64,000 nucleotides of DNA from Streptomyces qinzhouensis (lineage in GTDB: Bacteria; Actinomycetota; Actinomycetes; Streptomycetales; Streptomycetaceae): positions 5,208,001-5,272,000 of the forward strand of contig NZ_CP042266.1 of the NCBI RefSeq assembly GCF_007856155.1, read 5' to 3'. The notes under the pieces are model-generated. The model was given only the letters and a program-made list of their open reading frames with translations, did not search any database and was not told the origin of the DNA. Shown piece after piece: positions 1 through 64,000 of the stretch; within the stretch, counting starts at the first letter, position 1, and the number at the start of each line of letters is the position of its first letter. The translations under genes and the position numbers were made by a program.

Positions 1-1063
1 TGTACGGGGGCTCCCGCAGCAACCGCTGGAAGTGGGCCGTGCCCAGATACCGGCCCGTCGGCGTCTCGTCGGGCGGACGGCAGACGAACACCTGCGCCGC
101 CAGCGCCGGGGGCAGATCCTCCTGCCGCACCCGGGCCAGCGCGTCCGCGACCGTGGCGTCCGGCCGCAGCACGATCGGCTCCGTCGTCATCAGCCCGCCC
201 GCCGTGCGCTCCTCGTACGACAGCAGCCGCCGCACATCGGCCGCGTCGTCCGGGCGCATCAGGGTCAGCAACCGCTCCTGGTCCTCCTCCGGCAGTTCGG
301 ACAGCAGGTCGGCGGCGTCGTCCGGGTCCATCGCCTCCAGAACGTCGGCCGCCCGCTCCTGGTGCAGTTTGCCCAGGATCTCCACCTGGTCGTCGTCGGG
401 CAGCTCCTCCAGGACGTCCGCCAGCCGCTCGTCGTCGAGGGCCGCCGCGACCTCCGCACGGCGTTTGGGCGACAGATGGTGCATCACATTGGCCAGATCC
501 GCCGGACGGAGCCGTTCGAAGGTGGCGACCAGACTCTCCGCGCCCTGGGCGTCCTCCTCCAGCGAGAAGCCGGTGACCGCCGACCAGCCGACGGTCATGG
601 TCTCGCCCTTGCGGCGCAGCGCCCCGCCCTTGCCGCGGCGGACGAAGACCCGGTCGATCTCCCAGTCGCGGCGCGCCGGAAGCCGCCGTACCGACACATC
701 CAGCACCGTCACCTCCTCGCCCGTGTCACCGCCGTCCGCGCCGCTCCCGACCAGCTGCACCCGCCGGTCCAGCAGTTCGCCCAGCACCAGGCGTTCGGTG
801 GGCCGCTGCTCGAAGCGGCGGACGTCGAGCACCCCGGTGGTGATGACCTGACCGGACTCGATACCGGTCACCCGGGTCATCGGCAGGAAGATCCGCCGCC
901 GGGTCAGCACCTCCACGACCATGCCGAGCAGCCGGGGCGGCCGGTGGCCGACCCGGAGCATGGCCACCAGATCACGCACCCGGCCGACCTGGTCGCCGTT
1001 CGGGTCGAAGACCGGGACACCGGCGAGATGGGAGACGAAGACGCGGGAGGTGCTTCCGGCCAT
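1..1063 (-). CDS. MgtE N-terminal/CBS-domain protein, partial (C-terminus beyond left edge)
   Basis: About 354 residues are visible from an ATG at 1063. The N-terminus (MAGSTSRVFVSHLAGVPVFD) and the following GDQVGRVRD resemble a PRC-barrel-like strand region. After residue about 150 comes the helical MgtE_N superhelix (DLANVMHHLSPKRRAEV, then ELPDDDQVEILGKLHQE), and the last 60 residues start a CBS domain (RTAGGLMTTEPIV). MgtE proteins are Mg2+ channels gated by these cytosolic domains. Actinobacteria also carry soluble versions with no channel domain, and the PRC-like start suggests one of those; the missing C-terminus would decide. A weak purine-rich site (GAAAGAG) lies before the start. 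corA lies nearby on the same strand, so Mg2+ handling is a reasonable theme. Confidence 0.85.
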   Translation of the reverse strand, partial: MAGSTSRVFVSHLAGVPVFDPNGDQVGRVRDLVAMLRVGHRPPRLLGMVVEVLTRRRIFLPMTRVTGIESGQVITTGVLDVRRFEQRPTERLVLGELLDRRVQLVGSGADGGDTGEEVTVLDVSVRRLPARRDWEIDRVFVRRGKGGALRRKGETMTVGWSAVTGFSLEEDAQGAESLVATFERLRPADLANVMHHLSPKRRAEVAAALDDERLADVLEELPDDDQVEILGKLHQERAADVLEAMDPDDAADLLSELPEEDQERLLTLMRPDDAADVRRLLSYEERTAGGLMTTEPIVLRPDATVADALARVRQEDLPPALAAQVFVCRPPDETPTGRYLGTAHFQRLLREPPY

Positions 1064-1318
1064 GCTGCTCTTTCGTCCGGTTCCACGGTGAACGCTGCCG
1101 TTCGGGAGTTTCAGGCTAGCCCGTACCGATTGTCGCCGCCGGGGATCGGCGTCCGTATGGCTTCGGTACGGGGTCGGCGCGAGGGTCGCGTACGGCCCGG
1201 TACGGCTCCGGAACCGACCGCGGAGGTTCGTGGCCCGGGTACCGGACGAAGTCGTTGCACGACACCGGTACGCTGCGCACTGCCATCCCATCAGAAGCCG
1301 TTGAGAGGCAGTGCGCAG

Positions 1319-2230
1319 GTGACTCTTCGCCCCTCCGTTTTCCCGCCTCCCGCATCCGGGACCGGGCCCCGGCAGCCGTTCCGGTTCCGGTTCGGAGCCC
1401 GGTCCCGACGGGCCGTGCTCGCCGTGGTGCTGAGCGCGGGACTCGTCACGGGACTCGCGTCCTGCGCGGCGGAGGAGGACCCCGACCAGGGCACCAACGG
1501 CGTGGGCAAGCTGACCGCCGCGGACATCGAGACCCGGGCGCGGGCCGCGGCGGATCAGGCGAAGGCGGTACGGCTCTCCGGGACGCTCGTCAGCAAGGGC
1601 GGTACGTACAAGCTGAACATGCGGCTCAAGGACGGCGGCGGCAGCGGCTCGGTCACCACCGACGACCACACCTTCGAGCTGCTGAGGATCGGCGACGACC
1701 TCTATCTGAAGGCCGACGCGGGCTTCTGGAGCAACCGGGGGGCGAACGGCTCCGAACCGTCCGAGGCGGACGCGGAGGCGGCCGGGAAGCTCGGCGGAAA
1801 GTACGTCAGGGTGCCGCGGGGCGACGCGGCGTACGAGCAGTTCCGGGGCTTCACCGAGAAGGACGGGATGCTCGACGGCTTTCTCGGCATGGAGGGCGAG
1901 CTGAGCAAGGGCGACCGTACGGAGATCGGCGATGTCCGTACGGTCAAGGTCACGGCCGAGGAGGGCAAGGGCGGCGTCCTCGACGTGTCCCTGGAAGGGC
2001 AGCCCTATCCGGTCCGGTTCGCCCGCGCGGGGGGTGCGGGCGTGCTGACGCTCGCGGAGTGGGACGTCGACTTCCCGCTGGCGCCCCCGGCCAAGGGCGC
2101 GGTCGTCGACTACGGCAAGGACCTGCGCGGAAGCAGCGGCGGCAGCGGCGGCAGCGGTGACAAGAGCGGCGCGGGCAAGGACGGCGAGGGCGAGGGCGGC
2201 GAGGGCGAGGGCGGCGGCGGGAGCGGCTGA
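1319..2230 (+). CDS. secreted lipoprotein, LppX/LprG-like fold suspected
   Basis: 303 residues from a GTG preceded by GAGAGG. The N-terminus has an Arg-rich n-region, a hydrophobic core (VLAVVLSAGLVTGLASC) and a perfect lipobox LASC with the acylated Cys at residue 49. The mature part (LTAADIETRARAAADQAKAV, then SGTLVSKGGTYKLNMRLK) resembles the LppX/LprAFG-like beta-rich lipid-carrier domain common in actinobacterial lipoproteins, but this is pattern recognition only. The last 35 residues are a Gly/Ser/Glu tail (GEGEGG units). It is divergent from the MgtE-like gene. The long n-region may mean translation really starts slightly later. Confidence 0.8.
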   Translation: MTLRPSVFPPPASGTGPRQPFRFRFGARSRRAVLAVVLSAGLVTGLASCAAEEDPDQGTNGVGKLTAADIETRARAAADQAKAVRLSGTLVSKGGTYKLNMRLKDGGGSGSVTTDDHTFELLRIGDDLYLKADAGFWSNRGANGSEPSEADAEAAGKLGGKYVRVPRGDAAYEQFRGFTEKDGMLDGFLGMEGELSKGDRTEIGDVRTVKVTAEEGKGGVLDVSLEGQPYPVRFARAGGAGVLTLAEWDVDFPLAPPAKGAVVDYGKDLRGSSGGSGGSGDKSGAGKDGEGEGGEGEGGGGSG

Positions 2231-2262
2231 CCCTCGGGCCCGGGCTGTGGATCCGGCCGGGC

Positions 2263-2853
2263 TCAGTCCCGCCGGCGGCGGCGCAGCAGCAGCCTGGGCA
2301 GGGCCGCCGGGACCGGCCGGCGGGTGGTCACGGGGGTGGCGGCGGGCGGTACGGCCAGGGACCCGTCGGGCAGCGCCCCGGCCACCGAGACCGGGGCCAG
2401 CCTCAGCACCCGGCACGAGCCGGCCCACAGCTCCGGCAGCCCCTCCGTATCGGCCGCGTTCAGCCGCTTGGACTTCAGCTCGGCCACGGCCGACTCCCAG
2501 GCCTCGGAGCGGGGCGCCAGTTCGGTCACCGACGCCCGCCAGGACACCAGCCGGCCGCCCTTGTCCTTGCTGCGGACGGTGATGTCGGCGGTGCCGCCCG
2601 CGGTGAGACCGGGCAGCGGCTGCTCGCCGGACCCGTCGCCCACGACATGGGCCGCGCCCTCGTGCCAGATATGCCACAGCGCCCGCTCGGGGGCGTCGCC
2701 ACCGGTGCCGCGGACCCAGATCAGACCGGACTTCTTCGCGGCCTCCTCGACCAGGGCCAGGGAGAACTCCGCGTCCGCTTCGGTGCCGGTGCCGGTGCCG
2801 GTGCCGGGGGAGGGGGCCGCCGCCGGGGCCGCGGCGGACTGGGCGTCTGTCAT
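2263..2853 (-). CDS. conserved hypothetical protein
   Basis: 196 residues from ATG 2853. The first 25 residues are an Ala/Pro/Gly-Thr tract that includes a GT dipeptide repeat (DNA hexamer repeat GGCACC). The middle (SGLIWVRGTGGDAPERALWH, then HVVGDGSGEQPLPGL) resembles a small flavin-reductase-like/PNPOx split-barrel protein, but I cannot identify cofactor residues. The C-terminus ends in an Arg run (LLLRRRRRD). A TAGGCT -10 element sits 6 nt before the ATG, so the mRNA is probably leaderless. Function not recognised. Confidence 0.75.
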   Translation of the reverse strand: MTDAQSAAAPAAAPSPGTGTGTGTEADAEFSLALVEEAAKKSGLIWVRGTGGDAPERALWHIWHEGAAHVVGDGSGEQPLPGLTAGGTADITVRSKDKGGRLVSWRASVTELAPRSEAWESAVAELKSKRLNAADTEGLPELWAGSCRVLRLAPVSVAGALPDGSLAVPPAATPVTTRRPVPAALPRLLLRRRRRD

Positions 2854-2859
2854 GACCGC

Positions 2860-2865
2860 AGCCTA
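2860..2865 (-). promoter_or_regulatory. -10 element TAGGCT of the hypothetical gene
   Basis: TAGGCT on the minus strand with 6 nt (GCGGTC) between it and the ATG at 2853. Transcription would start at or next to the A of the start codon, giving a leaderless message. No convincing -35 is visible. Confidence 0.5.
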
Positions 2866-2947
2866 CCGGCGCCCGCCGCCGCGCCGGGCGCGCCGGGAGG
2901 CCATGCCCGGGGCGCCCGCACGGCCGCGGTCCGGCCGCGGCCGGCGG

Positions 2948-4090
2948 TCAGAGCCAGCCGTTGCGCTTGAGGGTGCGGTGGATGGTGAAACAGATGACGG
3001 CGATGGAGGTCAGCACCATCGGATAGCCGTACTTCCAGGTCAGCTCCGGCATGTACTGGAAGTTCATCCCGTACACCCCGCACACCGCCGTCGGCACGGC
3101 GATGATCGCCGCCCAGGAGGTGATCTTGCGCATGTCCTCGTTCTGGGCCACGGTCGCCTGCGCCAGATTGGCCTGGAGGATGGAGTTCAGCAGTTCGTCG
3201 AAGCCGATGACCTCCTCCTGGACCCGGGCGAGATGGTCGGCGACGTCCCGGAAGTACTTCTGGATGTCCGGGTCGATCAGCCGCATCGGCCGCTCGCTCA
3301 GCAGCTGCATCGGCCGCAGCAGCGGGGTGACCGCCCGCTTGAACTCCAGCACCTCCCGCTTCAGCTGGTAGATCCGGCCCGCGTCGGTGCCCCGGGCGCT
3401 GCTGCCCTTGGACGGCGCCGAGAAGACATCGATCTCGACCTCGTCGATATCGTCCTGCATCGCCGCGGCAACCGCGATGTAGCCGTCCACGACATGGTCG
3501 GCGAGCGCGTGCAGCACCGCCGACGGGCCCTTGGACAGCAGCTCGGTGTCCTTCTGCAGACCGTGCCGCAGGGCGCGCAGCGACCCTCTGCCGCCGTGCC
3601 GGACCGTGATGACGAAGTCCCGGCCGGTGAAGCACATCACCTCGCCCGTCTCGACGACGTCGCTGGTCGCGGTCAGCTCGGCGTGCTCGACGTAGTGGAC
3701 GGTCTTGAAGACGGTGAACAGGGTGTCGTCGTACCGCTCCAGTTTGGGCCGCTGGTGGGCGTGGACCGCGTCCTCGACCGCGAGCGGGTGGAGGCCGAAC
3801 TCGGCCGCGATCCCGGCGAACTCCTCCTCGGTCGGCTCGTGCAGCCCTATCCAGGCGAATCCGCCGCCCTCGCGGACCCGCAGCATCGCCTCGCGCGGGT
3901 TCAGACAGGTGTCGCTCGCCAGCCGGCTGCCGTCGCGGTAGACGGCGCAGTCGACGACGGCGGTGGAGGCGGAGGGGTCGCGCGGGGTGTCGTAGCCGAG
4001 CGGGCGGGCCGCGGCCGTGGGGTAGGCGGTGGCGCCGCTCCGCCGCCGGGAGGGGCGGACGGCGGCGCGCAGGTCACGGATCATCGACAT
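2948..4090 (-). CDS. corA: CorA-family magnesium/cobalt transport protein
   Basis: 380 residues. The start is ATG 4090 (MSMIRDLRAAVRP), with TTGGAG 7 nt upstream; an in-frame TTG at 4102 is less likely. A large N-terminal cytosolic alpha/beta domain (about 1-300) ends in the long stalk helix. Two C-terminal membrane helices follow, and the selectivity signature YGMNF sits between them (VCGVYGMNFQYMPEL). CorA forms a pentameric channel for Mg2+ or Co2+ uptake. The length and the GMN motif are typical. It points away from the SUFU gene across a 578-nt gap. Confidence 0.95.
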   Translation of the reverse strand: MSMIRDLRAAVRPSRRRSGATAYPTAAARPLGYDTPRDPSASTAVVDCAVYRDGSRLASDTCLNPREAMLRVREGGGFAWIGLHEPTEEEFAGIAAEFGLHPLAVEDAVHAHQRPKLERYDDTLFTVFKTVHYVEHAELTATSDVVETGEVMCFTGRDFVITVRHGGRGSLRALRHGLQKDTELLSKGPSAVLHALADHVVDGYIAVAAAMQDDIDEVEIDVFSAPSKGSSARGTDAGRIYQLKREVLEFKRAVTPLLRPMQLLSERPMRLIDPDIQKYFRDVADHLARVQEEVIGFDELLNSILQANLAQATVAQNEDMRKITSWAAIIAVPTAVCGVYGMNFQYMPELTWKYGYPMVLTSIAVICFTIHRTLKRNGWL

Positions 4091-4668
4091 GGCTGACTCC
4101 AATCACGGAGAGCCGCCGGTGCGGGGGACGGCACAGCCCGGAATGGGGACGTGGACTCACGTCCGCAAAGCGGGCGGCACCGCGGATCGGCACGGTGACG
4201 GCGTTCGCAACAGACAGACGGACTTCGCAACGGGCCGGTGGACCGGTACACCGGTGAGAGCGGGGAACGGTGCTCTTCCGCCGTGCGGAGCCGCCACCGG
4301 TGCCCGGAGAGCCGCCGTACACGGTGGTACGGAGCGGCTGACGCGGACCCGTCAGCCGGGCAGGCCGGGACGGGTGTGGATCACCGGGTGGGCGCGGTCG
4401 CGAACGTGGCGCCTGGATGGGGCCGTACGGAAGAGCGGCTGGTACTACACGGTCGACTTCGATCCACCGTGGATCCCACCTCCTCCGGCCGGTCCCCCGT
4501 GAGGGACAGTCGTACCCCCGTGAGGGGGATCAGATCGTCGACCGGGACACGGTTGCGGCGTGCGTGACGCAACGGCCTGCTGATGTCCCGACCAGCCGCC
4601 AACACTATCAGCCGACCGACGGTCAACAGGTGTCTTTGCCCGTTCCCTACGCGTTTTATGCTCCCGGC
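4091..4668. other. 578-nt divergent intergenic region corA / SUFU gene
   Basis: I see no supportable gene here. It holds an 8-bp direct repeat TTCGCAAC at 4204-4211 and 4224-4231, exactly 20 bp apart, about 115 nt upstream of corA. It also holds the -10 of the SUFU gene at the right end. Regulation of corA from this repeat is conjecture. Confidence 0.5.
4657..4662 (+). promoter_or_regulatory. -10 element TATGCT of the SUFU-domain gene
   Basis: TATGCT followed by CCCGGC and then ATG 4669, a 6-nt spacing that predicts a leaderless transcript. A TTGCCC at 4636-4641 could be a -35, but the 15-nt spacer is short. Confidence 0.5.
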
Positions 4669-5289
4669 ATGGCTGATGTTCTCGCTCTGGTCGAAGCCCG
4701 TTTGCTCAGCGCCCTCGGGGAGCCGGACGCCCGGGCCTCGGTGACGTTCCTGGGGACGGACCGGGTCGAGGTGCTGCGGTTCCGGGCCGCCGCGGAGGAG
4801 CCCCCCGGCGCCGGAGCGGGCGCCGCGCTCGTGCGCTACGCCACGCTCGGGATGTCGGCCCGTCCGATGGCCGACCCGACCGCGAGCGTCGTCGATCCGG
4901 TGGCGGGGCCGCGCGCCGAACTGCTGCTGACCGTACGGTCCGGGCTCGCCGATACCGACAAGGTCCTGCGCGCGCTGGCGGTGCTCGCCGCCGCCCCGCA
5001 GGTCGAGGGGGTGGTGGTGGCCCCGGGCGGCTCCCTCGACCTCGGCGGGCCGCTCTGGCCCGGCGCCCCCTTCTCCTCCGTCCTGGCCGGGGAGCCCGGC
5101 GGACTGGTGGCGGACCTGGAACTGGACGCTCCGCTGGACCCGGTCCGGTTCCTCCCGCTGCTGCCGATGACCCCGAACGAGGCGGCCTGGAAGCGGGTCC
5201 ACGGCGCCGGGGCCCTCCAGGAGCGCTGGCTCCGGCACGGCACGGACCTGCGGGACCCGCTGCGGGCGCCGGTCCGGCTCGACGACTGA
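4669..5289 (+). CDS. suppressor-of-fused (SUFU) domain protein
   Basis: 206 residues, MADVLALVEARLLSALGEPD onward. The C-terminal half (LLPLLPMTPNEAAWKRVHGA, then LQERWLRHGTDLRDP) matches the bacterial SUFU-like family (PF05076). Bacterial members are intracellular, often found in immunity or toxin neighbourhoods, and have no established role; no toxin is visible here. There is no signal peptide or membrane segment. It stands alone, divergent from corA, with its own -10. The family call rests on remembered Streptomyces homologues and is fairly secure; the function is unknown. Confidence 0.8.
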   Translation: MADVLALVEARLLSALGEPDARASVTFLGTDRVEVLRFRAAAEEPPGAGAGAALVRYATLGMSARPMADPTASVVDPVAGPRAELLLTVRSGLADTDKVLRALAVLAAAPQVEGVVVAPGGSLDLGGPLWPGAPFSSVLAGEPGGLVADLELDAPLDPVRFLPLLPMTPNEAAWKRVHGAGALQERWLRHGTDLRDPLRAPVRLDD

Positions 5290-5450
5290 CCGGCGCCCGT
5301 TCCGGACCGGCGCCCGTTCCGGACCGCCCGGGCACCGGCCCGTACCGCGGAACGCGCAGCTACACCTGCCGTCCACGGTCCGCAAGCGCACACGCCGGAA
5401 AGAGTGATCGTCCTTGACGCGGCGACGGCCGGGTAGGACCGTGGGGCCCT

Positions 5451-6089
5451 ATGAGGGGCGAACCCAGTTGCCCGAAGTGCGGTGGCCGGGTCAGGGCGCC
5501 CGGTCTCTTCGCCGACTCCTGGCAGTGCGATGTGCACGGCGCCGTGCACCCACTGCAACCGGTGATCCCGCCCAGTGTCGAGGCCCTCGGCGTCGCCGTG
5601 CACCGGGCCCGGGTGCCGGTGTGGATGCCCTGGCCGCTGCCCGTCGGCTGGCTGTTCACCGGTGTCGCGTACGCGGGCGACGACCGCAGCGGCGGACGGG
5701 CCTCCGCCGTCGCCTGCACCGGCCCTGGACCGTTCGGCGGCGTCGGCGAACTGCTGCTGATCGCGGAGGAGCTGGGCGTCGGACTCGGAGCCCGCTATGC
5801 CGGGATCGACGGCCCCGACCCGGGCCCGCACATCAGGACCGACCGCGCCCCGCAGGCGAAGATACTGGCCGCCGGCCGGCCCACCCCGCTCTGGCACGTC
5901 CTGGCCGCCCCGGACGACCGGGCGGTCTTCGCGGGCGAGGCGCGCGGACTGTGGCTGTGGGCGATCGTCTGGCCCGGGCAGTCCGGGCTGTTGATGTACG
6001 ACGAACTCGTGCTGACCGATCTGCGGGACGCGGGCGGGGAGGTCGAGCTGGTGCCCTGCGGGGCGCTGTCGCCCCGGCTGCTGTCGTAG
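5451..6089 (+). CDS. DUF6758 family protein with N-terminal zinc ribbon
   Basis: 212 residues from ATG 5451 (MRGEPSCPKCGGRVRAPGLF). Cys-x-x-Cys (CPKC) at residues 7-10 and a later Cys in WQCDVHG suggest a small zinc ribbon. The rest is a Trp/Pro/Gly-rich alpha/beta domain (VWMPWPLPVGWLF) found across Streptomyces and annotated as DUF6758. No signal peptide or clear membrane helix is present. No strong ribosome-binding site precedes the start. It lies just upstream of the PHP gene on the same strand. Function unknown. Confidence 0.85.
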   Translation: MRGEPSCPKCGGRVRAPGLFADSWQCDVHGAVHPLQPVIPPSVEALGVAVHRARVPVWMPWPLPVGWLFTGVAYAGDDRSGGRASAVACTGPGPFGGVGELLLIAEELGVGLGARYAGIDGPDPGPHIRTDRAPQAKILAAGRPTPLWHVLAAPDDRAVFAGEARGLWLWAIVWPGQSGLLMYDELVLTDLRDAGGEVELVPCGALSPRLLS

Positions 6090-6229
6090 CCCGTGCCGTC
6101 CATGGGCGATGCCCGGCGGGCCCGGCGCGGGGCCGGCCACCGGCCGGGGCGCGGCGGTACGGCCCCGGGCGCTCGCGCGGTGTGACCGGAGCGACGTCCG
6201 GCGGGGCCGGTCCCGAGGAGGCCGGCCGA

Positions 6230-6235
6230 TACACT
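6230..6235 (+). promoter_or_regulatory. candidate -10 TACACT upstream of the PHP gene
   Basis: TACACT lies 35 nt before GTG 6271, leaving a short leader with a CGGAG ribosome-binding site 5 nt from the start. No clear -35 is visible. Confidence 0.3.
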
Positions 6236-6270
6236 GGAGCGCCCCTGTCCGCCCGTCCCCCGGAGTCCGC

Positions 6271-7152
6271 GTGCGCATCGACCTGCACACCCACTCCACG
6301 GCGTCGGACGGTACGGACACCCCCGCCGAGCTGGTCCGCAACGCCGCCGCGGCCGGACTCGACGTGATCGCCCTGACCGACCACGACACCACCCGGGGCC
6401 ATGCCGAGGCCCTCGCGGCCCTCCCCGGCGCCGGCCGCCCGCTGACGCTGGTCACCGGTGCCGAACTCTCCTGCGCCGTCGGCGGCATCGGCCTCCATCT
6501 GCTGGGCTATCTCTTCGACCCGGACGAGCCCGAACTGCTGGCCCGGCGCGAGCTGCTGCGCGACGACCGGGTGCCGCGCGCCCGGGCGATCGTGGCCGCC
6601 CTGCGGGAACTGGGCGCCCCGGTCACCTGGGAGCAGGTGGCCCGGATCGCCGGTGACGGCTCCGTCGGCCGCCCGCACATCGCCGCCGCGATGGTCGAGG
6701 AGGGTGTCGTACCGACCGTCTCGGACGCCTTCACCGCCGAGTGGATCGCCGACGGCGGCCGGGCCTGGGTCGCCAAACACGAACTCGACCCCTTCACCGC
6801 CGTACGCCTGGTCAAGGCCGCCGGAGGGGTGGCCGTGCTCGCCCATCCGGCGGCGGTCAAGCGGGGCCGTACCATCTCCGATTCGACCATCGCGGAGCTC
6901 GCGGAAGCCGGTCTCGACGGGCTGGAGGTCGACCATCAGGACCACGACGAGCCCACCCGCGCCCGGCTCCACGGCCTCGCCGCCGAACTGGGCCTGCTGA
7001 CGACCGGCTCCAGCGACTACCACGGCAGCCGCAAGGACATTCCGCTCGGCTACTTCACCACCGACCCGGAGATCTACGGCGAGATCACCCGCCGGGCGAC
7101 CGGGGCGTTCCCGGTCCCGGGCGCGGGGGGTTCCCCCCTGCCGAAGGCCTGA
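6271..7152 (+). CDS. PHP-domain phosphoesterase (TrpH/RNase AM-like)
   Basis: 293 residues. The start is GTG 6271 because CGGAG lies just upstream and VRIDLHTHSTASDGT begins the PHP fold directly. Metal ligands are visible: HTH near residues 6-8, LTDHDTTRG about residue 40, the H of LAHPAA, and the final SSDYHG. PHP proteins of this size hydrolyse 3',5'-nucleotide phosphates or trim 5' RNA ends. The family is certain and the exact substrate is not. marC follows 170 nt downstream. Confidence 0.9.
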   Translation: MRIDLHTHSTASDGTDTPAELVRNAAAAGLDVIALTDHDTTRGHAEALAALPGAGRPLTLVTGAELSCAVGGIGLHLLGYLFDPDEPELLARRELLRDDRVPRARAIVAALRELGAPVTWEQVARIAGDGSVGRPHIAAAMVEEGVVPTVSDAFTAEWIADGGRAWVAKHELDPFTAVRLVKAAGGVAVLAHPAAVKRGRTISDSTIAELAEAGLDGLEVDHQDHDEPTRARLHGLAAELGLLTTGSSDYHGSRKDIPLGYFTTDPEIYGEITRRATGAFPVPGAGGSPLPKA

Positions 7153-7322
7153 CCCCACGCCGCTCGGCGTAACCCTCCGGCCGCTTCGCTCCGTGTTCCG
7201 CGCGGTGCTTCCGTCCACTGACGGGCACCGCCCACGGCGTACCGGACCGCGCCCTTCCGCGCGCTCCCGGACCGTGCGCCCGCCACTCCCTTTCCGCGCT
7301 TCTCTCTCCCCTAGGCACCACC

Positions 7323-7928
7323 GTGTTCGACGTCGCCGTCTTCGGCTCCCTCTTTCTGACCCTCTTCGTGATCATGGATCCGCCGGGGGTCACCCCGATC
7401 TTCCTCGCCCTGACCTCCGGGCGGCCTGCCAAGGTGCAGCGCCGGATGGCCTGGCAGGCGGTGGCCGTGGCCTTCGGTGTGATCACCGTCTTCGGGCTGC
7501 TGGGTCAGCAGATCCTCGACTATCTCCATGTCTCCGTCCCCGCGCTGATGATCGCGGGCGGGCTGCTGCTGCTGTTGATCGCGCTGGACCTGCTCACCGG
7601 CAAGACCGACGAACCCAAGCAGACCAAGGATGTGAACGTCGCGCTGGTCCCGCTGGGCATGCCGCTGCTGGCCGGGCCCGGTGCGATCGTCTCGGTCATC
7701 CTGGCCGTCCAGGACGCCGACGGCGGCTCCCAGCAGATCGCCGTCTGGGCGGCCATCGTCGCCATGCATGTGGTGCTCTGGCTGACCATGCGCTATTCGC
7801 TGGTCATCATCCGGCTGATCAAGGACGGCGGTGTGGTGCTGGTGACCCGGCTCGCGGGCATGATGCTGTCGGCGATCGCCGTCCAGCAGATCATCAACGG
7901 CGTCACCCAGGTCGTCCAGGGCGCCTGA
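7323..7928 (+). CDS. MarC-family integral membrane protein
   Basis: 201 residues from GTG 7323. Six hydrophobic helices cover most of it (VAVFGSLFLTLFVIMDPPGV first, VAFGVITVFGLLG next). The MarC/UPF0056 signature around DPPGVTPIF in helix 1 and the central PLGMPLLAGPGAI are both present. The family was once linked to multiple antibiotic resistance in Escherichia coli, but its role is unproved. A strong bidirectional hairpin follows the stop. Confidence 0.92.
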   Translation: MFDVAVFGSLFLTLFVIMDPPGVTPIFLALTSGRPAKVQRRMAWQAVAVAFGVITVFGLLGQQILDYLHVSVPALMIAGGLLLLLIALDLLTGKTDEPKQTKDVNVALVPLGMPLLAGPGAIVSVILAVQDADGGSQQIAVWAAIVAMHVVLWLTMRYSLVIIRLIKDGGVVLVTRLAGMMLSAIAVQQIINGVTQVVQGA

Positions 7929-7938
7929 CGCGCCAGGG

Positions 7939-7990
7939 CCGGACATGACGGTGCCCCCGCGGTTCTTCGCGGGGGCACCGTCATGTCCGG
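7939..7990. terminator. perfect 23-bp hairpin between convergent genes
   Basis: Arms 7939-7961 and 7968-7990 are exact reverse complements (CCGGACATGACGGTGCC at the base), with a GTTCTT loop. It lies 10 nt after the marC stop and before the stop of the minus-strand small gene. It should end transcription from both sides. There is no T-tract, as usual for Streptomyces terminators. Confidence 0.85.
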
Positions 7991-8032
7991 GGTGCCGGTG
8001 CGCCGGTCGGCGCCGTCCGGCGGCCGACCCGG

Positions 8033-8185
8033 CTAGGAAGCCGAGGTGTCGGCCGGGCGGATGTAGAGGCGCTGGCCCTTGGCCGCCGCCTGCTGAACGA
8101 TCCGGTTGACGGAGGCGGCGTCCACGACCGTGCTGTCCACGGCGGTGCCGTCGACATCGTCCAGTCGCATGATCTCGAAGCGCAC
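8033..8185 (-). CDS. conserved 50-residue hypothetical protein
   Basis: 50 residues from GTG 8185 (VRFEIMRLDDVDGTAVDSTV), with GGGAGA 6 nt upstream; a longer frame to 8239 lacks a better site. The sequence ends with QRLYIRPADTSAS. It has no Cys, membrane segment or signal. The regular beta/alpha pattern and codon use argue that it is real, and I recall near-identical small proteins in other streptomycetes. Function unknown. Confidence 0.75.
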   Translation of the reverse strand: MRFEIMRLDDVDGTAVDSTVVDAASVNRIVQQAAAKGQRLYIRPADTSAS

Positions 8186-8359
8186 GGGCTTCTCCCTTCG
8201 TCTGATCCTCCTGATGGAGAACTGATGCTGATACAGCACACAACAGACATGGGCCGGGCAAATATTCCCTACGCTAAAGAAAATTTTTCCCTGTCTAACG
8301 AATCCCGGCTACCGCTCTCCCGGCTCTCGCTCTCCCCGTGCGCGCCACCGCCGGGTGGG

Positions 8360-9259
8360 TCAGTGCCGGTCCCAGAAGCCCGCGAGGGCCGCGGCGGTCT
8401 CCGTGGGCCGGTCGGTATTGGGCGAGTGCTCGGCGCCGGGGATCACCGTGCGGAGCGCTCCGAGCCGTACCGCCATCTCGTCCATCAACGGCACCGCCCA
8501 GGCGTCGTCGCGCGCACCGCTCAGCACCTGCTTGGGCAGCGGATGTACGGCGGCCAGCTCGTCGACCCGGTCCGGCTCGGTGGTCAGCCGAAGCCCGGTG
8601 GTGATCAACTGGAGCGGGTGGGTCCGCAGCCAGCGCTCCCGTAGCCGCTCCTGGGCGGACTCGCTGCCCGGCCCGGCGGCCTCCTCCGCGTCCGCCGGGG
8701 GCTCCAGCGCCTGCATGGCCTCCCAGACCTCGGCCATGGGCAGGGTGGCGAGCGCATCCCGGAGCAGGTGGATCCGCTTCTGCTGGGCGGGGCCGACCGC
8801 CGCCGGTCCCGAGGACATCAGGGTCAGGGTCCGGAAGGGGGCCGGGTCGATCAGCACGGCGGCCCGGGAGATCAGCCCGCCCAGTGAGTGGCCCATCAGA
8901 TGCACCGGCCCGCCGCCGCTCTCCCCGGCCACCGCCGCGGCCTGCGCCAGCAGGTCCCGGGCCAGTTCGGGCTGCTCGTACGCCCCGGACTCATCGGGTC
9001 CCGCCGATTCGTACTGTCCGCGTCCGTCGACCGAGACGACCCGGTATCCGGCTTCGGTCAGCGGCTGGAGCAGGGCGATGAAGTCCTCCTTGCTGCCCGT
9101 GAAGCCGGGGACGAGGAGGGCCGTGCCCTTCGGGCCGTCCACCGCGGCCCCGCCGTGCCCACCGGGCCGGGCGTCGAGGACGGCGAAGTCGCCGCGGGCG
9201 GTGCGCAGGGTCCGGGAGCGGGCGCAGGCGGGCGTGGTGAAAGTGGGTGGGCGGCTCAT
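8360..9259 (-). CDS. alpha/beta hydrolase
   Basis: 299 residues, MSRPPTFTTPACARSRTLRT onward. The fold's landmarks are in order: the oxyanion strand LLVPGFTGSKEDF, the nucleophile elbow GHSLGG, a cap region, the acid strand VLSGARDDAW and the catalytic His in PGAEHSPN. It is cytosolic, with no signal peptide. The -10 TAGGCT is 6 nt from the ATG, so it is probably leaderless. Substrate unknown: esterase, lipase and haloperoxidase-like enzymes share this architecture. Confidence 0.9.
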   Translation of the reverse strand: MSRPPTFTTPACARSRTLRTARGDFAVLDARPGGHGGAAVDGPKGTALLVPGFTGSKEDFIALLQPLTEAGYRVVSVDGRGQYESAGPDESGAYEQPELARDLLAQAAAVAGESGGGPVHLMGHSLGGLISRAAVLIDPAPFRTLTLMSSGPAAVGPAQQKRIHLLRDALATLPMAEVWEAMQALEPPADAEEAAGPGSESAQERLRERWLRTHPLQLITTGLRLTTEPDRVDELAAVHPLPKQVLSGARDDAWAVPLMDEMAVRLGALRTVIPGAEHSPNTDRPTETAAALAGFWDRH

Positions 9260-9265
9260 GCACCG

Positions 9266-9271
9266 AGCCTA
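9266..9271 (-). promoter_or_regulatory. -10 element TAGGCT of the alpha/beta hydrolase
   Basis: TAGGCT on the minus strand, 6 nt (CGGTGC) from ATG 9259. It is directly preceded by tandem GTACCC hexamers (about 9272-9289), which take the place of any -35. Confidence 0.5.
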
Positions 9272-9343
9272 CGGGTACGGGTACGGGAACGCCGACGGCC
9301 CGCTCCCCGGGTGCGGGGGCGGGCCGTCGGCGGTGGTGCCGGA

Positions 9344-11719
9344 TCAGCTCTCGGGCTGCGCCGCGGCGGTCTTGCGCGCCCGCGGGGCGCGCTTCGGCTT
9401 CTCGGCGGCGGCGACCTCGGCGGTCTCCGCCGTCTTCTCTACCGTCTTCTTCACCGTCCGGGTCCGCTTCGGCTTCTCCGCGACCGCGACCGCGACCTCG
9501 GCCGGCGCATCGGCCGGAGCCTCGGCGACGACCTTCTTCACGGCGCGCTTCCGCTTCGGCTTCTCGGCGGCCGCGACGGCTTCGGCGACCGGGGCCGGGG
9601 CCGCGGCGGCGGTCTCGGTGACCGGAGTGACGGCGGCCGTCTTCTTCACCGTCCGGGCGCGCTTCGGCTTCTCCGCGGCCTCGGCGACCTCCGGGGCCCC
9701 CGTGGCGACGAGGGCTTCGGCGACGGTCTTCTTGACGGTCCGCTTCCGCTTGGGCTTCTCCGCGACCTCGACAACCTCGGCGACCTCGGCGGGCCGCGCG
9801 ATCTGCGCGGTCTCGGCGGGAGCCGGGGACGCCACGGCGGCTTCGGCGACCGGGGCGGTGGCCGCGGTCTTCCGGGTCCGGACGCGCTTCGGCTTCTCCG
9901 CGACCGGGGTGGTCTCGGCAGGGGCCTCGACGACGGCCTTCCTGACGGTCCGGGTGCGCTTCGGAACCTCGGCCACGGGCGCGGGCTCGACGGCCGTGAC
10001 CGTCTCGACGACCGCCTCCGCGGGCCGGGCCGTACGCGTCCGGCGGCGGCGCGGCTTCGCCACGGTCTCCGCCACGACGGACTCGGCCGCCACGGCCTCC
10101 GCCTGCTGCGGCACGGCCACCGGAGCCACCGGCTCCGCGACGGTCGCCGTGGCGGTCACCACGGCCGCCGGTGCCGCCGGGGCCTCGGACGAAGCGCCCG
10201 TGCGGGTACGGCGACGGCGCCTCGGCGTCCGTACGGCCGGGGTCTCCGCGGTGGTGTCCACCGCGGTGGCCCCGCCGGCCGGGCCCTGCGCGGGTGCCGC
10301 GGACGGGACGGCGGCGTCGGCCGACGAGCCCCCGCGGGTGCGGCGGCGCTGACGCGGTGTACGGGTGCGCTCCGGACGCTCGGCCGGGGCGGCGGCCGCG
10401 GGCTGCTGCTTGCGGCCTCGCCCACCGGTCTCGCCGAGGTCCTCCAGCTCCTCCGCCGCCAGCCCTGCCCGGGTCCGCTCGGTACGCGGCAGGACACCCT
10501 TGGTGCCGGCCGGGATGTTGAGCTCCTCGAAGAGGTGCGGGGAGGTGGAGTACGTTTCGGCGGGCTCGGGGAACTTGAGGTCGAGCGCCTTGTTGATCAG
10601 CTGCCAGCGGGGGATGTCGTCCCAGTCGACCAGCGTGACCGCGGTACCGGACGCGCCCGCCCGGCCGGTGCGGCCGATGCGGTGGAGGTAGGTCTTCTCC
10701 TCCTCCGGCGACTGGTAGTTGATCACATGGGTGACGCCTTCGACATCGATACCGCGCGCGGCGACATCGGTGCAGACCAGGACGTCCACCTTGCCGTTGC
10801 GGAAGGCCCGGAGCGCCTGCTCGCGGGCGCCCTGGCCGAGGTCGCCGTGGACCGCACCGGAGGCGAAGCCCCGGCGCGCCAGCTGGTCGGCGATGTCCGC
10901 GGCGGTCCGCTTGGTCCGGCAGAAGATCATCGCCAGCCCGCGGCCCTCGGCCTGGAGGATCCGCGAGACCAGCTCCGGCTTGTCCATCGAGTGGGCCCGG
11001 TAGACGCGCTGGGTGATGTTGGCGACGGTCGCGCCCTCGTCGTCCGGGGCGGTCGCCCGGATGTGCGTGGGCTGGGACATGTAGCGGCGGGCGAGGCCGA
11101 TGACCGCGCCCGGCATCGTCGCGGAGAAGAGCATCGTCTGCCGGCGGGCCGGCAGACACTGGATGATCTTCTCGACGTCGGGCAGGAAGCCCAGGTCGAG
11201 CATTTCGTCGGCCTCGTCGAGGACGAGCGCGCGCACCTTCGACAGGTCGAGCTTCTTCTGCCCGGCCAGGTCGAGCAGGCGCCCGGGGGTGCCGACGATC
11301 ACGTCGACGCCCTTCCTGAGCGCCTCGACCTGGGGCTCGTAGGCCCGGCCGCCGTAGATCGCCAGCACGCGCACGTTGCGGACCTTGCCCGCGGTGAGCA
11401 GGTCGTTGGTGACCTGGGTGCACAGCTCACGGGTGGGGACCACGACGAGCGCCTGCGGGGCGTCGGTGAGCTGCTCGGGCTTCGCCCGGCCGGCCTCGAC
11501 GTCCGCGGGCACGGTGACCCGCTCCAGGAGCGGCAGCCCGAAGCCGAGCGTCTTGCCGGTGCCGGTCTTGGCCTGGCCGATGATGTCGGTGCCCGTGAGG
11601 GCGACCGGAAGCGTCATTTCCTGGATGGGGAAAGGGTTGAAGATGCCGACGGCTTCGAGCGCCTCGGCAGTCTCCGGGAGGATCCCGAGATCCCGGAAAG
11701 TCGTCTGCTGCGTAGTCAG
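9344..11719 (-). CDS. rhlE: DEAD-box RNA helicase, RhlE-like, with long basic repeat tail
   Basis: 791 residues. Translation appears to start at CTG 11719 (TTQQTTFRDLGILPETAEA follows), with AGAGG 8 nt upstream; no ATG or GTG fits before the Q motif. The core is complete: Walker A AKTGTGKT (50-57), PTREL, TPGR, DEAD (168-171), SAT (199-201) and HRIGRTGR near 370. It should unwind RNA in ribosome assembly or cold adaptation. The last 330 residues are Ala/Glu/Val-rich with about ten basic islands of the type EKPKRxRTVKK, probably a disordered RNA-binding tail. A 525-nt gap precedes it. Confidence 0.92.
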   Translation of the reverse strand: MTTQQTTFRDLGILPETAEALEAVGIFNPFPIQEMTLPVALTGTDIIGQAKTGTGKTLGFGLPLLERVTVPADVEAGRAKPEQLTDAPQALVVVPTRELCTQVTNDLLTAGKVRNVRVLAIYGGRAYEPQVEALRKGVDVIVGTPGRLLDLAGQKKLDLSKVRALVLDEADEMLDLGFLPDVEKIIQCLPARRQTMLFSATMPGAVIGLARRYMSQPTHIRATAPDDEGATVANITQRVYRAHSMDKPELVSRILQAEGRGLAMIFCRTKRTAADIADQLARRGFASGAVHGDLGQGAREQALRAFRNGKVDVLVCTDVAARGIDVEGVTHVINYQSPEEEKTYLHRIGRTGRAGASGTAVTLVDWDDIPRWQLINKALDLKFPEPAETYSTSPHLFEELNIPAGTKGVLPRTERTRAGLAAEELEDLGETGGRGRKQQPAAAAPAERPERTRTPRQRRRTRGGSSADAAVPSAAPAQGPAGGATAVDTTAETPAVRTPRRRRRTRTGASSEAPAAPAAVVTATATVAEPVAPVAVPQQAEAVAAESVVAETVAKPRRRRTRTARPAEAVVETVTAVEPAPVAEVPKRTRTVRKAVVEAPAETTPVAEKPKRVRTRKTAATAPVAEAAVASPAPAETAQIARPAEVAEVVEVAEKPKRKRTVKKTVAEALVATGAPEVAEAAEKPKRARTVKKTAAVTPVTETAAAAPAPVAEAVAAAEKPKRKRAVKKVVAEAPADAPAEVAVAVAEKPKRTRTVKKTVEKTAETAEVAAAEKPKRAPRARKTAAAQPES

Positions 11720-12244
11720 GATGTTGCCTCTTCTGTGAGACGCGGCGCGAGGCGAGCGAAGGGGGTCGTACCGCACCTGGGTGTCGCACCGGGGTGCTGT
11801 CCGGCCGCGGGTTGGCCGATGGCGCGGGACCACTGCCGTCGCTCGAGCGCTCGTGCCGCTGAGGGGGCCCCTCGTCTGCGGTCGTACGCGAGGGCGCACG
11901 GTCCGCGCGGAGGGCGGTCGGTTCGGAGCCGATCGTGCCACCGACCGGGCATCCTCAATGGGGTCAGAAGAACTACCGGACCCCGGCCGGACCTGGAAAA
12001 GCCCGGAGGATCGGCACAGAATCCTTCATCCCTCAGTCAAACACTGCGATCGCCCGCCGAACCGTCATTCAGTCGTACACACAACTGTCTCAACGCTCCA
12101 GCAGGCGCCATACCACTGTACCCCGGAATCGCGCATGTGTGTTGGCGGATGTCACGGAAACCGGGACGATCACCGGCGTCATGTGCCCCCGGACCCGGCG
12201 GCCGGCCCCTTACGGTGGGGGTGCGGCGGGCTATTGTGCGGTTC
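11720..12244. other. 525-nt divergent region, probable helicase leader
   Basis: No supportable gene. At the right end it holds the -10 of the ferritin-like gene. The unusually long space before the helicase start codon could be a 5' leader, and cold-inducible DEAD-box genes in other bacteria often have one. I found no convincing -35/-10 pair for the helicase. Confidence 0.4.
12232..12237 (+). promoter_or_regulatory. -10 element TATTGT of the ferritin-like gene
   Basis: TATTGT followed by GCGGTTC and ATG 12245 (7 nt). TTACGG at 12210-12215 gives a 16-nt spacer and could be the -35. Confidence 0.45.
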
Positions 12245-13063
12245 ATGGAGACGCCTGATCACGCCCCTGAACCCGATAACGCCGCGAAGGGCGCGGACGC
12301 CCCGAGCGCCGCGGGGCCCGCGGACGACGCCGAGGCCGCTTCGAACGCGGAGACGGCGGCGGAGCCCACCGGGATCGCCGCCCAGGACTGGGTCACGGCC
12401 TCCGCCGACCCCCGGTACCGCGCCGCCGTCGTGGATCTGCTGGGTGCGCTCGCCTACGGCGAGCTGGCCGCCTTCGAGCGCCTCGCCGACGATGCCAAGC
12501 TGGCGCCGACCCTCGGCGACAAGGCCGAACTGGCGAAGATGGCGTCCGCCGAGTTCCACCACTTCGAGCGGCTCCGTGACCGGCTGGCCGCCATCGAGGA
12601 GGAGCCGACCGCGGCCATGGAACCGTTCGCCAGGGCCCTGGACGACTTCCACCAGCAGACCGCGCCGTCGGACTGGCTGGAGGGCCTGGTGAAGGCCTAT
12701 GTCGGCGATTCCATCGCCAGTGACTTCTACCGCGAGGTCGCGGTCCACCTCGACTCCGACACCCGGGCGCTGGTGCTCGCCGTGCTCGACGACACCGGTC
12801 ACGGCAACTTCGCGGTGGAGAAGGTGCGCGCCGCCATCGCGGCCGACCCCCGGATCGCCGGACGGCTCGCGCTCTGGGCCCGCCGGCTGATGGGCGAGGC
12901 GCTCTCCCAGGCGCAGCGGGTGGTCGCCGAGCGGGACGCCCTGTCGACGATGCTGGTCGGCGGGGTCGCGGACGGGTTCGACCTCGCGGAGATCGGCAAG
13001 ATGTTCTCCCGGATCACCAAGGCCCACACCCTGCGGATGGCCGCGCTCGACCTGGCGTCCTGA
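12245..13063 (+). CDS. ferritin-like/MiaE-like diiron-fold protein
   Basis: 272 residues. The first 45 are an Ala/Asp/Glu-rich disordered leader. A four-helix bundle follows (AAVVDLLGALAYGELAAFER, then MASAEFHHFERLRDRLAA) with E-x-x-H type pairs (EFHHFE and later DDTGHGNFAVEK) as expected for a ferritin-like diiron site. I know close homologues as ferritin-like fold proteins related to MiaE tRNA hydroxylase; in mycobacteria the equivalent gene (Rv3210c) also sits beside the rhlE-like helicase. ATG 12245 is chosen over in-frame GTG 12236 because the -10 overlaps the latter. Activity unproven. Confidence 0.82.
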   Translation: METPDHAPEPDNAAKGADAPSAAGPADDAEAASNAETAAEPTGIAAQDWVTASADPRYRAAVVDLLGALAYGELAAFERLADDAKLAPTLGDKAELAKMASAEFHHFERLRDRLAAIEEEPTAAMEPFARALDDFHQQTAPSDWLEGLVKAYVGDSIASDFYREVAVHLDSDTRALVLAVLDDTGHGNFAVEKVRAAIAADPRIAGRLALWARRLMGEALSQAQRVVAERDALSTMLVGGVADGFDLAEIGKMFSRITKAHTLRMAALDLAS

Positions 13064-13079
13064 CCCGGACTTCCGGCGG

Positions 13080-13121
13080 GCGTCCCGCCCGGGCCCACGG
13101 CCCGGGCCGGGCCCGGGACGC
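13080..13121. terminator. GC-rich hairpin between convergent genes
   Basis: GCGTCCC plus CGGGCCC on the left pairs with 13109-13121 on the right, with a three-base bulge. It sits between the ferritin-like stop and the stop of the small membrane protein and probably terminates both. Confidence 0.55.
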
Positions 13122-13394
13122 TCAGGAGGGGATCGCGCGGCCGCGCAGCCGCCGGCCGGTGGGGCGCAGCAGCAGCGAGAGCGTGACGGCCCCGATCAGC
13201 AGTGCCCCCACCAGTGTCCCCAGGGAATGCCCGGGCCCCAGCGCCACATGGGTCACATGGGCGCCGAACAGGGCGGCCGGCGGGCCGGTCAGGAAGACCG
13301 CGCGGCGCTCCGGGAGCCGGTCGGCGAGAAGGCGGACGGCCGCCCAGGACAGGGCGAGACCGAGCAGGACTGAGCCGATCGCTTCCAGCAGCAC
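13122..13394 (-). CDS. small integral membrane protein
   Basis: 90 residues from GTG 13394, with GAGGTGA about 10 nt upstream. Three hydrophobic stretches are visible: MLLEAIGSVLLGLALSWAAV, a short central one around GPPAALFGAHVTHVAL, and LGTLVGALLIGAVTLSLLL. The C-terminus is basic (RPTGRRLRGRA). No family recognised. It is convergent with the ferritin-like gene. Confidence 0.65.
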   Translation of the reverse strand: MLLEAIGSVLLGLALSWAAVRLLADRLPERRAVFLTGPPAALFGAHVTHVALGPGHSLGTLVGALLIGAVTLSLLLRPTGRRLRGRAIPS

Positions 13395-13625
13395 TGCTGA
13401 TCACCTCACGGGCGTCGAACGAGGGGTGCGGTCATAGCCCGTACTACCCTCTGGCCGGGGAAAACAACCCTCCGTGGCCCGTCCGTACCCCTCCGGCGCA
13501 GCCCCGTTTACGGGGGCGGATCCGGGGCCGCGGGCGATGATCCCGTACGACCCTGCCGACACCAGCATCTACCCCGGCACCGGTCCCGGTCCCGGTCCCG
13601 GATCGCCGGACCAGACCCGGACCCG

Positions 13626-13694
13626 CCGGAGTGGCCCCGGGGCCACTCCGGAACGCGGCAGGGCCCCGGCGGATCATCCGCCGGGGCCCTGCCG
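13626..13694 (-). terminator. double perfect hairpin downstream of the DUF3107 gene
   Basis: Two adjacent stems: 13656-13673 with 13677-13694 (18 bp, 3-nt loop, starting 9 nt after the DUF3107 stop), then a 13-bp perfect palindrome 13626-13651. Tandem GC stems like this are typical streptomycete terminators. Confidence 0.75.
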
Positions 13695-13703
13695 GACGTC
13701 GGG

Positions 13704-13934
13704 TCAGAGCGCCGCGCCGAAGCCCACGCGCCGCGTGGCCGACTCGCCGATCTCGACGTACGCGATCCGGTCGGACGGCACCAGCACCCTGCGGCCCTTC
13801 TCGTCCGAGAGGCTGAGCACCTGGGTCTTGCCCGCAAGTGCCTGGCCCACGGCGTCCTCGACCTCGGCGGCGGTCTGCCCGCTCACCAGAACGATCTCCC
13901 GGGGCGCGTGCTGCACGCCGATCTTGACCTCCAC
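13704..13934 (-). CDS. DUF3107 family protein
   Basis: 76 residues from GTG 13934 (VEVKIGVQHAPREIVLVSGQ), with GGAGGGAC 8 nt upstream. The pattern is compact and almost free of Cys and Trp, with a beta-strand, a short helix (TAAEVEDAVGQALAG) and a second strand pair (GRRVLVPSDRIAYVEIG). This is DUF3107; the mycobacterial member is TB9.4/Rv3208A, which also sits next to a TetR gene. It is intracellular and of unknown function. Probably part of the minus-strand unit with the TetR gene upstream. Confidence 0.92.
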   Translation of the reverse strand: MEVKIGVQHAPREIVLVSGQTAAEVEDAVGQALAGKTQVLSLSDEKGRRVLVPSDRIAYVEIGESATRRVGFGAAL

Positions 13935-14171
13935 GGCTATGTCCCTCCGAACGGTCAGTGCGTTGCGCGATCACCGCGCCGTACCCAGCACACATTAGCC
14001 CGGCGGTGGGCCCGCTCGGCCACGCCGGTGCACGCCATCAGCGAACAGCGGCGAACGGGGCGGGCACGGCCGCCACGAACGGCGGCACGGGAAGGCCGGT
14101 CCGCCGCAGCGGCCGGACGGCCGGGACACCGCCCCGGCGAACGGGCCGGGGCCCGGCCGGAGCGGGCCGGA

Positions 14172-14828
14172 TCAGCGCTGCGGCCCTTCGGCGCCGTCCG
14201 CTCCGTGCAGGGGAAAGCCCGCGATGCCCCGCCAGGCCAGCGACGTCAGCAGCCCCACGGCCCGGTCGCGCGGAATGCCCGTCTCACTGGAGAGCCAGTA
14301 CCGGGCGACGACCTGGGCGACGCCGCCGAGCCCCACGGCCAGCAGCATCGACTCGTCCTTCGACAGATCGGTGTCCTCGGCGATGACGTCGGAGATCGCC
14401 TCGGCGGTCTGCAGCGACACCCGCTCCACCCGCTCGCGCACCGCGGGCTCGTTGGTCAGATCGGACTCGAAGACCAGCCGGAAGGCACCGCCCTCGTCCT
14501 CGACATAGGCGACATAGGCGTCCATCGTGGCCGCCACCCGCTGCTTGTTGTCGGAGGTCGACGCCAGCGCAGTGCGCACCGCCTGGAGCAGTGCCTCGCA
14601 GTGCTGGTCCAGCAGGGCCAGATACAGATCCAGCTTTCCGGGGAAGTGCTGGTAGAGCACCGGCTTGCTGACGCCCGCCCGCTCGGCGATGTCGTCCATC
14701 GCGGCCGCGTGGTACCCCTGGGCCACGAAGACCTCCTGGGCAGCGCCCAGGAGTTGGTTCCTGCGGGCTCGGCGTGGCAGGCGCGTGCCCCGCGGGCGCG
14801 CCGCCTCTGTCTGCTCGATGGCTGTCAC
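14172..14828 (-). CDS. TetR/AcrR-family transcriptional regulator
   Basis: 218 residues from GTG 14828, where GGGAGGC lies just upstream; a frame extension to 14876 has no such site. The N-terminal HTH is clear: RRNQLLGAAQEVFVAQGYHA, AAMDDIAERAGVSKPVLYQH, FPGKLDLY. The C-terminal ligand domain is all-helical. In mycobacteria the matching neighbour (Rv3208) is a TetR protein beside DUF3107, so this is a conserved pair. Ligand and targets unknown. No obvious palindrome overlaps its own start. Confidence 0.93.
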   Translation of the reverse strand: MTAIEQTEAARPRGTRLPRRARRNQLLGAAQEVFVAQGYHAAAMDDIAERAGVSKPVLYQHFPGKLDLYLALLDQHCEALLQAVRTALASTSDNKQRVAATMDAYVAYVEDEGGAFRLVFESDLTNEPAVRERVERVSLQTAEAISDVIAEDTDLSKDESMLLAVGLGGVAQVVARYWLSSETGIPRDRAVGLLTSLAWRGIAGFPLHGADGAEGPQR

Positions 14829-15028
14829 GCCGCCTCCCAAAATCGTTCCGTGCGCGGTTGACGCCGCGCCCGCCATCGTACTTTTGGGTAACCCGCCCGT
14901 GCGCGCCGCGGACGCAGAATTTCACGGACCGGACAGCCGCGGTAGCTCCCGATTCGGGGGCAAAAGGGGGCACGCCACCGGTAGTGCCGCGCCCACCGGG
15001 CCCACTGTCACCGCGAGTCGGCGGGGGG

Positions 15029-15307
15029 TCACCGATAGTCGTCCTCGTCCTGAGTGACCACCCGCGCCTGTTCGACGGCGTCGGCCTCGTTCGCCCGGTC
15101 GCGGTCGATCCGCGGCGGATCGTCCCGCTCGGGACGGACCTCCGTGCGCTGCTCGGCGGCGTCGGCCTCCGGGACTTCCTCGTCCGGCCGGTCCGCCGGG
15201 CCCGCGCCGCCGCCGGGCGACGCCTCGGTCCCGTCCACTTCTTCGCCGCTCTCGCGGCCCTCGTAGTCCGCGAAGGCCTCCGGATCGCCGGCATCGACGA
15301 CAGCCAT
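15029..15307 (-). CDS. small acidic hypothetical protein
   Basis: 92 residues from ATG 15307 (MAVVDAGDPEAFADYEGRES), with GGAGAAGGTG upstream. About 35 percent of residues are Asp or Glu, and the sequence is low-complexity (DEEVPEADAAEQRTEV). No fold, membrane segment or Cys. It may be disordered. Similar acidic short proteins are common in streptomycetes without known function. Divergent from the alpha/beta hydrolase at 15581. Confidence 0.6.
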   Translation of the reverse strand: MAVVDAGDPEAFADYEGRESGEEVDGTEASPGGGAGPADRPDEEVPEADAAEQRTEVRPERDDPPRIDRDRANEADAVEQARVVTQDEDDYR

Positions 15308-15568
15308 TGAGGCACCTTCTCCTCGGCTCGCTCTTCTCGGCCCTGGTCCGTCCCGTGGTCGCGGTGCCCTGTCGGGGCGCGGTGTGCCGCCACGGAGCGA
15401 GCGGGGTCCCCTTTCTTTCCTGTCCTTCTTCTCTCTCCGTTCTTCCCCGGGCGTCCCCTCGCCGCTTTCCCCTCTTCTCTCGAGCGTAGGAGCAGACGTC
15501 CGGCGGCGCTATGCGATCCGCATTCCCCTTGTGATGCCGAACACACGTTTAGGGGTGTGATCGTCTCG

Positions 15569-15574
15569 TAACAT
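15569..15574 (+). promoter_or_regulatory. -10 element TAACAT of the second alpha/beta hydrolase
   Basis: TAACAT, then TGCCGC, then ATG 15581: 6 nt, so leaderless. The upstream 250 nt are pyrimidine-rich with no clear -35. Confidence 0.5.
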
Positions 15575-15580
15575 TGCCGC

Positions 15581-16543
15581 ATGTCTTCGACCGAGCTGCC
15601 CGGCCGCGCACCCCTTGTGCCCGTGGTGCCCGACCTCGTCGCCGTGCGGATCGCCGAAGGGGAGGAGCTGTGCACCGTCACGCTCCCCGGTCTCGGGCTC
15701 ACCGTCCGGGCCCGGCCGCCGGCCCGCCCCGGACTGCCCCCCGCCCTCTATCTCCACGGGCTGGGCGGCTCGTCCCAGAACTGGTCGGCCCTGATGCCCC
15801 TGCTGGCGGACGTCGTCGACGGCGAGGCGCTCGACCTGCCCGGCTTCGGCGCCTCACCCCCGCCCGACGACGGCAACTACTCGCTCACCGGTCACGCCCG
15901 GGCCGTGATCCGGTATCTCGACGCCGCCGGCCGGGGCCCGGTCCATCTGATCGGGAACTCCCTCGGCGGGGCCGTGGCCACCCGGGTCGCCGCGGTCCGG
16001 CCCGATCTGGTGCGTACCCTCTCCCTGATCTCCCCGGCCCTGCCCGAGCTGCGGGTCCAGCGCGGCGCCGTATCGACCGGACTGCTGGCCCTGCCCGGTG
16101 TCGCCCGGTTCTTCGGCCGGATCAGCCATGACTGGCCGGCCGAACGCCGGACGCGCGGTGTGATGGCGCTCTGTTACGGCGACCCCGGCCGGGTCTCGGC
16201 GGAGACCTTCGCTCACGCCGTGGCCGAGATGGAGCGGCGGATGAAGCTGCCCTACTTCTGGGACGCGATGGCCCGCTCGGCGCGCGGTATCGTCGATGCT
16301 TACACATTGGGCGGCCAGCACGGGCTGTGGCGGCAGGCGGAGCGGGTGCTCGCGCCGACGCTGCTGGTGTACGGCGGGCGGGACAAGCTGGTCTCCTATC
16401 GGATGGCCGACCGGGCGTCCGCCGCCTTCCGGGACTCACGGCTGGTGACGCTCCCGGACGCCGGCCATGTGGCGATGATGGAGTACCCGGAGACGGTCGC
16501 GCAGGCGATCCGGGACGTGATCGACGACTGCGGCAGGAGCTGA
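15581..16543 (+). CDS. alpha/beta hydrolase
   Basis: 320 residues. Key elements: LYLHGLGGSSQNW (oxyanion region), nucleophile elbow GNSLGG, acid strand LLVYGGRDKLVSY, and the His in PDAGHVAMMEYP. It resembles meta-cleavage-product and proline iminopeptidase-like hydrolases, but no substrate can be read. No signal peptide. The DUF3152 gene begins 9 nt after its stop, so the two are likely cotranscribed and coupled. Confidence 0.9.
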   Translation: MSSTELPGRAPLVPVVPDLVAVRIAEGEELCTVTLPGLGLTVRARPPARPGLPPALYLHGLGGSSQNWSALMPLLADVVDGEALDLPGFGASPPPDDGNYSLTGHARAVIRYLDAAGRGPVHLIGNSLGGAVATRVAAVRPDLVRTLSLISPALPELRVQRGAVSTGLLALPGVARFFGRISHDWPAERRTRGVMALCYGDPGRVSAETFAHAVAEMERRMKLPYFWDAMARSARGIVDAYTLGGQHGLWRQAERVLAPTLLVYGGRDKLVSYRMADRASAAFRDSRLVTLPDAGHVAMMEYPETVAQAIRDVIDDCGRS

Positions 16544-16552
16544 TCGGGGCCC

Positions 16553-18289
16553 GTGGGACGACACAGCCGTAAGGGCCCCGCGCCCAAGTCCTCACCTCAT
16601 GAGGGGTCCTCGCCGGCTCCTGCGGATACCTCACCGACTTCTACGGGTACGGGTACGGGTACGGGGCGTGCTGCGGGATCCGGCCCGGTATCCCCGGCCA
16701 TCGGCCCGGACGGCGGCCCCGGCGCGCCCACGGGCGGCCGTCCCGCCGGCGGATACGACACCGGGGGACACCCCGTCGTGAGCGGGTACGACCCGGGTGC
16801 CCGTCCGGTAGCCGGTGGATACGGCAACGGCGGTCAGCACGGCGGTGGATACGGCAACGGTGACAACCCCGGCGGCGGGTACGGCACGGGCGGCCGTCCC
16901 GCTCCCGGCCATCACCACCCCGCCTACCCCCCGGGGGGGTACGGCACCGGCGGTTACGGCACCGGGGCGCACGACTCCGCCACCGCGCCCCCCGACGGGT
17001 TCACCGCGGCGCAGGGTCCGGCCGCGCCCGGCGTCCGGGGGCCCGCCGGGTACGGCACCGAGCACCCGCCCGCCGGGTACGGCACCGAGCACACGGCCAC
17101 CGGGTACGGCGTTCCGCAGGCCCGCGGCGGCCACCCCGAGCAGCACGAGCCCGGCGGCGGCTGGGGGGACGGCACCGGAACCGCCGTATCTCCGCACGCC
17201 CCGGCTCCCCCCGGGCAGCCGCAGCGAGCGTCAGGTCCGCAGACCCCGCCAGGGCCCGCCGCGGCCGGATCCCGGATACCGGGCCCGCGCCGGGAGTTCG
17301 TCGACGCCTTCGACCCCTCCGGGGCGACCGTGGACGGCACCGGCACCCGGAGCGGGCCCGATCAGGGCACAGGCGCCGGGGCCGTCCCCGGTGCCGAGCC
17401 GTCCGGCGACCGGCCGCAGGACCGGGACACCGCCCCCGGCGCCGTACCGGAGCAGCGAACTCCGCTCAGCGGCGGCAAGAGCCGTGCCGTCACCGGCATA
17501 GCCGCCGCGGCCGTGACGACCGTGCTGGCGTTCATCGTCGCCGGGCAGGTCGCCACCGAGAACGAGCGCCGCGAGGAGACCGGGACCACGGGCGACGAGC
17601 GCGCCGATGACACCGGACCGGCCTCGCGCTCCGACAGCCGCGGTACCCCGCCGCAGCCCGCCGTACGCGACACCAAGCCTCAGGGCCCCACGTACGAACA
17701 GCTGATGGCGACCCGCTTCCCCATCGACCGGGAGTTCACCGGCGACGGCACCTTCCAGGCCGTCCCCGGTCTCGACAAGGCGCCCGGCCAGGGGCGGAAG
17801 ATCCGCTATCGGGTGGATGTCGAGAAGGGCCTGAAGATGGACGGCCTGCTGTTCGCCACGGCCGTCCAGCGGACCCTCAACGACCGGCGCAGCTGGGCCG
17901 GGAACGGCGAGATGGCCTTCGAGCGGATCTCGTCGGGCGACCCCGCGTTCGTGATCACCCTGGCCAGCCCCGGCACCACCGACGTGTGGTGCGCCAAGTC
18001 CGGGCTCAATACGTCCATCGACAAGGTGAGCTGCGACTCCGCCTCGACGAGCCGGGTCATGATCAACGCCTACCGCTGGGGACTCGGCTCGGACACCTAC
18101 GGACCGGGCGCGATGTTCGCCTATCGGCAGATGCTCATCAATCACGAGGTCGGCCACCGGCTCGGTCACGGCCATGTGCGGTGCGAGACCGAAGGCGCCC
18201 TGGCACCCGTGATGCAGCAGCAGACCAAATCCCTGAACATCCGCGGGATCCGCTGCAAGCCCAACCCCTGGGTTCACCCGAAGGGCTGA
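16553..18289 (+). CDS. DUF3152 protein: membrane-anchored, metzincin-like
   Basis: 578 residues from GTG 16553. Residues 1-300 are a disordered Gly/Pro/Tyr/Thr-rich cytosolic region with repeated GYGTG, GYGNG and YGTEH units. One membrane helix follows (VTGIAAAAVTTVLAFIVAG, about 315-335). The C-terminal 190 residues are the DUF3152 domain, outside the cell. It contains HEVGHRLGHGH at 531-541, which fits HExxHxxGxxH, and PVMQQQ with Met 554, which could be a Met-turn. Four Cys could form disulfides. The family has no proven activity. Mycobacterial Rv3207c is the equivalent. Confidence 0.88.
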   Translation: MGRHSRKGPAPKSSPHEGSSPAPADTSPTSTGTGTGTGRAAGSGPVSPAIGPDGGPGAPTGGRPAGGYDTGGHPVVSGYDPGARPVAGGYGNGGQHGGGYGNGDNPGGGYGTGGRPAPGHHHPAYPPGGYGTGGYGTGAHDSATAPPDGFTAAQGPAAPGVRGPAGYGTEHPPAGYGTEHTATGYGVPQARGGHPEQHEPGGGWGDGTGTAVSPHAPAPPGQPQRASGPQTPPGPAAAGSRIPGPRREFVDAFDPSGATVDGTGTRSGPDQGTGAGAVPGAEPSGDRPQDRDTAPGAVPEQRTPLSGGKSRAVTGIAAAAVTTVLAFIVAGQVATENERREETGTTGDERADDTGPASRSDSRGTPPQPAVRDTKPQGPTYEQLMATRFPIDREFTGDGTFQAVPGLDKAPGQGRKIRYRVDVEKGLKMDGLLFATAVQRTLNDRRSWAGNGEMAFERISSGDPAFVITLASPGTTDVWCAKSGLNTSIDKVSCDSASTSRVMINAYRWGLGSDTYGPGAMFAYRQMLINHEVGHRLGHGHVRCETEGALAPVMQQQTKSLNIRGIRCKPNPWVHPKG

Positions 18290-18415
18290 ATCCGCGCGCA
18301 GTCCACCCCGTCAAGGCGTGGCCTGTGCTTCGCTGATCGTAACAGAGGGCGTTCATAGCGCGACAGAACGCTATCGCGCCAGGAAAGTTACGGGTTTTCA
18401 CCCCTTCCGGTGGCG

Positions 18416-18435
18416 CGGCGGACAACCGTCCGCCG
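18416..18435 (+). terminator. 8-bp hairpin downstream of the DUF3152 gene
   Basis: CGGCGGAC, loop AACC, GTCCGCCG, about 125 nt after the DUF3152 stop and 90 nt before the glycosyltransferase. It could be a weak terminator or part of the next leader. Confidence 0.35.
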
Positions 18436-18523
18436 TACCCCCGTCGCACCGGCTTACGGTCATTCCGCCGCGTGCCGCCGATTTCAACGGCGGTGGTCGA
18501 CAAGGGAGATCGGGGGTGCGTTC

Positions 18524-20755
18524 ATGCGGATCGGACTACTCACGGACGGTGGCTATCCGTATGCGTCGGGTGGCACGGCGGGCTGGTGCGACCGGCTCGT
18601 GCGCGGGCTCGCACAGCACGAGTTCGATGTCTACGCGGGCCGCGCCGGGTATCCGGCGCGCGCCGGTGGAGCCTTCGGCGCGGGGTGCCCGGAGTGCGCC
18701 GCGGCCGCCTGCGCCCGGTGCTCCGCCCCGTCCCCTTCCCCGGTGGCGCTGCCGCCGCAGGTGCGGACGGTCCGGACCGCGCCCGTGGGCCCGGTGGACC
18801 GCGCCGGGGGCGCGACGCTGGGCCGCCGGGGGCGCCGGCGCTTCCTCGAACATTTCACGGACCTGGTGACGGCCGTCCGGGGCGCGGGCGCCGCCGACTC
18901 CACGACGGGCTCGGCCGGTTCAGGCTGGTCAGCCGGTTCGGCTGGTTCGGGCGGTTCGGGCGGCTCCGTCGAGGCGGCCGGATTCGCCGAGGGGCTGTAC
19001 GGGCTCGCCGCACTCGCCCGTGAACACGGCGGGCTGGCCGCCGCGCTGCGCTCCGAACCCGCCCTGCGCACCGTGGAATCCGTCTGCCGCGCCCCCGGCG
19101 CACACCGGAGCGTGCATACCGCCGCCGTCCCCGACTACCTGGCCTTCGCGGGGGAGTTGGAGCGGACGCTGCGCCCCCTCTCCTTCGACTGGTACGGCGA
19201 CGACGCGCTCGGCTCCGTGGACCTCTGCCATGCCGTCTCCGGCGGAGTCACGGCGCTGCCCGGTCTGTTGGCCAAACGCTTCTTCGGAGTTCCGCTGCTG
19301 GTCACGGAGTACGGAGTCGATCTGCGCGCCCACTATCTCGCCGCCGGGTACCCCGGGGGGACGGACGGCTCGGCGGCAGCCGCCGACGCCGGCCGGGGCG
19401 CGCCGGGCAGATCCGGGACCCCCGGCGCCCGCGGCGGACACGGGGCGCCCGGGCCGCTCGCGCCGGGCGCCTCCGGCCCGGACGGGGCTCCCCTTCCTCC
19501 GCTGAGCGCGCCGGTGCGCGCCCTGCTCGCGGCCTTCCGGCGCGCGCTCGCCGCCGAGGTGTACGCCCAGGCGTCCCTCATCACCCCGGGCGACGCCCGG
19601 ATCCGCCGCTGGCAGCGGAAGTGCGGCGCCGATCCGGCGAAGCTGCGCACGGTCCACCCGGGGGTGGACGCCGACCGGTACACCGCCGTCGGCGAGTCCG
19701 CCGAGCCGGGTGACCCGTACACCCTCGTCTGGGTCGGCCGGACCGAACCGGGGAAGGATCTGGTGGGGCTGTTGCACGCCTTCGCCGAGGTCCACAGCCG
19801 CGAACCCCGCGCCCGGCTCAGGCTGTTCACCCGGCCCGCGGCGGGGGAGGAGGAGATCACCTACCTCGCCCACTGCCGGTCGCTCGCCGCCCATCTCTTC
19901 CCCGACGATGCCACCGACATCCCCCCGGCGGACGACCGCCCGGTCTCCTTCGAACCGCTCGGGGGCGCCGGTGGCCGGGCGACCGCCGAGGCCTGTGCGA
20001 GCGGCGCCGTCACGGTCTTCGCCAGTGCCGTCGAGGGCTTTCCGCACACCCTTGTCGAGGCGATGCTCTGCGGCCGGGCCACCGTGTCGACGGACGCGGG
20101 CGCGGTCGTCGAGGTCATCGGCGGCACCGGGCTCGTCGTACCGCCGCGCAGACCGCGGGCCCTCGCCGAAGCCTGCCTCGCGCTCGTCGGCGACCCCGCG
20201 CGGGCCGCCCGGCTCGGCGCCGCCGCGCGCTCCCGCGCGCTCGAACTCTTCACCGCCGACCGGAACACGGCCGCGTTCCGCGCGCTGTATCTGGAGGTGA
20301 TCGCGCGCTCTCCGGTCCACCGTGACCCGGTCGGCGCGTACGGCGAACCGCTGCCGTTCGCCCGTCCGGCGGAGGCTCTCGTACCGGTGGCCTGGGGCGG
20401 TGGCGCGGGGGGCTCGGCGCCGGGCCTCTCGACCGCCGAGGGCCCGTGGCCCGGCCCGGTGGGCACGGAAGTCCCCTGGCCGGGGCGGGTGGGCCGTCAG
20501 GGGCTGGGCCCGGCGGCCGGTGGGAGTGCGTTCCCGGGGCCGTTGACGGCTGAGGGGCCGTGGTCCGGCCCGGTGACGGCCGGGGGTTTGCGGCCGGGGC
20601 CGGTGGGCAGTCAGGGAACCCGGCCGGACGTGGCGGCCGTCGCGAGCCCGTGGCCGGGTCCGACGGGGATCGGGGGGCCGCGGCCGGGTCCGGCGGCCAC
20701 CGGAAGTTCGAGGTCCGGCCCGCCGGCCTCCGGGGCGAAGGAGGCCCGCGCATGA
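18524..20755 (+). CDS. PelF-like (DUF3492) GT4 glycosyltransferase
   Basis: 743 residues from ATG 18524 (MRIGLLTDGGYPYASGGTAG). The N-terminal part, with the early GGYPYASGG loop and a long insert, matches the DUF3492 domain found in PelF. The C-terminal GT4 domain has WVGRTEPGKDLVGLLHAF and the E-x7-E signature around VEGFPHTLVEAML. GT4 retaining enzymes transfer sugars from UDP or GDP donors in the cytosol. The last 130 residues are an odd Gly/Pro/Trp repeat tail (GPWPGPVG-type units). The stop overlaps the next ATG (ATGA), so translation is coupled. Confidence 0.85.
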   Translation: MRIGLLTDGGYPYASGGTAGWCDRLVRGLAQHEFDVYAGRAGYPARAGGAFGAGCPECAAAACARCSAPSPSPVALPPQVRTVRTAPVGPVDRAGGATLGRRGRRRFLEHFTDLVTAVRGAGAADSTTGSAGSGWSAGSAGSGGSGGSVEAAGFAEGLYGLAALAREHGGLAAALRSEPALRTVESVCRAPGAHRSVHTAAVPDYLAFAGELERTLRPLSFDWYGDDALGSVDLCHAVSGGVTALPGLLAKRFFGVPLLVTEYGVDLRAHYLAAGYPGGTDGSAAAADAGRGAPGRSGTPGARGGHGAPGPLAPGASGPDGAPLPPLSAPVRALLAAFRRALAAEVYAQASLITPGDARIRRWQRKCGADPAKLRTVHPGVDADRYTAVGESAEPGDPYTLVWVGRTEPGKDLVGLLHAFAEVHSREPRARLRLFTRPAAGEEEITYLAHCRSLAAHLFPDDATDIPPADDRPVSFEPLGGAGGRATAEACASGAVTVFASAVEGFPHTLVEAMLCGRATVSTDAGAVVEVIGGTGLVVPPRRPRALAEACLALVGDPARAARLGAAARSRALELFTADRNTAAFRALYLEVIARSPVHRDPVGAYGEPLPFARPAEALVPVAWGGGAGGSAPGLSTAEGPWPGPVGTEVPWPGRVGRQGLGPAAGGSAFPGPLTAEGPWSGPVTAGGLRPGPVGSQGTRPDVAAVASPWPGPTGIGGPRPGPAATGSSRSGPPASGAKEARA

Positions 20756-22029
20756 CCGCGCCCGGGACCACGGGACGCGGCGGAACCCCGGAAGCCTCCG
20801 GTGTCACCGCGCGCCAGGTCAAGGACCGCTCCGCCGCGGACGCGCCCCGACCGCCCGTCAGCCACGGTGGCTGGGACGCCCGTTCCCATGCCCTGCTCGG
20901 CCCCCGCGGCGGGACCGGGCCCGAACCCGCCGCCGGACTCGGACCCGCCGCCGGACCCGACCCCCGGGCGGGCACGGCCACCCGCGGCTCCGCCGACCCC
21001 GTCAAGGCACTGCTCCGGCGTCACAAGGACCTCTGCGAACGAGCCGTCGACCCGCTGGAGATCGCCGCCGGGCTGGAAGCCCACGGCGTGACCGACCGGA
21101 TCGCCGCCCGCTTCCGGCACCGGGACGTCTTCTCGCTCGCCGAGGAGCTGTACGCCCGGGTGCCCGCGAACACCGCCGACCCCGCACCCCGGCCCGGCCC
21201 GCGGTACCGCCCCGCCGGTGGCGCCGCCCGGGCGTTGCTGCCCGGCACGGCCGCCGCGTTCGCCGCCACCGGCTGGGCCCTCCTCGACGGCCCCGCCCGG
21301 ACGACGGCGGCCCTGCTCGGCACGGCCGCCGTCACCACCGCCGTCCTGTTCTGCCTGCGGCAGGGCCCCCTCCGGATCCGGGGCCGGCGGCCGGTCCGTA
21401 CCGCCAGGGCCGGGGTCGTGGGGACCGTCGTACTGATCGGCTTCGCCGCCTGCGGTCCGGGACTGACGGACCAGGTCACCGCAGGCGGACCCGGGGGGCC
21501 GCTGCCGTTCACCCCCGGCCCGCCGGTCGCCCTGGCGGTCTCCGTCGCCCCCGCGGCCTGGTGTGCCGGACTCCTGGCCGCCGGGGCCCGGCGCAGGCTC
21601 GGCGACAGCCGGCGGCTCGACGACTTCGCAGCCGGAATGCGGCCACTGCTGCTGGGCGTCGCCGGGCTCTACACCGTCACCCTGGCAGCGGTGACCGGGG
21701 CGACCGGGCTCCTACTGCGCGACGGCAGCGCGCCCGCCACGGCCGTCACCCTGGGCCTGCTGCTCTTCACCGCCCGGCTGCTGGTGATCCACGGCTTCCC
21801 GGAAGCGGCGGTCGCCGGGCTCGGCGCGGCCTGCGCCGGGCAGGCACTCGTCCCCCTCCTGCCGCTCGCCGGACGACTTACCGGACTCGGCTTCCTGGCC
21901 CGGCCGGTCGACGCGGCGACGGCGGCCTGGGGCGCGGGGGCGATCGGAGCCCTGGTCTGCGGCCTGGTGGCAGCCGTACTGCTGATCCATACCACCGCCG
22001 TACTGTCCCGGGCCTCGGCCCACACCTGA
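20752..22029 (+). CDS. polytopic membrane protein of the glycosyltransferase cluster
   Basis: 425 residues, coupled to the glycosyltransferase by ATGA. The first 150 are cytosolic and Ala/Gly-rich, with a helical patch (VKALLRRHKDLCERAVDPLE, then FSLAEELYARVP). About eight to ten hydrophobic helices follow (for example LLPGTAAAFAATGWALL and VVGTVVLIGFAACGPGL). No family recognised with confidence. Position and topology would suit a polysaccharide exporter or polymerase partner, in the place PelG holds in Pel systems, but I see no PelG-specific motif. Confidence 0.8.
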   Translation: MTAPGTTGRGGTPEASGVTARQVKDRSAADAPRPPVSHGGWDARSHALLGPRGGTGPEPAAGLGPAAGPDPRAGTATRGSADPVKALLRRHKDLCERAVDPLEIAAGLEAHGVTDRIAARFRHRDVFSLAEELYARVPANTADPAPRPGPRYRPAGGAARALLPGTAAAFAATGWALLDGPARTTAALLGTAAVTTAVLFCLRQGPLRIRGRRPVRTARAGVVGTVVLIGFAACGPGLTDQVTAGGPGGPLPFTPGPPVALAVSVAPAAWCAGLLAAGARRRLGDSRRLDDFAAGMRPLLLGVAGLYTVTLAAVTGATGLLLRDGSAPATAVTLGLLLFTARLLVIHGFPEAAVAGLGAACAGQALVPLLPLAGRLTGLGFLARPVDAATAAWGAGAIGALVCGLVAAVLLIHTTAVLSRASAHT

Positions 22030-22042
22030 CGCCGGCGGCTCC

Positions 22043-22069
22043 GGCGGGCGGACGAACGCTTCGCCCGCC
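22043..22069 (+). terminator. 8-bp GC hairpin after the membrane protein
   Basis: GGCGGGCG (22043-22050) pairs with CGCCCGCC (22062-22069) around an 11-nt loop, 13 nt after the stop. It may be an attenuating terminator within the cluster. Confidence 0.4.
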
Positions 22070-22273
22070 CGACCGCCGGTCCATCCGACCGCCTGTCCAC
22101 CCGGCCGTCCGCATTCCGGACCAAGGGCCGCCCCGGCCGCCGCCGGCCCGGAACCGCGGCCGGCGCGGCAGCAGCCCGCACCACCCCGATCGACCGCTGT
22201 GTGTGCCGTACCACCGGCTCCGCCGGATCAGCCGTCGCCGCCACGAGCGCGACACCGAAGGAGAAACGCGAAC

Positions 22274-22327
22274 ATGATCCGCCAATCCCCAGCCCGGACC
22301 CGTCGTCAGGAAGGGGGCGCGCGATGA
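22274..22327 (+). CDS. 17-codon leader ORF coupled to the epimerase
   Basis: ATG 22274 encodes MIRQSPARTRRQEGGAR and stops with TGA 22325-22327, which overlaps the epimerase ATG (ATGA at 22324). A strong AAGGAGA site lies 10 nt before this ATG, whereas the epimerase start has only a weak GGGGGC context. The peptide is probably there to deliver ribosomes to the epimerase start. The product has five Arg and no recognisable domain. Confidence 0.45.
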   Translation: MIRQSPARTRRQEGGAR

Positions 22328-23430
22328 GGGTGCTGCTGCTCGGAGCCAACGGCTTCCTCGGCCGCTTCGTCGCCGACCGGCTGCTCGCCGACCCGGCCGT
22401 CCATCTGACCACGCTCGGCCGCGGCGACGACGCCGATGTGCGCTTCGACCTCGCGGGCGGCAGCCCCGGCGCGCTCACCCGCTTTCTGACCGCCGTCCAT
22501 CCAGGCGTCGTCATCAACTGCGCCGGAGCCACCCGCGGCGGCGCCCGCGAGCTGACCCGACACAACACGGTCGCCGTGGCCACCGTCTGCGAGGCACTGC
22601 GCCGCAGCGGCTGCGGGGCCCGGCTGGTGCAGGTGGGCTGCTCGTCCGAGTACGGCCCTTCGCAGCAGGGTTCGTCGACCGCCGAGGACGCGATCCCGCG
22701 GCCCGGCGGCCCGTACGGGGTCAGCAAACTGGCCGCCACGGAGCTCGTTCTCGGATCCGGCCTCGACGCCGTCGTCCTGAGGGTCTTCTCGCCGGTCGGG
22801 CCCGGTACCCCGGCCGGATCCCCGCTCGGACGGCTCGCCGAGGCGATGCGGCGGGCGATGCAGTCCGGCGACGGCGAGCTGAAGCTCAGCGGGCTCGGGG
22901 TGCAGCGGGACTTCGTCGATGTACGGGACGTGGCCCGGGCGGTCCACGCCGCCTCCCTCTCCGCGGCGCAGGGCGTGGTGAACATCGGCACCGGGCGGGC
23001 GGTACGGCTGCGGGACGCGGCAGCGGTCCTCGCCAGGGTCGCGGGGTACGCGGGTGCCCTCCATGAACTGGACACCCCGCCCGGGCGGCCCGGCCCCGGG
23101 GCGCTCGGCGGCCCCGGACCCCTGGGGCACGGCGGCCACTCGGGCCCGGTCGGCCACAGCAGCCACAGTGGTCATGGGGGGCACAGCGGGCCGGTGGGCC
23201 ACCCCGGCCACGGAGGGCACGGCACGCTCGCCGGTCACAGCATCGGAGCGCCGCGCTCCGAATCCGTACTGGAGCAGCTCGCCGCCACCCCCGTCCCCTA
23301 CCCCGACGGCTGCGGCAACTGGCAGCAGGCGGATATCCGCACCGCCCGCGACCGGCTCGGCTGGCGGCCCCGGATCAACCTGGAGGAATCGCTCGCCGAT
23401 ATTTGGATGGAGGCGGCATGCCGCATCTGA
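22324..23430 (+). CDS. NAD-dependent sugar epimerase/dehydratase with His/Gly-rich insertion
   Basis: 368 residues from ATG 22324. It is an extended SDR: GANGFLG nucleotide motif at residues 7-13, SSEYG, and catalytic Tyr131-x-x-x-Lys135 in YGVSK. This matches UDP-sugar 4-epimerases and 4,6-dehydratases. Between residues about 268 and 306 lies a Gly/His/Ser insertion with ten His in short GHGGHSG units, not part of the family. The gene overlaps the next one by 13 nt. Within the cluster it would supply an activated sugar (UDP-GalNAc is the guess). Substrate unproven. Confidence 0.87.
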   Translation: MRVLLLGANGFLGRFVADRLLADPAVHLTTLGRGDDADVRFDLAGGSPGALTRFLTAVHPGVVINCAGATRGGARELTRHNTVAVATVCEALRRSGCGARLVQVGCSSEYGPSQQGSSTAEDAIPRPGGPYGVSKLAATELVLGSGLDAVVLRVFSPVGPGTPAGSPLGRLAEAMRRAMQSGDGELKLSGLGVQRDFVDVRDVARAVHAASLSAAQGVVNIGTGRAVRLRDAAAVLARVAGYAGALHELDTPPGRPGPGALGGPGPLGHGGHSGPVGHSSHSGHGGHSGPVGHPGHGGHGTLAGHSIGAPRSESVLEQLAATPVPYPDGCGNWQQADIRTARDRLGWRPRINLEESLADIWMEAACRI

Positions 23431-24419
23431 CCACCGGCGGGGGAGCCGCCCGGTGCACCGGGCGGCGCGGACCGGAACCGGGCCGGGGCCTCGCGGAATT
23501 CCCGGGGGACGGGCGCGGGTGGGAGCCGCGTCCGGGCGGCGGCGCGGCGAACGGGCCGTGGGGCCGGCTGCGCATCGGGGTGCCCGGATACGCCCATCCG
23601 CTGCTCGCCCCGGCCGAGTGGGCGGAGCTGACCCGGCCCGGTACCCCGCTGGAGTGGGTCGTCCTCACGGTGGCCAATGGGCCGGGCGACCGCCCGGACC
23701 CGCACTGTCTGGCCGCCGCCGGGAAGCTCGTCAACGCCGGGGTGCGGGTCCTGGGCCGGGTCGATCTGGCCGGGGGCGCCCGGCCCTTCGGCGAACTGGT
23801 CGCGGACGCGGACCGCTATGCGCAGTGGTACCGGGTCGGCGGGTTCCTGCTGGACCGCTGTCCGGCCGACCGGGCCGGTCTGGCGGCGGTACGGCGGGCG
23901 GCGGCGGCCCTGCGGACGGTCGCCGAGAACGCCGGGGTCCGGGCGGCCGCGAGCGGCTGCGGACGGCGGGGGACCGGGAGCCCGGGCGCGGCCGGGCTCC
24001 CGGGCGGATATGTCGTCCTCGGCCACGGCGGACATCCGCACCCCGGCTACGCGGAGCTCGCCGACCAGCTGATCACCTTCTCCGGGGCCTGGGCGGACTA
24101 CCGCTGGTCGCAGGTGGCGGAGTGGACGGCCGGCCATCCGCCGGAGCGGTTCGCCCACTTCGTCCACGGGGTGCCGCGCACCCATCTGGAAGAGGCCGCC
24201 CGGATCGCCCGCTGGCAGGGCGCGGGAACGGTCTTCTTCACCGACCGGCCGGGCGGCGGCCCGGCGGGCTTCGGCACCACGCCCCCGGCGGCAGCCGGCG
24301 CCTCCCGAACCGCGGACGGAGTCTCCGGAGCCCTGGGCGGACATTCCGCCGCATTCGAGAGCCTGCCCGGCTACTGGGACGAATTCGTCTCGCGGATCGG
24401 ACCGGGTGTCTCGGAATGA
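23418..24419 (+). CDS. Spherulin-4/GH135-like protein
   Basis: 333 residues from ATG 23418, overlapping the epimerase end. After a 50-residue Gly-rich lead, a TIM-barrel-like domain follows the spherulation-specific family 4 plan: IGVPGYAHPLLAP, VVLTVANGPGDRP, VRVLGRVDLAGGA, GFLLDRCP, YVVLGHGGHPHPGY. GH135 members such as fungal Sph3 cut alpha-1,4-linked N-acetylgalactosamine polymers. Here the usual acidic pair of the GIFfDE strand reads LDR, so the second acid is lost. No signal peptide is visible, which is unusual for an enzyme of extracellular glycans. Confidence 0.75.
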   Translation: MPHLTTGGGAARCTGRRGPEPGRGLAEFPGDGRGWEPRPGGGAANGPWGRLRIGVPGYAHPLLAPAEWAELTRPGTPLEWVVLTVANGPGDRPDPHCLAAAGKLVNAGVRVLGRVDLAGGARPFGELVADADRYAQWYRVGGFLLDRCPADRAGLAAVRRAAAALRTVAENAGVRAAASGCGRRGTGSPGAAGLPGGYVVLGHGGHPHPGYAELADQLITFSGAWADYRWSQVAEWTAGHPPERFAHFVHGVPRTHLEEAARIARWQGAGTVFFTDRPGGGPAGFGTTPPAAAGASRTADGVSGALGGHSAAFESLPGYWDEFVSRIGPGVSE

Positions 24420-24483
24420 GAAGGCGCGTGGCAGTGTTGACGGGAGAACAACCGTATTGACTTACCCATGCAACGGAGTCCCC

Positions 24484-25662
24484 GTGTCGCTGCCACCCCT
24501 GGTCGAGCCCGCCGCAGAGCTCACCGTCGACGAGGTCCGCCGGTACTCCCGCCACCTGATCATCCCCGACGTCGGGATGGACGGGCAGAAGCGGCTGAAG
24601 AACGCCAAGGTGCTCTGTGTGGGCGCGGGCGGCCTCGGTTCCCCCGCGCTGATGTATCTGGCCGCGGCCGGGGTCGGGACGCTCGGCATCGTCGAGTTCG
24701 ACGAGGTCGACGAGTCGAACCTCCAGCGTCAGATCATCCACAGCCAGTCCGACATCGGCCGTTCCAAGGCCGAGTCCGCGAAGGACTCGGTCCTCGGGAT
24801 CAACCCGTACGTCAAGGTGGTCCTTCACCAGGAGCGGCTCGAAGCCGACAACGTGATGGACATCTTCAGTCAGTACGACCTCATCGTCGACGGCACGGAC
24901 AACTTCGCCACGCGCTATCTCGTCAACGACGCCTGTGTGCTGCTCAACAAGCCGTATGTCTGGGGCTCCATCTACCGCTTCGACGGCCAGGCCTCCGTCT
25001 TCTGGTCCGAGTACGGCCCCTGCTACCGCTGCCTCTACCCCGAGCCCCCGCCGCCGGGCATGGTCCCGAGCTGCGCCGAGGGCGGGGTGCTCGGAGTGCT
25101 CTGCGCCTCCATCGGCTCCATCCAGGTCACCGAGGCCATCAAGGTCCTCGCCGGTGTCGGTGAGCCGATGGTCGGCCGGTTGATGATCTACGACGCCCTG
25201 GAGATGCAGTACCGCCAGGTCAAGATCCGCAAGGACCCGAACTGCGCGGTCTGCAGCGACCACCCGACCGTCACCGAGCTGATCGACTACGAGGCCTTCT
25301 GCGGCGTGGTGTCCGAGGAGGCCCAGGAGGCGGCCGCCGGTTCGACGATCACTCCCAAGCAGCTCAAGGAGTGGATCGACGAGGGCGAGAACATCGAGAT
25401 CATCGATGTCCGTGAGGTCAATGAGTACGAGATCGTCTCCATCCCCGGCGCCAAGCTGATTCCCAAGAACGAGTTCCTGATGGGGACGGCGCTCGAAGGA
25501 CTCCCCCAGGACAAGAAGATCGTCTTGCACTGCAAGACGGGTGTCCGCAGTGCGGAAGTCCTGGCGGTACTCAAGTCGGCGGGCTTCGCCGACGCCGTCC
25601 ATGTCGGCGGCGGTGTCATCGGGTGGGTGCACCAGATCGAACCGCACAAGCCGGTCTACTGA
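24484..25662 (+). CDS. moeZ: adenylyltransferase/sulfurtransferase MoeZ
   Basis: 392 residues from GTG 24484, with GGAG 5 nt upstream. An E1-like MoeB/ThiF domain (GAGGLGS at 48-54, zinc CxxC pairs at 180/183 and 254/257) is fused to a C-terminal rhodanese domain with active-site Cys350 in CKTGVRS. MoeZ adenylates and then thiolates the C-terminal glycine of sulfur-carrier proteins for molybdopterin, thioamino acid and other thiolation pathways. The mycobacterial equivalent (Rv3206c) is in the same gene order. moaE lies 33 kb away in this window; no sulfur-carrier gene is present here. Confidence 0.95.
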   Translation: MSLPPLVEPAAELTVDEVRRYSRHLIIPDVGMDGQKRLKNAKVLCVGAGGLGSPALMYLAAAGVGTLGIVEFDEVDESNLQRQIIHSQSDIGRSKAESAKDSVLGINPYVKVVLHQERLEADNVMDIFSQYDLIVDGTDNFATRYLVNDACVLLNKPYVWGSIYRFDGQASVFWSEYGPCYRCLYPEPPPPGMVPSCAEGGVLGVLCASIGSIQVTEAIKVLAGVGEPMVGRLMIYDALEMQYRQVKIRKDPNCAVCSDHPTVTELIDYEAFCGVVSEEAQEAAAGSTITPKQLKEWIDEGENIEIIDVREVNEYEIVSIPGAKLIPKNEFLMGTALEGLPQDKKIVLHCKTGVRSAEVLAVLKSAGFADAVHVGGGVIGWVHQIEPHKPVY

Positions 25663-25773
25663 CCGAGGCGTCCGGCCGGCCCGTGCGGTCCGCCGGTACG
25701 GCCCGTGCGGTTCGCTCGGCCCGGTCGGTAGTGGCCGGGCGGTGCGGCCGAGTGATGTGAATGAGCTGGTCAG

Positions 25774-25811
25774 GGCCCCGGGGTCGCGTCGGCCGACGTG
25801 ACCCCGGGGCC
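25774..25811. terminator. 12-bp hairpin between moeZ and protease genes
   Basis: GGCCCCGGGGTC at 25774-25785 pairs perfectly with 25800-25811; the 14-nt centre is itself nearly palindromic. It lies between convergent genes and should act on both. Confidence 0.75.
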
Positions 25812-25879
25812 GTTCCGTACCGGCCCGTGTTTCCGTAGGGGCGCACCCGGGCCCGGGCGGCCGTGGCGGCCGGGGGCGG

Positions 25880-27523
25880 TCAGGAGGAGCAGACGGTTCC
25901 GCTCCTGGGGACCTTGCCCTTCAGCAGATAGTCGTCCACGAGCCGTGTCGCGCACTTCGAGAAGCCGTACGAGCCATGGTTCTCGCCCTTGCTGGTGACC
26001 AGCACTCCTACCCCGGTGCCCAGGCCGTTCGCCATCCGCGCGGCGCCCTCCACCGGCGTCGCCGGGTCGCCCGTGGTGCCGACGACCAGGATCGGCGCCG
26101 CCCCCTTCGCCGACACCGGCGGCTTCTCCCACGCCCCGTCGACCGGCCAGTCGGCGCACCAGCCCGCGACGTCCCAGGCGAGATACGGTCCGAAGACCGG
26201 GGAGGCCGCGGTGAAGTCGGCCAGATGGCGCGAGGTCACGTCCGCGGCCGTCGGCCGGGACGCGGCATCGGCGCACGATATCGCCCGCTGGGCGTGGTCC
26301 TGGGTCGAGTAGCGGCCCTTCTCGTCCCGGCCGGTGTACATATCGGCGAGGGCGAGGAGTTCGGAGCCGTTGCCCTTCTCGGCCGCCTTCAGGGCATCCG
26401 TCAGATAGGGCCAGTACTCCTCCGAGTACAACGACTGGATGATGCCGGTCCGGGCCATGTGCTCGGTCAGCTCGCGGCCGTCCCCGGCGGCTATCGGCCG
26501 GGCGTCGAGCCGCTGGAGCAGCCTCACCGTCCGGGCCGTGCCCTCGGCGGCGCCGATATCGCGGCTCTTGTAGTAGTTCTCCAGGGCCCGCTGGAAGCCG
26601 ACGGCCTGATTGCGTGTGCCGCGGGCGAGGTCGGCCGTCGGATCGACGACGCCGTCCATGGCCAGCCGCCCGACCTTCGCCGGGAAGAGGTGGGCGTACA
26701 CCCCGCCCAGCTCCGTCCCGTACGAGAAGCCGAGGTAGTGCAGTTTCGCGTCGCCGAGGACCTGGCGCATCAGGTCCATGTCGCGGGCGGTGTTCGCCGT
26801 GCCGACATGGGGGAGCACCTTTCCGGACCGCCGGGCGCAGTCCGCGCCGAAGGCGGCCGACGCGGCCATGAACGCCCGCTGTTCGGCGGGGGTGTCCGGA
26901 GTGCTGTCGACCCGGTGGGACGCGGCGATGGCCTTGTCGTCCCGGCAGACGACACCGGAGCTCTGGGCGACTCCCCGGGGGTCGAAGCTGACCAGGTCGT
27001 AGGTCCGGCCGAGCTTGTCGATGACATCGTCACCGCTCGGCAGGGCGGCGACACCGGAACCGCCGGGTCCGCCGAAGTTGAACAGCAGGGAGCCGATGCG
27101 CTTTCCGGAGTCCTTCGCCACGGTCCGGATCAGGGCGATGCCCAGCGTCTCCCCGCCCGGTTTCGTGTAGTCCAGGGGCGCCTTCAGCGTCGCGCACTGC
27201 CAGCGGGCGCCCGGCTTCTCCGCGTACATCCCGTCGGCCTTGACCGGCGCCTTGCACGCCGACCAGTCGAGCTTCTGCCCGGTCAGAGCGGCGGGCAGCG
27301 CCGCGGTGGTCACGGGCACCGGGCCCGGATCCGGGGCCTTGGCGGACGGGGACGCCGCGCTCGGAGCCGTACTCCCGCTTCCGCCGTCGGCACCGGCTCC
27401 GCCGCGCCCGCCGCCTCCGCCACCGTCCTTCGTACAGCCGAAGGCCGCTCCCGCCAGCAGCAGCGCCGCCGTCGCCAGGGCCGTCGTCCCGCGTTTGCCG
27501 TGCCTGGTGTGCCCGATGCGCAT
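25880..27523 (-). CDS. secreted tripeptidyl-aminopeptidase-like lipoprotein (SlpD/SlpE type)
   Basis: 547 residues from ATG 27523. The N-terminus is a lipoprotein signal (LATAALLLAGAAFGC, Cys30, imperfect lipobox) followed by a Gly linker. The hydrolase domain has FNFGGPGGSG (oxyanion), nucleophile GFSYGTELGG, acid VVGTTGDPATPVEG and His in GENHGSYG. This is the Tap/SlpD/SlpE family of mycelium-associated Streptomyces proteases that remove N-terminal peptides. A G-rich tract serves as ribosome-binding site. It lies downstream of a paralogue on the same strand. Confidence 0.9.
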   Translation of the reverse strand: MRIGHTRHGKRGTTALATAALLLAGAAFGCTKDGGGGGGRGGAGADGGSGSTAPSAASPSAKAPDPGPVPVTTAALPAALTGQKLDWSACKAPVKADGMYAEKPGARWQCATLKAPLDYTKPGGETLGIALIRTVAKDSGKRIGSLLFNFGGPGGSGVAALPSGDDVIDKLGRTYDLVSFDPRGVAQSSGVVCRDDKAIAASHRVDSTPDTPAEQRAFMAASAAFGADCARRSGKVLPHVGTANTARDMDLMRQVLGDAKLHYLGFSYGTELGGVYAHLFPAKVGRLAMDGVVDPTADLARGTRNQAVGFQRALENYYKSRDIGAAEGTARTVRLLQRLDARPIAAGDGRELTEHMARTGIIQSLYSEEYWPYLTDALKAAEKGNGSELLALADMYTGRDEKGRYSTQDHAQRAISCADAASRPTAADVTSRHLADFTAASPVFGPYLAWDVAGWCADWPVDGAWEKPPVSAKGAAPILVVGTTGDPATPVEGAARMANGLGTGVGVLVTSKGENHGSYGFSKCATRLVDDYLLKGKVPRSGTVCSS

Positions 27524-27600
27524 GGTGTGCCCCCCGTCGGGCCCGGACCCTCACGGTCCGTCGCCCGGATGCCGTACTCGTCCCGCCATCCTAAGCACCG

Positions 27601-29295
27601 CTACTGACACACCGTTCCGGCCGCCGGTACCCGGCCTTCCAGCAGATAGGCGTCGACCGCGCCCTTCACACAGCTACTCGTCGCGTTGTACGCGCCGTGC
27701 CCCTGGCCCCGGTAGGTGATCTCCACACCGACACCGGGCCCGAGCGCCTCGACCATGGCCCGGGCACCCTCGTACGGAGTCGCGGGATCACCGGTGTTGC
27801 CGATCACCACGATGGGCGGGGCGCCCGGGGCGGAGACGTCGGGGTGCTCCCAGGTGCCGGGCACCGGCCAGTTGGTGCAGCCGAGCATGCCCCAGCCCAG
27901 ATAGTCCCCGAAGACCGGCGAGGCCGCGCGGAACTCCGGGAGCTTCGCCTTGGTCTGTGCCACCGAGTAGCGGTCCTTGGTGTCGACGCAGCTGATCGCG
28001 TTGAACGCCGCACCCGAATTGGAGTAGTGGCCGTTCTGGTCCCGGCCGTTCATCGCGTCGGAGAGCGCGAGCAGCAGGGATCCGTCACCGCCGTCCGCCT
28101 CGTCGACGCCCTGTTCCAGCAGCGGCCAGAACTGCTGCGAGTACAGCGACTGGGCGATGCCGTTCAGTGCCTGGGTCTGGGTCAGTTCCCGGCCCCCGCC
28201 CGCCGGGACCGGCTGCTGGTCGAGCCGTTTCAGCAGTTCGGTGATCTGGCCTTCGACCTCCTGCTTCGTGGTACCGGCGAGCAGACACTGGTCGCCGCGG
28301 TCCACACAGTCCTGGGCGAAGTTGTCGAGGGCCAGTTGGAAGCCCTTCGCCTGGCCGAGTGAACCCTCCTCGGAGTTCTTCGTCGGGTCGACGACCGCGT
28401 CGAAGACCGCGCGGCCGACCTTCTCCGGGAAGAGATGGGCGTACACCCCGCCGAGTTCGGTTCCGTAGGAGATGCCGAAGTAGTACAGCTTGTCGTCGCC
28501 GAGGACCTGGCGCATCAGGTCCATGTCGCGGGCCGCGTTCAGGGTGCCGAGATGGGGGAGTTCACCGCCCGAGTGCTGTTTGCAGGCCGAGGCGTACGAC
28601 TTCAGTCCGTCCGAGTACGCGGTGATCTCGGCAGCGGTGTCGGGGGTGGCGTCGAGGGAGTAGAAGGCGTCGAGCTGCTTGTCGTTCTCGCAGGTGACGG
28701 GGGTGCTGCGGCCGACCCCGCGCGGATCGAAGCTGACGAGGTCGTAGCGGGTGTTGAGGGCGGTGTAGTCGGTCGCGGCGGCGGGCAGGGTGGTGATTCC
28801 GGAGCCGCCGGGACCGCCGAAGTTGAAGATCAGTGAGCCGATACGTTTCTGCGGATCGGTCGCCCGGGCCCGGATCAGGGCGAGTCCGAAGGTCTTGCCG
28901 CCCGGGTCCGCGTAGTCGAGCGGTGCCTTGAGGGTCGCGCATTCCCAGGCCGAGCCGCCGGGCGGCGGTTCGGGCGCGGGGCCGCCCCCTTCGGCCTCGG
29001 AGGGTGCCGGGCACGGCTTCCAGGCCGGCTTCTGGCCGGTCAGCTCCTTGCCGAGGGGCGGTACCGGGTTGGCTGTGCCCGGCGAACTCCGCTTACCGGG
29101 GGTGCCGGACGGGTCGGATGCCCGGGCCTCCCCGGCCGCGGCCGGGGAGGCCGTACTGGTCGTTCCGGCGGCCGGGTGCTGCCCCCGGTCCCGGTCGCCG
29201 CCGGAGCAGCCCGCGGCCAGCAGGACGGACAGGGAAGCGGCGAGGGCCGCGGCGTGCGCGGTCGCGGAGCGCACCGCGGTGGCTGAGGTCGGCAT
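27601..29295 (-). CDS. secreted tripeptidyl-aminopeptidase-like lipoprotein, tandem paralogue
   Basis: 564 residues from ATG 29295 (MPTSATAVRSATAHAAALAA), with Cys30 in LLAAGC as lipidation site. The catalytic pattern is the same as its neighbour: FNFGGPGGSG, GISYGTELGG, VIGNTGDPATPYEG, GQGHGAYN. The two are about half identical over the hydrolase domain, so they come from a tandem duplication. CACGAT lies 6 nt before the ATG as a possible -10. I cannot tell which of the two corresponds to SlpD and which to SlpE. Confidence 0.9.
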   Translation of the reverse strand: MPTSATAVRSATAHAAALAASLSVLLAAGCSGGDRDRGQHPAAGTTSTASPAAAGEARASDPSGTPGKRSSPGTANPVPPLGKELTGQKPAWKPCPAPSEAEGGGPAPEPPPGGSAWECATLKAPLDYADPGGKTFGLALIRARATDPQKRIGSLIFNFGGPGGSGITTLPAAATDYTALNTRYDLVSFDPRGVGRSTPVTCENDKQLDAFYSLDATPDTAAEITAYSDGLKSYASACKQHSGGELPHLGTLNAARDMDLMRQVLGDDKLYYFGISYGTELGGVYAHLFPEKVGRAVFDAVVDPTKNSEEGSLGQAKGFQLALDNFAQDCVDRGDQCLLAGTTKQEVEGQITELLKRLDQQPVPAGGGRELTQTQALNGIAQSLYSQQFWPLLEQGVDEADGGDGSLLLALSDAMNGRDQNGHYSNSGAAFNAISCVDTKDRYSVAQTKAKLPEFRAASPVFGDYLGWGMLGCTNWPVPGTWEHPDVSAPGAPPIVVIGNTGDPATPYEGARAMVEALGPGVGVEITYRGQGHGAYNATSSCVKGAVDAYLLEGRVPAAGTVCQ

Positions 29296-29409
29296 GCCGC
29301 CATCGTGCGTGCCCCGCGCGCGGCCCGCCCCCGCTGTGGTCCGGTCGGGTGGTATTCCGCAGTGATGACGGCGTGGCTTCCGCATCCGGCGGAAACGGAA
29401 GCCTTCCGT

Positions 29410-29454
29410 CGGCTGCGGCTGCGGCTGCGGCTGCGGCTGCGGCTGCGGCTGCGG
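29410..29454 (+). repeat. hexanucleotide repeat (CGGCTG)x7
   Basis: Seven uninterrupted CGGCTG units plus CGG in the 183-nt gap between the protease start and the flippase stop. No frame on either strand joins it to a neighbour. It is a simple-sequence tract likely to vary in copy number. Confidence 0.9.
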
Positions 29455-29478
29455 GGCGGGGGTGGCCCGTGGTCGCGG

Positions 29479-32400
29479 CTAGAGGGAGCCCTTGCGCGAC
29501 AGGCTGCTGAACGCCAGCCAGCCCGGCAGCACCGGCAGCCACAGGGTCAGGATGCGGTACAGCAGTACCGACGCGGTCGCCACGTCCTTCGGCACGCCCG
29601 CCGCGATCAGGCCGAGGATCAGCGCGCCCTCGACCGCGCCCACCCCACCGGGTGTCGGCGCCGCCGACCCCAGGGCATTGCCGGCCAGGAAGACCACGGC
29701 GAGGCTGGCGTAGCTCAGCGGCTGGTGGCCGTCGTTGAACGCCCGGATCGACGCGTCGAGACACATCACGAAGGCGAAGGTCAGCAGCAGCTGCCCGCCG
29801 ATGCCGGTGAGCAGCTTCACCGGCCGCTGGAGCACGTCCAGCATGCGCGGTACGACCCCGGCGAACAGCGACCGCAGCCGGGTCGAGACGAACTTCCGCA
29901 GGAACGGGATCGCCGTCACCACCAGCACCAGCACCGCGACCGTCAAAAGTCCCGCGATCACCGTTCTGGACGGGCTCAGGGACGGCGTCTTCTCCGTTCC
30001 CGTGAGATAGCCGAAGGTCAGCAGCAGCAGGATATGCGCTCCGAGCCCGAAGAGCTGGGCCGCGCCGACGCTCGCCACCGCGAGCCCGGGCCGGACGCCC
30101 GAGCGCTGGAGGAAGCGGGTGTTCAGGGCGACCCCGCCGACCGCCGCCGGGGCGACGATCTTCACAAAGGACCCGGCGACCTGGGCGAGGACGGTCCGTG
30201 GGAACGGCACCCGCTCGGGCACGAAGCCCAGCAGGCTCATCGCCGCGGCGACATAGCTCAGCGCGGAGAACGCGGCCGCGACCGCCACCCACACCCAGTG
30301 GGCGCTGCTGAAGTCGGCGCCCAGATTGTTGCCGGCGATCTGCGAGAGCAGGAAGTACGCGGCGACGGCGCCCGCGATCAGACTGACCAGGGTCCGGGGC
30401 CGGATCCGCTCCAGCCGGACGGGCTCCACCGGGGCCTGGGGCCGGATCAGCAGCACCTGATGGCGGATCTGGGTGAGGAGGTCCTCCTCGCGCGCCGCGT
30501 CGAGCGCCTCCTCGACGGCGCGTTTGTCCGCACGCCGTTCCGCGTGCGGGGCGGACTTCGCCGGCTGGTCCGTACCGGGCCCGGCGGGGGCGGTGACCGC
30601 GGGCGGTCCCGATGCCGCGGCGGTGGTACGGCTGTCCTCCGGGCCGCGGTGAGCCGCACCGGCCTCCGGGGCTCCGGCCGCCCGGTCCGTGTCCGTGCCG
30701 GCGTCCGTGCCGGTGTCCGGTCCCGGCTTGGTGTTCCCGGCCGTCCCGTTCGCCTGGGCCGAGGCCTCCGCACGGGCCCGGCGGGCCGCGGCCGAGGCCT
30801 CCAGAACGGCTTCGCGCTCCCGCTCCCCCCGCTCCCGCGCCAGTCTCCGCAGGGTCGCACGTGTGGAGCGGCTGAGTGCGATGGGCTGGAGCAGCGGCAG
30901 ACAGTCGGCGACCGCGTCCGGCCCGAGGACCTCCAGCGCCCCCGACACCGCGCGCTCGGCGCCCACCCGCAGTCCCATGGTCACCAGGAGCTGGGCCACG
31001 TCCATCCGCAGCACCAGATCGCCCGCGGCGATCTCGCCGCCGCGCAGATCGGTCAGGATGACCTTGCCGGAACGATCCACCAGGATCGCGTCCCCCGTCA
31101 GCCTGCGGTGCGCGATCCGGCGCGACTGAAGCGCCTTGACCTGCCGCCAGGCCCCGCGGACCACGGCGTCGGTGATCTCCGTGCCCTCCAGGGCGTCCAG
31201 GGACCGGCCGCCCAGATGCTCGTAGACGAGTATCACGGCGTCCGGGCCCAGCTCGGAGGTGGCGATCAGCTTCGGCGCGTTCGCCCCGGCGGCGATCGCC
31301 GCGTACGCGAGGAGCGCCTCCTGCTCCAGTGCCTGGCGCAGCGACTGGAGGGAGGAACGGCGGGTGGTGATGGAGCGCAGGGTCAGCCGCCGCCAGAGCC
31401 GGTAGAAGAAGCCGTGCGCCTGCTGTTCCCGGTCGACGACGGTGACGTCGAGGGGCGGGCCGTCCTCCAGGGTCACCAGATAGCGGCGCCCCCGGTCGCC
31501 CTGTTCGGCCGGGCCGCCGTCGGTCCCGTCGGGTACGTCCTCGGTGCGCATCGCGGTGACCGGGCGGAAGCCGACATGGCGCAGACCCGCCAGGAGGGTC
31601 TGGCCGGTGGGCCGGACATTGGGCGAGCCGACCGCGTACAGCGTGCCGTACGCCACGGTCCAGCCGAGGAGGACGGTCAGGATGATGGAGAACGGGGTGG
31701 TGTATCCGGCGACCAGCATCGCGAAGGCGTCCAGCAGCAGCACCACCCAGAGCACGACCCGCCAGCGGGGTCTGCGGGCCATTCCGACGGCCGTCATATA
31801 GGCGATGACGGGGGCGAGATAGCCGTGCACGGGGTCCGTGAGCCCGCTGCCCTGGGCCCGGGTGAGGGCTTCCTGGATGCTGTCGGGCGCCGCCTGGGCG
31901 ACCCAGAGGTCGGTGGCGAGGGTGATGCCGTGGGCGAGGACCGCGGCGAGAACGCCGTCGGCGATCCGCAGTCCGTCCCTTTTGATCAGTCGTTCGATCG
32001 CGAAGGCGATGGGGACGAGGAGCACCGCGATGGAGGAGACCAGTCCGGCCAGCTTCACCAGCAGTACGGGTGCCTGCTCGGTGCCCTTGCTGATGTCGTG
32101 TTCGAGGCCGGTGGTGGTGCCCTGGGCGAATGCGGCGATGGCGAGGAGGACGGCGATCGCGAGGATGCCGCCGAGGAAGCGCATGAGGTCCGAGGGGCGG
32201 TGCACCCGGGCGGAGAGCAGCGGCTCGTCACCGGAGACCCGGTCGGCGCCGGCGACGGCATCGTCACCGGCATCGTCGCCGGGCGCGGCTTCGGAGGTCT
32301 CGCCGGAGCCTTCCTCGGGGCGGCCCGCGGGCCGGCCCTCGGACTCCGCGGCGGACCGACGCCCGGGAGCGTCCGCCTCGCCCGGGCCCCCGGCTCCGCC

Positions 32401-32865
32401 GTTCCCGCCGTCCCCGCCGTTAACGGTTTTCGGGTCTCCGGCGACGGCACCGCCGCCCTCACCGGAACCGGTGGCGCCGTCGGCGTCCGGGAGGGAGCCG
32501 GGAACCCGGTCCCGGTCGTCGCCGTCGCTGCCCGGGCCCTCGGCCCGGCCGGTTCCCGGGCTGTTCGGCGTGTGGTCTTCCGGGGCGTCGGCAGCGCCGC
32601 CCTTGGGGGGACCCGACCGGGCGCGGGCGCGCCGACGGTCGGCGCCGGTGCTGCCGTCGCGCCGGTCGCCGTCGTCTGCGTGCTTCTTGTCCTCGATCGG
32701 TTCTACGTCCTTGTCGATGGGCACCCGGCCGGGCGGGGCGCCGTCCGTGGAGGGTGCGGTCGAGCCGGCACCGTCCGGGCACGGTCCGGTGCCGAAGGCG
32801 TCAGCCGTCGTGCCAGGCCGCACACCCCGCTCCCTTCCCCGTCTGCTCGGTCTCTTCTCGGTCAC
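29479..32865 (-). CDS. LPG-synthase-type flippase fused to a kinase-like domain
   Basis: 1128 residues from GTG 32865, with GGTGAGG 5 nt upstream. Order: disordered charged N-terminus (1-220), a group of about six membrane helices (FLGGILAIAVLLAIAAF first), a kinase-like soluble domain (about 440-700, with AHRRLTGDAILVDRSGKVIL and then TDLRGGE), an Ala/Arg-rich linker, and a C-terminal LPG_synthase_TM domain (about 800-1128, VGGVALNTRFLQRSGVRPGL). In the kinase part the HRD aspartate reads Arg and DFG reads DLR, so it is probably a pseudokinase. Likely a lipid or polyprenyl-linked substrate flippase. Coupled to the small ORF upstream. Confidence 0.85.
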   Translation of the reverse strand: MTEKRPSRRGRERGVRPGTTADAFGTGPCPDGAGSTAPSTDGAPPGRVPIDKDVEPIEDKKHADDGDRRDGSTGADRRRARARSGPPKGGAADAPEDHTPNSPGTGRAEGPGSDGDDRDRVPGSLPDADGATGSGEGGGAVAGDPKTVNGGDGGNGGAGGPGEADAPGRRSAAESEGRPAGRPEEGSGETSEAAPGDDAGDDAVAGADRVSGDEPLLSARVHRPSDLMRFLGGILAIAVLLAIAAFAQGTTTGLEHDISKGTEQAPVLLVKLAGLVSSIAVLLVPIAFAIERLIKRDGLRIADGVLAAVLAHGITLATDLWVAQAAPDSIQEALTRAQGSGLTDPVHGYLAPVIAYMTAVGMARRPRWRVVLWVVLLLDAFAMLVAGYTTPFSIILTVLLGWTVAYGTLYAVGSPNVRPTGQTLLAGLRHVGFRPVTAMRTEDVPDGTDGGPAEQGDRGRRYLVTLEDGPPLDVTVVDREQQAHGFFYRLWRRLTLRSITTRRSSLQSLRQALEQEALLAYAAIAAGANAPKLIATSELGPDAVILVYEHLGGRSLDALEGTEITDAVVRGAWRQVKALQSRRIAHRRLTGDAILVDRSGKVILTDLRGGEIAAGDLVLRMDVAQLLVTMGLRVGAERAVSGALEVLGPDAVADCLPLLQPIALSRSTRATLRRLARERGEREREAVLEASAAARRARAEASAQANGTAGNTKPGPDTGTDAGTDTDRAAGAPEAGAAHRGPEDSRTTAAASGPPAVTAPAGPGTDQPAKSAPHAERRADKRAVEEALDAAREEDLLTQIRHQVLLIRPQAPVEPVRLERIRPRTLVSLIAGAVAAYFLLSQIAGNNLGADFSSAHWVWVAVAAAFSALSYVAAAMSLLGFVPERVPFPRTVLAQVAGSFVKIVAPAAVGGVALNTRFLQRSGVRPGLAVASVGAAQLFGLGAHILLLLTFGYLTGTEKTPSLSPSRTVIAGLLTVAVLVLVVTAIPFLRKFVSTRLRSLFAGVVPRMLDVLQRPVKLLTGIGGQLLLTFAFVMCLDASIRAFNDGHQPLSYASLAVVFLAGNALGSAAPTPGGVGAVEGALILGLIAAGVPKDVATASVLLYRILTLWLPVLPGWLAFSSLSRKGSL

Positions 32866-32978
32866 GCCTCACCCGTCACCGTCCGCGCACGATGGTGACA
32901 CGAGCGGGCGTCGGAGAAGGCCATCAGGGTCGTCGGCGCGGGCGTGACCTGCGCAATAGTTCGCGATGAGTAGGTCAT
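32862..32978 (-). CDS. 38-residue ORF coupled to the flippase
   Basis: ATG 32978 gives MTYSSRTIAQVTPAPTTLMA and stops at TGA 32862-32864, overlapping the GTG of the flippase (GTGA). AGGGTG lies 5 nt before the ATG. The product has one Cys followed by two His (SCHHRAR) and no membrane segment. Coupling and the good ribosome site make it plausible; no homologue is recognised. Confidence 0.45.
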   Translation of the reverse strand: MTYSSRTIAQVTPAPTTLMAFSDARSCHHRARTVTGEA

Positions 32979-33185
32979 GGTCACCCTATTTGCCCCGTGT
33001 CGTCGTGGTCTGACTGATCTGGCTGGTCCGGCTGATCTGTTTGCGGTCCGTGTCCGGCCCGCCGCAGCGGTCCCGCCGTGCGGTCCGTCCGTACGGTCTG
33101 TCCATCCTGGCCGCCCGCCGCGTCCCGTGCACGGGGTTGTCCACAGGCCGGGCCGCTTGTCGGTGCGGTGCGGCAGGATGGCGGG

Positions 33186-33644
33186 ATGGAAGAGCTCGCG
33201 GAGATCCCCGACTACGCGGAGCGGGTGCTCGAAATCACCGAGCGGATCCCGCCCGGGCGCGTGATGACGTACGGCGATGTCGCCGAGTGGCTCGGCGAGG
33301 GCGGCCCGCGTCAGGTCGGCCGGGTGATGGCGCTGTTCGGCGGTGCCGTGCCCTGGTGGCGGGTGGTGCGCGCCGACGGCACCGTGCTGCCGGGGCACGA
33401 GCCCGAGGCCCTCGTTCACTACCGCACGGAGGGCACCCCGCTGCGCGCCGCCCCGCCGAGCGCCGACGGCCATGTGCCGCGTATCGACATGCGGCGGGCG
33501 CGCTGGGACGGTGCCGGCGCCGATGCGGACGGCGCCGGTGCGGGCGGCCCGGCAGACAGTGGCGCGGCCGGTGATGGTGACGAACCCGGCACCGGCGCCG
33601 GTGGTGCGGGAGGCCGGGGCCCGGCCAGCGGCAGCGGTATATGA
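33186..33644 (+). CDS. alkyltransferase-like (ATL) DNA-damage protein
   Basis: 152 residues from ATG 33186. Residues 1-105 are the MGMT DNA-binding domain (RVLEITERIPPGRVMTYGDV, GPRQVGRVMALF). The acceptor motif PCHRV is replaced by PWWRVV at 56-61, so there is no reactive Cys. ATL proteins bind O6-alkylguanine and flag it for nucleotide excision repair, and they carry Trp at this place. The last 50 residues are a Gly/Ala tail. CAGGAT 6 nt before the ATG is a possible -10. It precedes adnA, as Rv3204 is close to adnA in mycobacteria. Confidence 0.9.
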   Translation: MEELAEIPDYAERVLEITERIPPGRVMTYGDVAEWLGEGGPRQVGRVMALFGGAVPWWRVVRADGTVLPGHEPEALVHYRTEGTPLRAAPPSADGHVPRIDMRRARWDGAGADADGAGAGGPADSGAAGDGDEPGTGAGGAGGRGPASGSGI

Positions 33645-33691
33645 CGGTCGCCGCCGGACCCCGCCGCGCCGGGAGCCCCGGGCGGGCGGGG

Positions 33692-33697
33692 TAGCGT
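33692..33697 (+). promoter_or_regulatory. -10 element TAGCGT of adnA
   Basis: TAGCGT, 7 nt, then GTG 33705. This spacing favours that GTG as a leaderless start over GTG 33768. Confidence 0.4.
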
Positions 33698-33704
33698 CGT
33701 CGGC

Positions 33705-36700
33705 GTGCGGTTCCGTCCGCATCCGCTCCATCAGCACCACCACACCCACCAGGACCGGCGATCCAACGTGAGCTCCTCCTCCACCACCGGGCGTACGCCG
33801 TACCGGCATCAGGCACGGCAGGGGGATTCCCCGCGCCCTTCCCAGGGACGCCGGGGACGGAAACCGGGTGTCTACCGTCTGGTGCGGACCCCGCTCGAAA
33901 CCATGGATCCCCCCCTTCTGGACGCCGCCCAGCGTGCCGTGGTTGACCATGAGCACGGCCCCCTGCTCGTGCTCGCGGGCCCCGGTACCGGCAAGACGAC
34001 CACCCTCGTCGAGGCGGTGGCGGCGCGGATCGCCCGGGGCGCCGACCCCGAGCGCATCCTCGTGCTCACCTTCAGCCGCAAGGCCGCGGTGGAGCTGCGC
34101 GACCGGATGGCCCTGCGCCTCGGCGGCGCGCGCGGCCCCCGGGCGACCACCTTCCACTCCTTCTGCTACGCCCTGGTCCGCGCCCATCAGGACGCCGAGC
34201 TGTTCGCCGAGCCGCTGCGGCTGCTGTCCGGTCCCGAGCAGGATGTCGCGGTCCGTGAACTCCTCGCCGGACAGATCGGTCTGGAGGCGGACGGCCTCGC
34301 CCGCAACGAGTGGCCCGACGAGCTGAGGGCCTGTCTGACCACGCGCGGTTTCGCCGACGAGGTGCGGGCGGTGCTCGCCCGCAGCCGTGAGCTGGGTCTT
34401 GACCCGTCCGCGCTGAAGCGGTTCGCCGACCGTACCGGGCGGCGCGACTGGCGGGCGGCCGCGTCCTTCCTCGCCGAGTATCTGGACGTCCTCGATATGC
34501 AGGGGGTCCTCGACTACGCGGAGCTGGTCCACCGGGCCGTCCTCCTCGCCGAGAGCACGGCGCCCTCGCGGAGTTTCCCGCACGACTTCCCGTACGACGC
34601 GGTGTTCGTCGACGAGTACCAGGACACCGACCCCTCGCAGGTCCGGCTGCTGCGGGCGCTGGCGGGCGGCGGGCGGACGCTGGTCGCCTTCGGCGACCCC
34701 GACCAGTCCATCTACGCCTTCCGGGGGGCCGATGTGAACGGCATCCTCGACTTCCCGGCCGCCTTTCCGCGCACCGACGGGACGCCGGCGGGCGTCGCCG
34801 TGCTCACCACCTCCCGCCGGAGCCGCGAGGGCCTGCTGACGGCCACCCGCCTGCTGACCCGCCGGATGCCGCTGACCCGGCTGCCCGCCGACAAGGTCCG
34901 GGCCCACCGTGAGCTGGCCGCCACCAGGGAGGGCGGCACGGTCGAGGCGTACACCTATCCCACGTCCTCGGCCGAGCTGGACAACATCGCCGACGTCCTG
35001 CGCCGGGCCCATCTGGAGGACGGTGTTCCCTGGCACGACATGGCGGTCCTGGTCCGGGCCGGCAGCCGTACGATCCCCGCCGTCCGCCGGGCGCTGACCT
35101 CGGCCGGGGTCCCGCTGGAGATCGACGGTGCGGACGTCCCGCTGCGGCACGAGCCCGCGGTCGCCCCCCTGCTGGCGGCGCTGCGGGCGGTGGCGGCCCC
35201 GATCGCGGACCGGCCGGATGCGGACGGCCCGGCGGACCCGGACACCGGGCCCACGCCGTCCGCGGCCGCACCGGAGGGCGCCGCCGCGGACGGAGCCGTA
35301 CAGGACGAGGCCGTAGAAGGTGCCGACACGGCCGTACGGGACCGGGCCGTAGAAAGTCCTGAGGCAGCCGTACGGAACCGGGCCGTACCGGCCGGAGAAG
35401 AGGCCGGGCACGACGGGGCCGCCCCGGACCCGGCCGTGGCGAACGGAGTCGTACCGGAAGGGGACACACCGGCCGGGGACGGAGCCGGACCGTCCGAGGG
35501 TTCGGCCGCCGGCTGGCTCGACACGGAGACCGCCCTCACCCTCCTCGCCTCCCCCCTCGGCGGTATGGACGCCGCCGACCTGCGCAAACTCGGCCGAGCC
35601 CTGCGCGACGAGGAACGCGCCGCGGGCAACCGGCTGCCGCCGCCGTCCGATCTGCTCATCGCCCGTGCCGTCGCCGAACCGGAACGGCTCGTCGTACACG
35701 ACCCCGCCTATGCGCGCCGTGCCCAGGAACTGGGCGCGCTCCTCGCCCGCGCCCGCGCCGTCCTCGACGGCGGCGGCACCGCCGAGGACGCCCTGTGGGA
35801 GCTGTGGAACGGCACGTACTGGCCGCAGCGCCTGGAGAACGCCGTGCTGCGCGGCGGCGCCGCCGGGCGCAACGCGGACCGCGACCTCGACGCCGTATGC
35901 GCCCTGTTCGACACGGCGGCGCGCGCCGAGGAGCGCACCGGCGGCCGGGGCGCCCTCAACTTCATCGAGGAGATCGAAGCGCAGGACATCGCCGCCGACA
36001 CGCTCTCCTCGCGCGAGACCCGCCCCGACGCGGTCCGGCTGATGACCGCGCACCGTTCCAAGGGCCTCGAATGGGGGCTGGTCGTGGTCGCCGGGGTACA
36101 GGAGGGCCTCTGGCCCGACCTGCGCCGCCGCGGCTCCCTGCTGGAGGCCGACCGCATCGGCCGTGACGGGCTCGCCGAACCCCTCACCCCCGGCGCCCTC
36201 CTCGCGGAGGAGCGCCGGCTCTTCTACGTCGCCGCCACCCGCGCCCGCGACCGGCTCGTCGTCACCGCCGTCAAGGCCCCCGCCGACGACGGCGATCAGC
36301 CCTCCCGGTTCCTCACCGAACTCGGCATCGAACCGGTCGCCGTCGCGGGCCGCCCCCGGCGGCCCCTCGCCGTCTCCGCGCTCGTCGCCGAACTGCGGGC
36401 CACCACCGTCGACCCCGGGGCCCCGCCCGGGCTCCGCGACGCCGCCGCCCGCCGGCTGGCCCGGCTCGCCGCGCTCCGCGACGACGAAGGGGTGCCGCTG
36501 GTCCCGTCGGCCCACCCGGACCGCTGGTGGGGACTGCACGAACCCACCCACAGCGGTATTCCCCTCCGGGACCGCACCCGGCCCGTCGCCCTCTCCGGCA
36601 GCGCCCTGGACCAGCTGGCCAACGTCTGCGCCCTCCAGTGGTTCCTGGGCCGCGAAGTACGCGCGGAGGCCCCCGCCACCTCGGCCCAGGGCTTCGGCAA

Positions 36701-37385
36701 TGTGATCCACGTCCTGGCCGACGAGGTCGCCTCCGGCCGTACGCCCGCCGATCTCGCCGTACTGATGGAACGCCTCGAATCGGTCTGGGGCGGCCTCGCC
36801 TTCGACGCGCCGTGGAAGTCCGCCCAGGAGAAGCGGAACGCCAGGGACGCCCTGGAACGGTTCCTCCGCTGGCACGTCATGGACCGCGGCGGCCGTACGC
36901 CCGCCGCCACCGAGCGCGACTTCGACGTGGTGCTGGGGGCGGGGGAGTACGAGGTACGGATCCGGGGGTCCATGGACCGGGTCGAGAAGGACGCGGAGGG
37001 GCGGGCGTACATCGTCGACTTCAAGACCGGGAAGCAGGCCCCGACCGGTGACGAGGTCGCCCGCCACGCACAGCTCGCGGTGTACCAGCTCGCGGTGCGG
37101 GAGGGCGCGGTCGACGAGTCATTCGACGGCAGGCGGCCGCTGCCCGGCGGCGCCGAACTCGTCCAGCTGCGGCAGCCGGCACCCGTCAAACAGGGCGGCG
37201 ACGCCCTGCCCAAGGTCCAGGCGCAGCCGCCCCTGGAAGGCGAATGGGCCGGAGAGCTGCTGGCCACGGCGGCGGGCCGGGTCCTCGACGAGCGCTTCAC
37301 ACCCACCTCGGGCGGCCACTGCGCGAACTGCTCCTTCCGGGCCTCGTGCAGCGCACGGCCCGAGGGCCGCCAGGTGGTGGAGTAA
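33705..37385 (+). CDS. adnA: AdnA-like helicase-nuclease subunit
   Basis: 1226 residues from GTG 33705; GTG 33768 would drop 21 residues of His-rich lead, and conservation begins at YRLVRTP (about 57). UvrD-type motor: GPGTGKTT (92-99), DEYQDTD (303-309), VLTTSRRSR. A variable Ala/Val/Gly/Asp linker spans about 505-605. The C-terminal RecB-type nuclease has the VDFKTGK motif (D1105, K1107). Cys975, 1206, 1209 and 1215 match the Fe-S staple of AddB/AdnA nucleases. With AdnB it resects double-strand breaks in actinobacteria. The tandem gene order agrees. Confidence 0.88.
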   Translation: MRFRPHPLHQHHHTHQDRRSNVSSSSTTGRTPYRHQARQGDSPRPSQGRRGRKPGVYRLVRTPLETMDPPLLDAAQRAVVDHEHGPLLVLAGPGTGKTTTLVEAVAARIARGADPERILVLTFSRKAAVELRDRMALRLGGARGPRATTFHSFCYALVRAHQDAELFAEPLRLLSGPEQDVAVRELLAGQIGLEADGLARNEWPDELRACLTTRGFADEVRAVLARSRELGLDPSALKRFADRTGRRDWRAAASFLAEYLDVLDMQGVLDYAELVHRAVLLAESTAPSRSFPHDFPYDAVFVDEYQDTDPSQVRLLRALAGGGRTLVAFGDPDQSIYAFRGADVNGILDFPAAFPRTDGTPAGVAVLTTSRRSREGLLTATRLLTRRMPLTRLPADKVRAHRELAATREGGTVEAYTYPTSSAELDNIADVLRRAHLEDGVPWHDMAVLVRAGSRTIPAVRRALTSAGVPLEIDGADVPLRHEPAVAPLLAALRAVAAPIADRPDADGPADPDTGPTPSAAAPEGAAADGAVQDEAVEGADTAVRDRAVESPEAAVRNRAVPAGEEAGHDGAAPDPAVANGVVPEGDTPAGDGAGPSEGSAAGWLDTETALTLLASPLGGMDAADLRKLGRALRDEERAAGNRLPPPSDLLIARAVAEPERLVVHDPAYARRAQELGALLARARAVLDGGGTAEDALWELWNGTYWPQRLENAVLRGGAAGRNADRDLDAVCALFDTAARAEERTGGRGALNFIEEIEAQDIAADTLSSRETRPDAVRLMTAHRSKGLEWGLVVVAGVQEGLWPDLRRRGSLLEADRIGRDGLAEPLTPGALLAEERRLFYVAATRARDRLVVTAVKAPADDGDQPSRFLTELGIEPVAVAGRPRRPLAVSALVAELRATTVDPGAPPGLRDAAARRLARLAALRDDEGVPLVPSAHPDRWWGLHEPTHSGIPLRDRTRPVALSGSALDQLANVCALQWFLGREVRAEAPATSAQGFGNVIHVLADEVASGRTPADLAVLMERLESVWGGLAFDAPWKSAQEKRNARDALERFLRWHVMDRGGRTPAATERDFDVVLGAGEYEVRIRGSMDRVEKDAEGRAYIVDFKTGKQAPTGDEVARHAQLAVYQLAVREGAVDESFDGRRPLPGGAELVQLRQPAPVKQGGDALPKVQAQPPLEGEWAGELLATAAGRVLDERFTPTSGGHCANCSFRASCSARPEGRQVVE

Positions 37386-37443
37386 CACCTTCCGCCGCCG
37401 TGCGCACCGGGGCACCGCGCGTTTCGTATGAGGGCCACCGGCC

Positions 37444-37507
37444 GTGCCGGTCCCGCTGGGCCCGTGCCTGTGCCCGTGCCGGTCCCGCTGGGCCCGTGCC
37501 TGTGCCC
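37444..37507 (+). repeat. two perfect 32-bp tandem repeats in the adnA-adnB gap
   Basis: GTGCCGGTCCCGCTGGGCCC plus 12 further bases, repeated exactly at 37444-37475 and 37476-37507, within the 238-nt spacer. It has no reading frame and no obvious hairpin, and may be a recent slippage duplication. Confidence 0.9.
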
Positions 37508-37611
37508 GGGCCCGGGATCCGTACCGGTTCACCGTCCGGAACACCGGCCCCCGCGGGACCGGACCGCACCCGGCCGTACCCGGTGTGCGGCCCGCTGTCG
37601 GTGGGGGACCG

Positions 37612-37617
37612 TAGCCT
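37612..37617 (+). promoter_or_regulatory. -10 element TAGCCT of adnB
   Basis: TAGCCT, then TTTCGT, then GTG 37624 (6 nt): adnB seems to have its own leaderless promoter in addition to read-through from adnA. Confidence 0.5.
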
Positions 37618-37623
37618 TTTCGT

Positions 37624-40600
37624 GTGACCGCGCGTATCAGTGACCCCGAGGAGCTCAAACACCTCCTCGGGATCCCCTTCACCCCGGAGCAGACGGCCTG
37701 CATCACCGCGCCGCCCGCCCCGCAGGTCGTCGTCGCGGGCGCCGGGTCGGGAAAGACGACGGTCATGGCCGCCCGCGTCGTCTGGCTCGTCGGCACCGGC
37801 CAGGTCGCCCCCGAGGAGGTCCTCGGCCTCACCTTCACCAACAAGGCCGCCGGAGAGCTCGCCGAACGCGTCCGTACCGCCCTCGTCCGGGCCGGGGTCA
37901 CCGACCCCGACACCATCGACCCGGACAACCCCCCGGGCGAGCCCCGCATCTCCACCTACCACGCCTTCGCCGGCCGGCTCCTCGACGACCACGGCCTCCG
38001 GATCGGCCTGGAGCCCACCGCCCGCCTCCTCGCCGACGCCACCCGCTACCAGCTCGCCGCCCGGGTGCTGCGGGAGGCCCCCGGCCCGTACCCCGCGCTC
38101 ACCCGCTCCTTCCCCACCCTCGTCAGCGATCTGCTCGCCCTCGACGCCGAACTCTCCGAACACCTCGTCGACCCCGCGCGGCTCGCCGCCTACGATGCCG
38201 AGCTGCTCCACGTCCTCGACGACACCCGCCTCGGCAACGCCGAACTCCGCAAGGTCCCCGAAGCCGTCGCCGCCCGCCGCGAACTTCTCGACCTCACCGT
38301 CCGCTACCGCGCCGCCAAACGCTCCCGCGAACTCCTCGACTTCGGCGACCAGATCGCCCTCTCCGCCGAGCTGGCACTCACCCGCCCCGAAACCGGCCGG
38401 ATCCTGCGCGACGAATTCAAGGTCGTCCTCCTCGACGAATACCAGGACACCTCCGTCGCCCAGCGGCTGTTGCTCTCCGGACTCTTCGGCCGCGCTCCCC
38501 GCCCCGGCGGCGCCGACCCCACCCCCACCGGTCATGCCGTGACCGCCGTCGGCGACCCCTGCCAGGCGATCTACGGCTGGCGCGGCGCGTCCGTCGCCAA
38601 CCTCGACGACTTCCCCGACCACTTCCCGCACCGCGACGGCACCCCCGCCACCCGGTACGCGCTCAGCGAGAACCGCCGCAGCGGCGGCAGACTCCTCCGG
38701 CTCGCCAACGGCCTCGCCGCCCCCCTGCGCGCCCGCCACGAAGGCGTCGAAGCACTGCGCCCCGCCCCCGGCGCCGAACACGACGGCTCCGTCCGTATCG
38801 CCCTGCTCCCCACCCACCGGGAGGAGCTCGCCTGGACCGCCGACTCCATCGCCCACCTGGTGCGCACGGGCACCGCCCCCGGCGAGATCGCCGTCCTGTG
38901 CCGGACCGCCGCCGACTTCCCCGAAATCCAGGCCGCCCTGGTCGCCCGGGATGTTCCCGTCGAGGTCGTCGGCCTCTCCGGACTGCTCCACCTCCCCGAG
39001 GTCGCCGATCTCGTCGCCGTCTGCGAAGTCCTCCAGGACCCCGGCGCCAACGCCTCTCTCGTACGGCTCCTCACCGGGCCGCGCTGGCGGATCGGCGCCC
39101 GCGACCTCGCGCTCCTCGGCCGCCGGGCCCGGCTCCTCGTCCACCGGCAGGGCGACAGCGGCGACCCGGCCGACGCCGACGAACGACTCGCCGCGGCCGT
39201 CGAAGGCACCGACCCGGCCGAAGTGATCTCCCTCGCCGACGCCCTCGACACCTTCCTCGACCTCCCCCGGGGAGCGTCACCCGGCGGCCCGGGGGACACC
39301 GGCGACGACGGGCTGCCGTTCTCCGCCGAGGCCCGGGTCCGCTTCGCCCACCTCGCCGCCGAACTCCGCGAACTGCGCCGAGCCCTGGGCGACCCCCTGA
39401 TGGACGTCCTCCACCGAGTCCTCGGCGCCACCGGTCTCGATGTGGAGCTGTCCGCGTCCCCGCACGCCCTGGCCGCCCGCCGCCGGGAGACCCTCGCGAA
39501 CTTCCTCGACACCGCCGCCGCCTTCGCCGGACTCGACGGCGAGGCCGGCCTCCTCGCCTTCCTCGGCTTTCTGCGGACCGCCGCCCAGTACGAGAAGGGC
39601 CTGGACAACGCGCTCCCCGGCGGAGAGAACACGGTCAAGGTCCTCACCGCCCACAAGTCCAAGGGGCTTGAATGGGACGTCGTCGCCGTGCCCGGACTGG
39701 TCACCGGACAGTTCCCGAACGACCGGGGGCGCGAGGCCTGGACCTCGCACCCCCAAGTGCTTCCCCACGCCCTGCGCGGCGACGCGGGCACCCTCCCCGA
39801 TGTCACCGCCTGGGACGCCAAGGGGCTCAAGGCCTTCAAGGACGGGATGAAGGACCACCAGCACACGGAGGAGCTGCGCCTGGGCTATGTCACCTTCACC
39901 CGCCCCCGCTCCCTGCTGCTCGGCTCCGGCCACTGGTGGGGGCCCACCCAGAAGCGCCGCCGCGGGCCGTCCGCGTTCCTGACGGCGCTGTACGACCACT
40001 GTGCGGCGGGCCACGGCGAGATCGAGGCCTGGGCCGACGAGCCCGCCGAAGACGCCGAGAACCCCGCCCTCGCGGAGACCGGGCCCGACCACGCCTGGCC
40101 GCTGCCGCTCGACCCGGACTCCCTGGCCCGCCGCCGCCGGGCCGCCGCGACGGTGCGGGCGTATCTCGACCGGGAAGCGGGCGCGGACCCCGCCCCTACC
40201 CGGGACCCCGCCCCGGTGGCCGGGGGCGAGCTGTTCCCCGAGGGGCTGAACGACGGGGGCGCCCCCGACGAGGAGTGGGCCGGCCCGCCGCCGTACCCGG
40301 ACGACGATCCGTACGAGGACGCCCACCAGGACCCGTACGCAGACCCGTATCCGGACCCGTGCACAGACCCGTATCCGGACCCGTACGAGGACCCTGACGA
40401 GGACGGGGGCCCGTCCGGCCCGTCCGGCGACCCCGGAGCCGTACTGCCGCACCAGCCGGCCGGCCCGCCGCCCCCCGCCGATCCGGAGGACGGCCTCACC
40501 CCCGAGGAACGGCGCACGATCGCGTCATGGGACCGCGATCTCGACGCCCTCGCCGGGGAACTGCGCCGTACCCGCGCCGCCGTCCGGGAGGTGAGCCTGC

Positions 40601-41325
40601 CCGCTTCCCTCACCGCATCCCAGCTGATCCGGCTCGCCGCCGACCCCGACGGCTTCGCCCGGGAGCTGGCCCGCCCCATGCCACGCCCCCCGCAGCCCGC
40701 CGCCCGCCGGGGCACCCGCTTCCACGCCTGGGTCGAGTCCCGGTTCGAGGAGCTGCCGCTGCCCCTGCTCGGCCCCGAGGAACTGCCCGGCGGCGATCCG
40801 GCCGACCCGGCGGACGGCTCGGACATCGAGGACGAGCGCGATCTGGCCGAACTGAAGGAGGCCTTCGCCCGCACGCCGTACGCCCGCCGAACGCCGTACC
40901 GGGTCGAGTCCCCGTTCCAGATAACCCTCGCGGGCCGGGTGATCCGTGGCCGTATCGACGCCGTCTACCGCACCCCGGCGGCCGACGGAGCTCCCGCCGG
41001 ATACGAGATCGTCGACTGGAAGACCGGCCGGGCCGTCACCGCCGACCCCCTCCAGCTGGCGATCTACCGCCTCGCCTGGGCGGAACAGCACGGACTTCCG
41101 CCCGAGGACATCGGGGCGGCCTTCGTCTTCGTCCGCGGCGGAGAGATCGTCCGGCCGTCCGCGCTGCCCGGCCGGGCGGAACTGGAACGCCTTCTCCGCG
41201 ACGATGAAGGCGATGAAGGCGATGAAGGCGACGACGGCGAACGGGGCGAACGGGATGCCTTCGCCGGGACGGGGGCGGGGACGGGGACGGGGACGGCGGA
41301 GGAGGGCACCCCCGGCGCCGGTTAG
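37624..41325 (+). CDS. adnB: AdnB-like helicase-nuclease subunit
   Basis: 1233 residues from GTG 37624 (VTARISDPEELKHLLGIPFT). UvrD-type motor: GAGSGKTT (39-46), TFTNKAAGEL, DEYQDTS (271-277), HKSKGLEWD. The C-terminal RecB-type nuclease carries VDWKTG (D1131, K1133) and QLAIYRLAWA. No Cys cluster is present, as expected for the AdnB partner. Between motor and nuclease (about 893-930) sits an acidic linker of DPY/DPYPDP repeats. AdnB is the leading motor of the mycobacterial AdnAB complex. The stop codon TAG doubles as part of the next promoter. Confidence 0.9.
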   Translation: MTARISDPEELKHLLGIPFTPEQTACITAPPAPQVVVAGAGSGKTTVMAARVVWLVGTGQVAPEEVLGLTFTNKAAGELAERVRTALVRAGVTDPDTIDPDNPPGEPRISTYHAFAGRLLDDHGLRIGLEPTARLLADATRYQLAARVLREAPGPYPALTRSFPTLVSDLLALDAELSEHLVDPARLAAYDAELLHVLDDTRLGNAELRKVPEAVAARRELLDLTVRYRAAKRSRELLDFGDQIALSAELALTRPETGRILRDEFKVVLLDEYQDTSVAQRLLLSGLFGRAPRPGGADPTPTGHAVTAVGDPCQAIYGWRGASVANLDDFPDHFPHRDGTPATRYALSENRRSGGRLLRLANGLAAPLRARHEGVEALRPAPGAEHDGSVRIALLPTHREELAWTADSIAHLVRTGTAPGEIAVLCRTAADFPEIQAALVARDVPVEVVGLSGLLHLPEVADLVAVCEVLQDPGANASLVRLLTGPRWRIGARDLALLGRRARLLVHRQGDSGDPADADERLAAAVEGTDPAEVISLADALDTFLDLPRGASPGGPGDTGDDGLPFSAEARVRFAHLAAELRELRRALGDPLMDVLHRVLGATGLDVELSASPHALAARRRETLANFLDTAAAFAGLDGEAGLLAFLGFLRTAAQYEKGLDNALPGGENTVKVLTAHKSKGLEWDVVAVPGLVTGQFPNDRGREAWTSHPQVLPHALRGDAGTLPDVTAWDAKGLKAFKDGMKDHQHTEELRLGYVTFTRPRSLLLGSGHWWGPTQKRRRGPSAFLTALYDHCAAGHGEIEAWADEPAEDAENPALAETGPDHAWPLPLDPDSLARRRRAAATVRAYLDREAGADPAPTRDPAPVAGGELFPEGLNDGGAPDEEWAGPPPYPDDDPYEDAHQDPYADPYPDPCTDPYPDPYEDPDEDGGPSGPSGDPGAVLPHQPAGPPPPADPEDGLTPEERRTIASWDRDLDALAGELRRTRAAVREVSLPASLTASQLIRLAADPDGFARELARPMPRPPQPAARRGTRFHAWVESRFEELPLPLLGPEELPGGDPADPADGSDIEDERDLAELKEAFARTPYARRTPYRVESPFQITLAGRVIRGRIDAVYRTPAADGAPAGYEIVDWKTGRAVTADPLQLAIYRLAWAEQHGLPPEDIGAAFVFVRGGEIVRPSALPGRAELERLLRDDEGDEGDEGDDGERGERDAFAGTGAGTGTGTAEEGTPGAG

Positions 41326-41328
41326 GCT
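41323..41328 (+). promoter_or_regulatory. -10 element TAGGCT of the M20 peptidase gene
   Basis: TAGGCT begins with the TAG stop codon of adnB and lies 7 nt before ATG 41336. The next transcript should be leaderless. Confidence 0.55.
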
Positions 41329-41335
41329 CATACAC

Positions 41336-42739
41336 ATGAGCGACACCTCGGACAGCGCCGTCCGTACGTACATCCGGCAGCACCGCGACGCCTTCCTCGG
41401 CGACCTCGTGGAATGGCTGCGGATCCCCTCCGTCTCGGCCCAGCCGGAGCACGCGGAGGACGTACGGCGCAGCGCGGACTGGCTGGCCGCCCGACTGCGG
41501 GAGACCGGCTTCCCGGTCTCCGAGGTCTGGCCGACGGCGGGCGCGCCCGCGGTGTTCGCCGAATGGCCCTCCGACGACCCCGGTGCCCCCACCGTGCTGG
41601 TCTACGGCCACCATGACGTCCAGCCCGCCGCTCTCGCCGACGGCTGGTACTCCGACCCCTTCGAACCGCGGCTCGAAGGCGGCAGGCTCTACGCCCGGGG
41701 CGCCGCCGATGACAAGGGCCAGGTGTTCTTCCACACCCTCGGCGTCCGCGCGCACCTCGCCGCCACCGGCCGTACCGCCCCCGCCGTCCACCTCAAGCTG
41801 CTGATCGAAGGCGAGGAGGAGTCCGGCTCACCGCACTTCCGCACCCTTGTCGAGGAGCAGTCGCACCGGCTGGCCGCCGATGCCGTGATCGTCTCCGACA
41901 CCGGTATGTGGTCCGAGACGACGCCCACCGTCTGCACCGGGATGCGCGGACTCGTCGACTGCGAGATCGCGCTGTACGGGCCCGGGCAGGACATTCACTC
42001 CGGCTCCTTCGGCGGCGCCGTGCCCAACCCGGCGACCGTCGCCGCCCGGCTCGCGGGCGCCCTCCACGACGACGGCGAACGCGTCGCCGTCCCCGGTTTC
42101 TACGACGGTGTCGTCCCCATCGGCGAAGCCGAGCGGGAACTCTTCGCCGAGCTGCCGTTCGACGAGGCGGAGTGGCTGGGGACCGCGAAGTCGACCGGCA
42201 CCCTGGGCGAGGCCGGATACACCACGCTGGAGCGGATCTGGGCCCGGCCGACCGCCGAGGTCAACGGCATCGGCGGCGGATACCAGGGCGCCGGAGGCAA
42301 GACGATCATCCCCTCCTCCGCCCTGCTGAAGCTCACGTTCCGGCTGGTGGCGGGGCAGGACCCGGACGCCGTCGAGGTCGCCGTCAGCCGCTGGGTCGCC
42401 GGCCGGGTGCCCGATGGAATCCGCTACGACCTCACCTTCGCCGCCTCCACCCGGCCCTGCCTCACCCCGCTGGACCACCCGGCCCTCCAGTCGGTCGTCA
42501 GGGCGATGAGCAAGGCGTTCGACGGCCGGAAGATCCGCTTCACCCGGGAGGGCGGCTCCGGACCCGCGGCCGACCTCCAGGACGTCCTCAAAGCACCCGT
42601 CCTGTTCCTCGGTATCTCGGTACCCTCCGACGGCTGGCACGCCCCGAACGAGAAGGTCGAGATCGACCTCCTCCTCAAGGGAGTGGAGACGGCCGCCCAT
42701 CTCTGGGAGGACCTCGGAGGCGCCCTCCGCCGACCATGA
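41336..42739 (+). CDS. M20-family metallopeptidase (dipeptidase)
   Basis: 467 residues from ATG 41336. Zinc ligands of the M20 clan are all visible: YGHHDVQP, ARGAADDKGQ, the catalytic pair IEGEEESGSPHF, VSDTGMW, and a late SDGWHAPNE. A lid/dimerisation domain lies between (DIHSGSFGGAVPNP). It probably hydrolyses dipeptides (CNDP-like) in the cytosol. No signal peptide. nudC follows 81 nt downstream on the same strand. Confidence 0.93.
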   Translation: MSDTSDSAVRTYIRQHRDAFLGDLVEWLRIPSVSAQPEHAEDVRRSADWLAARLRETGFPVSEVWPTAGAPAVFAEWPSDDPGAPTVLVYGHHDVQPAALADGWYSDPFEPRLEGGRLYARGAADDKGQVFFHTLGVRAHLAATGRTAPAVHLKLLIEGEEESGSPHFRTLVEEQSHRLAADAVIVSDTGMWSETTPTVCTGMRGLVDCEIALYGPGQDIHSGSFGGAVPNPATVAARLAGALHDDGERVAVPGFYDGVVPIGEAERELFAELPFDEAEWLGTAKSTGTLGEAGYTTLERIWARPTAEVNGIGGGYQGAGGKTIIPSSALLKLTFRLVAGQDPDAVEVAVSRWVAGRVPDGIRYDLTFAASTRPCLTPLDHPALQSVVRAMSKAFDGRKIRFTREGGSGPAADLQDVLKAPVLFLGISVPSDGWHAPNEKVEIDLLLKGVETAAHLWEDLGGALRRP

Positions 42740-42820
42740 CCGGGACCGCCCGGGAGCGTACCGGGGCCGCCGAACCGCCCGACCGCCGAACTGGAACCCG
42801 TCCGGGGGAGTTGCACGTAC

Positions 42821-43777
42821 GTGAGCACCGAGAGCCATGCCACCGCCGATCAGCCCATCAGCCTGACCGCGCCCAGCGGGATCGACCGCGAGGCCCACCA
42901 CCGGCTCGACGAGGCGTGGCTCGCGGCGGCGTGGAGCCACCCGACGACCCGGGTGTTCGTGGTCTCCGGCGGCCGGGCGCTGGTGGACGACGCCGCCGAC
43001 GGCCGTACCGAACTCGTCATGACCCCCGCTTTCGACGCTCCCGTAACCGAGACCCACCGCTACTTCCTGGGGACCGACGAGAACGGCGTCCGCTACTTCG
43101 CACTCCAGAAGGACTCCCTGCCCGGGCGCATGGACCAGTCCGCCCGCCCGGCGGGGCTGCGGGAAGCCGGGATGCTGCTGTCACCGCGCGACGCGGGCCT
43201 GCTGGCCCACGCCGTCGCACTGGAGAACTGGCAGCGGCTCCACCGCTTCTGTTCGCGCTGCGGTGAGCGCACGGTCATCGCCGCCGCGGGCCATGTCCGC
43301 CGCTGCCAGGCCTGCGGCGCCGAGCACTACCCCCGCACCGACCCCGCCGTCATCATGCTGATCACGGACGAGGAGGACCGGGCCCTGCTCGGCCGCCAGC
43401 TCCACTGGCCGGAAGGGCGTTTCTCCACCCTCGCCGGCTTTGTCGAGCCCGGCGAGTCCGTCGAACAGGCCGTGCGGCGGGAGACCCGGGAAGAGGCGGG
43501 GGTGACGGTCGGCGATGTCGAGTACGTGGCCAGTCAGCCCTGGCCGTTCCCGTCGAGTCTGATGCTCGGTTTCATGGCCAGGGCCACCTCCGCCGGGATA
43601 ACGGTCGACGGGGAGGAACTGCACGAGGCCCGGTGGTTCTCCCGCGACGAACTCACGGAGGCCTTCGAATCCGGTGAGGTCCTGCCTCCGTACGGCATCT
43701 CCATCGCGGCCCGCCTGATCGAAATGTGGTACGGCAAACCGCTCCCGAAGCCCGGAACCGGCGCCGCCGCCTCCTGA
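42821..43777 (+). CDS. nudC: NAD+ diphosphatase / NADH pyrophosphatase NudC
   Basis: 318 residues from GTG 42821, with GGGGGAG 11 nt upstream. N-terminal domain, then the zinc ribbon (FCSRCGE and CQACGAEHYPRT), the Nudix box GFVEPGESVEQAVRRETREE and the NudC-specific SQPWPFP motif (238-244). It hydrolyses NADH and can remove NAD caps from RNA. In mycobacteria nudC lies between the adn genes and mycoredoxin, as here. Confidence 0.95.
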   Translation: MSTESHATADQPISLTAPSGIDREAHHRLDEAWLAAAWSHPTTRVFVVSGGRALVDDAADGRTELVMTPAFDAPVTETHRYFLGTDENGVRYFALQKDSLPGRMDQSARPAGLREAGMLLSPRDAGLLAHAVALENWQRLHRFCSRCGERTVIAAAGHVRRCQACGAEHYPRTDPAVIMLITDEEDRALLGRQLHWPEGRFSTLAGFVEPGESVEQAVRRETREEAGVTVGDVEYVASQPWPFPSSLMLGFMARATSAGITVDGEELHEARWFSRDELTEAFESGEVLPPYGISIAARLIEMWYGKPLPKPGTGAAAS

Positions 43778-43889
43778 GGCCCGGGGTATCCCCGCCGGGC
43801 CGGAGGTCCGCGGGGCTACGGGGTCCCGGCGGGATCGACGGGACTCGGCACGGTCCGGCGGAGTCCGGGGGAGTCCGGCGGGGAAAACG

Positions 43890-43935
43890 CGACGGCCGCC
43901 CGGCCCGCCACGACGGCGGACCGGACGGCCGGACT
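43890..43935. terminator. imperfect hairpin between nudC and mycoredoxin
   Basis: GGCCGCCCGGCCCGCC faces GGCGGACCGGACGGCC with mismatches and a short loop, between two convergent genes. Assigned only by position and GC pairing. Confidence 0.35.
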
Positions 43936-43964
43936 CTGCGACGGACGCCCGCGGCGGCCGCCCG

Positions 43965-44222
43965 TCAGGCGCCGAGCGCCTGCTTGACCTGCGCCAGGCT
44001 CGGGTTGGTCATGACGACCTCGGCCCCACCGCCCACGGGCACGATCTGCACCGTCGGCACGGTCTGGTTGCCGCCGTTCGCCTTCTCGACGAACGCGGCC
44101 GAGTCCGGGTCCTGCTCGATGTTGATCTCGGTGTACGCGATGCCCTCGCGGTCCATCTGACTCTTCAGCCGACGGCAGTATCCGCACCATGTGGTGCTGT
44201 ACATCGTCACAGTGCCCGACAT
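43965..44222 (-). CDS. mrx1: mycoredoxin (glutaredoxin-like)
   Basis: 85 residues from ATG 44222 (MSGTVTMYSTTWCGYCRRLK), with AGAGGA just upstream. Thioredoxin fold with CxxC at Cys13-Gly-Tyr-Cys16, TVP cis-proline loop (QTVPTVQI) and a typical length for Mrx1. Mycoredoxin reduces mycothiol mixed disulfides using mycothiol. It is next to nudC and uvrD2, as in mycobacteria (Rv3198A). Confidence 0.92.
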   Translation of the reverse strand: MSGTVTMYSTTWCGYCRRLKSQMDREGIAYTEINIEQDPDSAAFVEKANGGNQTVPTVQIVPVGGGAEVVMTNPSLAQVKQALGA

Positions 44223-44579
44223 CGTCCTCTGACTCCTCTGCTGTCTCACCGGGGTGTCGAAGCACCCGCTCGGCGCGGTCCGGTCCGGTGCGAACCGCAC
44301 CGCCTGAAGAACGTACGTGACAGGGCAGCCATTCCCGTACCCGGTACGCCTCCTCCCCGGCCGCTCCCGTGACCTCGCCCACACGGCCCGGTCCCCTCGG
44401 TCCGCCCGGATCCCGGTCGTATCCCGCCCGGACCGGGCCGGACGGAGCCGAGGGCCGCGGCCGTACGACGGCTCCTGACTCCGTCCGTACGACGCCCCGC
44501 TCCGCCCCGATACGACAAACAAGGGCCTCCTGTGGACAACCCGCCGCACCCGCCCCGCGGGACCTGGCAGCATGGCGGT
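44223..44579. other. 357-nt divergent region mycoredoxin / uvrD2
   Basis: No supportable gene. CAGCAT at 44568-44573 lies 6 nt before the uvrD2 GTG and may be its -10. I see no clear -35, operator or hairpin for either gene. Confidence 0.4.
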
Positions 44580-46748
44580 GTGACAGCAGCAACGCACTCC
44601 TCACTCTTCCCGCAGGTCCCCGAGTCGGCCGACGCGGTGCTCGACGGGCTCGACCCCGAGCAGCGCGAAGTCGCGACCGCCCTGCACGGCCCGGTGTGCG
44701 TGCTGGCAGGTGCCGGCACGGGCAAGACGAGAGCGATCACCCACCGCATCGCCTACGGCGTCCGCGCCGGAATCCTCCCGCCCGCCAGTGTGCTGGCCGT
44801 CACCTTCACCAACCGTGCCGCGGGCGAGATGCGCGGCCGGCTCCGCGAGCTCGGCGCCGGCGGGGTCCAGGCACGGACCTTCCACTCCGCCGCCCTGCGG
44901 CAGCTCCAGTACTTTTGGCCGAAAGTCATCGGTGGTGAAATGCCCCGGCTTCTGGAGCGCAAGATCCAGCTCGTCGCCGAGGCCGCCGCGCGCTGTCGCA
45001 TCCGGCTCGACCGCAATGAGCTCCGCGATGTGACCAGCGAAATCGAGTGGGCCAAGGTCACCCAGACCGTGCCGGTCGACTATCCCGCCGCCGTCGCCAA
45101 ATCCCTCCGCGACGCCCCGCGCGACCCATCGGAAATCAGCCAGATCTATGGACTGTACGAGCAGCTCAAGCGTGATCGCGCGGTGATTGATTTCGAGGAC
45201 GTCCTGCTGCTGACCGTCGGCATCCTTCAGGACCGCCAGGACATCGCCGACCAGATCCGCCGCCAGTACCAGCACTTCGTCGTCGACGAGTACCAGGACG
45301 TCAGCCCGCTCCAGCAACGCCTTCTCGACCTCTGGCTCGGCGACCGCGAGAACCTCTGCGTCGTCGGCGACGCCAGCCAGACGATCTATTCGTTCACCGG
45401 AGCCACCCCCGACCATCTGCTGAACTTCCGCACCCGCCACCCCTCCGCCACCGTCGTCAAACTGGTCCGCGACTACCGCTCCACCCCCCAGGTCGTCCAC
45501 CTCGCCAACGGACTCCTCGGACAGGCCCGCGGCCGCGCCGCCGAACACCGCCTGGAGCTCGTCTCCCAGCGCGACCCCGGGCCCGACCCCGCCTACACGG
45601 AGTACCCGGACGAACCCGCCGAGGCCGAGGGCACCGCCCGCCGCATCCGCGATCTGATCGCCGCCGGTGTCCCCGCCGGAGAGATCGCCGTCCTCTACCG
45701 GATCAACGCCCAGTCCGAGGTCTACGAGCAGGCGCTGGCCGACGCCGGAGTCCCCTATCAGCTGCGCGGCGCCGAGCGGTTCTTCGAACGCCAGGAGGTC
45801 CGCGAGGCCGGAGTCGCCCTGCGCGGTGCCGCCCGCGCCGGATCCAACGACGCCCTCCTCGACGATGTCGAGGACCTCCCCGCCCAGGTCCGGGCCGTGC
45901 TCTCCACCAAGGGCTGGACCCCCCAGCCGCCCACCGGCTCCGGCGCCGTCCGTGACCGCTGGGAATCACTGGCCGCCCTCGTCCGGCTGGCCGAGGACTT
46001 CGCCCGGGCCCGGGACGGCGCGACCCTCGCCGACCTCGTCACGGAACTCGACGAGCGGGCCGCCGCCCAGCACGCCCCGACCGTCCAGGGCGTCACCCTC
46101 GCGTCCCTGCACGCCGCCAAGGGCCTCGAATGGGACGCCGTCTTCCTGGTCGGCCTCACCGAAGGCATGATGCCGATCACCTACGCCAAAACCGACGAGC
46201 AGGTCGAGGAAGAGCGCCGTCTGCTGTACGTCGGCGTCACCCGGGCCCGGCTCCACCTCGGCCTCTCCTGGGCCCTCTCCCGGGCGCCCGGCGGCCGTGC
46301 CGGCCGCCGCCCCACCCGCTTCCTCAGCGGGCTCCGCCCCGGCTCCACCGCTCCCGGAAACCGGGCCGCCGCGGGCGGCGCGGACAACGGCTCGGGCGGC
46401 CGGCGCAAGCGGCGCGGCCCGGTCCTCTGCCGGGTCTGCGGCAAGACCCTCACCGACGCCGGTGAGATGAAATTGATGCGCTGCGAGGACTGCCCCTCCG
46501 ACATGGACGAGGCCCTCTACGAGCGGCTGCGCGACTGGCGCTCCGGACAGGCCCGGATCCTCGGCCAGCCGGCCTACTGCGTCTTCACCGACAAGACCCT
46601 GATGGCGATCGCCGAAGCCGTCCCCGAGGACGAACGGGAACTGAGCGCGATCTCCGGGGTCGGCGGCCGCAAGCTGGACCGCTTCGGAGCCGATGTCCTC
46701 GCCATCTGTGCAGGCCAGGACCCGGAGGAGGGTCAGGAGGAGGACTGA
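44580..46748 (+). CDS. uvrD2: UvrD2-type DNA helicase with HRDC and tetracysteine domain
   Basis: 722 residues from GTG 44580. SF1A motor: GAGTGKT (44-50), TFTNRAAGEM, DEYQDV (236-241), ASLHAAKGLEWD, VGVTRAR. After a basic linker, Cys617/620 and 635/638 form a zinc tetracysteine element, then an HRDC domain (LMAIAEAVPEDERELSAISG). This exact layout defines mycobacterial UvrD2 (Rv3198c), an essential 3'-5' helicase there. An in-frame start at 44532 is possible but lacks support. Confidence 0.94.
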   Translation: MTAATHSSLFPQVPESADAVLDGLDPEQREVATALHGPVCVLAGAGTGKTRAITHRIAYGVRAGILPPASVLAVTFTNRAAGEMRGRLRELGAGGVQARTFHSAALRQLQYFWPKVIGGEMPRLLERKIQLVAEAAARCRIRLDRNELRDVTSEIEWAKVTQTVPVDYPAAVAKSLRDAPRDPSEISQIYGLYEQLKRDRAVIDFEDVLLLTVGILQDRQDIADQIRRQYQHFVVDEYQDVSPLQQRLLDLWLGDRENLCVVGDASQTIYSFTGATPDHLLNFRTRHPSATVVKLVRDYRSTPQVVHLANGLLGQARGRAAEHRLELVSQRDPGPDPAYTEYPDEPAEAEGTARRIRDLIAAGVPAGEIAVLYRINAQSEVYEQALADAGVPYQLRGAERFFERQEVREAGVALRGAARAGSNDALLDDVEDLPAQVRAVLSTKGWTPQPPTGSGAVRDRWESLAALVRLAEDFARARDGATLADLVTELDERAAAQHAPTVQGVTLASLHAAKGLEWDAVFLVGLTEGMMPITYAKTDEQVEEERRLLYVGVTRARLHLGLSWALSRAPGGRAGRRPTRFLSGLRPGSTAPGNRAAAGGADNGSGGRRKRRGPVLCRVCGKTLTDAGEMKLMRCEDCPSDMDEALYERLRDWRSGQARILGQPAYCVFTDKTLMAIAEAVPEDERELSAISGVGGRKLDRFGADVLAICAGQDPEEGQEED

Positions 46749-46760
46749 GAAAAACTCGTC

Positions 46761-46801
46761 GGAAAAATAGTTTGCGCATGCCCCGACCGTCCCCATAGGT
46801 T
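46761..46801 (+). promoter_or_regulatory. whiB7 promoter with AT-rich WhiB7 box
   Basis: GGAAAAATAG (46761-46770) abuts -35 TTGCGC (46772-46777), then an 18-nt spacer and -10 TAGGTT (46796-46801). An AT-rich block directly upstream of the -35 is the known signature of WhiB7-activated promoters, bound by the WhiB7 AT-hook, so this is likely autoregulated. The start point would be near 46808. Confidence 0.75.
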
Positions 46802-46806
46802 CTTAA

Positions 46807-46830
46807 CCACGCGAACAGGAGCTTCTCGGA
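46807..46830 (+). promoter_or_regulatory. 5'-proximal hairpin in the whiB7 leader
   Basis: ACAGG and GCTTC pair with GAAGC and CCTGT across a TCG loop with one bulge, at the predicted 5' end of the message. GACCGGCC...GGCCGGTC follows at about 46867. Both may be structural elements of the leader. Confidence 0.35.
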
Positions 46831-46911
46831 AGCCCTGTCCTCGTGATGTACTTATCCGAATACAGCGACCGGCCCCGGCCGGTCCCGAGACGCCGAGAGG
46901 AGGCGAGTCCA

Positions 46912-47277
46912 GTGATCACCATCAAGAACTTGAACACCACCAGCACCCCGATGACCGATCGCCCGGTCACCGCCTCCGCCTGCTCGCTCGGCTTCTCCGC
47001 GTCGCTGCTGATCAATGGCCGTGGTCTCGGTAACGGCACCGGTGTGTCCGGTGGTCTCGTCGCCACCACCGCCATCTCCATGCCCGCCACCGGACTGCCC
47101 GTGCTGGGCCTGGAGCGGATCGAGCGACCGACCGTGGCACCGACTGCCATCGCAACGAAGACGCGGGCTCACGCCTATGCCTTCGCGGCAGCCAGTGCCC
47201 CGACCTCGAAGCAGACCGAACAGCACCTCACCAAGTGGGCCTTCCGTGGGCTCGAACCCTGGAGTGATCCAGCCTGA
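46912..47277 (+). CDS. whiB7 leader ORF (121 codons)
   Basis: GTG 46912 has an excellent GAGGAGG site 10 nt upstream. The Thr/Ala/Ser/Gly-rich product (VITIKNLNTTSTPMTDRPVT) has no known domain. It ends 22 nt before the attenuator stem. Upstream ORFs in the whiB7/wblC leader are known in mycobacteria and streptomycetes; stalled translation of the leader allows read-through. An in-frame ATG at 46846 would add 22 codons including a rare TTA, but the ribosome site favours 46912. Confidence 0.7.
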   Translation: MITIKNLNTTSTPMTDRPVTASACSLGFSASLLINGRGLGNGTGVSGGLVATTAISMPATGLPVLGLERIERPTVAPTAIATKTRAHAYAFAAASAPTSKQTEQHLTKWAFRGLEPWSDPA

Positions 47278-47299
47278 TGTGATCAGGCCGGCGCCTTCA

Positions 47300-47341
47300 G
47301 GGCCGCGGAATCCCACTCGGGATCCGCGGCCCTTCTGTTTT
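47300..47341 (+). terminator. Rho-independent attenuator in the whiB7 leader
   Basis: Left arm 47300-47314 and right arm 47319-47332 form a 14-bp stem with a single bulged A and an ACTC loop, followed by TTCTGTTTT. This is the only clear stem-plus-T-tract terminator in the window. It lies 127 nt before the whiB7 start and just after the leader ORF, the expected arrangement for antibiotic-controlled attenuation. Confidence 0.85.
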
Positions 47342-47467
47342 CCCCCGACCGGGGACGGCGGAGCGAAGGGGCCTCGGGACAGCACCACCCGGTACCAAAG
47401 CACCCCGGCCCGCCGGGGAACCGCCACCGGCCACGAGCCGGACCGACCCAGACGAGGAAGACACACC

Positions 47468-47836
47468 GTGCAACTCGAAGCGCACGCCCCGTCCGTACCG
47501 CCTTCCCAGACGATCTCCCCGCCCGCGCACACGGAGGACTCCCTCTTGACCACCCCCACCGCGCTCACCGCGCTCGACGACGCCATCGAGAACCTCGGCG
47601 TACCCGTCCCCTGCCGCTCCTACGACCCGGAGGTCTTCTTCGCCGAGTCGCCGGCCGACGTCGAGTACGCGAAGTCCCTCTGCCGCACCTGCCCGCTGAT
47701 GGAGGCCTGCCTCACGGGCGCCAAGGACCGCCGCGAGCCGTGGGGTGTCTGGGGCGGAGAGCTGTTCGTCCAGGGAGTCGTCGTCGCCCGCAAGCGGCCG
47801 CGTGGTCGCCCGCGTAAGAACCCGGTCTCGGTATGA
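47468..47836 (+). CDS. whiB7: WhiB7 / WblC antibiotic-resistance regulator
   Basis: 122 residues from GTG 47468, with GAGGAAG 8 nt upstream; TTG 47546 with GGAGG is a shorter alternative. Cys49, 72, 75 and 81 ligate the 4Fe-4S cluster, GVWGGE (93-98) is the WhiB turn that contacts sigma, and the C-terminal RGRPRK (112-117) is the AT-hook unique to WhiB7. It activates intrinsic resistance genes when ribosomes are inhibited. Controlled by its own promoter and the attenuated leader. The stop overlaps the next ATG. Confidence 0.96.
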   Translation: MQLEAHAPSVPPSQTISPPAHTEDSLLTTPTALTALDDAIENLGVPVPCRSYDPEVFFAESPADVEYAKSLCRTCPLMEACLTGAKDRREPWGVWGGELFVQGVVVARKRPRGRPRKNPVSV

Positions 47837-48156
47837 AAACCCTCGGAACCATCGACCGCCCCTACGCGCACGACCCCCAGAAGCAGGACCCCATGCCAAC
47901 TGCCGTGAACGAGCTCCCGGGCTCGGCAACCCCAGATGTGAACACCACCGGCGCGGCCGTCCCGCGCCAGAACAGGACCCACGCCATGCAACTCATCCCA
48001 GAAGCCATGGCTCGTGCGCAAATGCACGACCGGCTGCGTGAAGCCGACGCGGAACGCCGGGCCACGCGCCTGGTCGCCGCTCGGCGCATGCAGCGCCGCG
48101 CCGAGCGCGCTTCCCTGCGCGCCCGCCGCGCGCTCGCCATGGCCGTCATGCACTGA
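47833..48156 (+). CDS. Arg-rich small protein coupled to whiB7
   Basis: 107 residues; ATG 47833 overlaps the whiB7 stop (ATGA). The C-terminal half is a strongly basic helix (AEERRATRLVAARRMQ-like, with RRAERASLRARRALAMAV). The N-terminal half is Pro/Thr-rich and may be leader-like; internal ATGs at 47893 and 47986 are alternatives. Such coupling predicts co-production with WhiB7 under antibiotic stress. Ribosome or nucleic-acid binding is a guess from charge. Confidence 0.7.
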   Translation: MKTLGTIDRPYAHDPQKQDPMPTAVNELPGSATPDVNTTGAAVPRQNRTHAMQLIPEAMARAQMHDRLREADAERRATRLVAARRMQRRAERASLRARRALAMAVMH

Positions 48157-48183
48157 CGTCGCCGCTGAGAACGAGCGACAGCA

Positions 48184-48225
48184 GCACCGCGGGGGCCGGT
48201 CCGGACGGACCGGCCCCCGCGGTGC
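48184..48225 (+). terminator. 19-bp perfect hairpin ending the whiB7 operon
   Basis: Arms 48184-48202 and 48207-48225 (GCACCGCGGGGGCCGGTCC and its exact complement) with a GGAC loop, 28 nt after the Arg-rich gene. No T-tract. It separates the whiB7 unit from the zinc-ribbon gene. Confidence 0.85.
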
Positions 48226-48254
48226 GTTGAACCCCTTCGGGCCCCGGACGGGGT

Positions 48255-48260
48255 TATCGT
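48255..48260 (+). promoter_or_regulatory. -10 element TATCGT of the zinc-ribbon gene
   Basis: TATCGT, CACCGG (6 nt), GTG 48267: leaderless. It lies just after the operon terminator. Confidence 0.45.
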
Positions 48261-48266
48261 CACCGG

Positions 48267-48470
48267 GTGGACCAGCAGAAGACTCCCCGCCCGGACGGAA
48301 CGGGCGCCGAGCGCATCGTGTGCTCCCGCTGCGGCGGCACGGCCGCGGGAACACCCCCACTCACCTGGACCTGTTCCCTGGAGAACGGCACCCGTCACTA
48401 CTTCTGCGACGCCTGCGCCCGCGCCAATCTCCGCTCCATCGAAGGCCGCCTCGAATCCACCTGGTGGTAG
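48267..48470 (+). CDS. small zinc-ribbon protein
   Basis: 67 residues from GTG 48267. Cys-x-x-Cys in VCSRCGG and again in FCDACAR, with TWTCSLENGTRHYF between, give a treble-clef/ribbon pattern. The C-terminus is LESTWW. Family not known to me; single-domain ribbons of this kind occur widely in streptomycetes. It has its own promoter. Confidence 0.75.
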   Translation: MDQQKTPRPDGTGAERIVCSRCGGTAAGTPPLTWTCSLENGTRHYFCDACARANLRSIEGRLESTWW

Positions 48471-48527
48471 GCCCCTGCCCCCACCACCGGAGCCGGACCA
48501 CGGTCAGGAGGCGATCCGGGCCCGGGG

Positions 48528-49901
48528 TCAGGCCCGGGTGCCCACCGGTGCCTGGTCGTCGTCGGCTTCATCCGCGTACTCCGCGAGGAAACCCGGGAGC
48601 CAGTCCTCCAGTTCGTCCCGGAGCCTGACGGTGGCATTCAACTGGCACAGCACCCCGATCGTGCTGAGCGTCACACGATGGATCAGCAGATAGGCCGGCG
48701 GCAGATTGAGCTGCTTGCCGAGCTGGTGCGCGGGCGAACGGATATCGGCGATCCGAGCGGCCTGAGCCCGTATCCAACTGCGGTTGAACGTGAACTCGTC
48801 CACCTCCGCGGGCTCGATGATCGGCTGCAGATACTCCAGCACCGCATCCGGGTCGAGGTCGATCTGCTCCTTGACGAAACCCTCCTCCCGCAGCACCCCG
48901 TAGACCGCCTCCGCGTCGCCCTCCAGCGTCATCCGCAGACAGTCGCCGATCTCGGGCGGCAGCCCGCCGGGCAGCCGGTCGACCGTGCCGAAGTCGAGGA
49001 CCCCCAGCCGCCACTCCCCGTCGTCCCCCGGCACCAGCCGGAAGTTCCCCGGATGGGGATCCGCGTGCAGCAGTCCCGTACGCGCCGGGCCGGAGAAGAG
49101 GAACCGGGCCAGCAACTGTCCCGCGCGGTCCCGCTGCTCGGGAGAGCCCCGGTCGATCACCTCCGCCAGCGGTACGCCGTCCATCCACTCCGTGACCAGC
49201 ACCTGGTCCGACTGGTGCACCACTCCGGGGACCAGCACATCCGGATCGTCCGCGAACTCCTCCGCGTGCGCCCGCTGCGCCTCCGCCTCCAGCGCGTAGT
49301 CCAGCTCCTCCGCGACCCGGTCGCGCAGCTCGCTGATCAACGGCTTGATGTCCATGCCCGGTATCAGCGGGCCCAGCAGTCTGGCGAACCTGCTCAGCTG
49401 GGTGAGATCGGAGAGCAGCGCCTCCCCGGCGCCCGGATACTGCACCTTCACCGCGACCTGCCGGCCGTCGTGCCATACCGCCCGGTGGACCTGACCGATG
49501 GACGCCGCGGCCGACGGCTTGTCCTCGAACTCCAGGAAGAAGTCCCGCCACTGATCGCCGAGCCGCTCCGTCAGCACCGCGTGCACTGTGCTCGTCGGCA
49601 TCGGGGGAGCGGCATCCTGGAGTTTGGTCAGCGCCGCGCGGTACGGGCCGGCGATCTCCTCCGGGAGCGCGGACTCGAAGACGGACAGTGCCTGCCCGAA
49701 CTTCATCGCCCCGCCCTTCAGCTCCCCCAGTACCTTGAACAACTGCTCCGCCGTGCGCTGTTGCAGCTCCCGGGCGACGATCTCCGCCGGTCTGCCCCCG
49801 ATGCGCTTGCCCAGCCCCCAAGTGGCCCGGCCCGCGAACCCCAGGGGAAGTGCGGCCAATTTGGCGGTCCGGGTGACCGCCTTCCGGGGAAGATCAGACA
49901 T
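48528..49901 (-). CDS. ABC1/AarF (UbiB-like) kinase-fold protein
   Basis: 457 residues from ATG 49901, with GAGGAGGGG upstream. Family marks: KFGQ in GGAMKFGQALSVFE, the Ala-rich loop AAASIGQVH, VKVQYP lysine, HADPHPGNF and LDFGTVDR. UbiB-like proteins bind ATP and help lipid or quinone metabolism. Equivalent to Rv3197, the whiB7 neighbour and a reported WhiB7-regulon member in mycobacteria. It is not obviously under a WhiB7 box here. Confidence 0.92.
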   Translation of the reverse strand: MSDLPRKAVTRTAKLAALPLGFAGRATWGLGKRIGGRPAEIVARELQQRTAEQLFKVLGELKGGAMKFGQALSVFESALPEEIAGPYRAALTKLQDAAPPMPTSTVHAVLTERLGDQWRDFFLEFEDKPSAAASIGQVHRAVWHDGRQVAVKVQYPGAGEALLSDLTQLSRFARLLGPLIPGMDIKPLISELRDRVAEELDYALEAEAQRAHAEEFADDPDVLVPGVVHQSDQVLVTEWMDGVPLAEVIDRGSPEQRDRAGQLLARFLFSGPARTGLLHADPHPGNFRLVPGDDGEWRLGVLDFGTVDRLPGGLPPEIGDCLRMTLEGDAEAVYGVLREEGFVKEQIDLDPDAVLEYLQPIIEPAEVDEFTFNRSWIRAQAARIADIRSPAHQLGKQLNLPPAYLLIHRVTLSTIGVLCQLNATVRLRDELEDWLPGFLAEYADEADDDQAPVGTRA

Positions 49902-49956
49902 ACGCCCCTCCTCACAACCGTGCCGCGTGAGCCCGCCGGTGCGGCCCCGTGACGCG

Positions 49957-51129
49957 TTACCCCGCCATTGTCTCGTGAGACCCCGCCGGTCCCGAGGTCT
50001 CCTCCCCCTCAGTTTCCCGTGATGATTCGGATCCCCGGGCCGCTCCGCAGACACAGCGCGGATGCGGTGCCACTGTCTCCCGCCGCCAGTCCAGCAGCGG
50101 GAGGGACGTCTCCCAGCGGATGCCCGTGGTCAGCGGCAGCTCCCCGTCGAGGAAGGAGAGCGCATGCGCGGCGGTCAGCCCGGCCACGGTGGAGGCCAGC
50201 GCCAGATCACAGGCGGGTACCGGCGTCCGGCGGCCGCCCGAACGCCACTGCGCCAGCAGCCTCGGCCGGCCCGGGTCGCGGTCCGTGCGGCCCAGCTCCA
50301 GACAGCCCGCGCAGGCCGTGCCGCCGGGCAGCACCAGCGGACCCACCACTCCCGTAGCCTCGACGACCCCCGCATACAGATGGGGGACCCCGCTCTCGAT
50401 CCAGTCGGCCGCCGCCCCGGGATCGGGCGCATAGGCACCCAGCCCGTCCCGGGGGCAGACCAGCACCAGCGAAAGCCCGGGATCCGCCGCCGCACCCGGC
50501 CCGGAGGCCGCCCCCGCCGCCGAACGCGGCGGGCGCTGCGGGGCGCTGCGCCGCACCAGCCCGCGGGCGGCCAGATCGCGGCGCTCGCCGATCGCCCCGG
50601 CGGGCAGACCGCCGGGCGTCACATCCCCCGGTTCGGCGCAGCCGCCGTCCAGGACGTCGACCCGGCCCACCCCGGCGGCGGACAGCAGCGCCGCGACGGA
50701 CGCGCCCACCCGTCCGGCGCCGCGTACCTGGACGCGTATGCCCCGCCGGGCGGCGAGCCGGCGCATTCCGCCGCCCGGCTCGTGGTCCACGACCGACAGG
50801 GCGGCCGCGTCCGGCCGCAGCCGGTCGAGGACCTCGGCCCGCCTGCGCAGTGCGTCGGCCGCGGGGCCGCCGCAGGTCGCGTCGTCGATCAGGCCCGCCG
50901 CCGTCAGCCGGCGCACCAGCGCCCCGGCCAGGCCGTCCGGCAGCCCCATCGCCCGCGCCTGCGCCTCGAGGAGGTCCAGCCCGCGAGTTCCGTCGAGGAG
51001 CTCCAGCAGGGAGCCGGTCGCCGTGTCCACGGGACCGATCGACACCGCGTGCGCGGGCGTCACCCCGAACTGAATCGTCTGCCGCTCCCGCCAGGCCCGC
51101 CGTAAGGCGGGTTTCACCATCGGATGCAT
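49957..51129 (-). CDS. orphan ThiF/E1-like protein with N-terminal winged-helix-like domain
   Basis: 390 residues from ATG 51129 (MHPMVKPALRRAWRERQTIQ). Residues 1-95 (FGVTPAHAVSIGPVDTATGS, LLELLDGTRGLDLL) look like the RiPP-recognition/PqqD-like winged helix at the front of TOMM cyclodehydratase C-proteins. A Rossmann E1-like domain follows (VRGAGRVGASVAALL, VDVLDGG) with a structural zinc site from CAGC and a late CVC. No catalytic Cys and no neighbouring YcaO or precursor peptide. Corresponds to Rv3196. Activity unknown. ABC1 gene follows on the same strand. Confidence 0.82.
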   Translation of the reverse strand: MHPMVKPALRRAWRERQTIQFGVTPAHAVSIGPVDTATGSLLELLDGTRGLDLLEAQARAMGLPDGLAGALVRRLTAAGLIDDATCGGPAADALRRRAEVLDRLRPDAAALSVVDHEPGGGMRRLAARRGIRVQVRGAGRVGASVAALLSAAGVGRVDVLDGGCAEPGDVTPGGLPAGAIGERRDLAARGLVRRSAPQRPPRSAAGAASGPGAAADPGLSLVLVCPRDGLGAYAPDPGAAADWIESGVPHLYAGVVEATGVVGPLVLPGGTACAGCLELGRTDRDPGRPRLLAQWRSGGRRTPVPACDLALASTVAGLTAAHALSFLDGELPLTTGIRWETSLPLLDWRRETVAPHPRCVCGAARGSESSRETEGEETSGPAGSHETMAG

Positions 51130-51413
51130 GTGGATTACCCCGTAGTCTCTGTGTCCCGAATCTCCGTGTCCTGCTGCGCGATCCCGCCGCCTGAGCCTGC
51201 TGCGTGATCTTGCTGTGCGATCTTGCTGTGCCGTCGGCGCGGTGCCCGAGCCGTCCGCGGTGTGGTCAGAATGCCCGGCGGCGCCGGAGGGCGGGAAAAG
51301 TTGTCCACAGGGCCGGGGTATTAGTCGTTCAAATGGTGCAGCCGCGGGGTGGTTCATGGAGCGGTTCGGCGGAGAACCGACGCGGAGCCGGTGCTTCAGG
51401 GGCATTCAGCGGG

Positions 51414-51419
51414 TAACGT
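51414..51419 (+). promoter_or_regulatory. -10 element TAACGT of the metallopeptidase gene
   Basis: TAACGT followed by CGTGGC and GTG 51426 (6 nt): leaderless. Confidence 0.5.
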
Positions 51420-51425
51420 CGTGGC

Positions 51426-52049
51426 GTGTCCGCCGAACCCTCATCCCGTTTCGCCGGGCGGACTCCGCCGCGCGGCGGGGAAAGCCCGCGGCGCAGTGCG
51501 ACCGGCCGCGTCCCCCGAGGCACTGGGGCGAGCGCGGTCGAGGTCCGCAGGAGCGCCCGCCGCAGCCGGACCGTCTCCGCCTACCGCGAGGGCGACCGTA
51601 CGATCGTGCTGATCCCGGCCCGGATGTCGGAGGCCGAGGAGCGGCGGTGGGTCGGAGTGATGCTCGACAAACTCGCCGCGCAGGAGAGCAGACGGATCCT
51701 CGGTGACGGCGAGCTCGCCGAGCGTGCGGAGCGACTCTCCGCCCAGTACCTCGACGGCCGGGCCCGGCCCGCGTCCGTGCGCTGGGTGACGAACCAGAAC
51801 ACCCGCTGGGGTTCCTGCACCCCGGCCGAGGGCAGCATCCGGCTCTCCCACCGCCTCCAGGGCATGCCCGAGTACGTCGTGGACTATGTCCTCGTCCACG
51901 AACTGGCGCATCTGCTCGTCCCCGGGCACGGCCCCGGCTTCTGGCGGCTGCTGGAGGCGTATCCGCGCACCGAACGGGCCCGCGGCTATCTGGAGGGCGT
52001 CGTCGCCGCGCAACGCCTGCCCCGCGTGCACCCGGAGCCCCAGGACTGA
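51426..52049 (+). CDS. YgjP/SprT-like zinc metallopeptidase
   Basis: 207 residues from GTG 51426; about 40 basic, disordered residues first. Then the YgjP-like domain: NTRWGSC signature, HELAH (158-162) with a third ligand His168 in PGHGPGFW. The short HExxH domain is shared with SprT/Spartan DNA-protein-crosslink proteases and with YgjP, whose role is unclear. Cytosolic. Substrate unknown. Confidence 0.88.
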   Translation: MSAEPSSRFAGRTPPRGGESPRRSATGRVPRGTGASAVEVRRSARRSRTVSAYREGDRTIVLIPARMSEAEERRWVGVMLDKLAAQESRRILGDGELAERAERLSAQYLDGRARPASVRWVTNQNTRWGSCTPAEGSIRLSHRLQGMPEYVVDYVLVHELAHLLVPGHGPGFWRLLEAYPRTERARGYLEGVVAAQRLPRVHPEPQD

Positions 52050-52063
52050 CACCTCGGGTGTCC

Positions 52064-52101
52064 CCGGAGCCCCGGTCCGGGGCTCCGGACCGGGGCTCCG
52101 G
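52064..52101 (+). terminator. 15-bp hairpin after the metallopeptidase
   Basis: Arms 52064-52078 and 52087-52101 are perfect complements around an 8-nt loop; the loop plus half-arm can also form an alternative shorter stem. It lies 14 nt after the stop. Confidence 0.8.
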
Positions 52102-52299
52102 CGAGCGGTCCGCCGGAGAGTGCCGCCGGACCCGTACGCCCGGCGTCACCGAGGGAACGTGCCCGCATCGCCGAACGTTGATCCGCATGTACCGAATGTG
52201 TCCCGGCGTGGCTTCAACCCTTGGCCGGATGTGGTGGGCAGCCGTTAGCCTGGCGCGACGCATTCGTAGTTTTTTCGGGATGGGGGACGGTCGTTACGC

Positions 52300-54078
52300 A
52301 TGGCCAGGGAATTCCAACGCGGCCACAAGGCCAAGATCAGTGATCTCACTGCGGGTACGGATCTGTACGTCGGCGTATCGATCGCCGCCCCCGGTCTGAC
52401 CTTCGACATCAGTTGCTTCGGACTGGACGCCGCCGAAAAGCTCTCCGACGACCGGTACTTCATCTTCTTCAACCAGCCGAAGTCGCCCGAGGAGTCCATC
52501 CAGTTGCTCGGTTCCCAGTCCGGGGACACCGAATCCTTCCGGGTGAGTCTCGACCGTATTCCGGCGCACATCACCAAGCTCAGCTTCACCGCCACCATCG
52601 ACGGCGACGGCCGGATGTCACAGGTCGGGCCGGGGTACATCCGGATCGTGGCCGGTGGCGAAGAGGTCGCCCGCTATCCCTTCACCGGCGCGGAGTTCAG
52701 CACCGAGCGCGCGGTGATGCTGGCCGATTTCTATCTCAAGGACGTCTGGCGGTTCGCCGCCGTCGGACAGGGCTTCGACGGCGGACTGGACGCGCTGCTG
52801 CGGAACTTCGGCGGTGAGGTCGCCGAGGACCAGCCCGCCGCCGCACCGCCGCAGGCCCCCGCCGCGCCTCAGGCCCCCGCCCCCGCGCCGGCGTTCGCGG
52901 CGCCGCCGCCGCTCCAGCCCGTGGCGCAGCCGCCCCAGGCGTACGCTCCCCAGCCCGGGCAGCCGGCGCCCGCGCCCGCATTCGGCGGGCCCGTCGCGGC
53001 ACCCGTCGTCCCGCCCGCCGCGGTGCCTCCCGCAGCGACGATGCCGCCCGGTGCCGTACCGCCGCCCGTCCAGCCGCCGTTCGGCCAGGTCCCCGGCCAG
53101 GCTCCGGTCCAGCCGCCGTTCGGCCAGGTCCCCGGCCAAGGTCCGGTCCAGCCGCCGTTCGGCCAGGTCCCCGGCCAGGCTCCGGTCCAGCCGCCGTTCG
53201 GCCAAGCTCCCGGCCAGGCTCCGGTCCAGCCGCCGTTCGGCCAAGCTCCCGGTCAAGGTCCCGTCCAGCCGCCGTTCGGTCAGGTTCCCGGCCAGATGCC
53301 CGGGGCGGTCCCGCCGCCCGGCACCGGTGCCTTTGTCCAGCAGGCGCCCTTCGCGTACGGCCAGACCGGCGTCCAGGGACAGCCCGCCGGCATCCCGCAG
53401 GGCGTCCCCGCCGCGGGCGCGGGACTGAACGCGGCCCTCCAGGCCTATCGGGAGACCCCCACCGGCCAGCGCTGGACACCGCAGAACCAGCACCTCATGC
53501 GGGTCGACGTCGCCATGGGCGGCACCGGCGTCCTCGCCCGCAGCGGCAGCATGGTGATGTACCAAGGCAAGATCGACTTCGGCCACAAGAGCGGCGGCTT
53601 CGTCGGCCGGGTCGTCGGCAACGCAACGGGCCAGGAGATGCAGCTCATGCGCTGTACCGGCCGAGGCCAGATCTTTCTCGCCGAGGACAACGCACATCTC
53701 CACCCCATCGAACTCCAGGGCGACGCGATCTGCGTCTCCGCCGAGAACGTCCTCGCGTTCGACGAGTCCCTCCAGTACGAGGTCCGCCGTATCGAGGGCC
53801 ACGGCATCCCCGGCGGAGTGCTGTTCACCCTCCAGTTCCAGGGCACCGGCACCGTCGTCGTCAAGACCCACGGCACCCCGGTCATCCTCCCGGTCACCGC
53901 CGCCACCTTCGCGGACACCAACGCGATCGTGGCCTGGTCCGCGGCCGCGCAGGTGAAACTCGCGTCCCAGGTGCGGCTGCGCCGCAACTCCTACCCCGGA
54001 CACAGCGGCGAGACCGTCAACCTCCAGTTCCGGGGCGCCCCCGGCAACTTCATCGTCGTCCAGCCCTACGAGGTCTGA
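52300..54078 (+). CDS. TerD-AIM24 fusion protein with 13-residue repeats
   Basis: 592 residues from ATG 52300. Residues 1-175 are a TerD domain (DLYVGVSIAAPGLTFDISCF, then DDRYFIFFNQPKSPE), the Ca2+-binding fold of tellurite/stress systems. A Pro/Ala/Gln-rich linker (178-385) includes six tandem copies of PVQPPFGQxPGQx at 256-333. Residues 385-592 are an AIM24-type beta-barrel (QHLMRVDVAMGGTGVLARSG). First of three adjacent AIM24 genes. A GGGGGACGG tract lies about 10 nt upstream. Confidence 0.9.
   Translation: MAREFQRGHKAKISDLTAGTDLYVGVSIAAPGLTFDISCFGLDAAEKLSDDRYFIFFNQPKSPEESIQLLGSQSGDTESFRVSLDRIPAHITKLSFTATIDGDGRMSQVGPGYIRIVAGGEEVARYPFTGAEFSTERAVMLADFYLKDVWRFAAVGQGFDGGLDALLRNFGGEVAEDQPAAAPPQAPAAPQAPAPAPAFAAPPPLQPVAQPPQAYAPQPGQPAPAPAFGGPVAAPVVPPAAVPPAATMPPGAVPPPVQPPFGQVPGQAPVQPPFGQVPGQGPVQPPFGQVPGQAPVQPPFGQAPGQAPVQPPFGQAPGQGPVQPPFGQVPGQMPGAVPPPGTGAFVQQAPFAYGQTGVQGQPAGIPQGVPAAGAGLNAALQAYRETPTGQRWTPQNQHLMRVDVAMGGTGVLARSGSMVMYQGKIDFGHKSGGFVGRVVGNATGQEMQLMRCTGRGQIFLAEDNAHLHPIELQGDAICVSAENVLAFDESLQYEVRRIEGHGIPGGVLFTLQFQGTGTVVVKTHGTPVILPVTAATFADTNAIVAWSAAAQVKLASQVRLRRNSYPGHSGETVNLQFRGAPGNFIVVQPYEV
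53065..53298 (+). repeat. six 39-bp in-frame tandem repeats
   Basis: Each unit encodes PVQPPFGQVPGQA or a one- to two-residue variant. The unit keeps frame and sits in the linker of the TerD-AIM24 protein. Near-identity at DNA level implies recent expansion and probable length variation between strains. Confidence 0.95.
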
Positions 54079-54092
54079 GGGAGCCCGAAGCC

Positions 54093-54773
54093 ATGAACCA
54101 GCAACTCGCGGGCTACGCCCCGACCCCCCTCGCGGCCCGGATGGAGAACCACGGCCGCACCATGCTCAAGGTGGCCATGGCCACCGGCCACGATCTGTAC
54201 GCCCGCACCGGCTCCATGGTCGCCTACGAGGGCTTCGTCCAGTACGAGGCCAATCCGCCCTCCGCGCAGCAGGCCGTGGCCCAGTGGGCGACCGGCGAAG
54301 GCGCGCCGATCATGCGCTGTCACGGCGACGGCGTTCTCTACCTCGCCGACTACGGCGCCGATGTGGTCGTCATCTACCTCAACAACGACTCCCTCTCCGT
54401 CAACGGCTCCAATGTGCTCGCCTTCGACGCCCACCTCGAGTGGAGCGTCCAGAAGGTCAAGGGCATGGCCAAACTCGCCGGCACCGGTCTGTGGAACGTG
54501 GAGATCGCGGGCACCGGCTGGGTCGCCCTGACCTCCCGGGGCACGCCCATCGTCGTCGACTGCGGCCGCGGCCAGGACGAGACGTACGTCGACCCGGACG
54601 CCCTCGTCGCCTGGTCGCCGCATCTGAAGGTGAAGGCGAAGCGGAGCATGAAGGCCGGTGCCCTTATCGGGCGCGGCACCGGAGAGGCGTACCAGATGGC
54701 CTTCTCCGGGGAGGGCATCGTCGTCGTCCAGCCCAGCGAGGACAACACCGACCGGCTGCGGATCCGGGGCTGA
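54093..54773 (+). CDS. AIM24 family protein
   Basis: 226 residues from ATG 54093, with GGGAG upstream and only 14 nt after the fusion gene. The whole length is the AIM24 beta-barrel: MLKVAMATGHDLYARTGSMV, GEGAPIMRCHGDGVLYLADY, NVLAFDAHLEWSVQK, VVQPSEDNTDRLR. AIM24 is a mitochondrial biogenesis factor in yeast; the bacterial role is unknown. No membrane segment. Cotranscribed with its two paralogues. Confidence 0.9.
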   Translation: MNQQLAGYAPTPLAARMENHGRTMLKVAMATGHDLYARTGSMVAYEGFVQYEANPPSAQQAVAQWATGEGAPIMRCHGDGVLYLADYGADVVVIYLNNDSLSVNGSNVLAFDAHLEWSVQKVKGMAKLAGTGLWNVEIAGTGWVALTSRGTPIVVDCGRGQDETYVDPDALVAWSPHLKVKAKRSMKAGALIGRGTGEAYQMAFSGEGIVVVQPSEDNTDRLRIRG

Positions 54774-54791
54774 GGGGAAGCGGAAAACATC

Positions 54792-55532
54792 ATGCAGAGC
54801 CCACTTTTCGCCTATGGCGAGCAGCAGACCCAGGAACGCATCGCCGTCCAGAATCCGCAGTTGCTGCGGATCACCCTCCAGGGCAACGACGACATCCTCG
54901 CCCGCAAGGGCGCCATGGTCGCCTACCAAGGGCTGATCGACTTCGACGGCGAGTACCAGAGCACCAGCGAACGCAGTAAACGCGAGCGCACCGGGGAGGG
55001 CCTCGACCTGATGCGCTGCTCCGGCCAGGGCACGGTCTATCTCGCCAACCTCGCCCAGTACATCCACGTCGTGGATCTCGACAGCGGCGGGCTGACCGTC
55101 GACAGCGCCTATGTCCTCGCGCTCGACCCCGGTCTGCAGACGGAGGTCCTCGCGGTGGACAGCGAGTACGGGATCTCCGGCTCCGGCAAGTACCAGCTCA
55201 ACATCACCGGCCAGGGCAAGGTCGCCCTGATGACCTCCGGGCAGCCGCTGATGCTCCCGGTGACCGCCCAGGCACCGGTGAACGTCGACTCGGACGCCAT
55301 CGTGGCCTGGTCGACCCAACTGCGGGTGCAGATGGAGGCGCCGACGACCTCCACCAGCGTCCGCACCCGCCGCGGCAGCACCGGAGAGGGCTGGGAGCTG
55401 AGCTTCCTCGGCCAGGGTTTCGTCCTGGTGCAGCCCAGTGAGGTGATGCCGCCGCAGAACGCGCAGATCGGTGAGGGAGTACGCGGCCAGTTCGGCGCCG
55501 ACGGACGCAACCGCACCAACGCCTGGAACTGA
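54792..55532 (+). CDS. AIM24 family protein
   Basis: 246 residues from ATG 54792, with AGGGGAAG upstream and 18 nt from the previous stop. Same barrel: LLRITLQGNDDILARKGAMV, LMRCSGQGTVYLANLAQY, VVDLDSGGLTVDSAYVLALD, LSFLGQGFVLVQPSEVMPPQ. The C-terminus is a short Asn/Arg tail. The three AIM24 modules share the DILAR-GSMV opening, so they arose by duplication; this one could build a hetero-trimer with the others (inference). Confidence 0.9.
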   Translation: MQSPLFAYGEQQTQERIAVQNPQLLRITLQGNDDILARKGAMVAYQGLIDFDGEYQSTSERSKRERTGEGLDLMRCSGQGTVYLANLAQYIHVVDLDSGGLTVDSAYVLALDPGLQTEVLAVDSEYGISGSGKYQLNITGQGKVALMTSGQPLMLPVTAQAPVNVDSDAIVAWSTQLRVQMEAPTTSTSVRTRRGSTGEGWELSFLGQGFVLVQPSEVMPPQNAQIGEGVRGQFGADGRNRTNAWN

Positions 55533-55552
55533 CCCGGGCACAGCCACGACAA

Positions 55553-55597
55553 GGGCGCCGGTGGGCCCCGGGAATCCCCGGGGCCCTACCGGCGCCC
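55553..55597. terminator. 20-bp hairpin between AIM24 and Nudix genes
   Basis: Arms 55553-55572 and 55577-55597 pair fully except one bulged A, with an AATC loop. It lies between convergent stops; bidirectional. Confidence 0.85.
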
Positions 55598-55616
55598 CCG
55601 CTCAGCCGTACGGCCG

Positions 55617-56162
55617 CTACAGCACGGCCCGGGTCCGCTCCAGCAGGCGGACGACCGAGGTGTCCGCGACCCCCGCCACCTCGTCGTAACCGAACCAGCG
55701 CAGGTCGAGCGACTCCTCGCTGATCCGGGCCGCCGCACCCGTCGGGGCCAGCGCCGCGTACTGCACGTCCAGATGCCAGTGGCACGGCGCCGGAATCGGA
55801 TGCCGGTCGAGCCGCACCGGCTCCGCGCCACCGGCCGGCAGCAGCGTCAGCCCCGGAATGCCCGACTCCTCCGTGGCCTCCCGCAGCGCCGCCGCGGCCA
55901 GCGTCGGATCGCCCGGCTCGCAGTGTCCGCCCATCTGGAGCCACCTGCCCAGCTTCCGGTGGAGGGTCAGCAGCACCCGCTCCCGCTCCGGATCCACGAT
56001 CAGGGCGCTCGCCGTCAGATGCCCCGCGCCGCACGCCTTCCACAGCCCGTCCGGACGGGCCGCCAGATGGTCCAGATACCGCTGCCGCAACTCTTCCTGG
56101 CCCGGGTCACCGCCGTCCCGATAGGCCTTCAGTACGAGGACGGCGTCGTCGTGCAGGCTCAC
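55617..56162 (-). CDS. Nudix hydrolase
   Basis: 181 residues from GTG 56162, whose codon overlaps the stop of the DUF2342 gene (GTGA). Nudix box GGHCEPGDPTLAAAALREAT plus EESG, and a second strand set (CHWHLDVQYAALAP). Substrate unknown; the short N-terminal helix with LRQRYLDHLAARP is common in this subfamily. Translationally coupled to DUF2342, so they probably share a function. Confidence 0.9.
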   Translation of the reverse strand: MSLHDDAVLVLKAYRDGGDPGQEELRQRYLDHLAARPDGLWKACGAGHLTASALIVDPERERVLLTLHRKLGRWLQMGGHCEPGDPTLAAAALREATEESGIPGLTLLPAGGAEPVRLDRHPIPAPCHWHLDVQYAALAPTGAAARISEESLDLRWFGYDEVAGVADTSVVRLLERTRAVL

Positions 56163-57652
56163 CGGCCCGAATCCTCCGGATCCGTCCCCGGCGTGCCCTT
56201 CCCGTCACCGTCGTCACCGCTCCCGCTACGGCCGGTGTCGTCACTCTCCGTGGCATCGCCGGAGGGCTTCCCGCCGGACGCGGCCTCGCCCAGTATCCGG
56301 TCCAGCTCCGAGAAGTCGAGCTGCTCCCGGTGGACGAAACCGTCCGGGTCGTCGAGGTCGGTGGCCGTCGGCAGCATGTCCGGGTGCTCCCACAGCGCAT
56401 CGCGTCCGTCCATCCCGCGGGCGTCCGTCAGCGAGGCCCACAGCCGTGAGGCGTCCCGCAGCCGGCGCGGGCGCAACTGGAGCCCGATCAGTGTGGCGAA
56501 GGTCTGCTCCGCCGGACCGCCCGAGGCCCGCCGCCTCCGCAGGGTCTCCCGCAGCGCGGAAGCGGAGGTCAGCCGGTTCGACGCGGCCTCGTGCACCACC
56601 GCGTCCACCCAGCCCTCGACCAGGGCCAGGGCCGTCTCCAGCCGGGCCAGCGCCGCCTTCTGCTGCGGTGTGTCCTCCGGCTGGAACATGCCCTGCTGGA
56701 GAGCCTCCTGCAACTGCTCGGGATGCGTCGGGTCGAACTGTCCGACCACATCCTCCAGCTTCGACGTATCGACCTTGATCCCGCGGGCGTACCCCTCGAC
56801 GGCGCCGAACAGATGGGAGCGCAGCCACGGCACATGGGCGAAGAGCCGCTGATGGGCCGCCTCGCGCAGGGCCAGATACAGCCGCACCTCGTCCTTCGGG
56901 ACCCCGAGGTCCTTACCGAGCGCCTCCACGTTCAGCGGCAGCAGGGCGGCCTTCCCGGCCGGGCCCAGCGGCAGACCGATGTCCGTGGAGCCGACGACCT
57001 CACCCGCGAGGACGCCCATCGCCTGCCCGATCTGCTGGCCGAACATCGCCCCGCCCATGGAGCGCATCATGCCGATCAGCGGGCCCGCCATGGCCTGCAT
57101 CTCCTCGGGCAGCACCCCGCCCATGGCCGTACCGACCCGCTCGGCGACCGGGTCGACCAGCTGCTTCCAGGCCGGAAGCGTCGCCTCCACCCACTCGGCA
57201 CGGCTCCAGGCCACCGCGGTGCTCGCGCCGGACGGCAAGGACGTCACCCCGTCCAGCCAGACATCGGCCAGCCGCAGTGCCTCCTCCACCGCCGTACGGT
57301 CGGCGGGGCCGACGGAGGCGTCCTTGACACCGTCCGCCGTCCCCTGGGAGACGGTCTGGCGGGCGATCTGCTTGGCCATGTCCCAGTTCACCGGGCCGCC
57401 CTCGTAGCTCAGCATCTGGCCGAGCTGCTGGAAGGCGGCACCCAGGTCCTGGGGATCGAAGGACCCGAACATGCCGGCGAAGGGATTGTCGGCGCCACCG
57501 GGGCCGGTCCCGAAACCGAAGGGATTCTGCGGATTCTGCGGGGACGAACCGCCGGCGCCGCTGCCACCGCCCGCGGGGTCCTTCTTCCTGCCCTCGTCGC
57601 CGTCCTCCGGCTCCTCCGGCGGAAGGCCGAATCCGAATGGGGTGTCACTCAC
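56159..57652 (-). CDS. zinc-dependent metalloprotease-like DUF2342 protein
   Basis: 497 residues from GTG 57652, with GAGGAAA upstream. A Gly/Pro/Asn-rich N-terminus (GFGLPPEEPEDGDEGRKKD) precedes the helical DUF2342 domain. The motif LREAAHQRLF stands where the zinc helix would be, lacking a canonical HExxH. Rv3195 is the mycobacterial equivalent. The C-terminal 60 residues are acidic/Ser-rich and probably disordered. Enzymatic activity is not established. Confidence 0.88.
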   Translation of the reverse strand: MSDTPFGFGLPPEEPEDGDEGRKKDPAGGGSGAGGSSPQNPQNPFGFGTGPGGADNPFAGMFGSFDPQDLGAAFQQLGQMLSYEGGPVNWDMAKQIARQTVSQGTADGVKDASVGPADRTAVEEALRLADVWLDGVTSLPSGASTAVAWSRAEWVEATLPAWKQLVDPVAERVGTAMGGVLPEEMQAMAGPLIGMMRSMGGAMFGQQIGQAMGVLAGEVVGSTDIGLPLGPAGKAALLPLNVEALGKDLGVPKDEVRLYLALREAAHQRLFAHVPWLRSHLFGAVEGYARGIKVDTSKLEDVVGQFDPTHPEQLQEALQQGMFQPEDTPQQKAALARLETALALVEGWVDAVVHEAASNRLTSASALRETLRRRRASGGPAEQTFATLIGLQLRPRRLRDASRLWASLTDARGMDGRDALWEHPDMLPTATDLDDPDGFVHREQLDFSELDRILGEAASGGKPSGDATESDDTGRSGSGDDGDGKGTPGTDPEDSGR

Positions 57653-57845
57653 GGGTTTCCTCGGCTCGTAGGGCCGCCGGCGCCCGGCCGACGGCGAATG
57701 CCCTCACAACACCACCCAGCGTAGACATCCCGGCCCGCATCCGGGCTCGGTGCTCCGCCTGCTCGGGGCCTGGGGCAGGATGGATGCCACCTGGTCCGTA
57801 CGCGTCATAACCGTACGTACTGAAGACAACCGCTGGAGACGCCTG

Positions 57846-58973
57846 GTGAGTTCCCCAGATCCGCAGGTTCGCGGAGCGCGAAACCGCTCAACCCCGACCC
57901 CCGGCGACCGAGCCGCGGGCCGCGGACCCGTTATCGCGGTCACCGGCGCCGCCACCGGCATCGGTGAGCTGCTCGCCCGGCAACTGGCCGGATCCGACGA
58001 GGTCGGGCGGGTCGTCGCGATCGACGAGCGCCGGGGCGAGGTCCCCGGGGCGCAGTGGCACGTCCTCGACGTCCGCGACCCGGCCATCGCCGAGAAGCTG
58101 CGCGGCGCGGACGTCGTCGTACACCTCGCGCTCGACCTCGACCTGGAGTCCGACTCCACGGCCCGGACCGCGTACAACGTCCGCGGCACCCAGACGGTCC
58201 TGACGGCGGCCGCGGCCGCCGGAGTGCGCCGGGTGGTGCTCTGCACCTCCGCCATGGTGTACGGGGCGCAGCCGGACAACGACGTTCCGCTGTCGGAGGA
58301 CGCCGAACTGCGGGCCACCGCGGAGGCCACCGGCGTCGGCGATCTGCTGGAGATCGAACATCTGGCCCGCCGGGCGCCCCGCGCCCACCCCGGGCTGAAT
58401 GTGACCGTGGTGCGCCCCGCCGTCCTGGTCGGCGGCACCGACACCGCCCTGACCCGCTACTTCGAGTCCCCCCGGCTGCTCGTCGTCGCCGGATCCCGCC
58501 CCACCTGGCAGTTCTGCCATGTCGAGGACCTGGTCAGCGCACTGGAGTACGCGGCCCTGGAGAAGGTCGACGGCGAACTGGCCGTCGGCTGCGACGGCTG
58601 GCTCGAACAGGAGGAGGTCGAAGAGCTGACCGGGATCCGGCGCATGGAACTGCCGTCCGCGATCGCCCTGGGGGCCGCCGCGCGGCTCCACCGGATCGGG
58701 GTCACACCCTCCCCGGCCGGGGACCTGGCGTACACCATGCACCCCTGGGTGGTCAGCATCGGCAGGCTCCACGACGCCGGATGGCGGCCCCGGTGGACCA
58801 ACGAGGAGGTGCTCGTCGCGCTGCTGGAGGAGGTCGCGGGCCGCCATACGGTCGCCGGGCGCCGACTGGGCCGCAAGGACGCCGCCGCGGCCGGTGCGGC
58901 GGGCGCGACGGTCGCCCTGCTCGGTACGGCGGCCCTCGTCCGCCGCGCCCGCAAGGCCCGCCGCCGCATCTAG
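57846..58973 (+). CDS. SDR-type NAD(P)-binding protein
   Basis: 375 residues from GTG 57846, with GGAG 8 nt upstream. Rossmann motif VTGAATGIGE, then the extended-SDR pattern (VVVHLALDLDLESDSTA, TSAMVYGAQPDND). The usual YxxxK is missing: after VYG the lysine position falls in LLEIEHLAR. It may be a redox sensor or a binding protein. The C-terminus has one Ala-rich hydrophobic helix and a basic end (RRARKARRRI). moaE follows 195 nt later. Confidence 0.87.
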   Translation: MSSPDPQVRGARNRSTPTPGDRAAGRGPVIAVTGAATGIGELLARQLAGSDEVGRVVAIDERRGEVPGAQWHVLDVRDPAIAEKLRGADVVVHLALDLDLESDSTARTAYNVRGTQTVLTAAAAAGVRRVVLCTSAMVYGAQPDNDVPLSEDAELRATAEATGVGDLLEIEHLARRAPRAHPGLNVTVVRPAVLVGGTDTALTRYFESPRLLVVAGSRPTWQFCHVEDLVSALEYAALEKVDGELAVGCDGWLEQEEVEELTGIRRMELPSAIALGAAARLHRIGVTPSPAGDLAYTMHPWVVSIGRLHDAGWRPRWTNEEVLVALLEEVAGRHTVAGRRLGRKDAAAAGAAGATVALLGTAALVRRARKARRRI

Positions 58974-59168
58974 CGCTCCGGACGAGGCCGTCGGGGCCGG
59001 GGTGTCCGGGACCCGCCCGGGCCCCGGCGGCCTCGGCTCGTACGGGTGTACGGCTCCCGGCACCGGGCACAGGTCCCGGCACCGGAGCCGCGGCCTGGCG
59101 GCCGGGCGGCCGGGATGCGGGGCCGGCGGCGGTGGCCCGGCCCGGACGGGGTACGGCACGATGTGGCC

Positions 59169-59627
59169 ATGACGACCAGGCACGATCACCCCGGCGAGCG
59201 GGCGGCGCACGATCCGCTGCGGCTCCTCGCCGTCCGCGACGCCCCCCTCTCCGTCGACGAGGTCTTCGCCGCCGTCGGCGACCCCGCCGCGGGTGGTACG
59301 GCGCTGTTCGTCGGCACCGTGCGCAACCACGACGCCGGATCCGACGTCGACGCCCTCGGCTACTCGTGCCACCCCACCGCCGAGGCCGAGCTCCGGCGGG
59401 TCGCCGAGAAGATCGCCGCGGACTTCCCGGTCCGTGCCCTGGCCGCCGTGCACCGGGTCGGGGATCTCGAGGTCGGCGATATCGCGGTGATCGTCGCCGT
59501 CTCCTGCCCCCATCGCGCCGAGGCCTTCGAGGCCTGCCGCAGGCTGATCGACGACCTCAAACGCGAGGTCCCGATCTGGAAGCACCAGACGTTCTCCGAC
59601 GGCACCGAGGAGTGGGTCGGCTCCTGA
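59169..59627 (+). CDS. moaE: molybdopterin synthase catalytic subunit MoaE
   Basis: 152 residues from ATG 59169; CACGAT 6 nt before may be the -10. Motifs: FVGTVRNHDAG, YSCHPTAEAEL, HRVGDLEVGDIAVIVAVSCP and the conserved active-site region LKREVPIWKHQTF. MoaE with MoaD converts precursor Z to molybdopterin. The partner gene is not in this window. MoeZ, which thiolates MoaD-type carriers, is at 24.5 kb. Confidence 0.95.
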   Translation: MTTRHDHPGERAAHDPLRLLAVRDAPLSVDEVFAAVGDPAAGGTALFVGTVRNHDAGSDVDALGYSCHPTAEAELRRVAEKIAADFPVRALAAVHRVGDLEVGDIAVIVAVSCPHRAEAFEACRRLIDDLKREVPIWKHQTFSDGTEEWVGS

Positions 59628-59640
59628 CCTCCTGACCTCC

Positions 59641-59688
59641 TGCCGGGCCCCGCGCCTGCCGGGCCCCGCGCCTGCCGGGCCCCGCGCC
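59641..59688 (+). repeat. three perfect 16-bp tandem repeats after moaE
   Basis: TGCCGGGCCCCGCGCC repeated at 59641, 59657 and 59673, followed by degenerate CGCCCG runs to about 59720. Each unit holds the self-complementary core GGGCCC and could fold in several ways, perhaps helping termination. Confidence 0.9.
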
Positions 59689-59882
59689 CGCCCGCGCCCG
59701 CCGGGCCCCGTGCGCGTGCGCGGGCGCCGGTACGCCTTCGCCCCCGACCACCCGCCCGATTTGCGTAACCGGGCCCCTGCCACGAGCGTTGAACCGGTGG
59801 ATGATTAATCTGTTGATCACTCAGCCGGACCCGCCCGTGAGGCGGGCTCCCGGCCGCTGTTTCACGGGGTAGGGAGGTCGCG

Positions 59883-60056
59883 ATGGCAGCACTCGCGTGG
59901 TTGCTGATTCCGCTGTTCGCTGCCGTCGGTGCCGCGATATGGGGAGGCTGGGCGTCACGGAACCGGACCACCGGGGACGTGGCCGAGCTCGCCGGATACG
60001 CACGGTTCCGCGACGCGATGGAGAAGACCGGTTCCGCGGGGCCCCCGAGCCCGTAG
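59883..60056 (+). CDS. 57-residue membrane protein
   Basis: ATG 59883 with GGGAGG 7 nt upstream. MAALAWLLIPLFAAVGAAIW is a single N-terminal membrane helix, then ASRNRTTGDVAELAGYARFR and a short Pro/Gly end. It fits the small conserved proteins found before the PDZ-Lon gene in streptomycetes, by recollection. Function unknown, probably a peptide partner at the membrane. Confidence 0.8.
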   Translation: MAALAWLLIPLFAAVGAAIWGGWASRNRTTGDVAELAGYARFRDAMEKTGSAGPPSP

Positions 60057-60200
60057 CGAGGCCCGCCGAAACGCTGACGGACGCTGATACCGGGGGAGTC
60101 GCCGGAGGGCGTACGGAGAGCCCCGCCCGCCGCCGTACGGAAGCCTTCGGACCCTCCCCGTACGGACCGGCCCGGACGGCGCACCGACGGCCCTGTCCCG

Positions 60201-60206
60201 TACTGT
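60201..60206 (+). promoter_or_regulatory. -10 element TACTGT of the PDZ-Lon gene
   Basis: TACTGT, CGTTCC (6 nt), ATG 60213: leaderless. No clear -35. Confidence 0.5.
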
Positions 60207-60212
60207 CGTTCC

Positions 60213-61301
60213 ATGCCACGCCGCACCGCGACGATGCTCGCATCCACGCTGATCGCCGTCGCGCTGCTGTGCGCCGGGATCCTGATCCCGGTGAAGTACG
60301 CGGAGATGTCACCGGGCCCCACGGTCAACACCCTGGGCGACGCCGGCGGCGAACCGGTTCTGCGGATCGACGGCCGCAAGACCTATCCGGCGTCCGGTCA
60401 TCTCAACATGACCACGGTCCGGGTCACCGGCGCCGACTACCGGATGAACCTCGTCGAGGCCGTCCACGGCTGGCTGGCCCACGACAACGTCGTCGTTCCG
60501 CACGACACGCTCTACCCCGACGGGCAGACCGAGGAACAGTCCACCCAGGAGAACGCCGAGGAGTTCAGCCAGTCCCAGGAGAGCGCCAAGGTCGCCGCCC
60601 TGAAGCAGCTGAAGATCCCCGTCTCCTCGCGGGTCGTGGTCGCCACGGTCGTCAAGGGCACCCCCGCCGAGGACCGGCTGCACGCCGGTGACGTGATCAA
60701 GGCCGTCGACGGTACGGCGGTCAAGGAGCCCGGCGACGTGGCCAAGCTGGTCACCAAGCGCCGGCCCGGCCAGGACGTGGTCTTCACGATCGTCCCGGCG
60801 AAGGAGGCGGCCGCGGCCGAGAAGGCGGGCCGGGAGCCCGTCGCGACGGAGGACATCACCCTCACGACCGCCAAGGCCGAGGGCGCCGACCGGGCGATCG
60901 TCGGCATCCAGGCCGGAACCGACCACACCTTCCCGTTCACCATCGACATCAACCTCGCCGATGTGGGCGGCCCCAGCGCCGGGCTGATGTTCGCCCTCGG
61001 CATCGTCGACAAGCTCACCCCCGGCGATATGACCGGCGGGAAGTTCGTGGCGGGCACCGGCACCATCGACGACGCCGGACGGGTCGGGCCGATCGGCGGC
61101 ATCGCCATGAAGCTGGTGGGCGCCAGGGCCGCCGGCGCCCAGTACTTCCTCACCCCGGCCGACAACTGCGAGGCCGCGACCGAGGACATCCCCAAGGGGC
61201 TGACGCTGGTCAAGGTCGACACCATCGCCGACGCGGCCAAGTCCCTGGAGAAGATCAAATCCGGCGACCGGACGGGCCTGCCGTCCTGCGCCAGGAGCTG
61301 A
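60213..61301 (+). CDS. PDZ-domain Lon-type membrane protease (YlbL-like)
   Basis: 362 residues from ATG 60213. One N-terminal membrane helix (MLASTLIAVALLCAGILIPV), an extracellular lead, a PDZ domain (about 150-225, TVVKGTPAEDRLHAGDVIKA), and a C-terminal Lon protease domain with catalytic Ser255 in GGPSAG and Lys300 in IAMKLVGA. Proteins of this type trim membrane or secreted targets. Rv3194c is the equivalent, with the UPF0182 gene next to it in both genomes. Confidence 0.93.
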   Translation: MPRRTATMLASTLIAVALLCAGILIPVKYAEMSPGPTVNTLGDAGGEPVLRIDGRKTYPASGHLNMTTVRVTGADYRMNLVEAVHGWLAHDNVVVPHDTLYPDGQTEEQSTQENAEEFSQSQESAKVAALKQLKIPVSSRVVVATVVKGTPAEDRLHAGDVIKAVDGTAVKEPGDVAKLVTKRRPGQDVVFTIVPAKEAAAAEKAGREPVATEDITLTTAKAEGADRAIVGIQAGTDHTFPFTIDINLADVGGPSAGLMFALGIVDKLTPGDMTGGKFVAGTGTIDDAGRVGPIGGIAMKLVGARAAGAQYFLTPADNCEAATEDIPKGLTLVKVDTIADAAKSLEKIKSGDRTGLPSCARS

Positions 61302-61464
61302 CGCTCGCACCGCGGGGGCGATGACATACGCCGCGGGGCGCATGAAGGGGTACGACGGCGGACGACGCCGGAGTACGGGAGCCCCCCACCGCGCCCTGCC
61401 CGCGCCGCGCCCCCGCGCGCCCCGCCGCCCCGCGTGCCCCCCCCGCACGTCCGAAGGAGCGGCC

Positions 61465-62049
61465 CTACGCCTCGAAGGTCGCCGCCAGCGCCTCCGACAG
61501 CCCCGGCACCAGATCCCGGCCGGTGAGGACATCGGTGGCGGAGTCCTTCTCACGCAGCCGCAGCGCCGACTCCCGCGCCCCGTCCCGCAGCACCGCCACG
61601 GTCATCCGGACCTCCTGCCGGTCCGGGTGCTTCGCCACCCACCGGGCGAGGGCCGCGTCGTTCAGCTTCTCCGGAACGGACGCTTCCGCCGACGGGGGCA
61701 GCATCTGCCGCTCCACCGTCAGGGCGCAGCCGGCCACCGCGCCCGGCCAGGCGATCGTGGCGAGGAACTCGTCGAGCGGCGTACCCGCCGGGATCTCGTC
61801 CTGCTCGACGGGCGTCAGCGGCGACGCCGTGTCGTCGTCGCCTTCCAGGCCGAGCTGTTCGGCCAGCGCGGGCTCCTGGGCGCGCAGTGCGGCCGTGTCG
61901 ACCAGGGCGAAGAGCCGCGCGGGCTGGTCCCAGCCGAGCGTGGCCGCGTACTCGTCGATCTCCAGGACGGCCCGGGTCAGCGGGCTCGCGGCGATCGGTC
62001 CCGGCGACGACGGCGAGACGGGGGAAGCGGAGGAGGATTCATTGGACAT
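61465..62049 (-). CDS. PPA1309 family protein
   Basis: 194 residues from ATG 62049. CAGGAT 7 nt upstream may be a -10, though AGGAA also looks like a ribosome site. A Ser/Pro lead, then a conserved actinobacterial domain: LTRAVLEIDEYAATLGWDQP, RLFALVDTAALRAQEP, TIAWPGAVAGCALTVER, and DGARESALRLREKDSATDVL. Annotated elsewhere as PPA1309; no reaction known. Cytosolic. Lies between the PDZ-Lon and UPF0182 genes on the opposite strand. Confidence 0.87.
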   Translation of the reverse strand: MSNESSSASPVSPSSPGPIAASPLTRAVLEIDEYAATLGWDQPARLFALVDTAALRAQEPALAEQLGLEGDDDTASPLTPVEQDEIPAGTPLDEFLATIAWPGAVAGCALTVERQMLPPSAEASVPEKLNDAALARWVAKHPDRQEVRMTVAVLRDGARESALRLREKDSATDVLTGRDLVPGLSEALAATFEA

Positions 62050-62355
62050 GGTTCCTATCCTGCCCCGACCGGACCGTTCGACGGGAACCGGCCGGCCCGT
62101 AGGACGGTGCCGACGGGGCCGTGCGTCCGGGCATCGGCGCCCTCCTCGGGCCCGTTCCGGCGGCGGGATACGAAACGGCCACGAACCGGACACGGACCCA
62201 CCACCGGATCGGGCCGGATCGGGACCCCGTGACGGGAACTAGGTAAAGCCTCAGTAAGTTGCATCAATGGGCTCTACGATCGCGGGGCCCGCTTGAGACG
62301 GCCGCCCGGTACCCGTCCGGACGGTCATACGATCGCGAACTTCGAGGTGCGCACG
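62050..62355. other. 306-nt divergent region PPA1309 / UPF0182
   Basis: No supportable gene. A 10-bp direct repeat TACGATCGCG occurs at 62275-62284 and 62328-62337; each copy begins with a usable -10 hexamer TACGAT, so two tandem start sites for the UPF0182 gene are possible. The second would give a leader of about 20 nt. Confidence 0.45.
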
Positions 62356-64000
62356 TTGGCTTTCCAGATGCCGGACCGCGGCGGAGGCCCCCCGACCGGG
62401 CCACGGATCAGGGTGGGACGGCCGTCCCGGCGTGTCCGCACCCTGCTGATGACACTCGGCGTGCTGGCGGTGCTGGCCATGGCGTTCGTGATGTTCGCCG
62501 GGTTCTGGACCGACTGGCTGTGGTACCGCTCCGTCGAGTACTCGTCGGTGTTCACCACCACCCTCTGGACGAAGATCGGCCTCTTCGCCGTCTTCGGACT
62601 TCTGATGGCGACCGTCGTGGGCCTGAACATCTGGCTCGCGCACCGGCTCCGCCCGCCGCTCAGCGCGATGTCCCTGGAGCAGCAGAGCCTCGACCGGTAC
62701 CGGATGGGCATCGCCCCGTACAAGAAGTGGGTGCTCCTCTCGGTCACCGCGCTGGTCGGGCTGATCGCCGGAGCGTCCGCCACCGGCCAGTGGAAGACCT
62801 GGCTCCAGTGGGTCCACGGGGTGCCGTTCGGCGAGAAGGACCCCCAGTTCGGGATGGACGTGTCGTTCTACGCGTTCGACCTGCCCTGGTACCGCTTCCT
62901 CCTCGGTTTCGGTTTCGCTGCCGTCGTGCTGTCGCTGATCGCCGCCGCGCTGACCCACTATCTGTACGGCGGGCTGCGCATCACCAGCCCCGGTGCGCGG
63001 GCCACCGCCGCCGCCACCGGCCATCTCTCGGTCCTGCTCGGCATCTTCGTCTCGCTGAAGGCCGTGGCCTACTGGCTCGACCGCTACGGCCTGGCCGTGA
63101 AGTCGAGCGACTTCAAGGCCACCGGGAACTGGACGGGCCTGCGGTACGTCGACGCCAACGCCTACCTTCCGGCGAAGACGATCCTGTTCTGCATCGCGGT
63201 GATCTGCGCGGTGCTCTTCTTCGCCACCCTCTGGCGGCGGACCTGGCAGCTGCCCGTCATCGGCTTCGGCCTGATGGTGCTCTCGGCGATCCTGATCGGC
63301 GGGCTGTACCCGGCGATCGTGCAGAAGTTCCAGGTCCAGCCGAACGAGCAGGCCAAGGAAGCGCCGTACATCCAGAAGAACATCGACGCCACCCGTAAGG
63401 CGTACGGCATCGACCAGGCCAAGCCCGAGGACTATCCGGGCCGGGCCGATTCGAACCGCCGCGCCCAGCAGCGGGCCGACGCCAATACGGCCGCCAGCTA
63501 CCGCGTGGTGGACTCCAATGTGGTGTCGCCCGCGTTCCAGCAGCTCCAGCAGGAGCGCAAGTACTACCAGTTCCCGACCACCCTGGACGTCGACCGCTAC
63601 CCGGGCCCCGACGGCAAGCCGCAGGACACCGTGATCGGTCTGCGCGAGCTGAACATCGAGGGCATCCCGAAGCGGAACTGGATCAACGACCACTTCACCT
63701 ACACCCATGGTTACGGCGCGATCGCGGCCAAGGGCACCAGTGTGGTCACCGACGCGAACAAGGGGACGGTCGGCTCGCCCGACTTCACCGAGTCCGGCAT
63801 GCCCACCAAGGGCACGCTCGTCGGCAAGGACTCCTACGAGCAGCGGGTCTACTACGGCGAGAAGACGCAGCAGTACTCCATCGTCGGCGGTCCGCAGAAG
63901 GAGCTGGACTACGAGGCGGCCAGCGGTGACACGAAGTACACCAGCTTCAAGGGCAAGGGCGGCGTCAGCCTCTCCAGCACCCTGAACCGCGCCGCGTACG
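62356..64000 (+). CDS. UPF0182 family membrane protein, partial (C-terminus beyond right edge)
   Basis: 548 residues visible. TTG 62356 ([11 protein letters not shown]) is preferred because GAGGTG lies 6 nt upstream; ATG 62368 is the alternative. Seven membrane helices fill the first 330 residues ([20 protein letters not shown] first, then [20 protein letters not shown]). A large extracellular domain begins after about residue 340. UPF0182 proteins are near 900-1000 residues, so roughly half is cut off. Rv3193c is the equivalent. Role unknown. Confidence 0.93.

Follow-up and report, generated by a model that had tools for sequence, protein, structure and literature searches.

The locus raises the question of what four neighbouring genes of Streptomyces qinzhouensis, whose domains recall galactosamine-type polysaccharide systems, do together. 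A preliminary description had read them as a working galactosamine exopolysaccharide pathway with a PelF-like polymerase, a UDP-GalNAc epimerase and an alpha-GalNAc hydrolase. The present analysis of the window (the whole 64,000-nucleotide stretch of contig NZ_CP042266.1) gives roughly an even chance to another reading, namely that the four genes are a streamlined, altered descendant of actinobacterial Agd3-type (galactosaminogalactan/Pel-like) operons, with a glycan product differing from that of the parent.

Gene layout and distribution in Streptomyces

Domain searches and synteny confirmed the proposed four same-strand genes (18524-24419) between a DUF3152 gene and moeZ, as follows:

16553..18289, + strand: DUF3152 protein, upstream flank (PF11350, 180.1 bits), a conserved neighbour outside the system
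18524..20755, + strand: GT4/DUF3492 PelF-like protein of 743 aa, whose tail is rich in Gly and Pro (from about 20400)
20752..22029, + strand: polytopic membrane protein with a conserved N-terminal motif and no Pfam or NCBIfam matches
22324..23430, + strand: extended SDR (Epimerase PF01370, 124.6 bits) with YxxxK and GxxGxxG present and Cys106 at the catalytic Ser/Thr site
23418..24419, + strand: Spherulin4-domain protein (PF12138, 65.9 bits; cut-off 30.2)
24406..25662, + strand: moeZ, downstream flank (NCBIfam MoeZ, 752.4 bits)

The preferred starts of the SDR and Spherulin4 genes (22324 and 23418) slightly correct the preliminary description. The GT4 and membrane protein genes are coupled by an ATGA overlap at 20752-20755, and among 77 orthologous loci, 68 have an ATG or GTG start that overlaps the GT4 stop in this manner. 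In 76 of 78, the Spherulin4 gene begins 13 nt within the 3' end of the SDR gene. No Rfam match was found in 17500-26000, and RNA control was rejected. Within 18200-24600, a scan for sigma-70-type sites found no promoter, and the single terminator-like site equals chance expectation.

The order GT4, membrane protein, SDR, Spherulin4, moeZ was repeated in 80 fetched loci (the best 80 of at least 387 relatives), 75 of which contained all four genes, bearing out the expected co-occurrence across Streptomyces. Among the five incomplete loci, the GT4 gene was not visible in three (L040, L094, and L105) because the membrane protein start lies 35-294 bases from a contig end, and in the other two (L049 and L111) a deletion has left only the last codons of the Spherulin4 gene; this gene was likewise not found in L189. 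Spherulin4 matches were present in 190 of 199 genomes, a count that may take in Agd3-type copies and weak matches, and in 183 of 199 at E 1e-30 (our own reading of the result table). The membrane protein was matched in 103 of 104 genomes of the same genus versus none of 15 genomes from the rest of the order, paralogues included.

The cluster is set in place between DUF3152 and moeZ across most Streptomyces examined. The adjacency of the two flanking genes elsewhere, also claimed before, was seen in 7 of 22 fetched non-Streptomyces DUF3152 loci, where DUF3152 directly abuts moeZ without the cluster (6/6 loci of family f6, plus L227); in the remaining 15, the roughly 1.5 kb examined contained no moeZ. 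As proposed, the position looks like a lineage-specific insertion.

Kinship with Agd3-type and Pel operons

Operons of the Agd3 type are thought to make sticky galactosamine polymers. A fuller Agd3-type version occurs as a second locus in many Streptomyces (L172-L183), without a counterpart in the window genome. In a tblastn survey of 16 loci (L172-L187), GT4 was detected in 16, the membrane protein in 14, Spherulin4 in 13, a nucleotidyltransferase in 8, and GH114 in 7, while CE18 was complete in 14, reduced to a 46-aa piece in L181 and absent from L187 (a 4.3-kb contig). Two further GH114 matches (L180 and L181) overlap the Spherulin4 gene and were taken as artefacts of over-long frames. In the parent (Agd3-type) loci tried, GH114, NTP-transferase and PelF models scored above cut-off. 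Their large protein is Agd3-like: a profile of 13 of the 14 CE18 proteins (A3, with L174 left out) matched only 6nwz in the PDB (E 2.9e-14), and a single CE18 sequence gave no match there. CE18 was found neither in the cluster nor elsewhere in the window genome, although the same query was positive in 41 of 81 Streptomyces; a GH114 search of the window genome was also negative, and the genome contains one Spherulin4 match.

The phylogenetic evidence points in the same direction. In the GT4 tree (18 of 80 core rows and only three Pel-locus PelF), one branch (100/100) set the core rows apart, and they joined nine GTs of Streptomyces Agd3-type loci (99/97), whereas the three Pel-locus PelF fell outside (100/100), which is one of the outcomes that the preliminary description had named as refuting its reading. 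The SDR tree (16 of 83 core rows; 14 of 79 were used for Spherulin4) placed the core rows on one branch (100/100) inside a 24-row group with SDRs of Agd3-type loci (100/99). The core membrane protein aligned with that of Agd3-type loci at an hhalign probability of 99.5% (E 3.4e-22, 324 columns). Its identification as PelG was rejected, with an hhalign probability of 0.3% against three PelG and no PF16933 match in the window genome; across the phylum, six of 296 genomes had a PF16933 match, three of them above cut-off. MOP proteins have 12 or more helices. A structural comparison of the predicted membrane protein gave MOP flippases (MATE, MurJ, and WzxE) at ranks 1-11 (identity 6-11%), suggesting a MOP-like fold, but the protein has fewer predicted helices and an extra, strongly conserved N-terminal motif at about residues 85-138, ahead of the first predicted membrane helix.

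The GT4, membrane protein, SDR and Spherulin4 genes therefore share ancestry with Agd3-type operons, and the closest kin of the cluster are actinobacterial Agd3 (CE18) operons, not Pel itself. Kinship to galactosamine-type polysaccharide systems is supported by the GT4 and SDR trees and by the membrane protein and Agd3-like profile matches. Compared with Agd3 operons, the GT4 and membrane protein are homologous, and the longer versions also contain an SDR and Spherulin4 in the same order; however, the core cluster lacks CE18, GH114, a nucleotidyltransferase and a second SDR, has altered Spherulin4, SDR and GT4 residues, and occupies its fixed site. With pel operons, a Gram-positive version of which appears in the accessible part of PMC7112168, it shares a DUF3492+GT4 protein next to a membrane protein of predicted MOP-like fold, but no gene for PelA, PelE, or PelD (linked to c-di-GMP control) was seen within it, and the genome gave no PelG match. 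The fungal galactosaminogalactan cluster consists of Uge3, Gtb3, Agd3, Sph3, and Ega3, and shares a Spherulin4-domain protein and a sugar SDR with the core cluster.

The earlier statement that no such Streptomyces system had been described holds only in part. As far as the accessible text of Bamford et al. 2020 (PMC7229062) goes, related bacterial Agd3 operons were outlined there, comprising a GT and a polytopic protein, frequently GH114, and Spherulin-4 in some Actinobacteria; for the present core variant, no description was found in open-licence PMC, nor anything on Spherulin-4 names together with S. coelicolor, and the part of PMC4340878 that was available merely names SCO5178 as moeB.

Active-site residues of the GT4, SDR and Spherulin4 proteins

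The window GT4 protein contains DUF3492 (70.2 bits, cut-off 23.3) and GT4 domains. It scored 76.5 bits with NCBIfam PelF, below the equivalog cut-off of 100, and two core orthologues tried scored above it (113.4 and 107.3). The EX7E glutamates E504 (codon at 20033) and E512 and the lysine K411 are retained; among core rows, each Glu was present in 77 of 78 and the Lys in 76 (Arg in two), counts that include the L049 row, which is broken or misframed at EX7E. The residues of TEHG...RER and GGVS are invariant in 16 comparison rows (13 Agd3-type and 3 Pel-locus), whereas the core rows have the His in 13/78 (Tyr in 65/78), the Glu in 1/78 and the second Arg in 2/78, with the first Arg of RER kept in 78/78. 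At the altered sites the window protein has Tyr, Ala, and His; the TEHG His, which corresponds to the catalytic histidine found in other GT4 enzymes (H118 in PimA), is replaced by Tyr263 (19310-19312). Judged from these alignments, the N-terminal half of the enzyme is remodelled and donor-side residues are retained.

In the SDR, GxxGxxG was read in the window sequence, and the Tyr and Lys of YxxxK occur in 83 of 83 core sequences. The catalytic Ser/Thr site, aligned to a Ser of 2pk3 and 6wjb, is Cys in all 83 (window Cys106, 22639-22641), compared with Ser in all eight SDRs from Agd3-type loci. A UDP-GalNAc-forming epimerase is not what these data suggest: among solved structures, a GDP-6-deoxy-4-keto-hexose reductase matches best, and the galE family model gave 30.2 bits against a cut-off of 262.3, on which that assignment was rejected.

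The Spherulin4 profile (A1) matched 5c5g at E 6.7e-08. The nucleophile Asp and acid/base Glu of Sph3 map (5c5g/5d6t) to D146 (23853-23855) and S222 (24081-24083); the Glu is present in 0 of 80 core versus 13 of 13 Agd3-type sequences, and the Asp in 61 of 80 versus 13 of 13. The Sph3 E167 site has a Glu in neither group and is therefore uninformative between them; here we assume the Sph3 numbering D166/E167, and an alignment count anchored on Sph3 E222 likewise puts the aligned Asp-Glu at 166 and 167. In the accessible part of PMC12054363, Sph3 is a membrane-bound hydrolase whose Asp/Glu pair is printed as Asp196/Glu222, unlike the core protein without the Glu. Because this Glu is missing from every core sequence and from none of the Agd3-type ones, the core Spherulin4 protein probably has no GH135 chemistry, contrary to the alpha-GalNAc hydrolase proposed. 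N-terminal hydropathy revealed no clear signal peptide: the highest mean over 17 residues among the first 60 was at most 1.27 in core rows (hydropathy only), 0.46-1.26 in five Agd3-type Spherulin4 proteins and 1.49-1.90 in three CE18 proteins. An AF2 model of the protein had a pLDDT of 35. In some public records the Spherulin4 protein is labelled as a phage tail protein. The claim that the cluster has the same three activities as Pel and galactosaminogalactan pathways is not supported for the hydrolase, the epimerase or the PelF grouping.

Possible roles of the cluster

Since the clean-up enzymes are missing and active-site residues are replaced, the cluster probably does something new. In the preferred reading of an altered Agd3-type descendant, the N-terminal motif conserved in the MOP-like membrane protein would be the docking site of the GT4. 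Together the two proteins would make or pass on a glycan unlike the deacetylated GalN polymer that the parent operons should produce. The SDR might supply or sense a nucleotide sugar, and the Spherulin4 barrel could bind the product without cleavage, as a chain-control or regulatory subunit lost in some species. All four genes are under purifying selection: median omega is 0.11 for the SDR, 0.32 each for GT4 and Spherulin4, and 0.50 for the membrane protein, with 0.14 for moeZ and 0.40 for DUF3152 as controls (estimated from 262-401 pairs per gene, a 12% random sample).

It is also possible, though less probable, that the GT4-membrane protein pair makes an unrelated glycan (e.g., a polymer of the wall or spore coat), that the Cys-type SDR is active and makes a nucleotide sugar of its own, and that the Spherulin4 protein serves as a lectin. 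Such a role would suit a GT4 whose N-terminal motifs changed but whose donor-side residues stayed, and the 6-deoxy-hexose reductases among the best solved SDR matches. It would also suit the strong constraint on the SDR, the highest of the four genes (median omega 0.11, akin to 0.14 for moeZ). However, activity of the Cys-type SDR is putative, and the cluster contains no second nucleotide-sugar gene.

A bolder and rather unlikely idea is that a whole operon has turned into a non-catalytic assembly, in which GT4, SDR and GH135 relatives with lost or changed catalytic residues would be held on the flippase-like protein via its N-terminal motif, and which would serve hyphal growth throughout the genus, either as a scaffold or as a sensor of nucleotide sugars or envelope glycans. 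The galactosamine pathway originally proposed is unlikely: although it accords with the domain make-up, the kinship to Agd3 operons and the retained GT4 Lys and EX7E, it has to face a Spherulin4 protein that lacks a clear signal peptide, the Glu throughout and the Asp in 19 of 80 sequences, an SDR with invariant Cys and a galE score far below cut-off, and a genome in which neither deacetylase nor GH114 was found. Decay of a formerly complete operon, which the Spherulin4 losses in L049, L111, and L189 and the altered active sites might suggest, is highly improbable given the wide retention in the genus, the coupled starts and median omega values (0.11-0.50) within the range of the flanking genes.

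The cluster is a gene set widely conserved in a heavily used genus and for which no description was found. It also advises caution, as GH135, "epimerase" or PelF activity should not be read here from domain names. In many Streptomyces these gene families occur twice, in one locus with intact active sites and in another without them, a natural before/after pair that makes both the galactosamine polymer of the full operons and the role of conserved but altered carbohydrate enzymes testable.

Gene layout and apparent insertion site

In the window, the DUF3152-moeZ interval holds four genes on the + strand (the core cluster), which confirms the preliminary description of these genes.

Genes of the interval and its two flanks
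16553-18289, + strand: DUF3152 gene, upstream flank
+ strand: DUF3492/GT4 protein (GT4), 743 aa
+ strand: polytopic membrane protein (MP), 425 aa; start overlaps the GT4 stop (ATGA)
+ strand: extended SDR, 368 aa
+ strand: Spherulin4-domain protein, 333 aa; start inside the SDR gene
24406-25662, + strand: moeZ, downstream flank

The window GT4 has a Gly/Pro-rich repetitive tail (20400-20752) and the window SDR a Gly/His-rich insert (about 23085-23240); orthologues read in two relatives (L032 and L099) carry other tails and lack the insert. Orthologues of the Spherulin4 protein (23418-24419) are titled "phage tail protein" in some public records, which looks like a propagated misannotation.

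Conservation was counted in the best 80 of 387 relatives, obtained via an alignment of 38 membrane-protein relatives and titled as Streptomyces (78), Kitasatospora (1) and "Actinobacteria bacterium" (1). The complete four-gene set was present in 75 of these 80 named loci; in three, the contig stops short of GT4, and in two (L049:3662-3715 and L111:12502-12660) the Spherulin4 gene was deleted in place, with its last codons left and GT4, MP and SDR retained. Spherulin4 matches were detected in 190 of 199 whole genomes of the genus, and MP matches in 103 of 104 genus genomes versus none of 15 from the order's other families, both being counts that may include paralogues. Because of this genus-wide conservation and the direct adjacency of DUF3152 and moeZ in other actinobacterial loci (7/22), the core cluster resembles an insertion acquired at the level of the genus and retained since. 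The GT4 gene lies several kb from DUF3152, at a distance of up to 6544 bases, in some Streptomyces loci, among them L206, L208 and L210.

Agd3-type loci and ancestry

Searches with DUF3492 and the membrane-protein profile revealed second loci in Streptomyces and three other genera, and 16 of this Agd3 deacetylase (CE18) type were fetched (L172-L187). A protein of roughly 700-1000 aa is present in 14 of them, and its family profile matched one solved structure, Agd3 (6nwz, E 2.9e-14). The other components are a membrane protein (14/16), Spherulin4 (13/16), nucleotidyltransferase (8/16) and GH114 (7/16), together with an SDR showing 45-49% identity to the window SDR (eight loci). Longer loci have an additional SDR, and the one example scored was LegB-like (453.3 bits, slightly below the cut-off of 475). 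The single GT4 tried scored 172.6 bits, above the PelF cut-off. Bamford et al. 2020 (PMC7229062) outlined bacterial Agd3 operons containing a GT and a polytopic protein, often GH114 and, in some Actinobacteria, Spherulin-4, and suggested GAG/Pel-like polymers as their product.

Of 81 Streptomyces sampled, 41 carry CE18 genes; searches of the window genome found no CE18 or GH114, and only the core-cluster Spherulin4 gene. Many Streptomyces hold Agd3-type operons (L172-L183; G214, G208, G216, G173, G067, G095, G087), some genomes two, comprising CE18, PelF-like GT and membrane protein, often GH135, and in some cases SDRs, nucleotidyltransferase or GH114. By eye, a shorter version (L175, L177-L179, L182) adjoins apparent leucyl aminopeptidase and lipoyl-domain acyltransferase genes. 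L181 (G095) retains only a short CE18 piece (around 7715-7852) beside GT4, membrane protein, SDRs and Spherulin4, perhaps a second, younger deacetylase loss.

In the GT4 tree, which was midpoint-rooted, with two long branches and few, compositionally odd PelF rows, core copies formed one branch (100/100) beside Streptomyces Agd3-type GTs (99/97), followed by GTs of other actinobacterial Agd3-type loci, with three Pel-locus PelF outside. Core SDRs also formed one branch (100/100), inside a group with Agd3-type SDRs (100/99); one of the latter, from L184, was placed with weak support on the core side. The Spherulin4 tree compared the core and Agd3-type groups only, and the membrane proteins of both are homologous across 324 columns.

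Altered residues, selection and function

By alignment, the nucleophile Asp and acid/base Glu of the fungal GH135 hydrolase Sph3 correspond to D146 and S222 of the window Spherulin4 protein. Among 80 core sequences the Asp is kept in 61 and the Glu in none (S 52, R 17, A 8, H 1, T 1, C 1); both are retained in 13/13 Spherulin4 relatives of Agd3-type loci (L175:11155-11781, L176:13711-14493, L185:7094-7786 and ten more). Hydropathy alone gave no clear signal peptide in the core proteins or in the five Agd3-type relatives checked; the Agd3-type proteins, with the Asp/Glu pair intact, are possibly cytosolic alpha-GalNAc hydrolases, unlike fungal Sph3.

The SDR position that precedes the SSxxYG-like motif's Tyr by four residues is Cys in 83/83 core sequences and Ser in 8/8 Agd3-type SDRs and in the solved structures 2pk3 and 6wjb; YxxxK is retained. 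GT4 rows were read against residues (nearly) invariant in 13 Agd3-type and three Pel-locus rows. Core rows keep K (76/78) and both EX7E Glu (77/78); GGVS is changed, as are the second and third positions of RER, and the TEHG His, which we take to be catalytic in GT4 enzymes, is Tyr in 65 (Tyr263 in the window) and His in 13.

A rough counting estimate over randomly drawn pairs gave median omega values of 0.11 (SDR), 0.32 (GT4), 0.32 (Spherulin4) and 0.50 (MP), with 0.14 for moeZ and 0.40 for DUF3152 as flanking controls. Selection maintains the altered core proteins, and its constraint on the SDR is as strict as on moeZ.

In the tests made here the core cluster lacks defining features of PelF/pel, GH135 and 4-epimerases, and searches of open-licence PMC literature found no published account of this Agd3-less variant. 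In function it would resemble no more than the synthase half of such an Agd3/Pel-type system. The likeliest mechanism pairs GT4 with the membrane protein and gives the other subunits a non-hydrolytic accessory role, with product and partners inferred.
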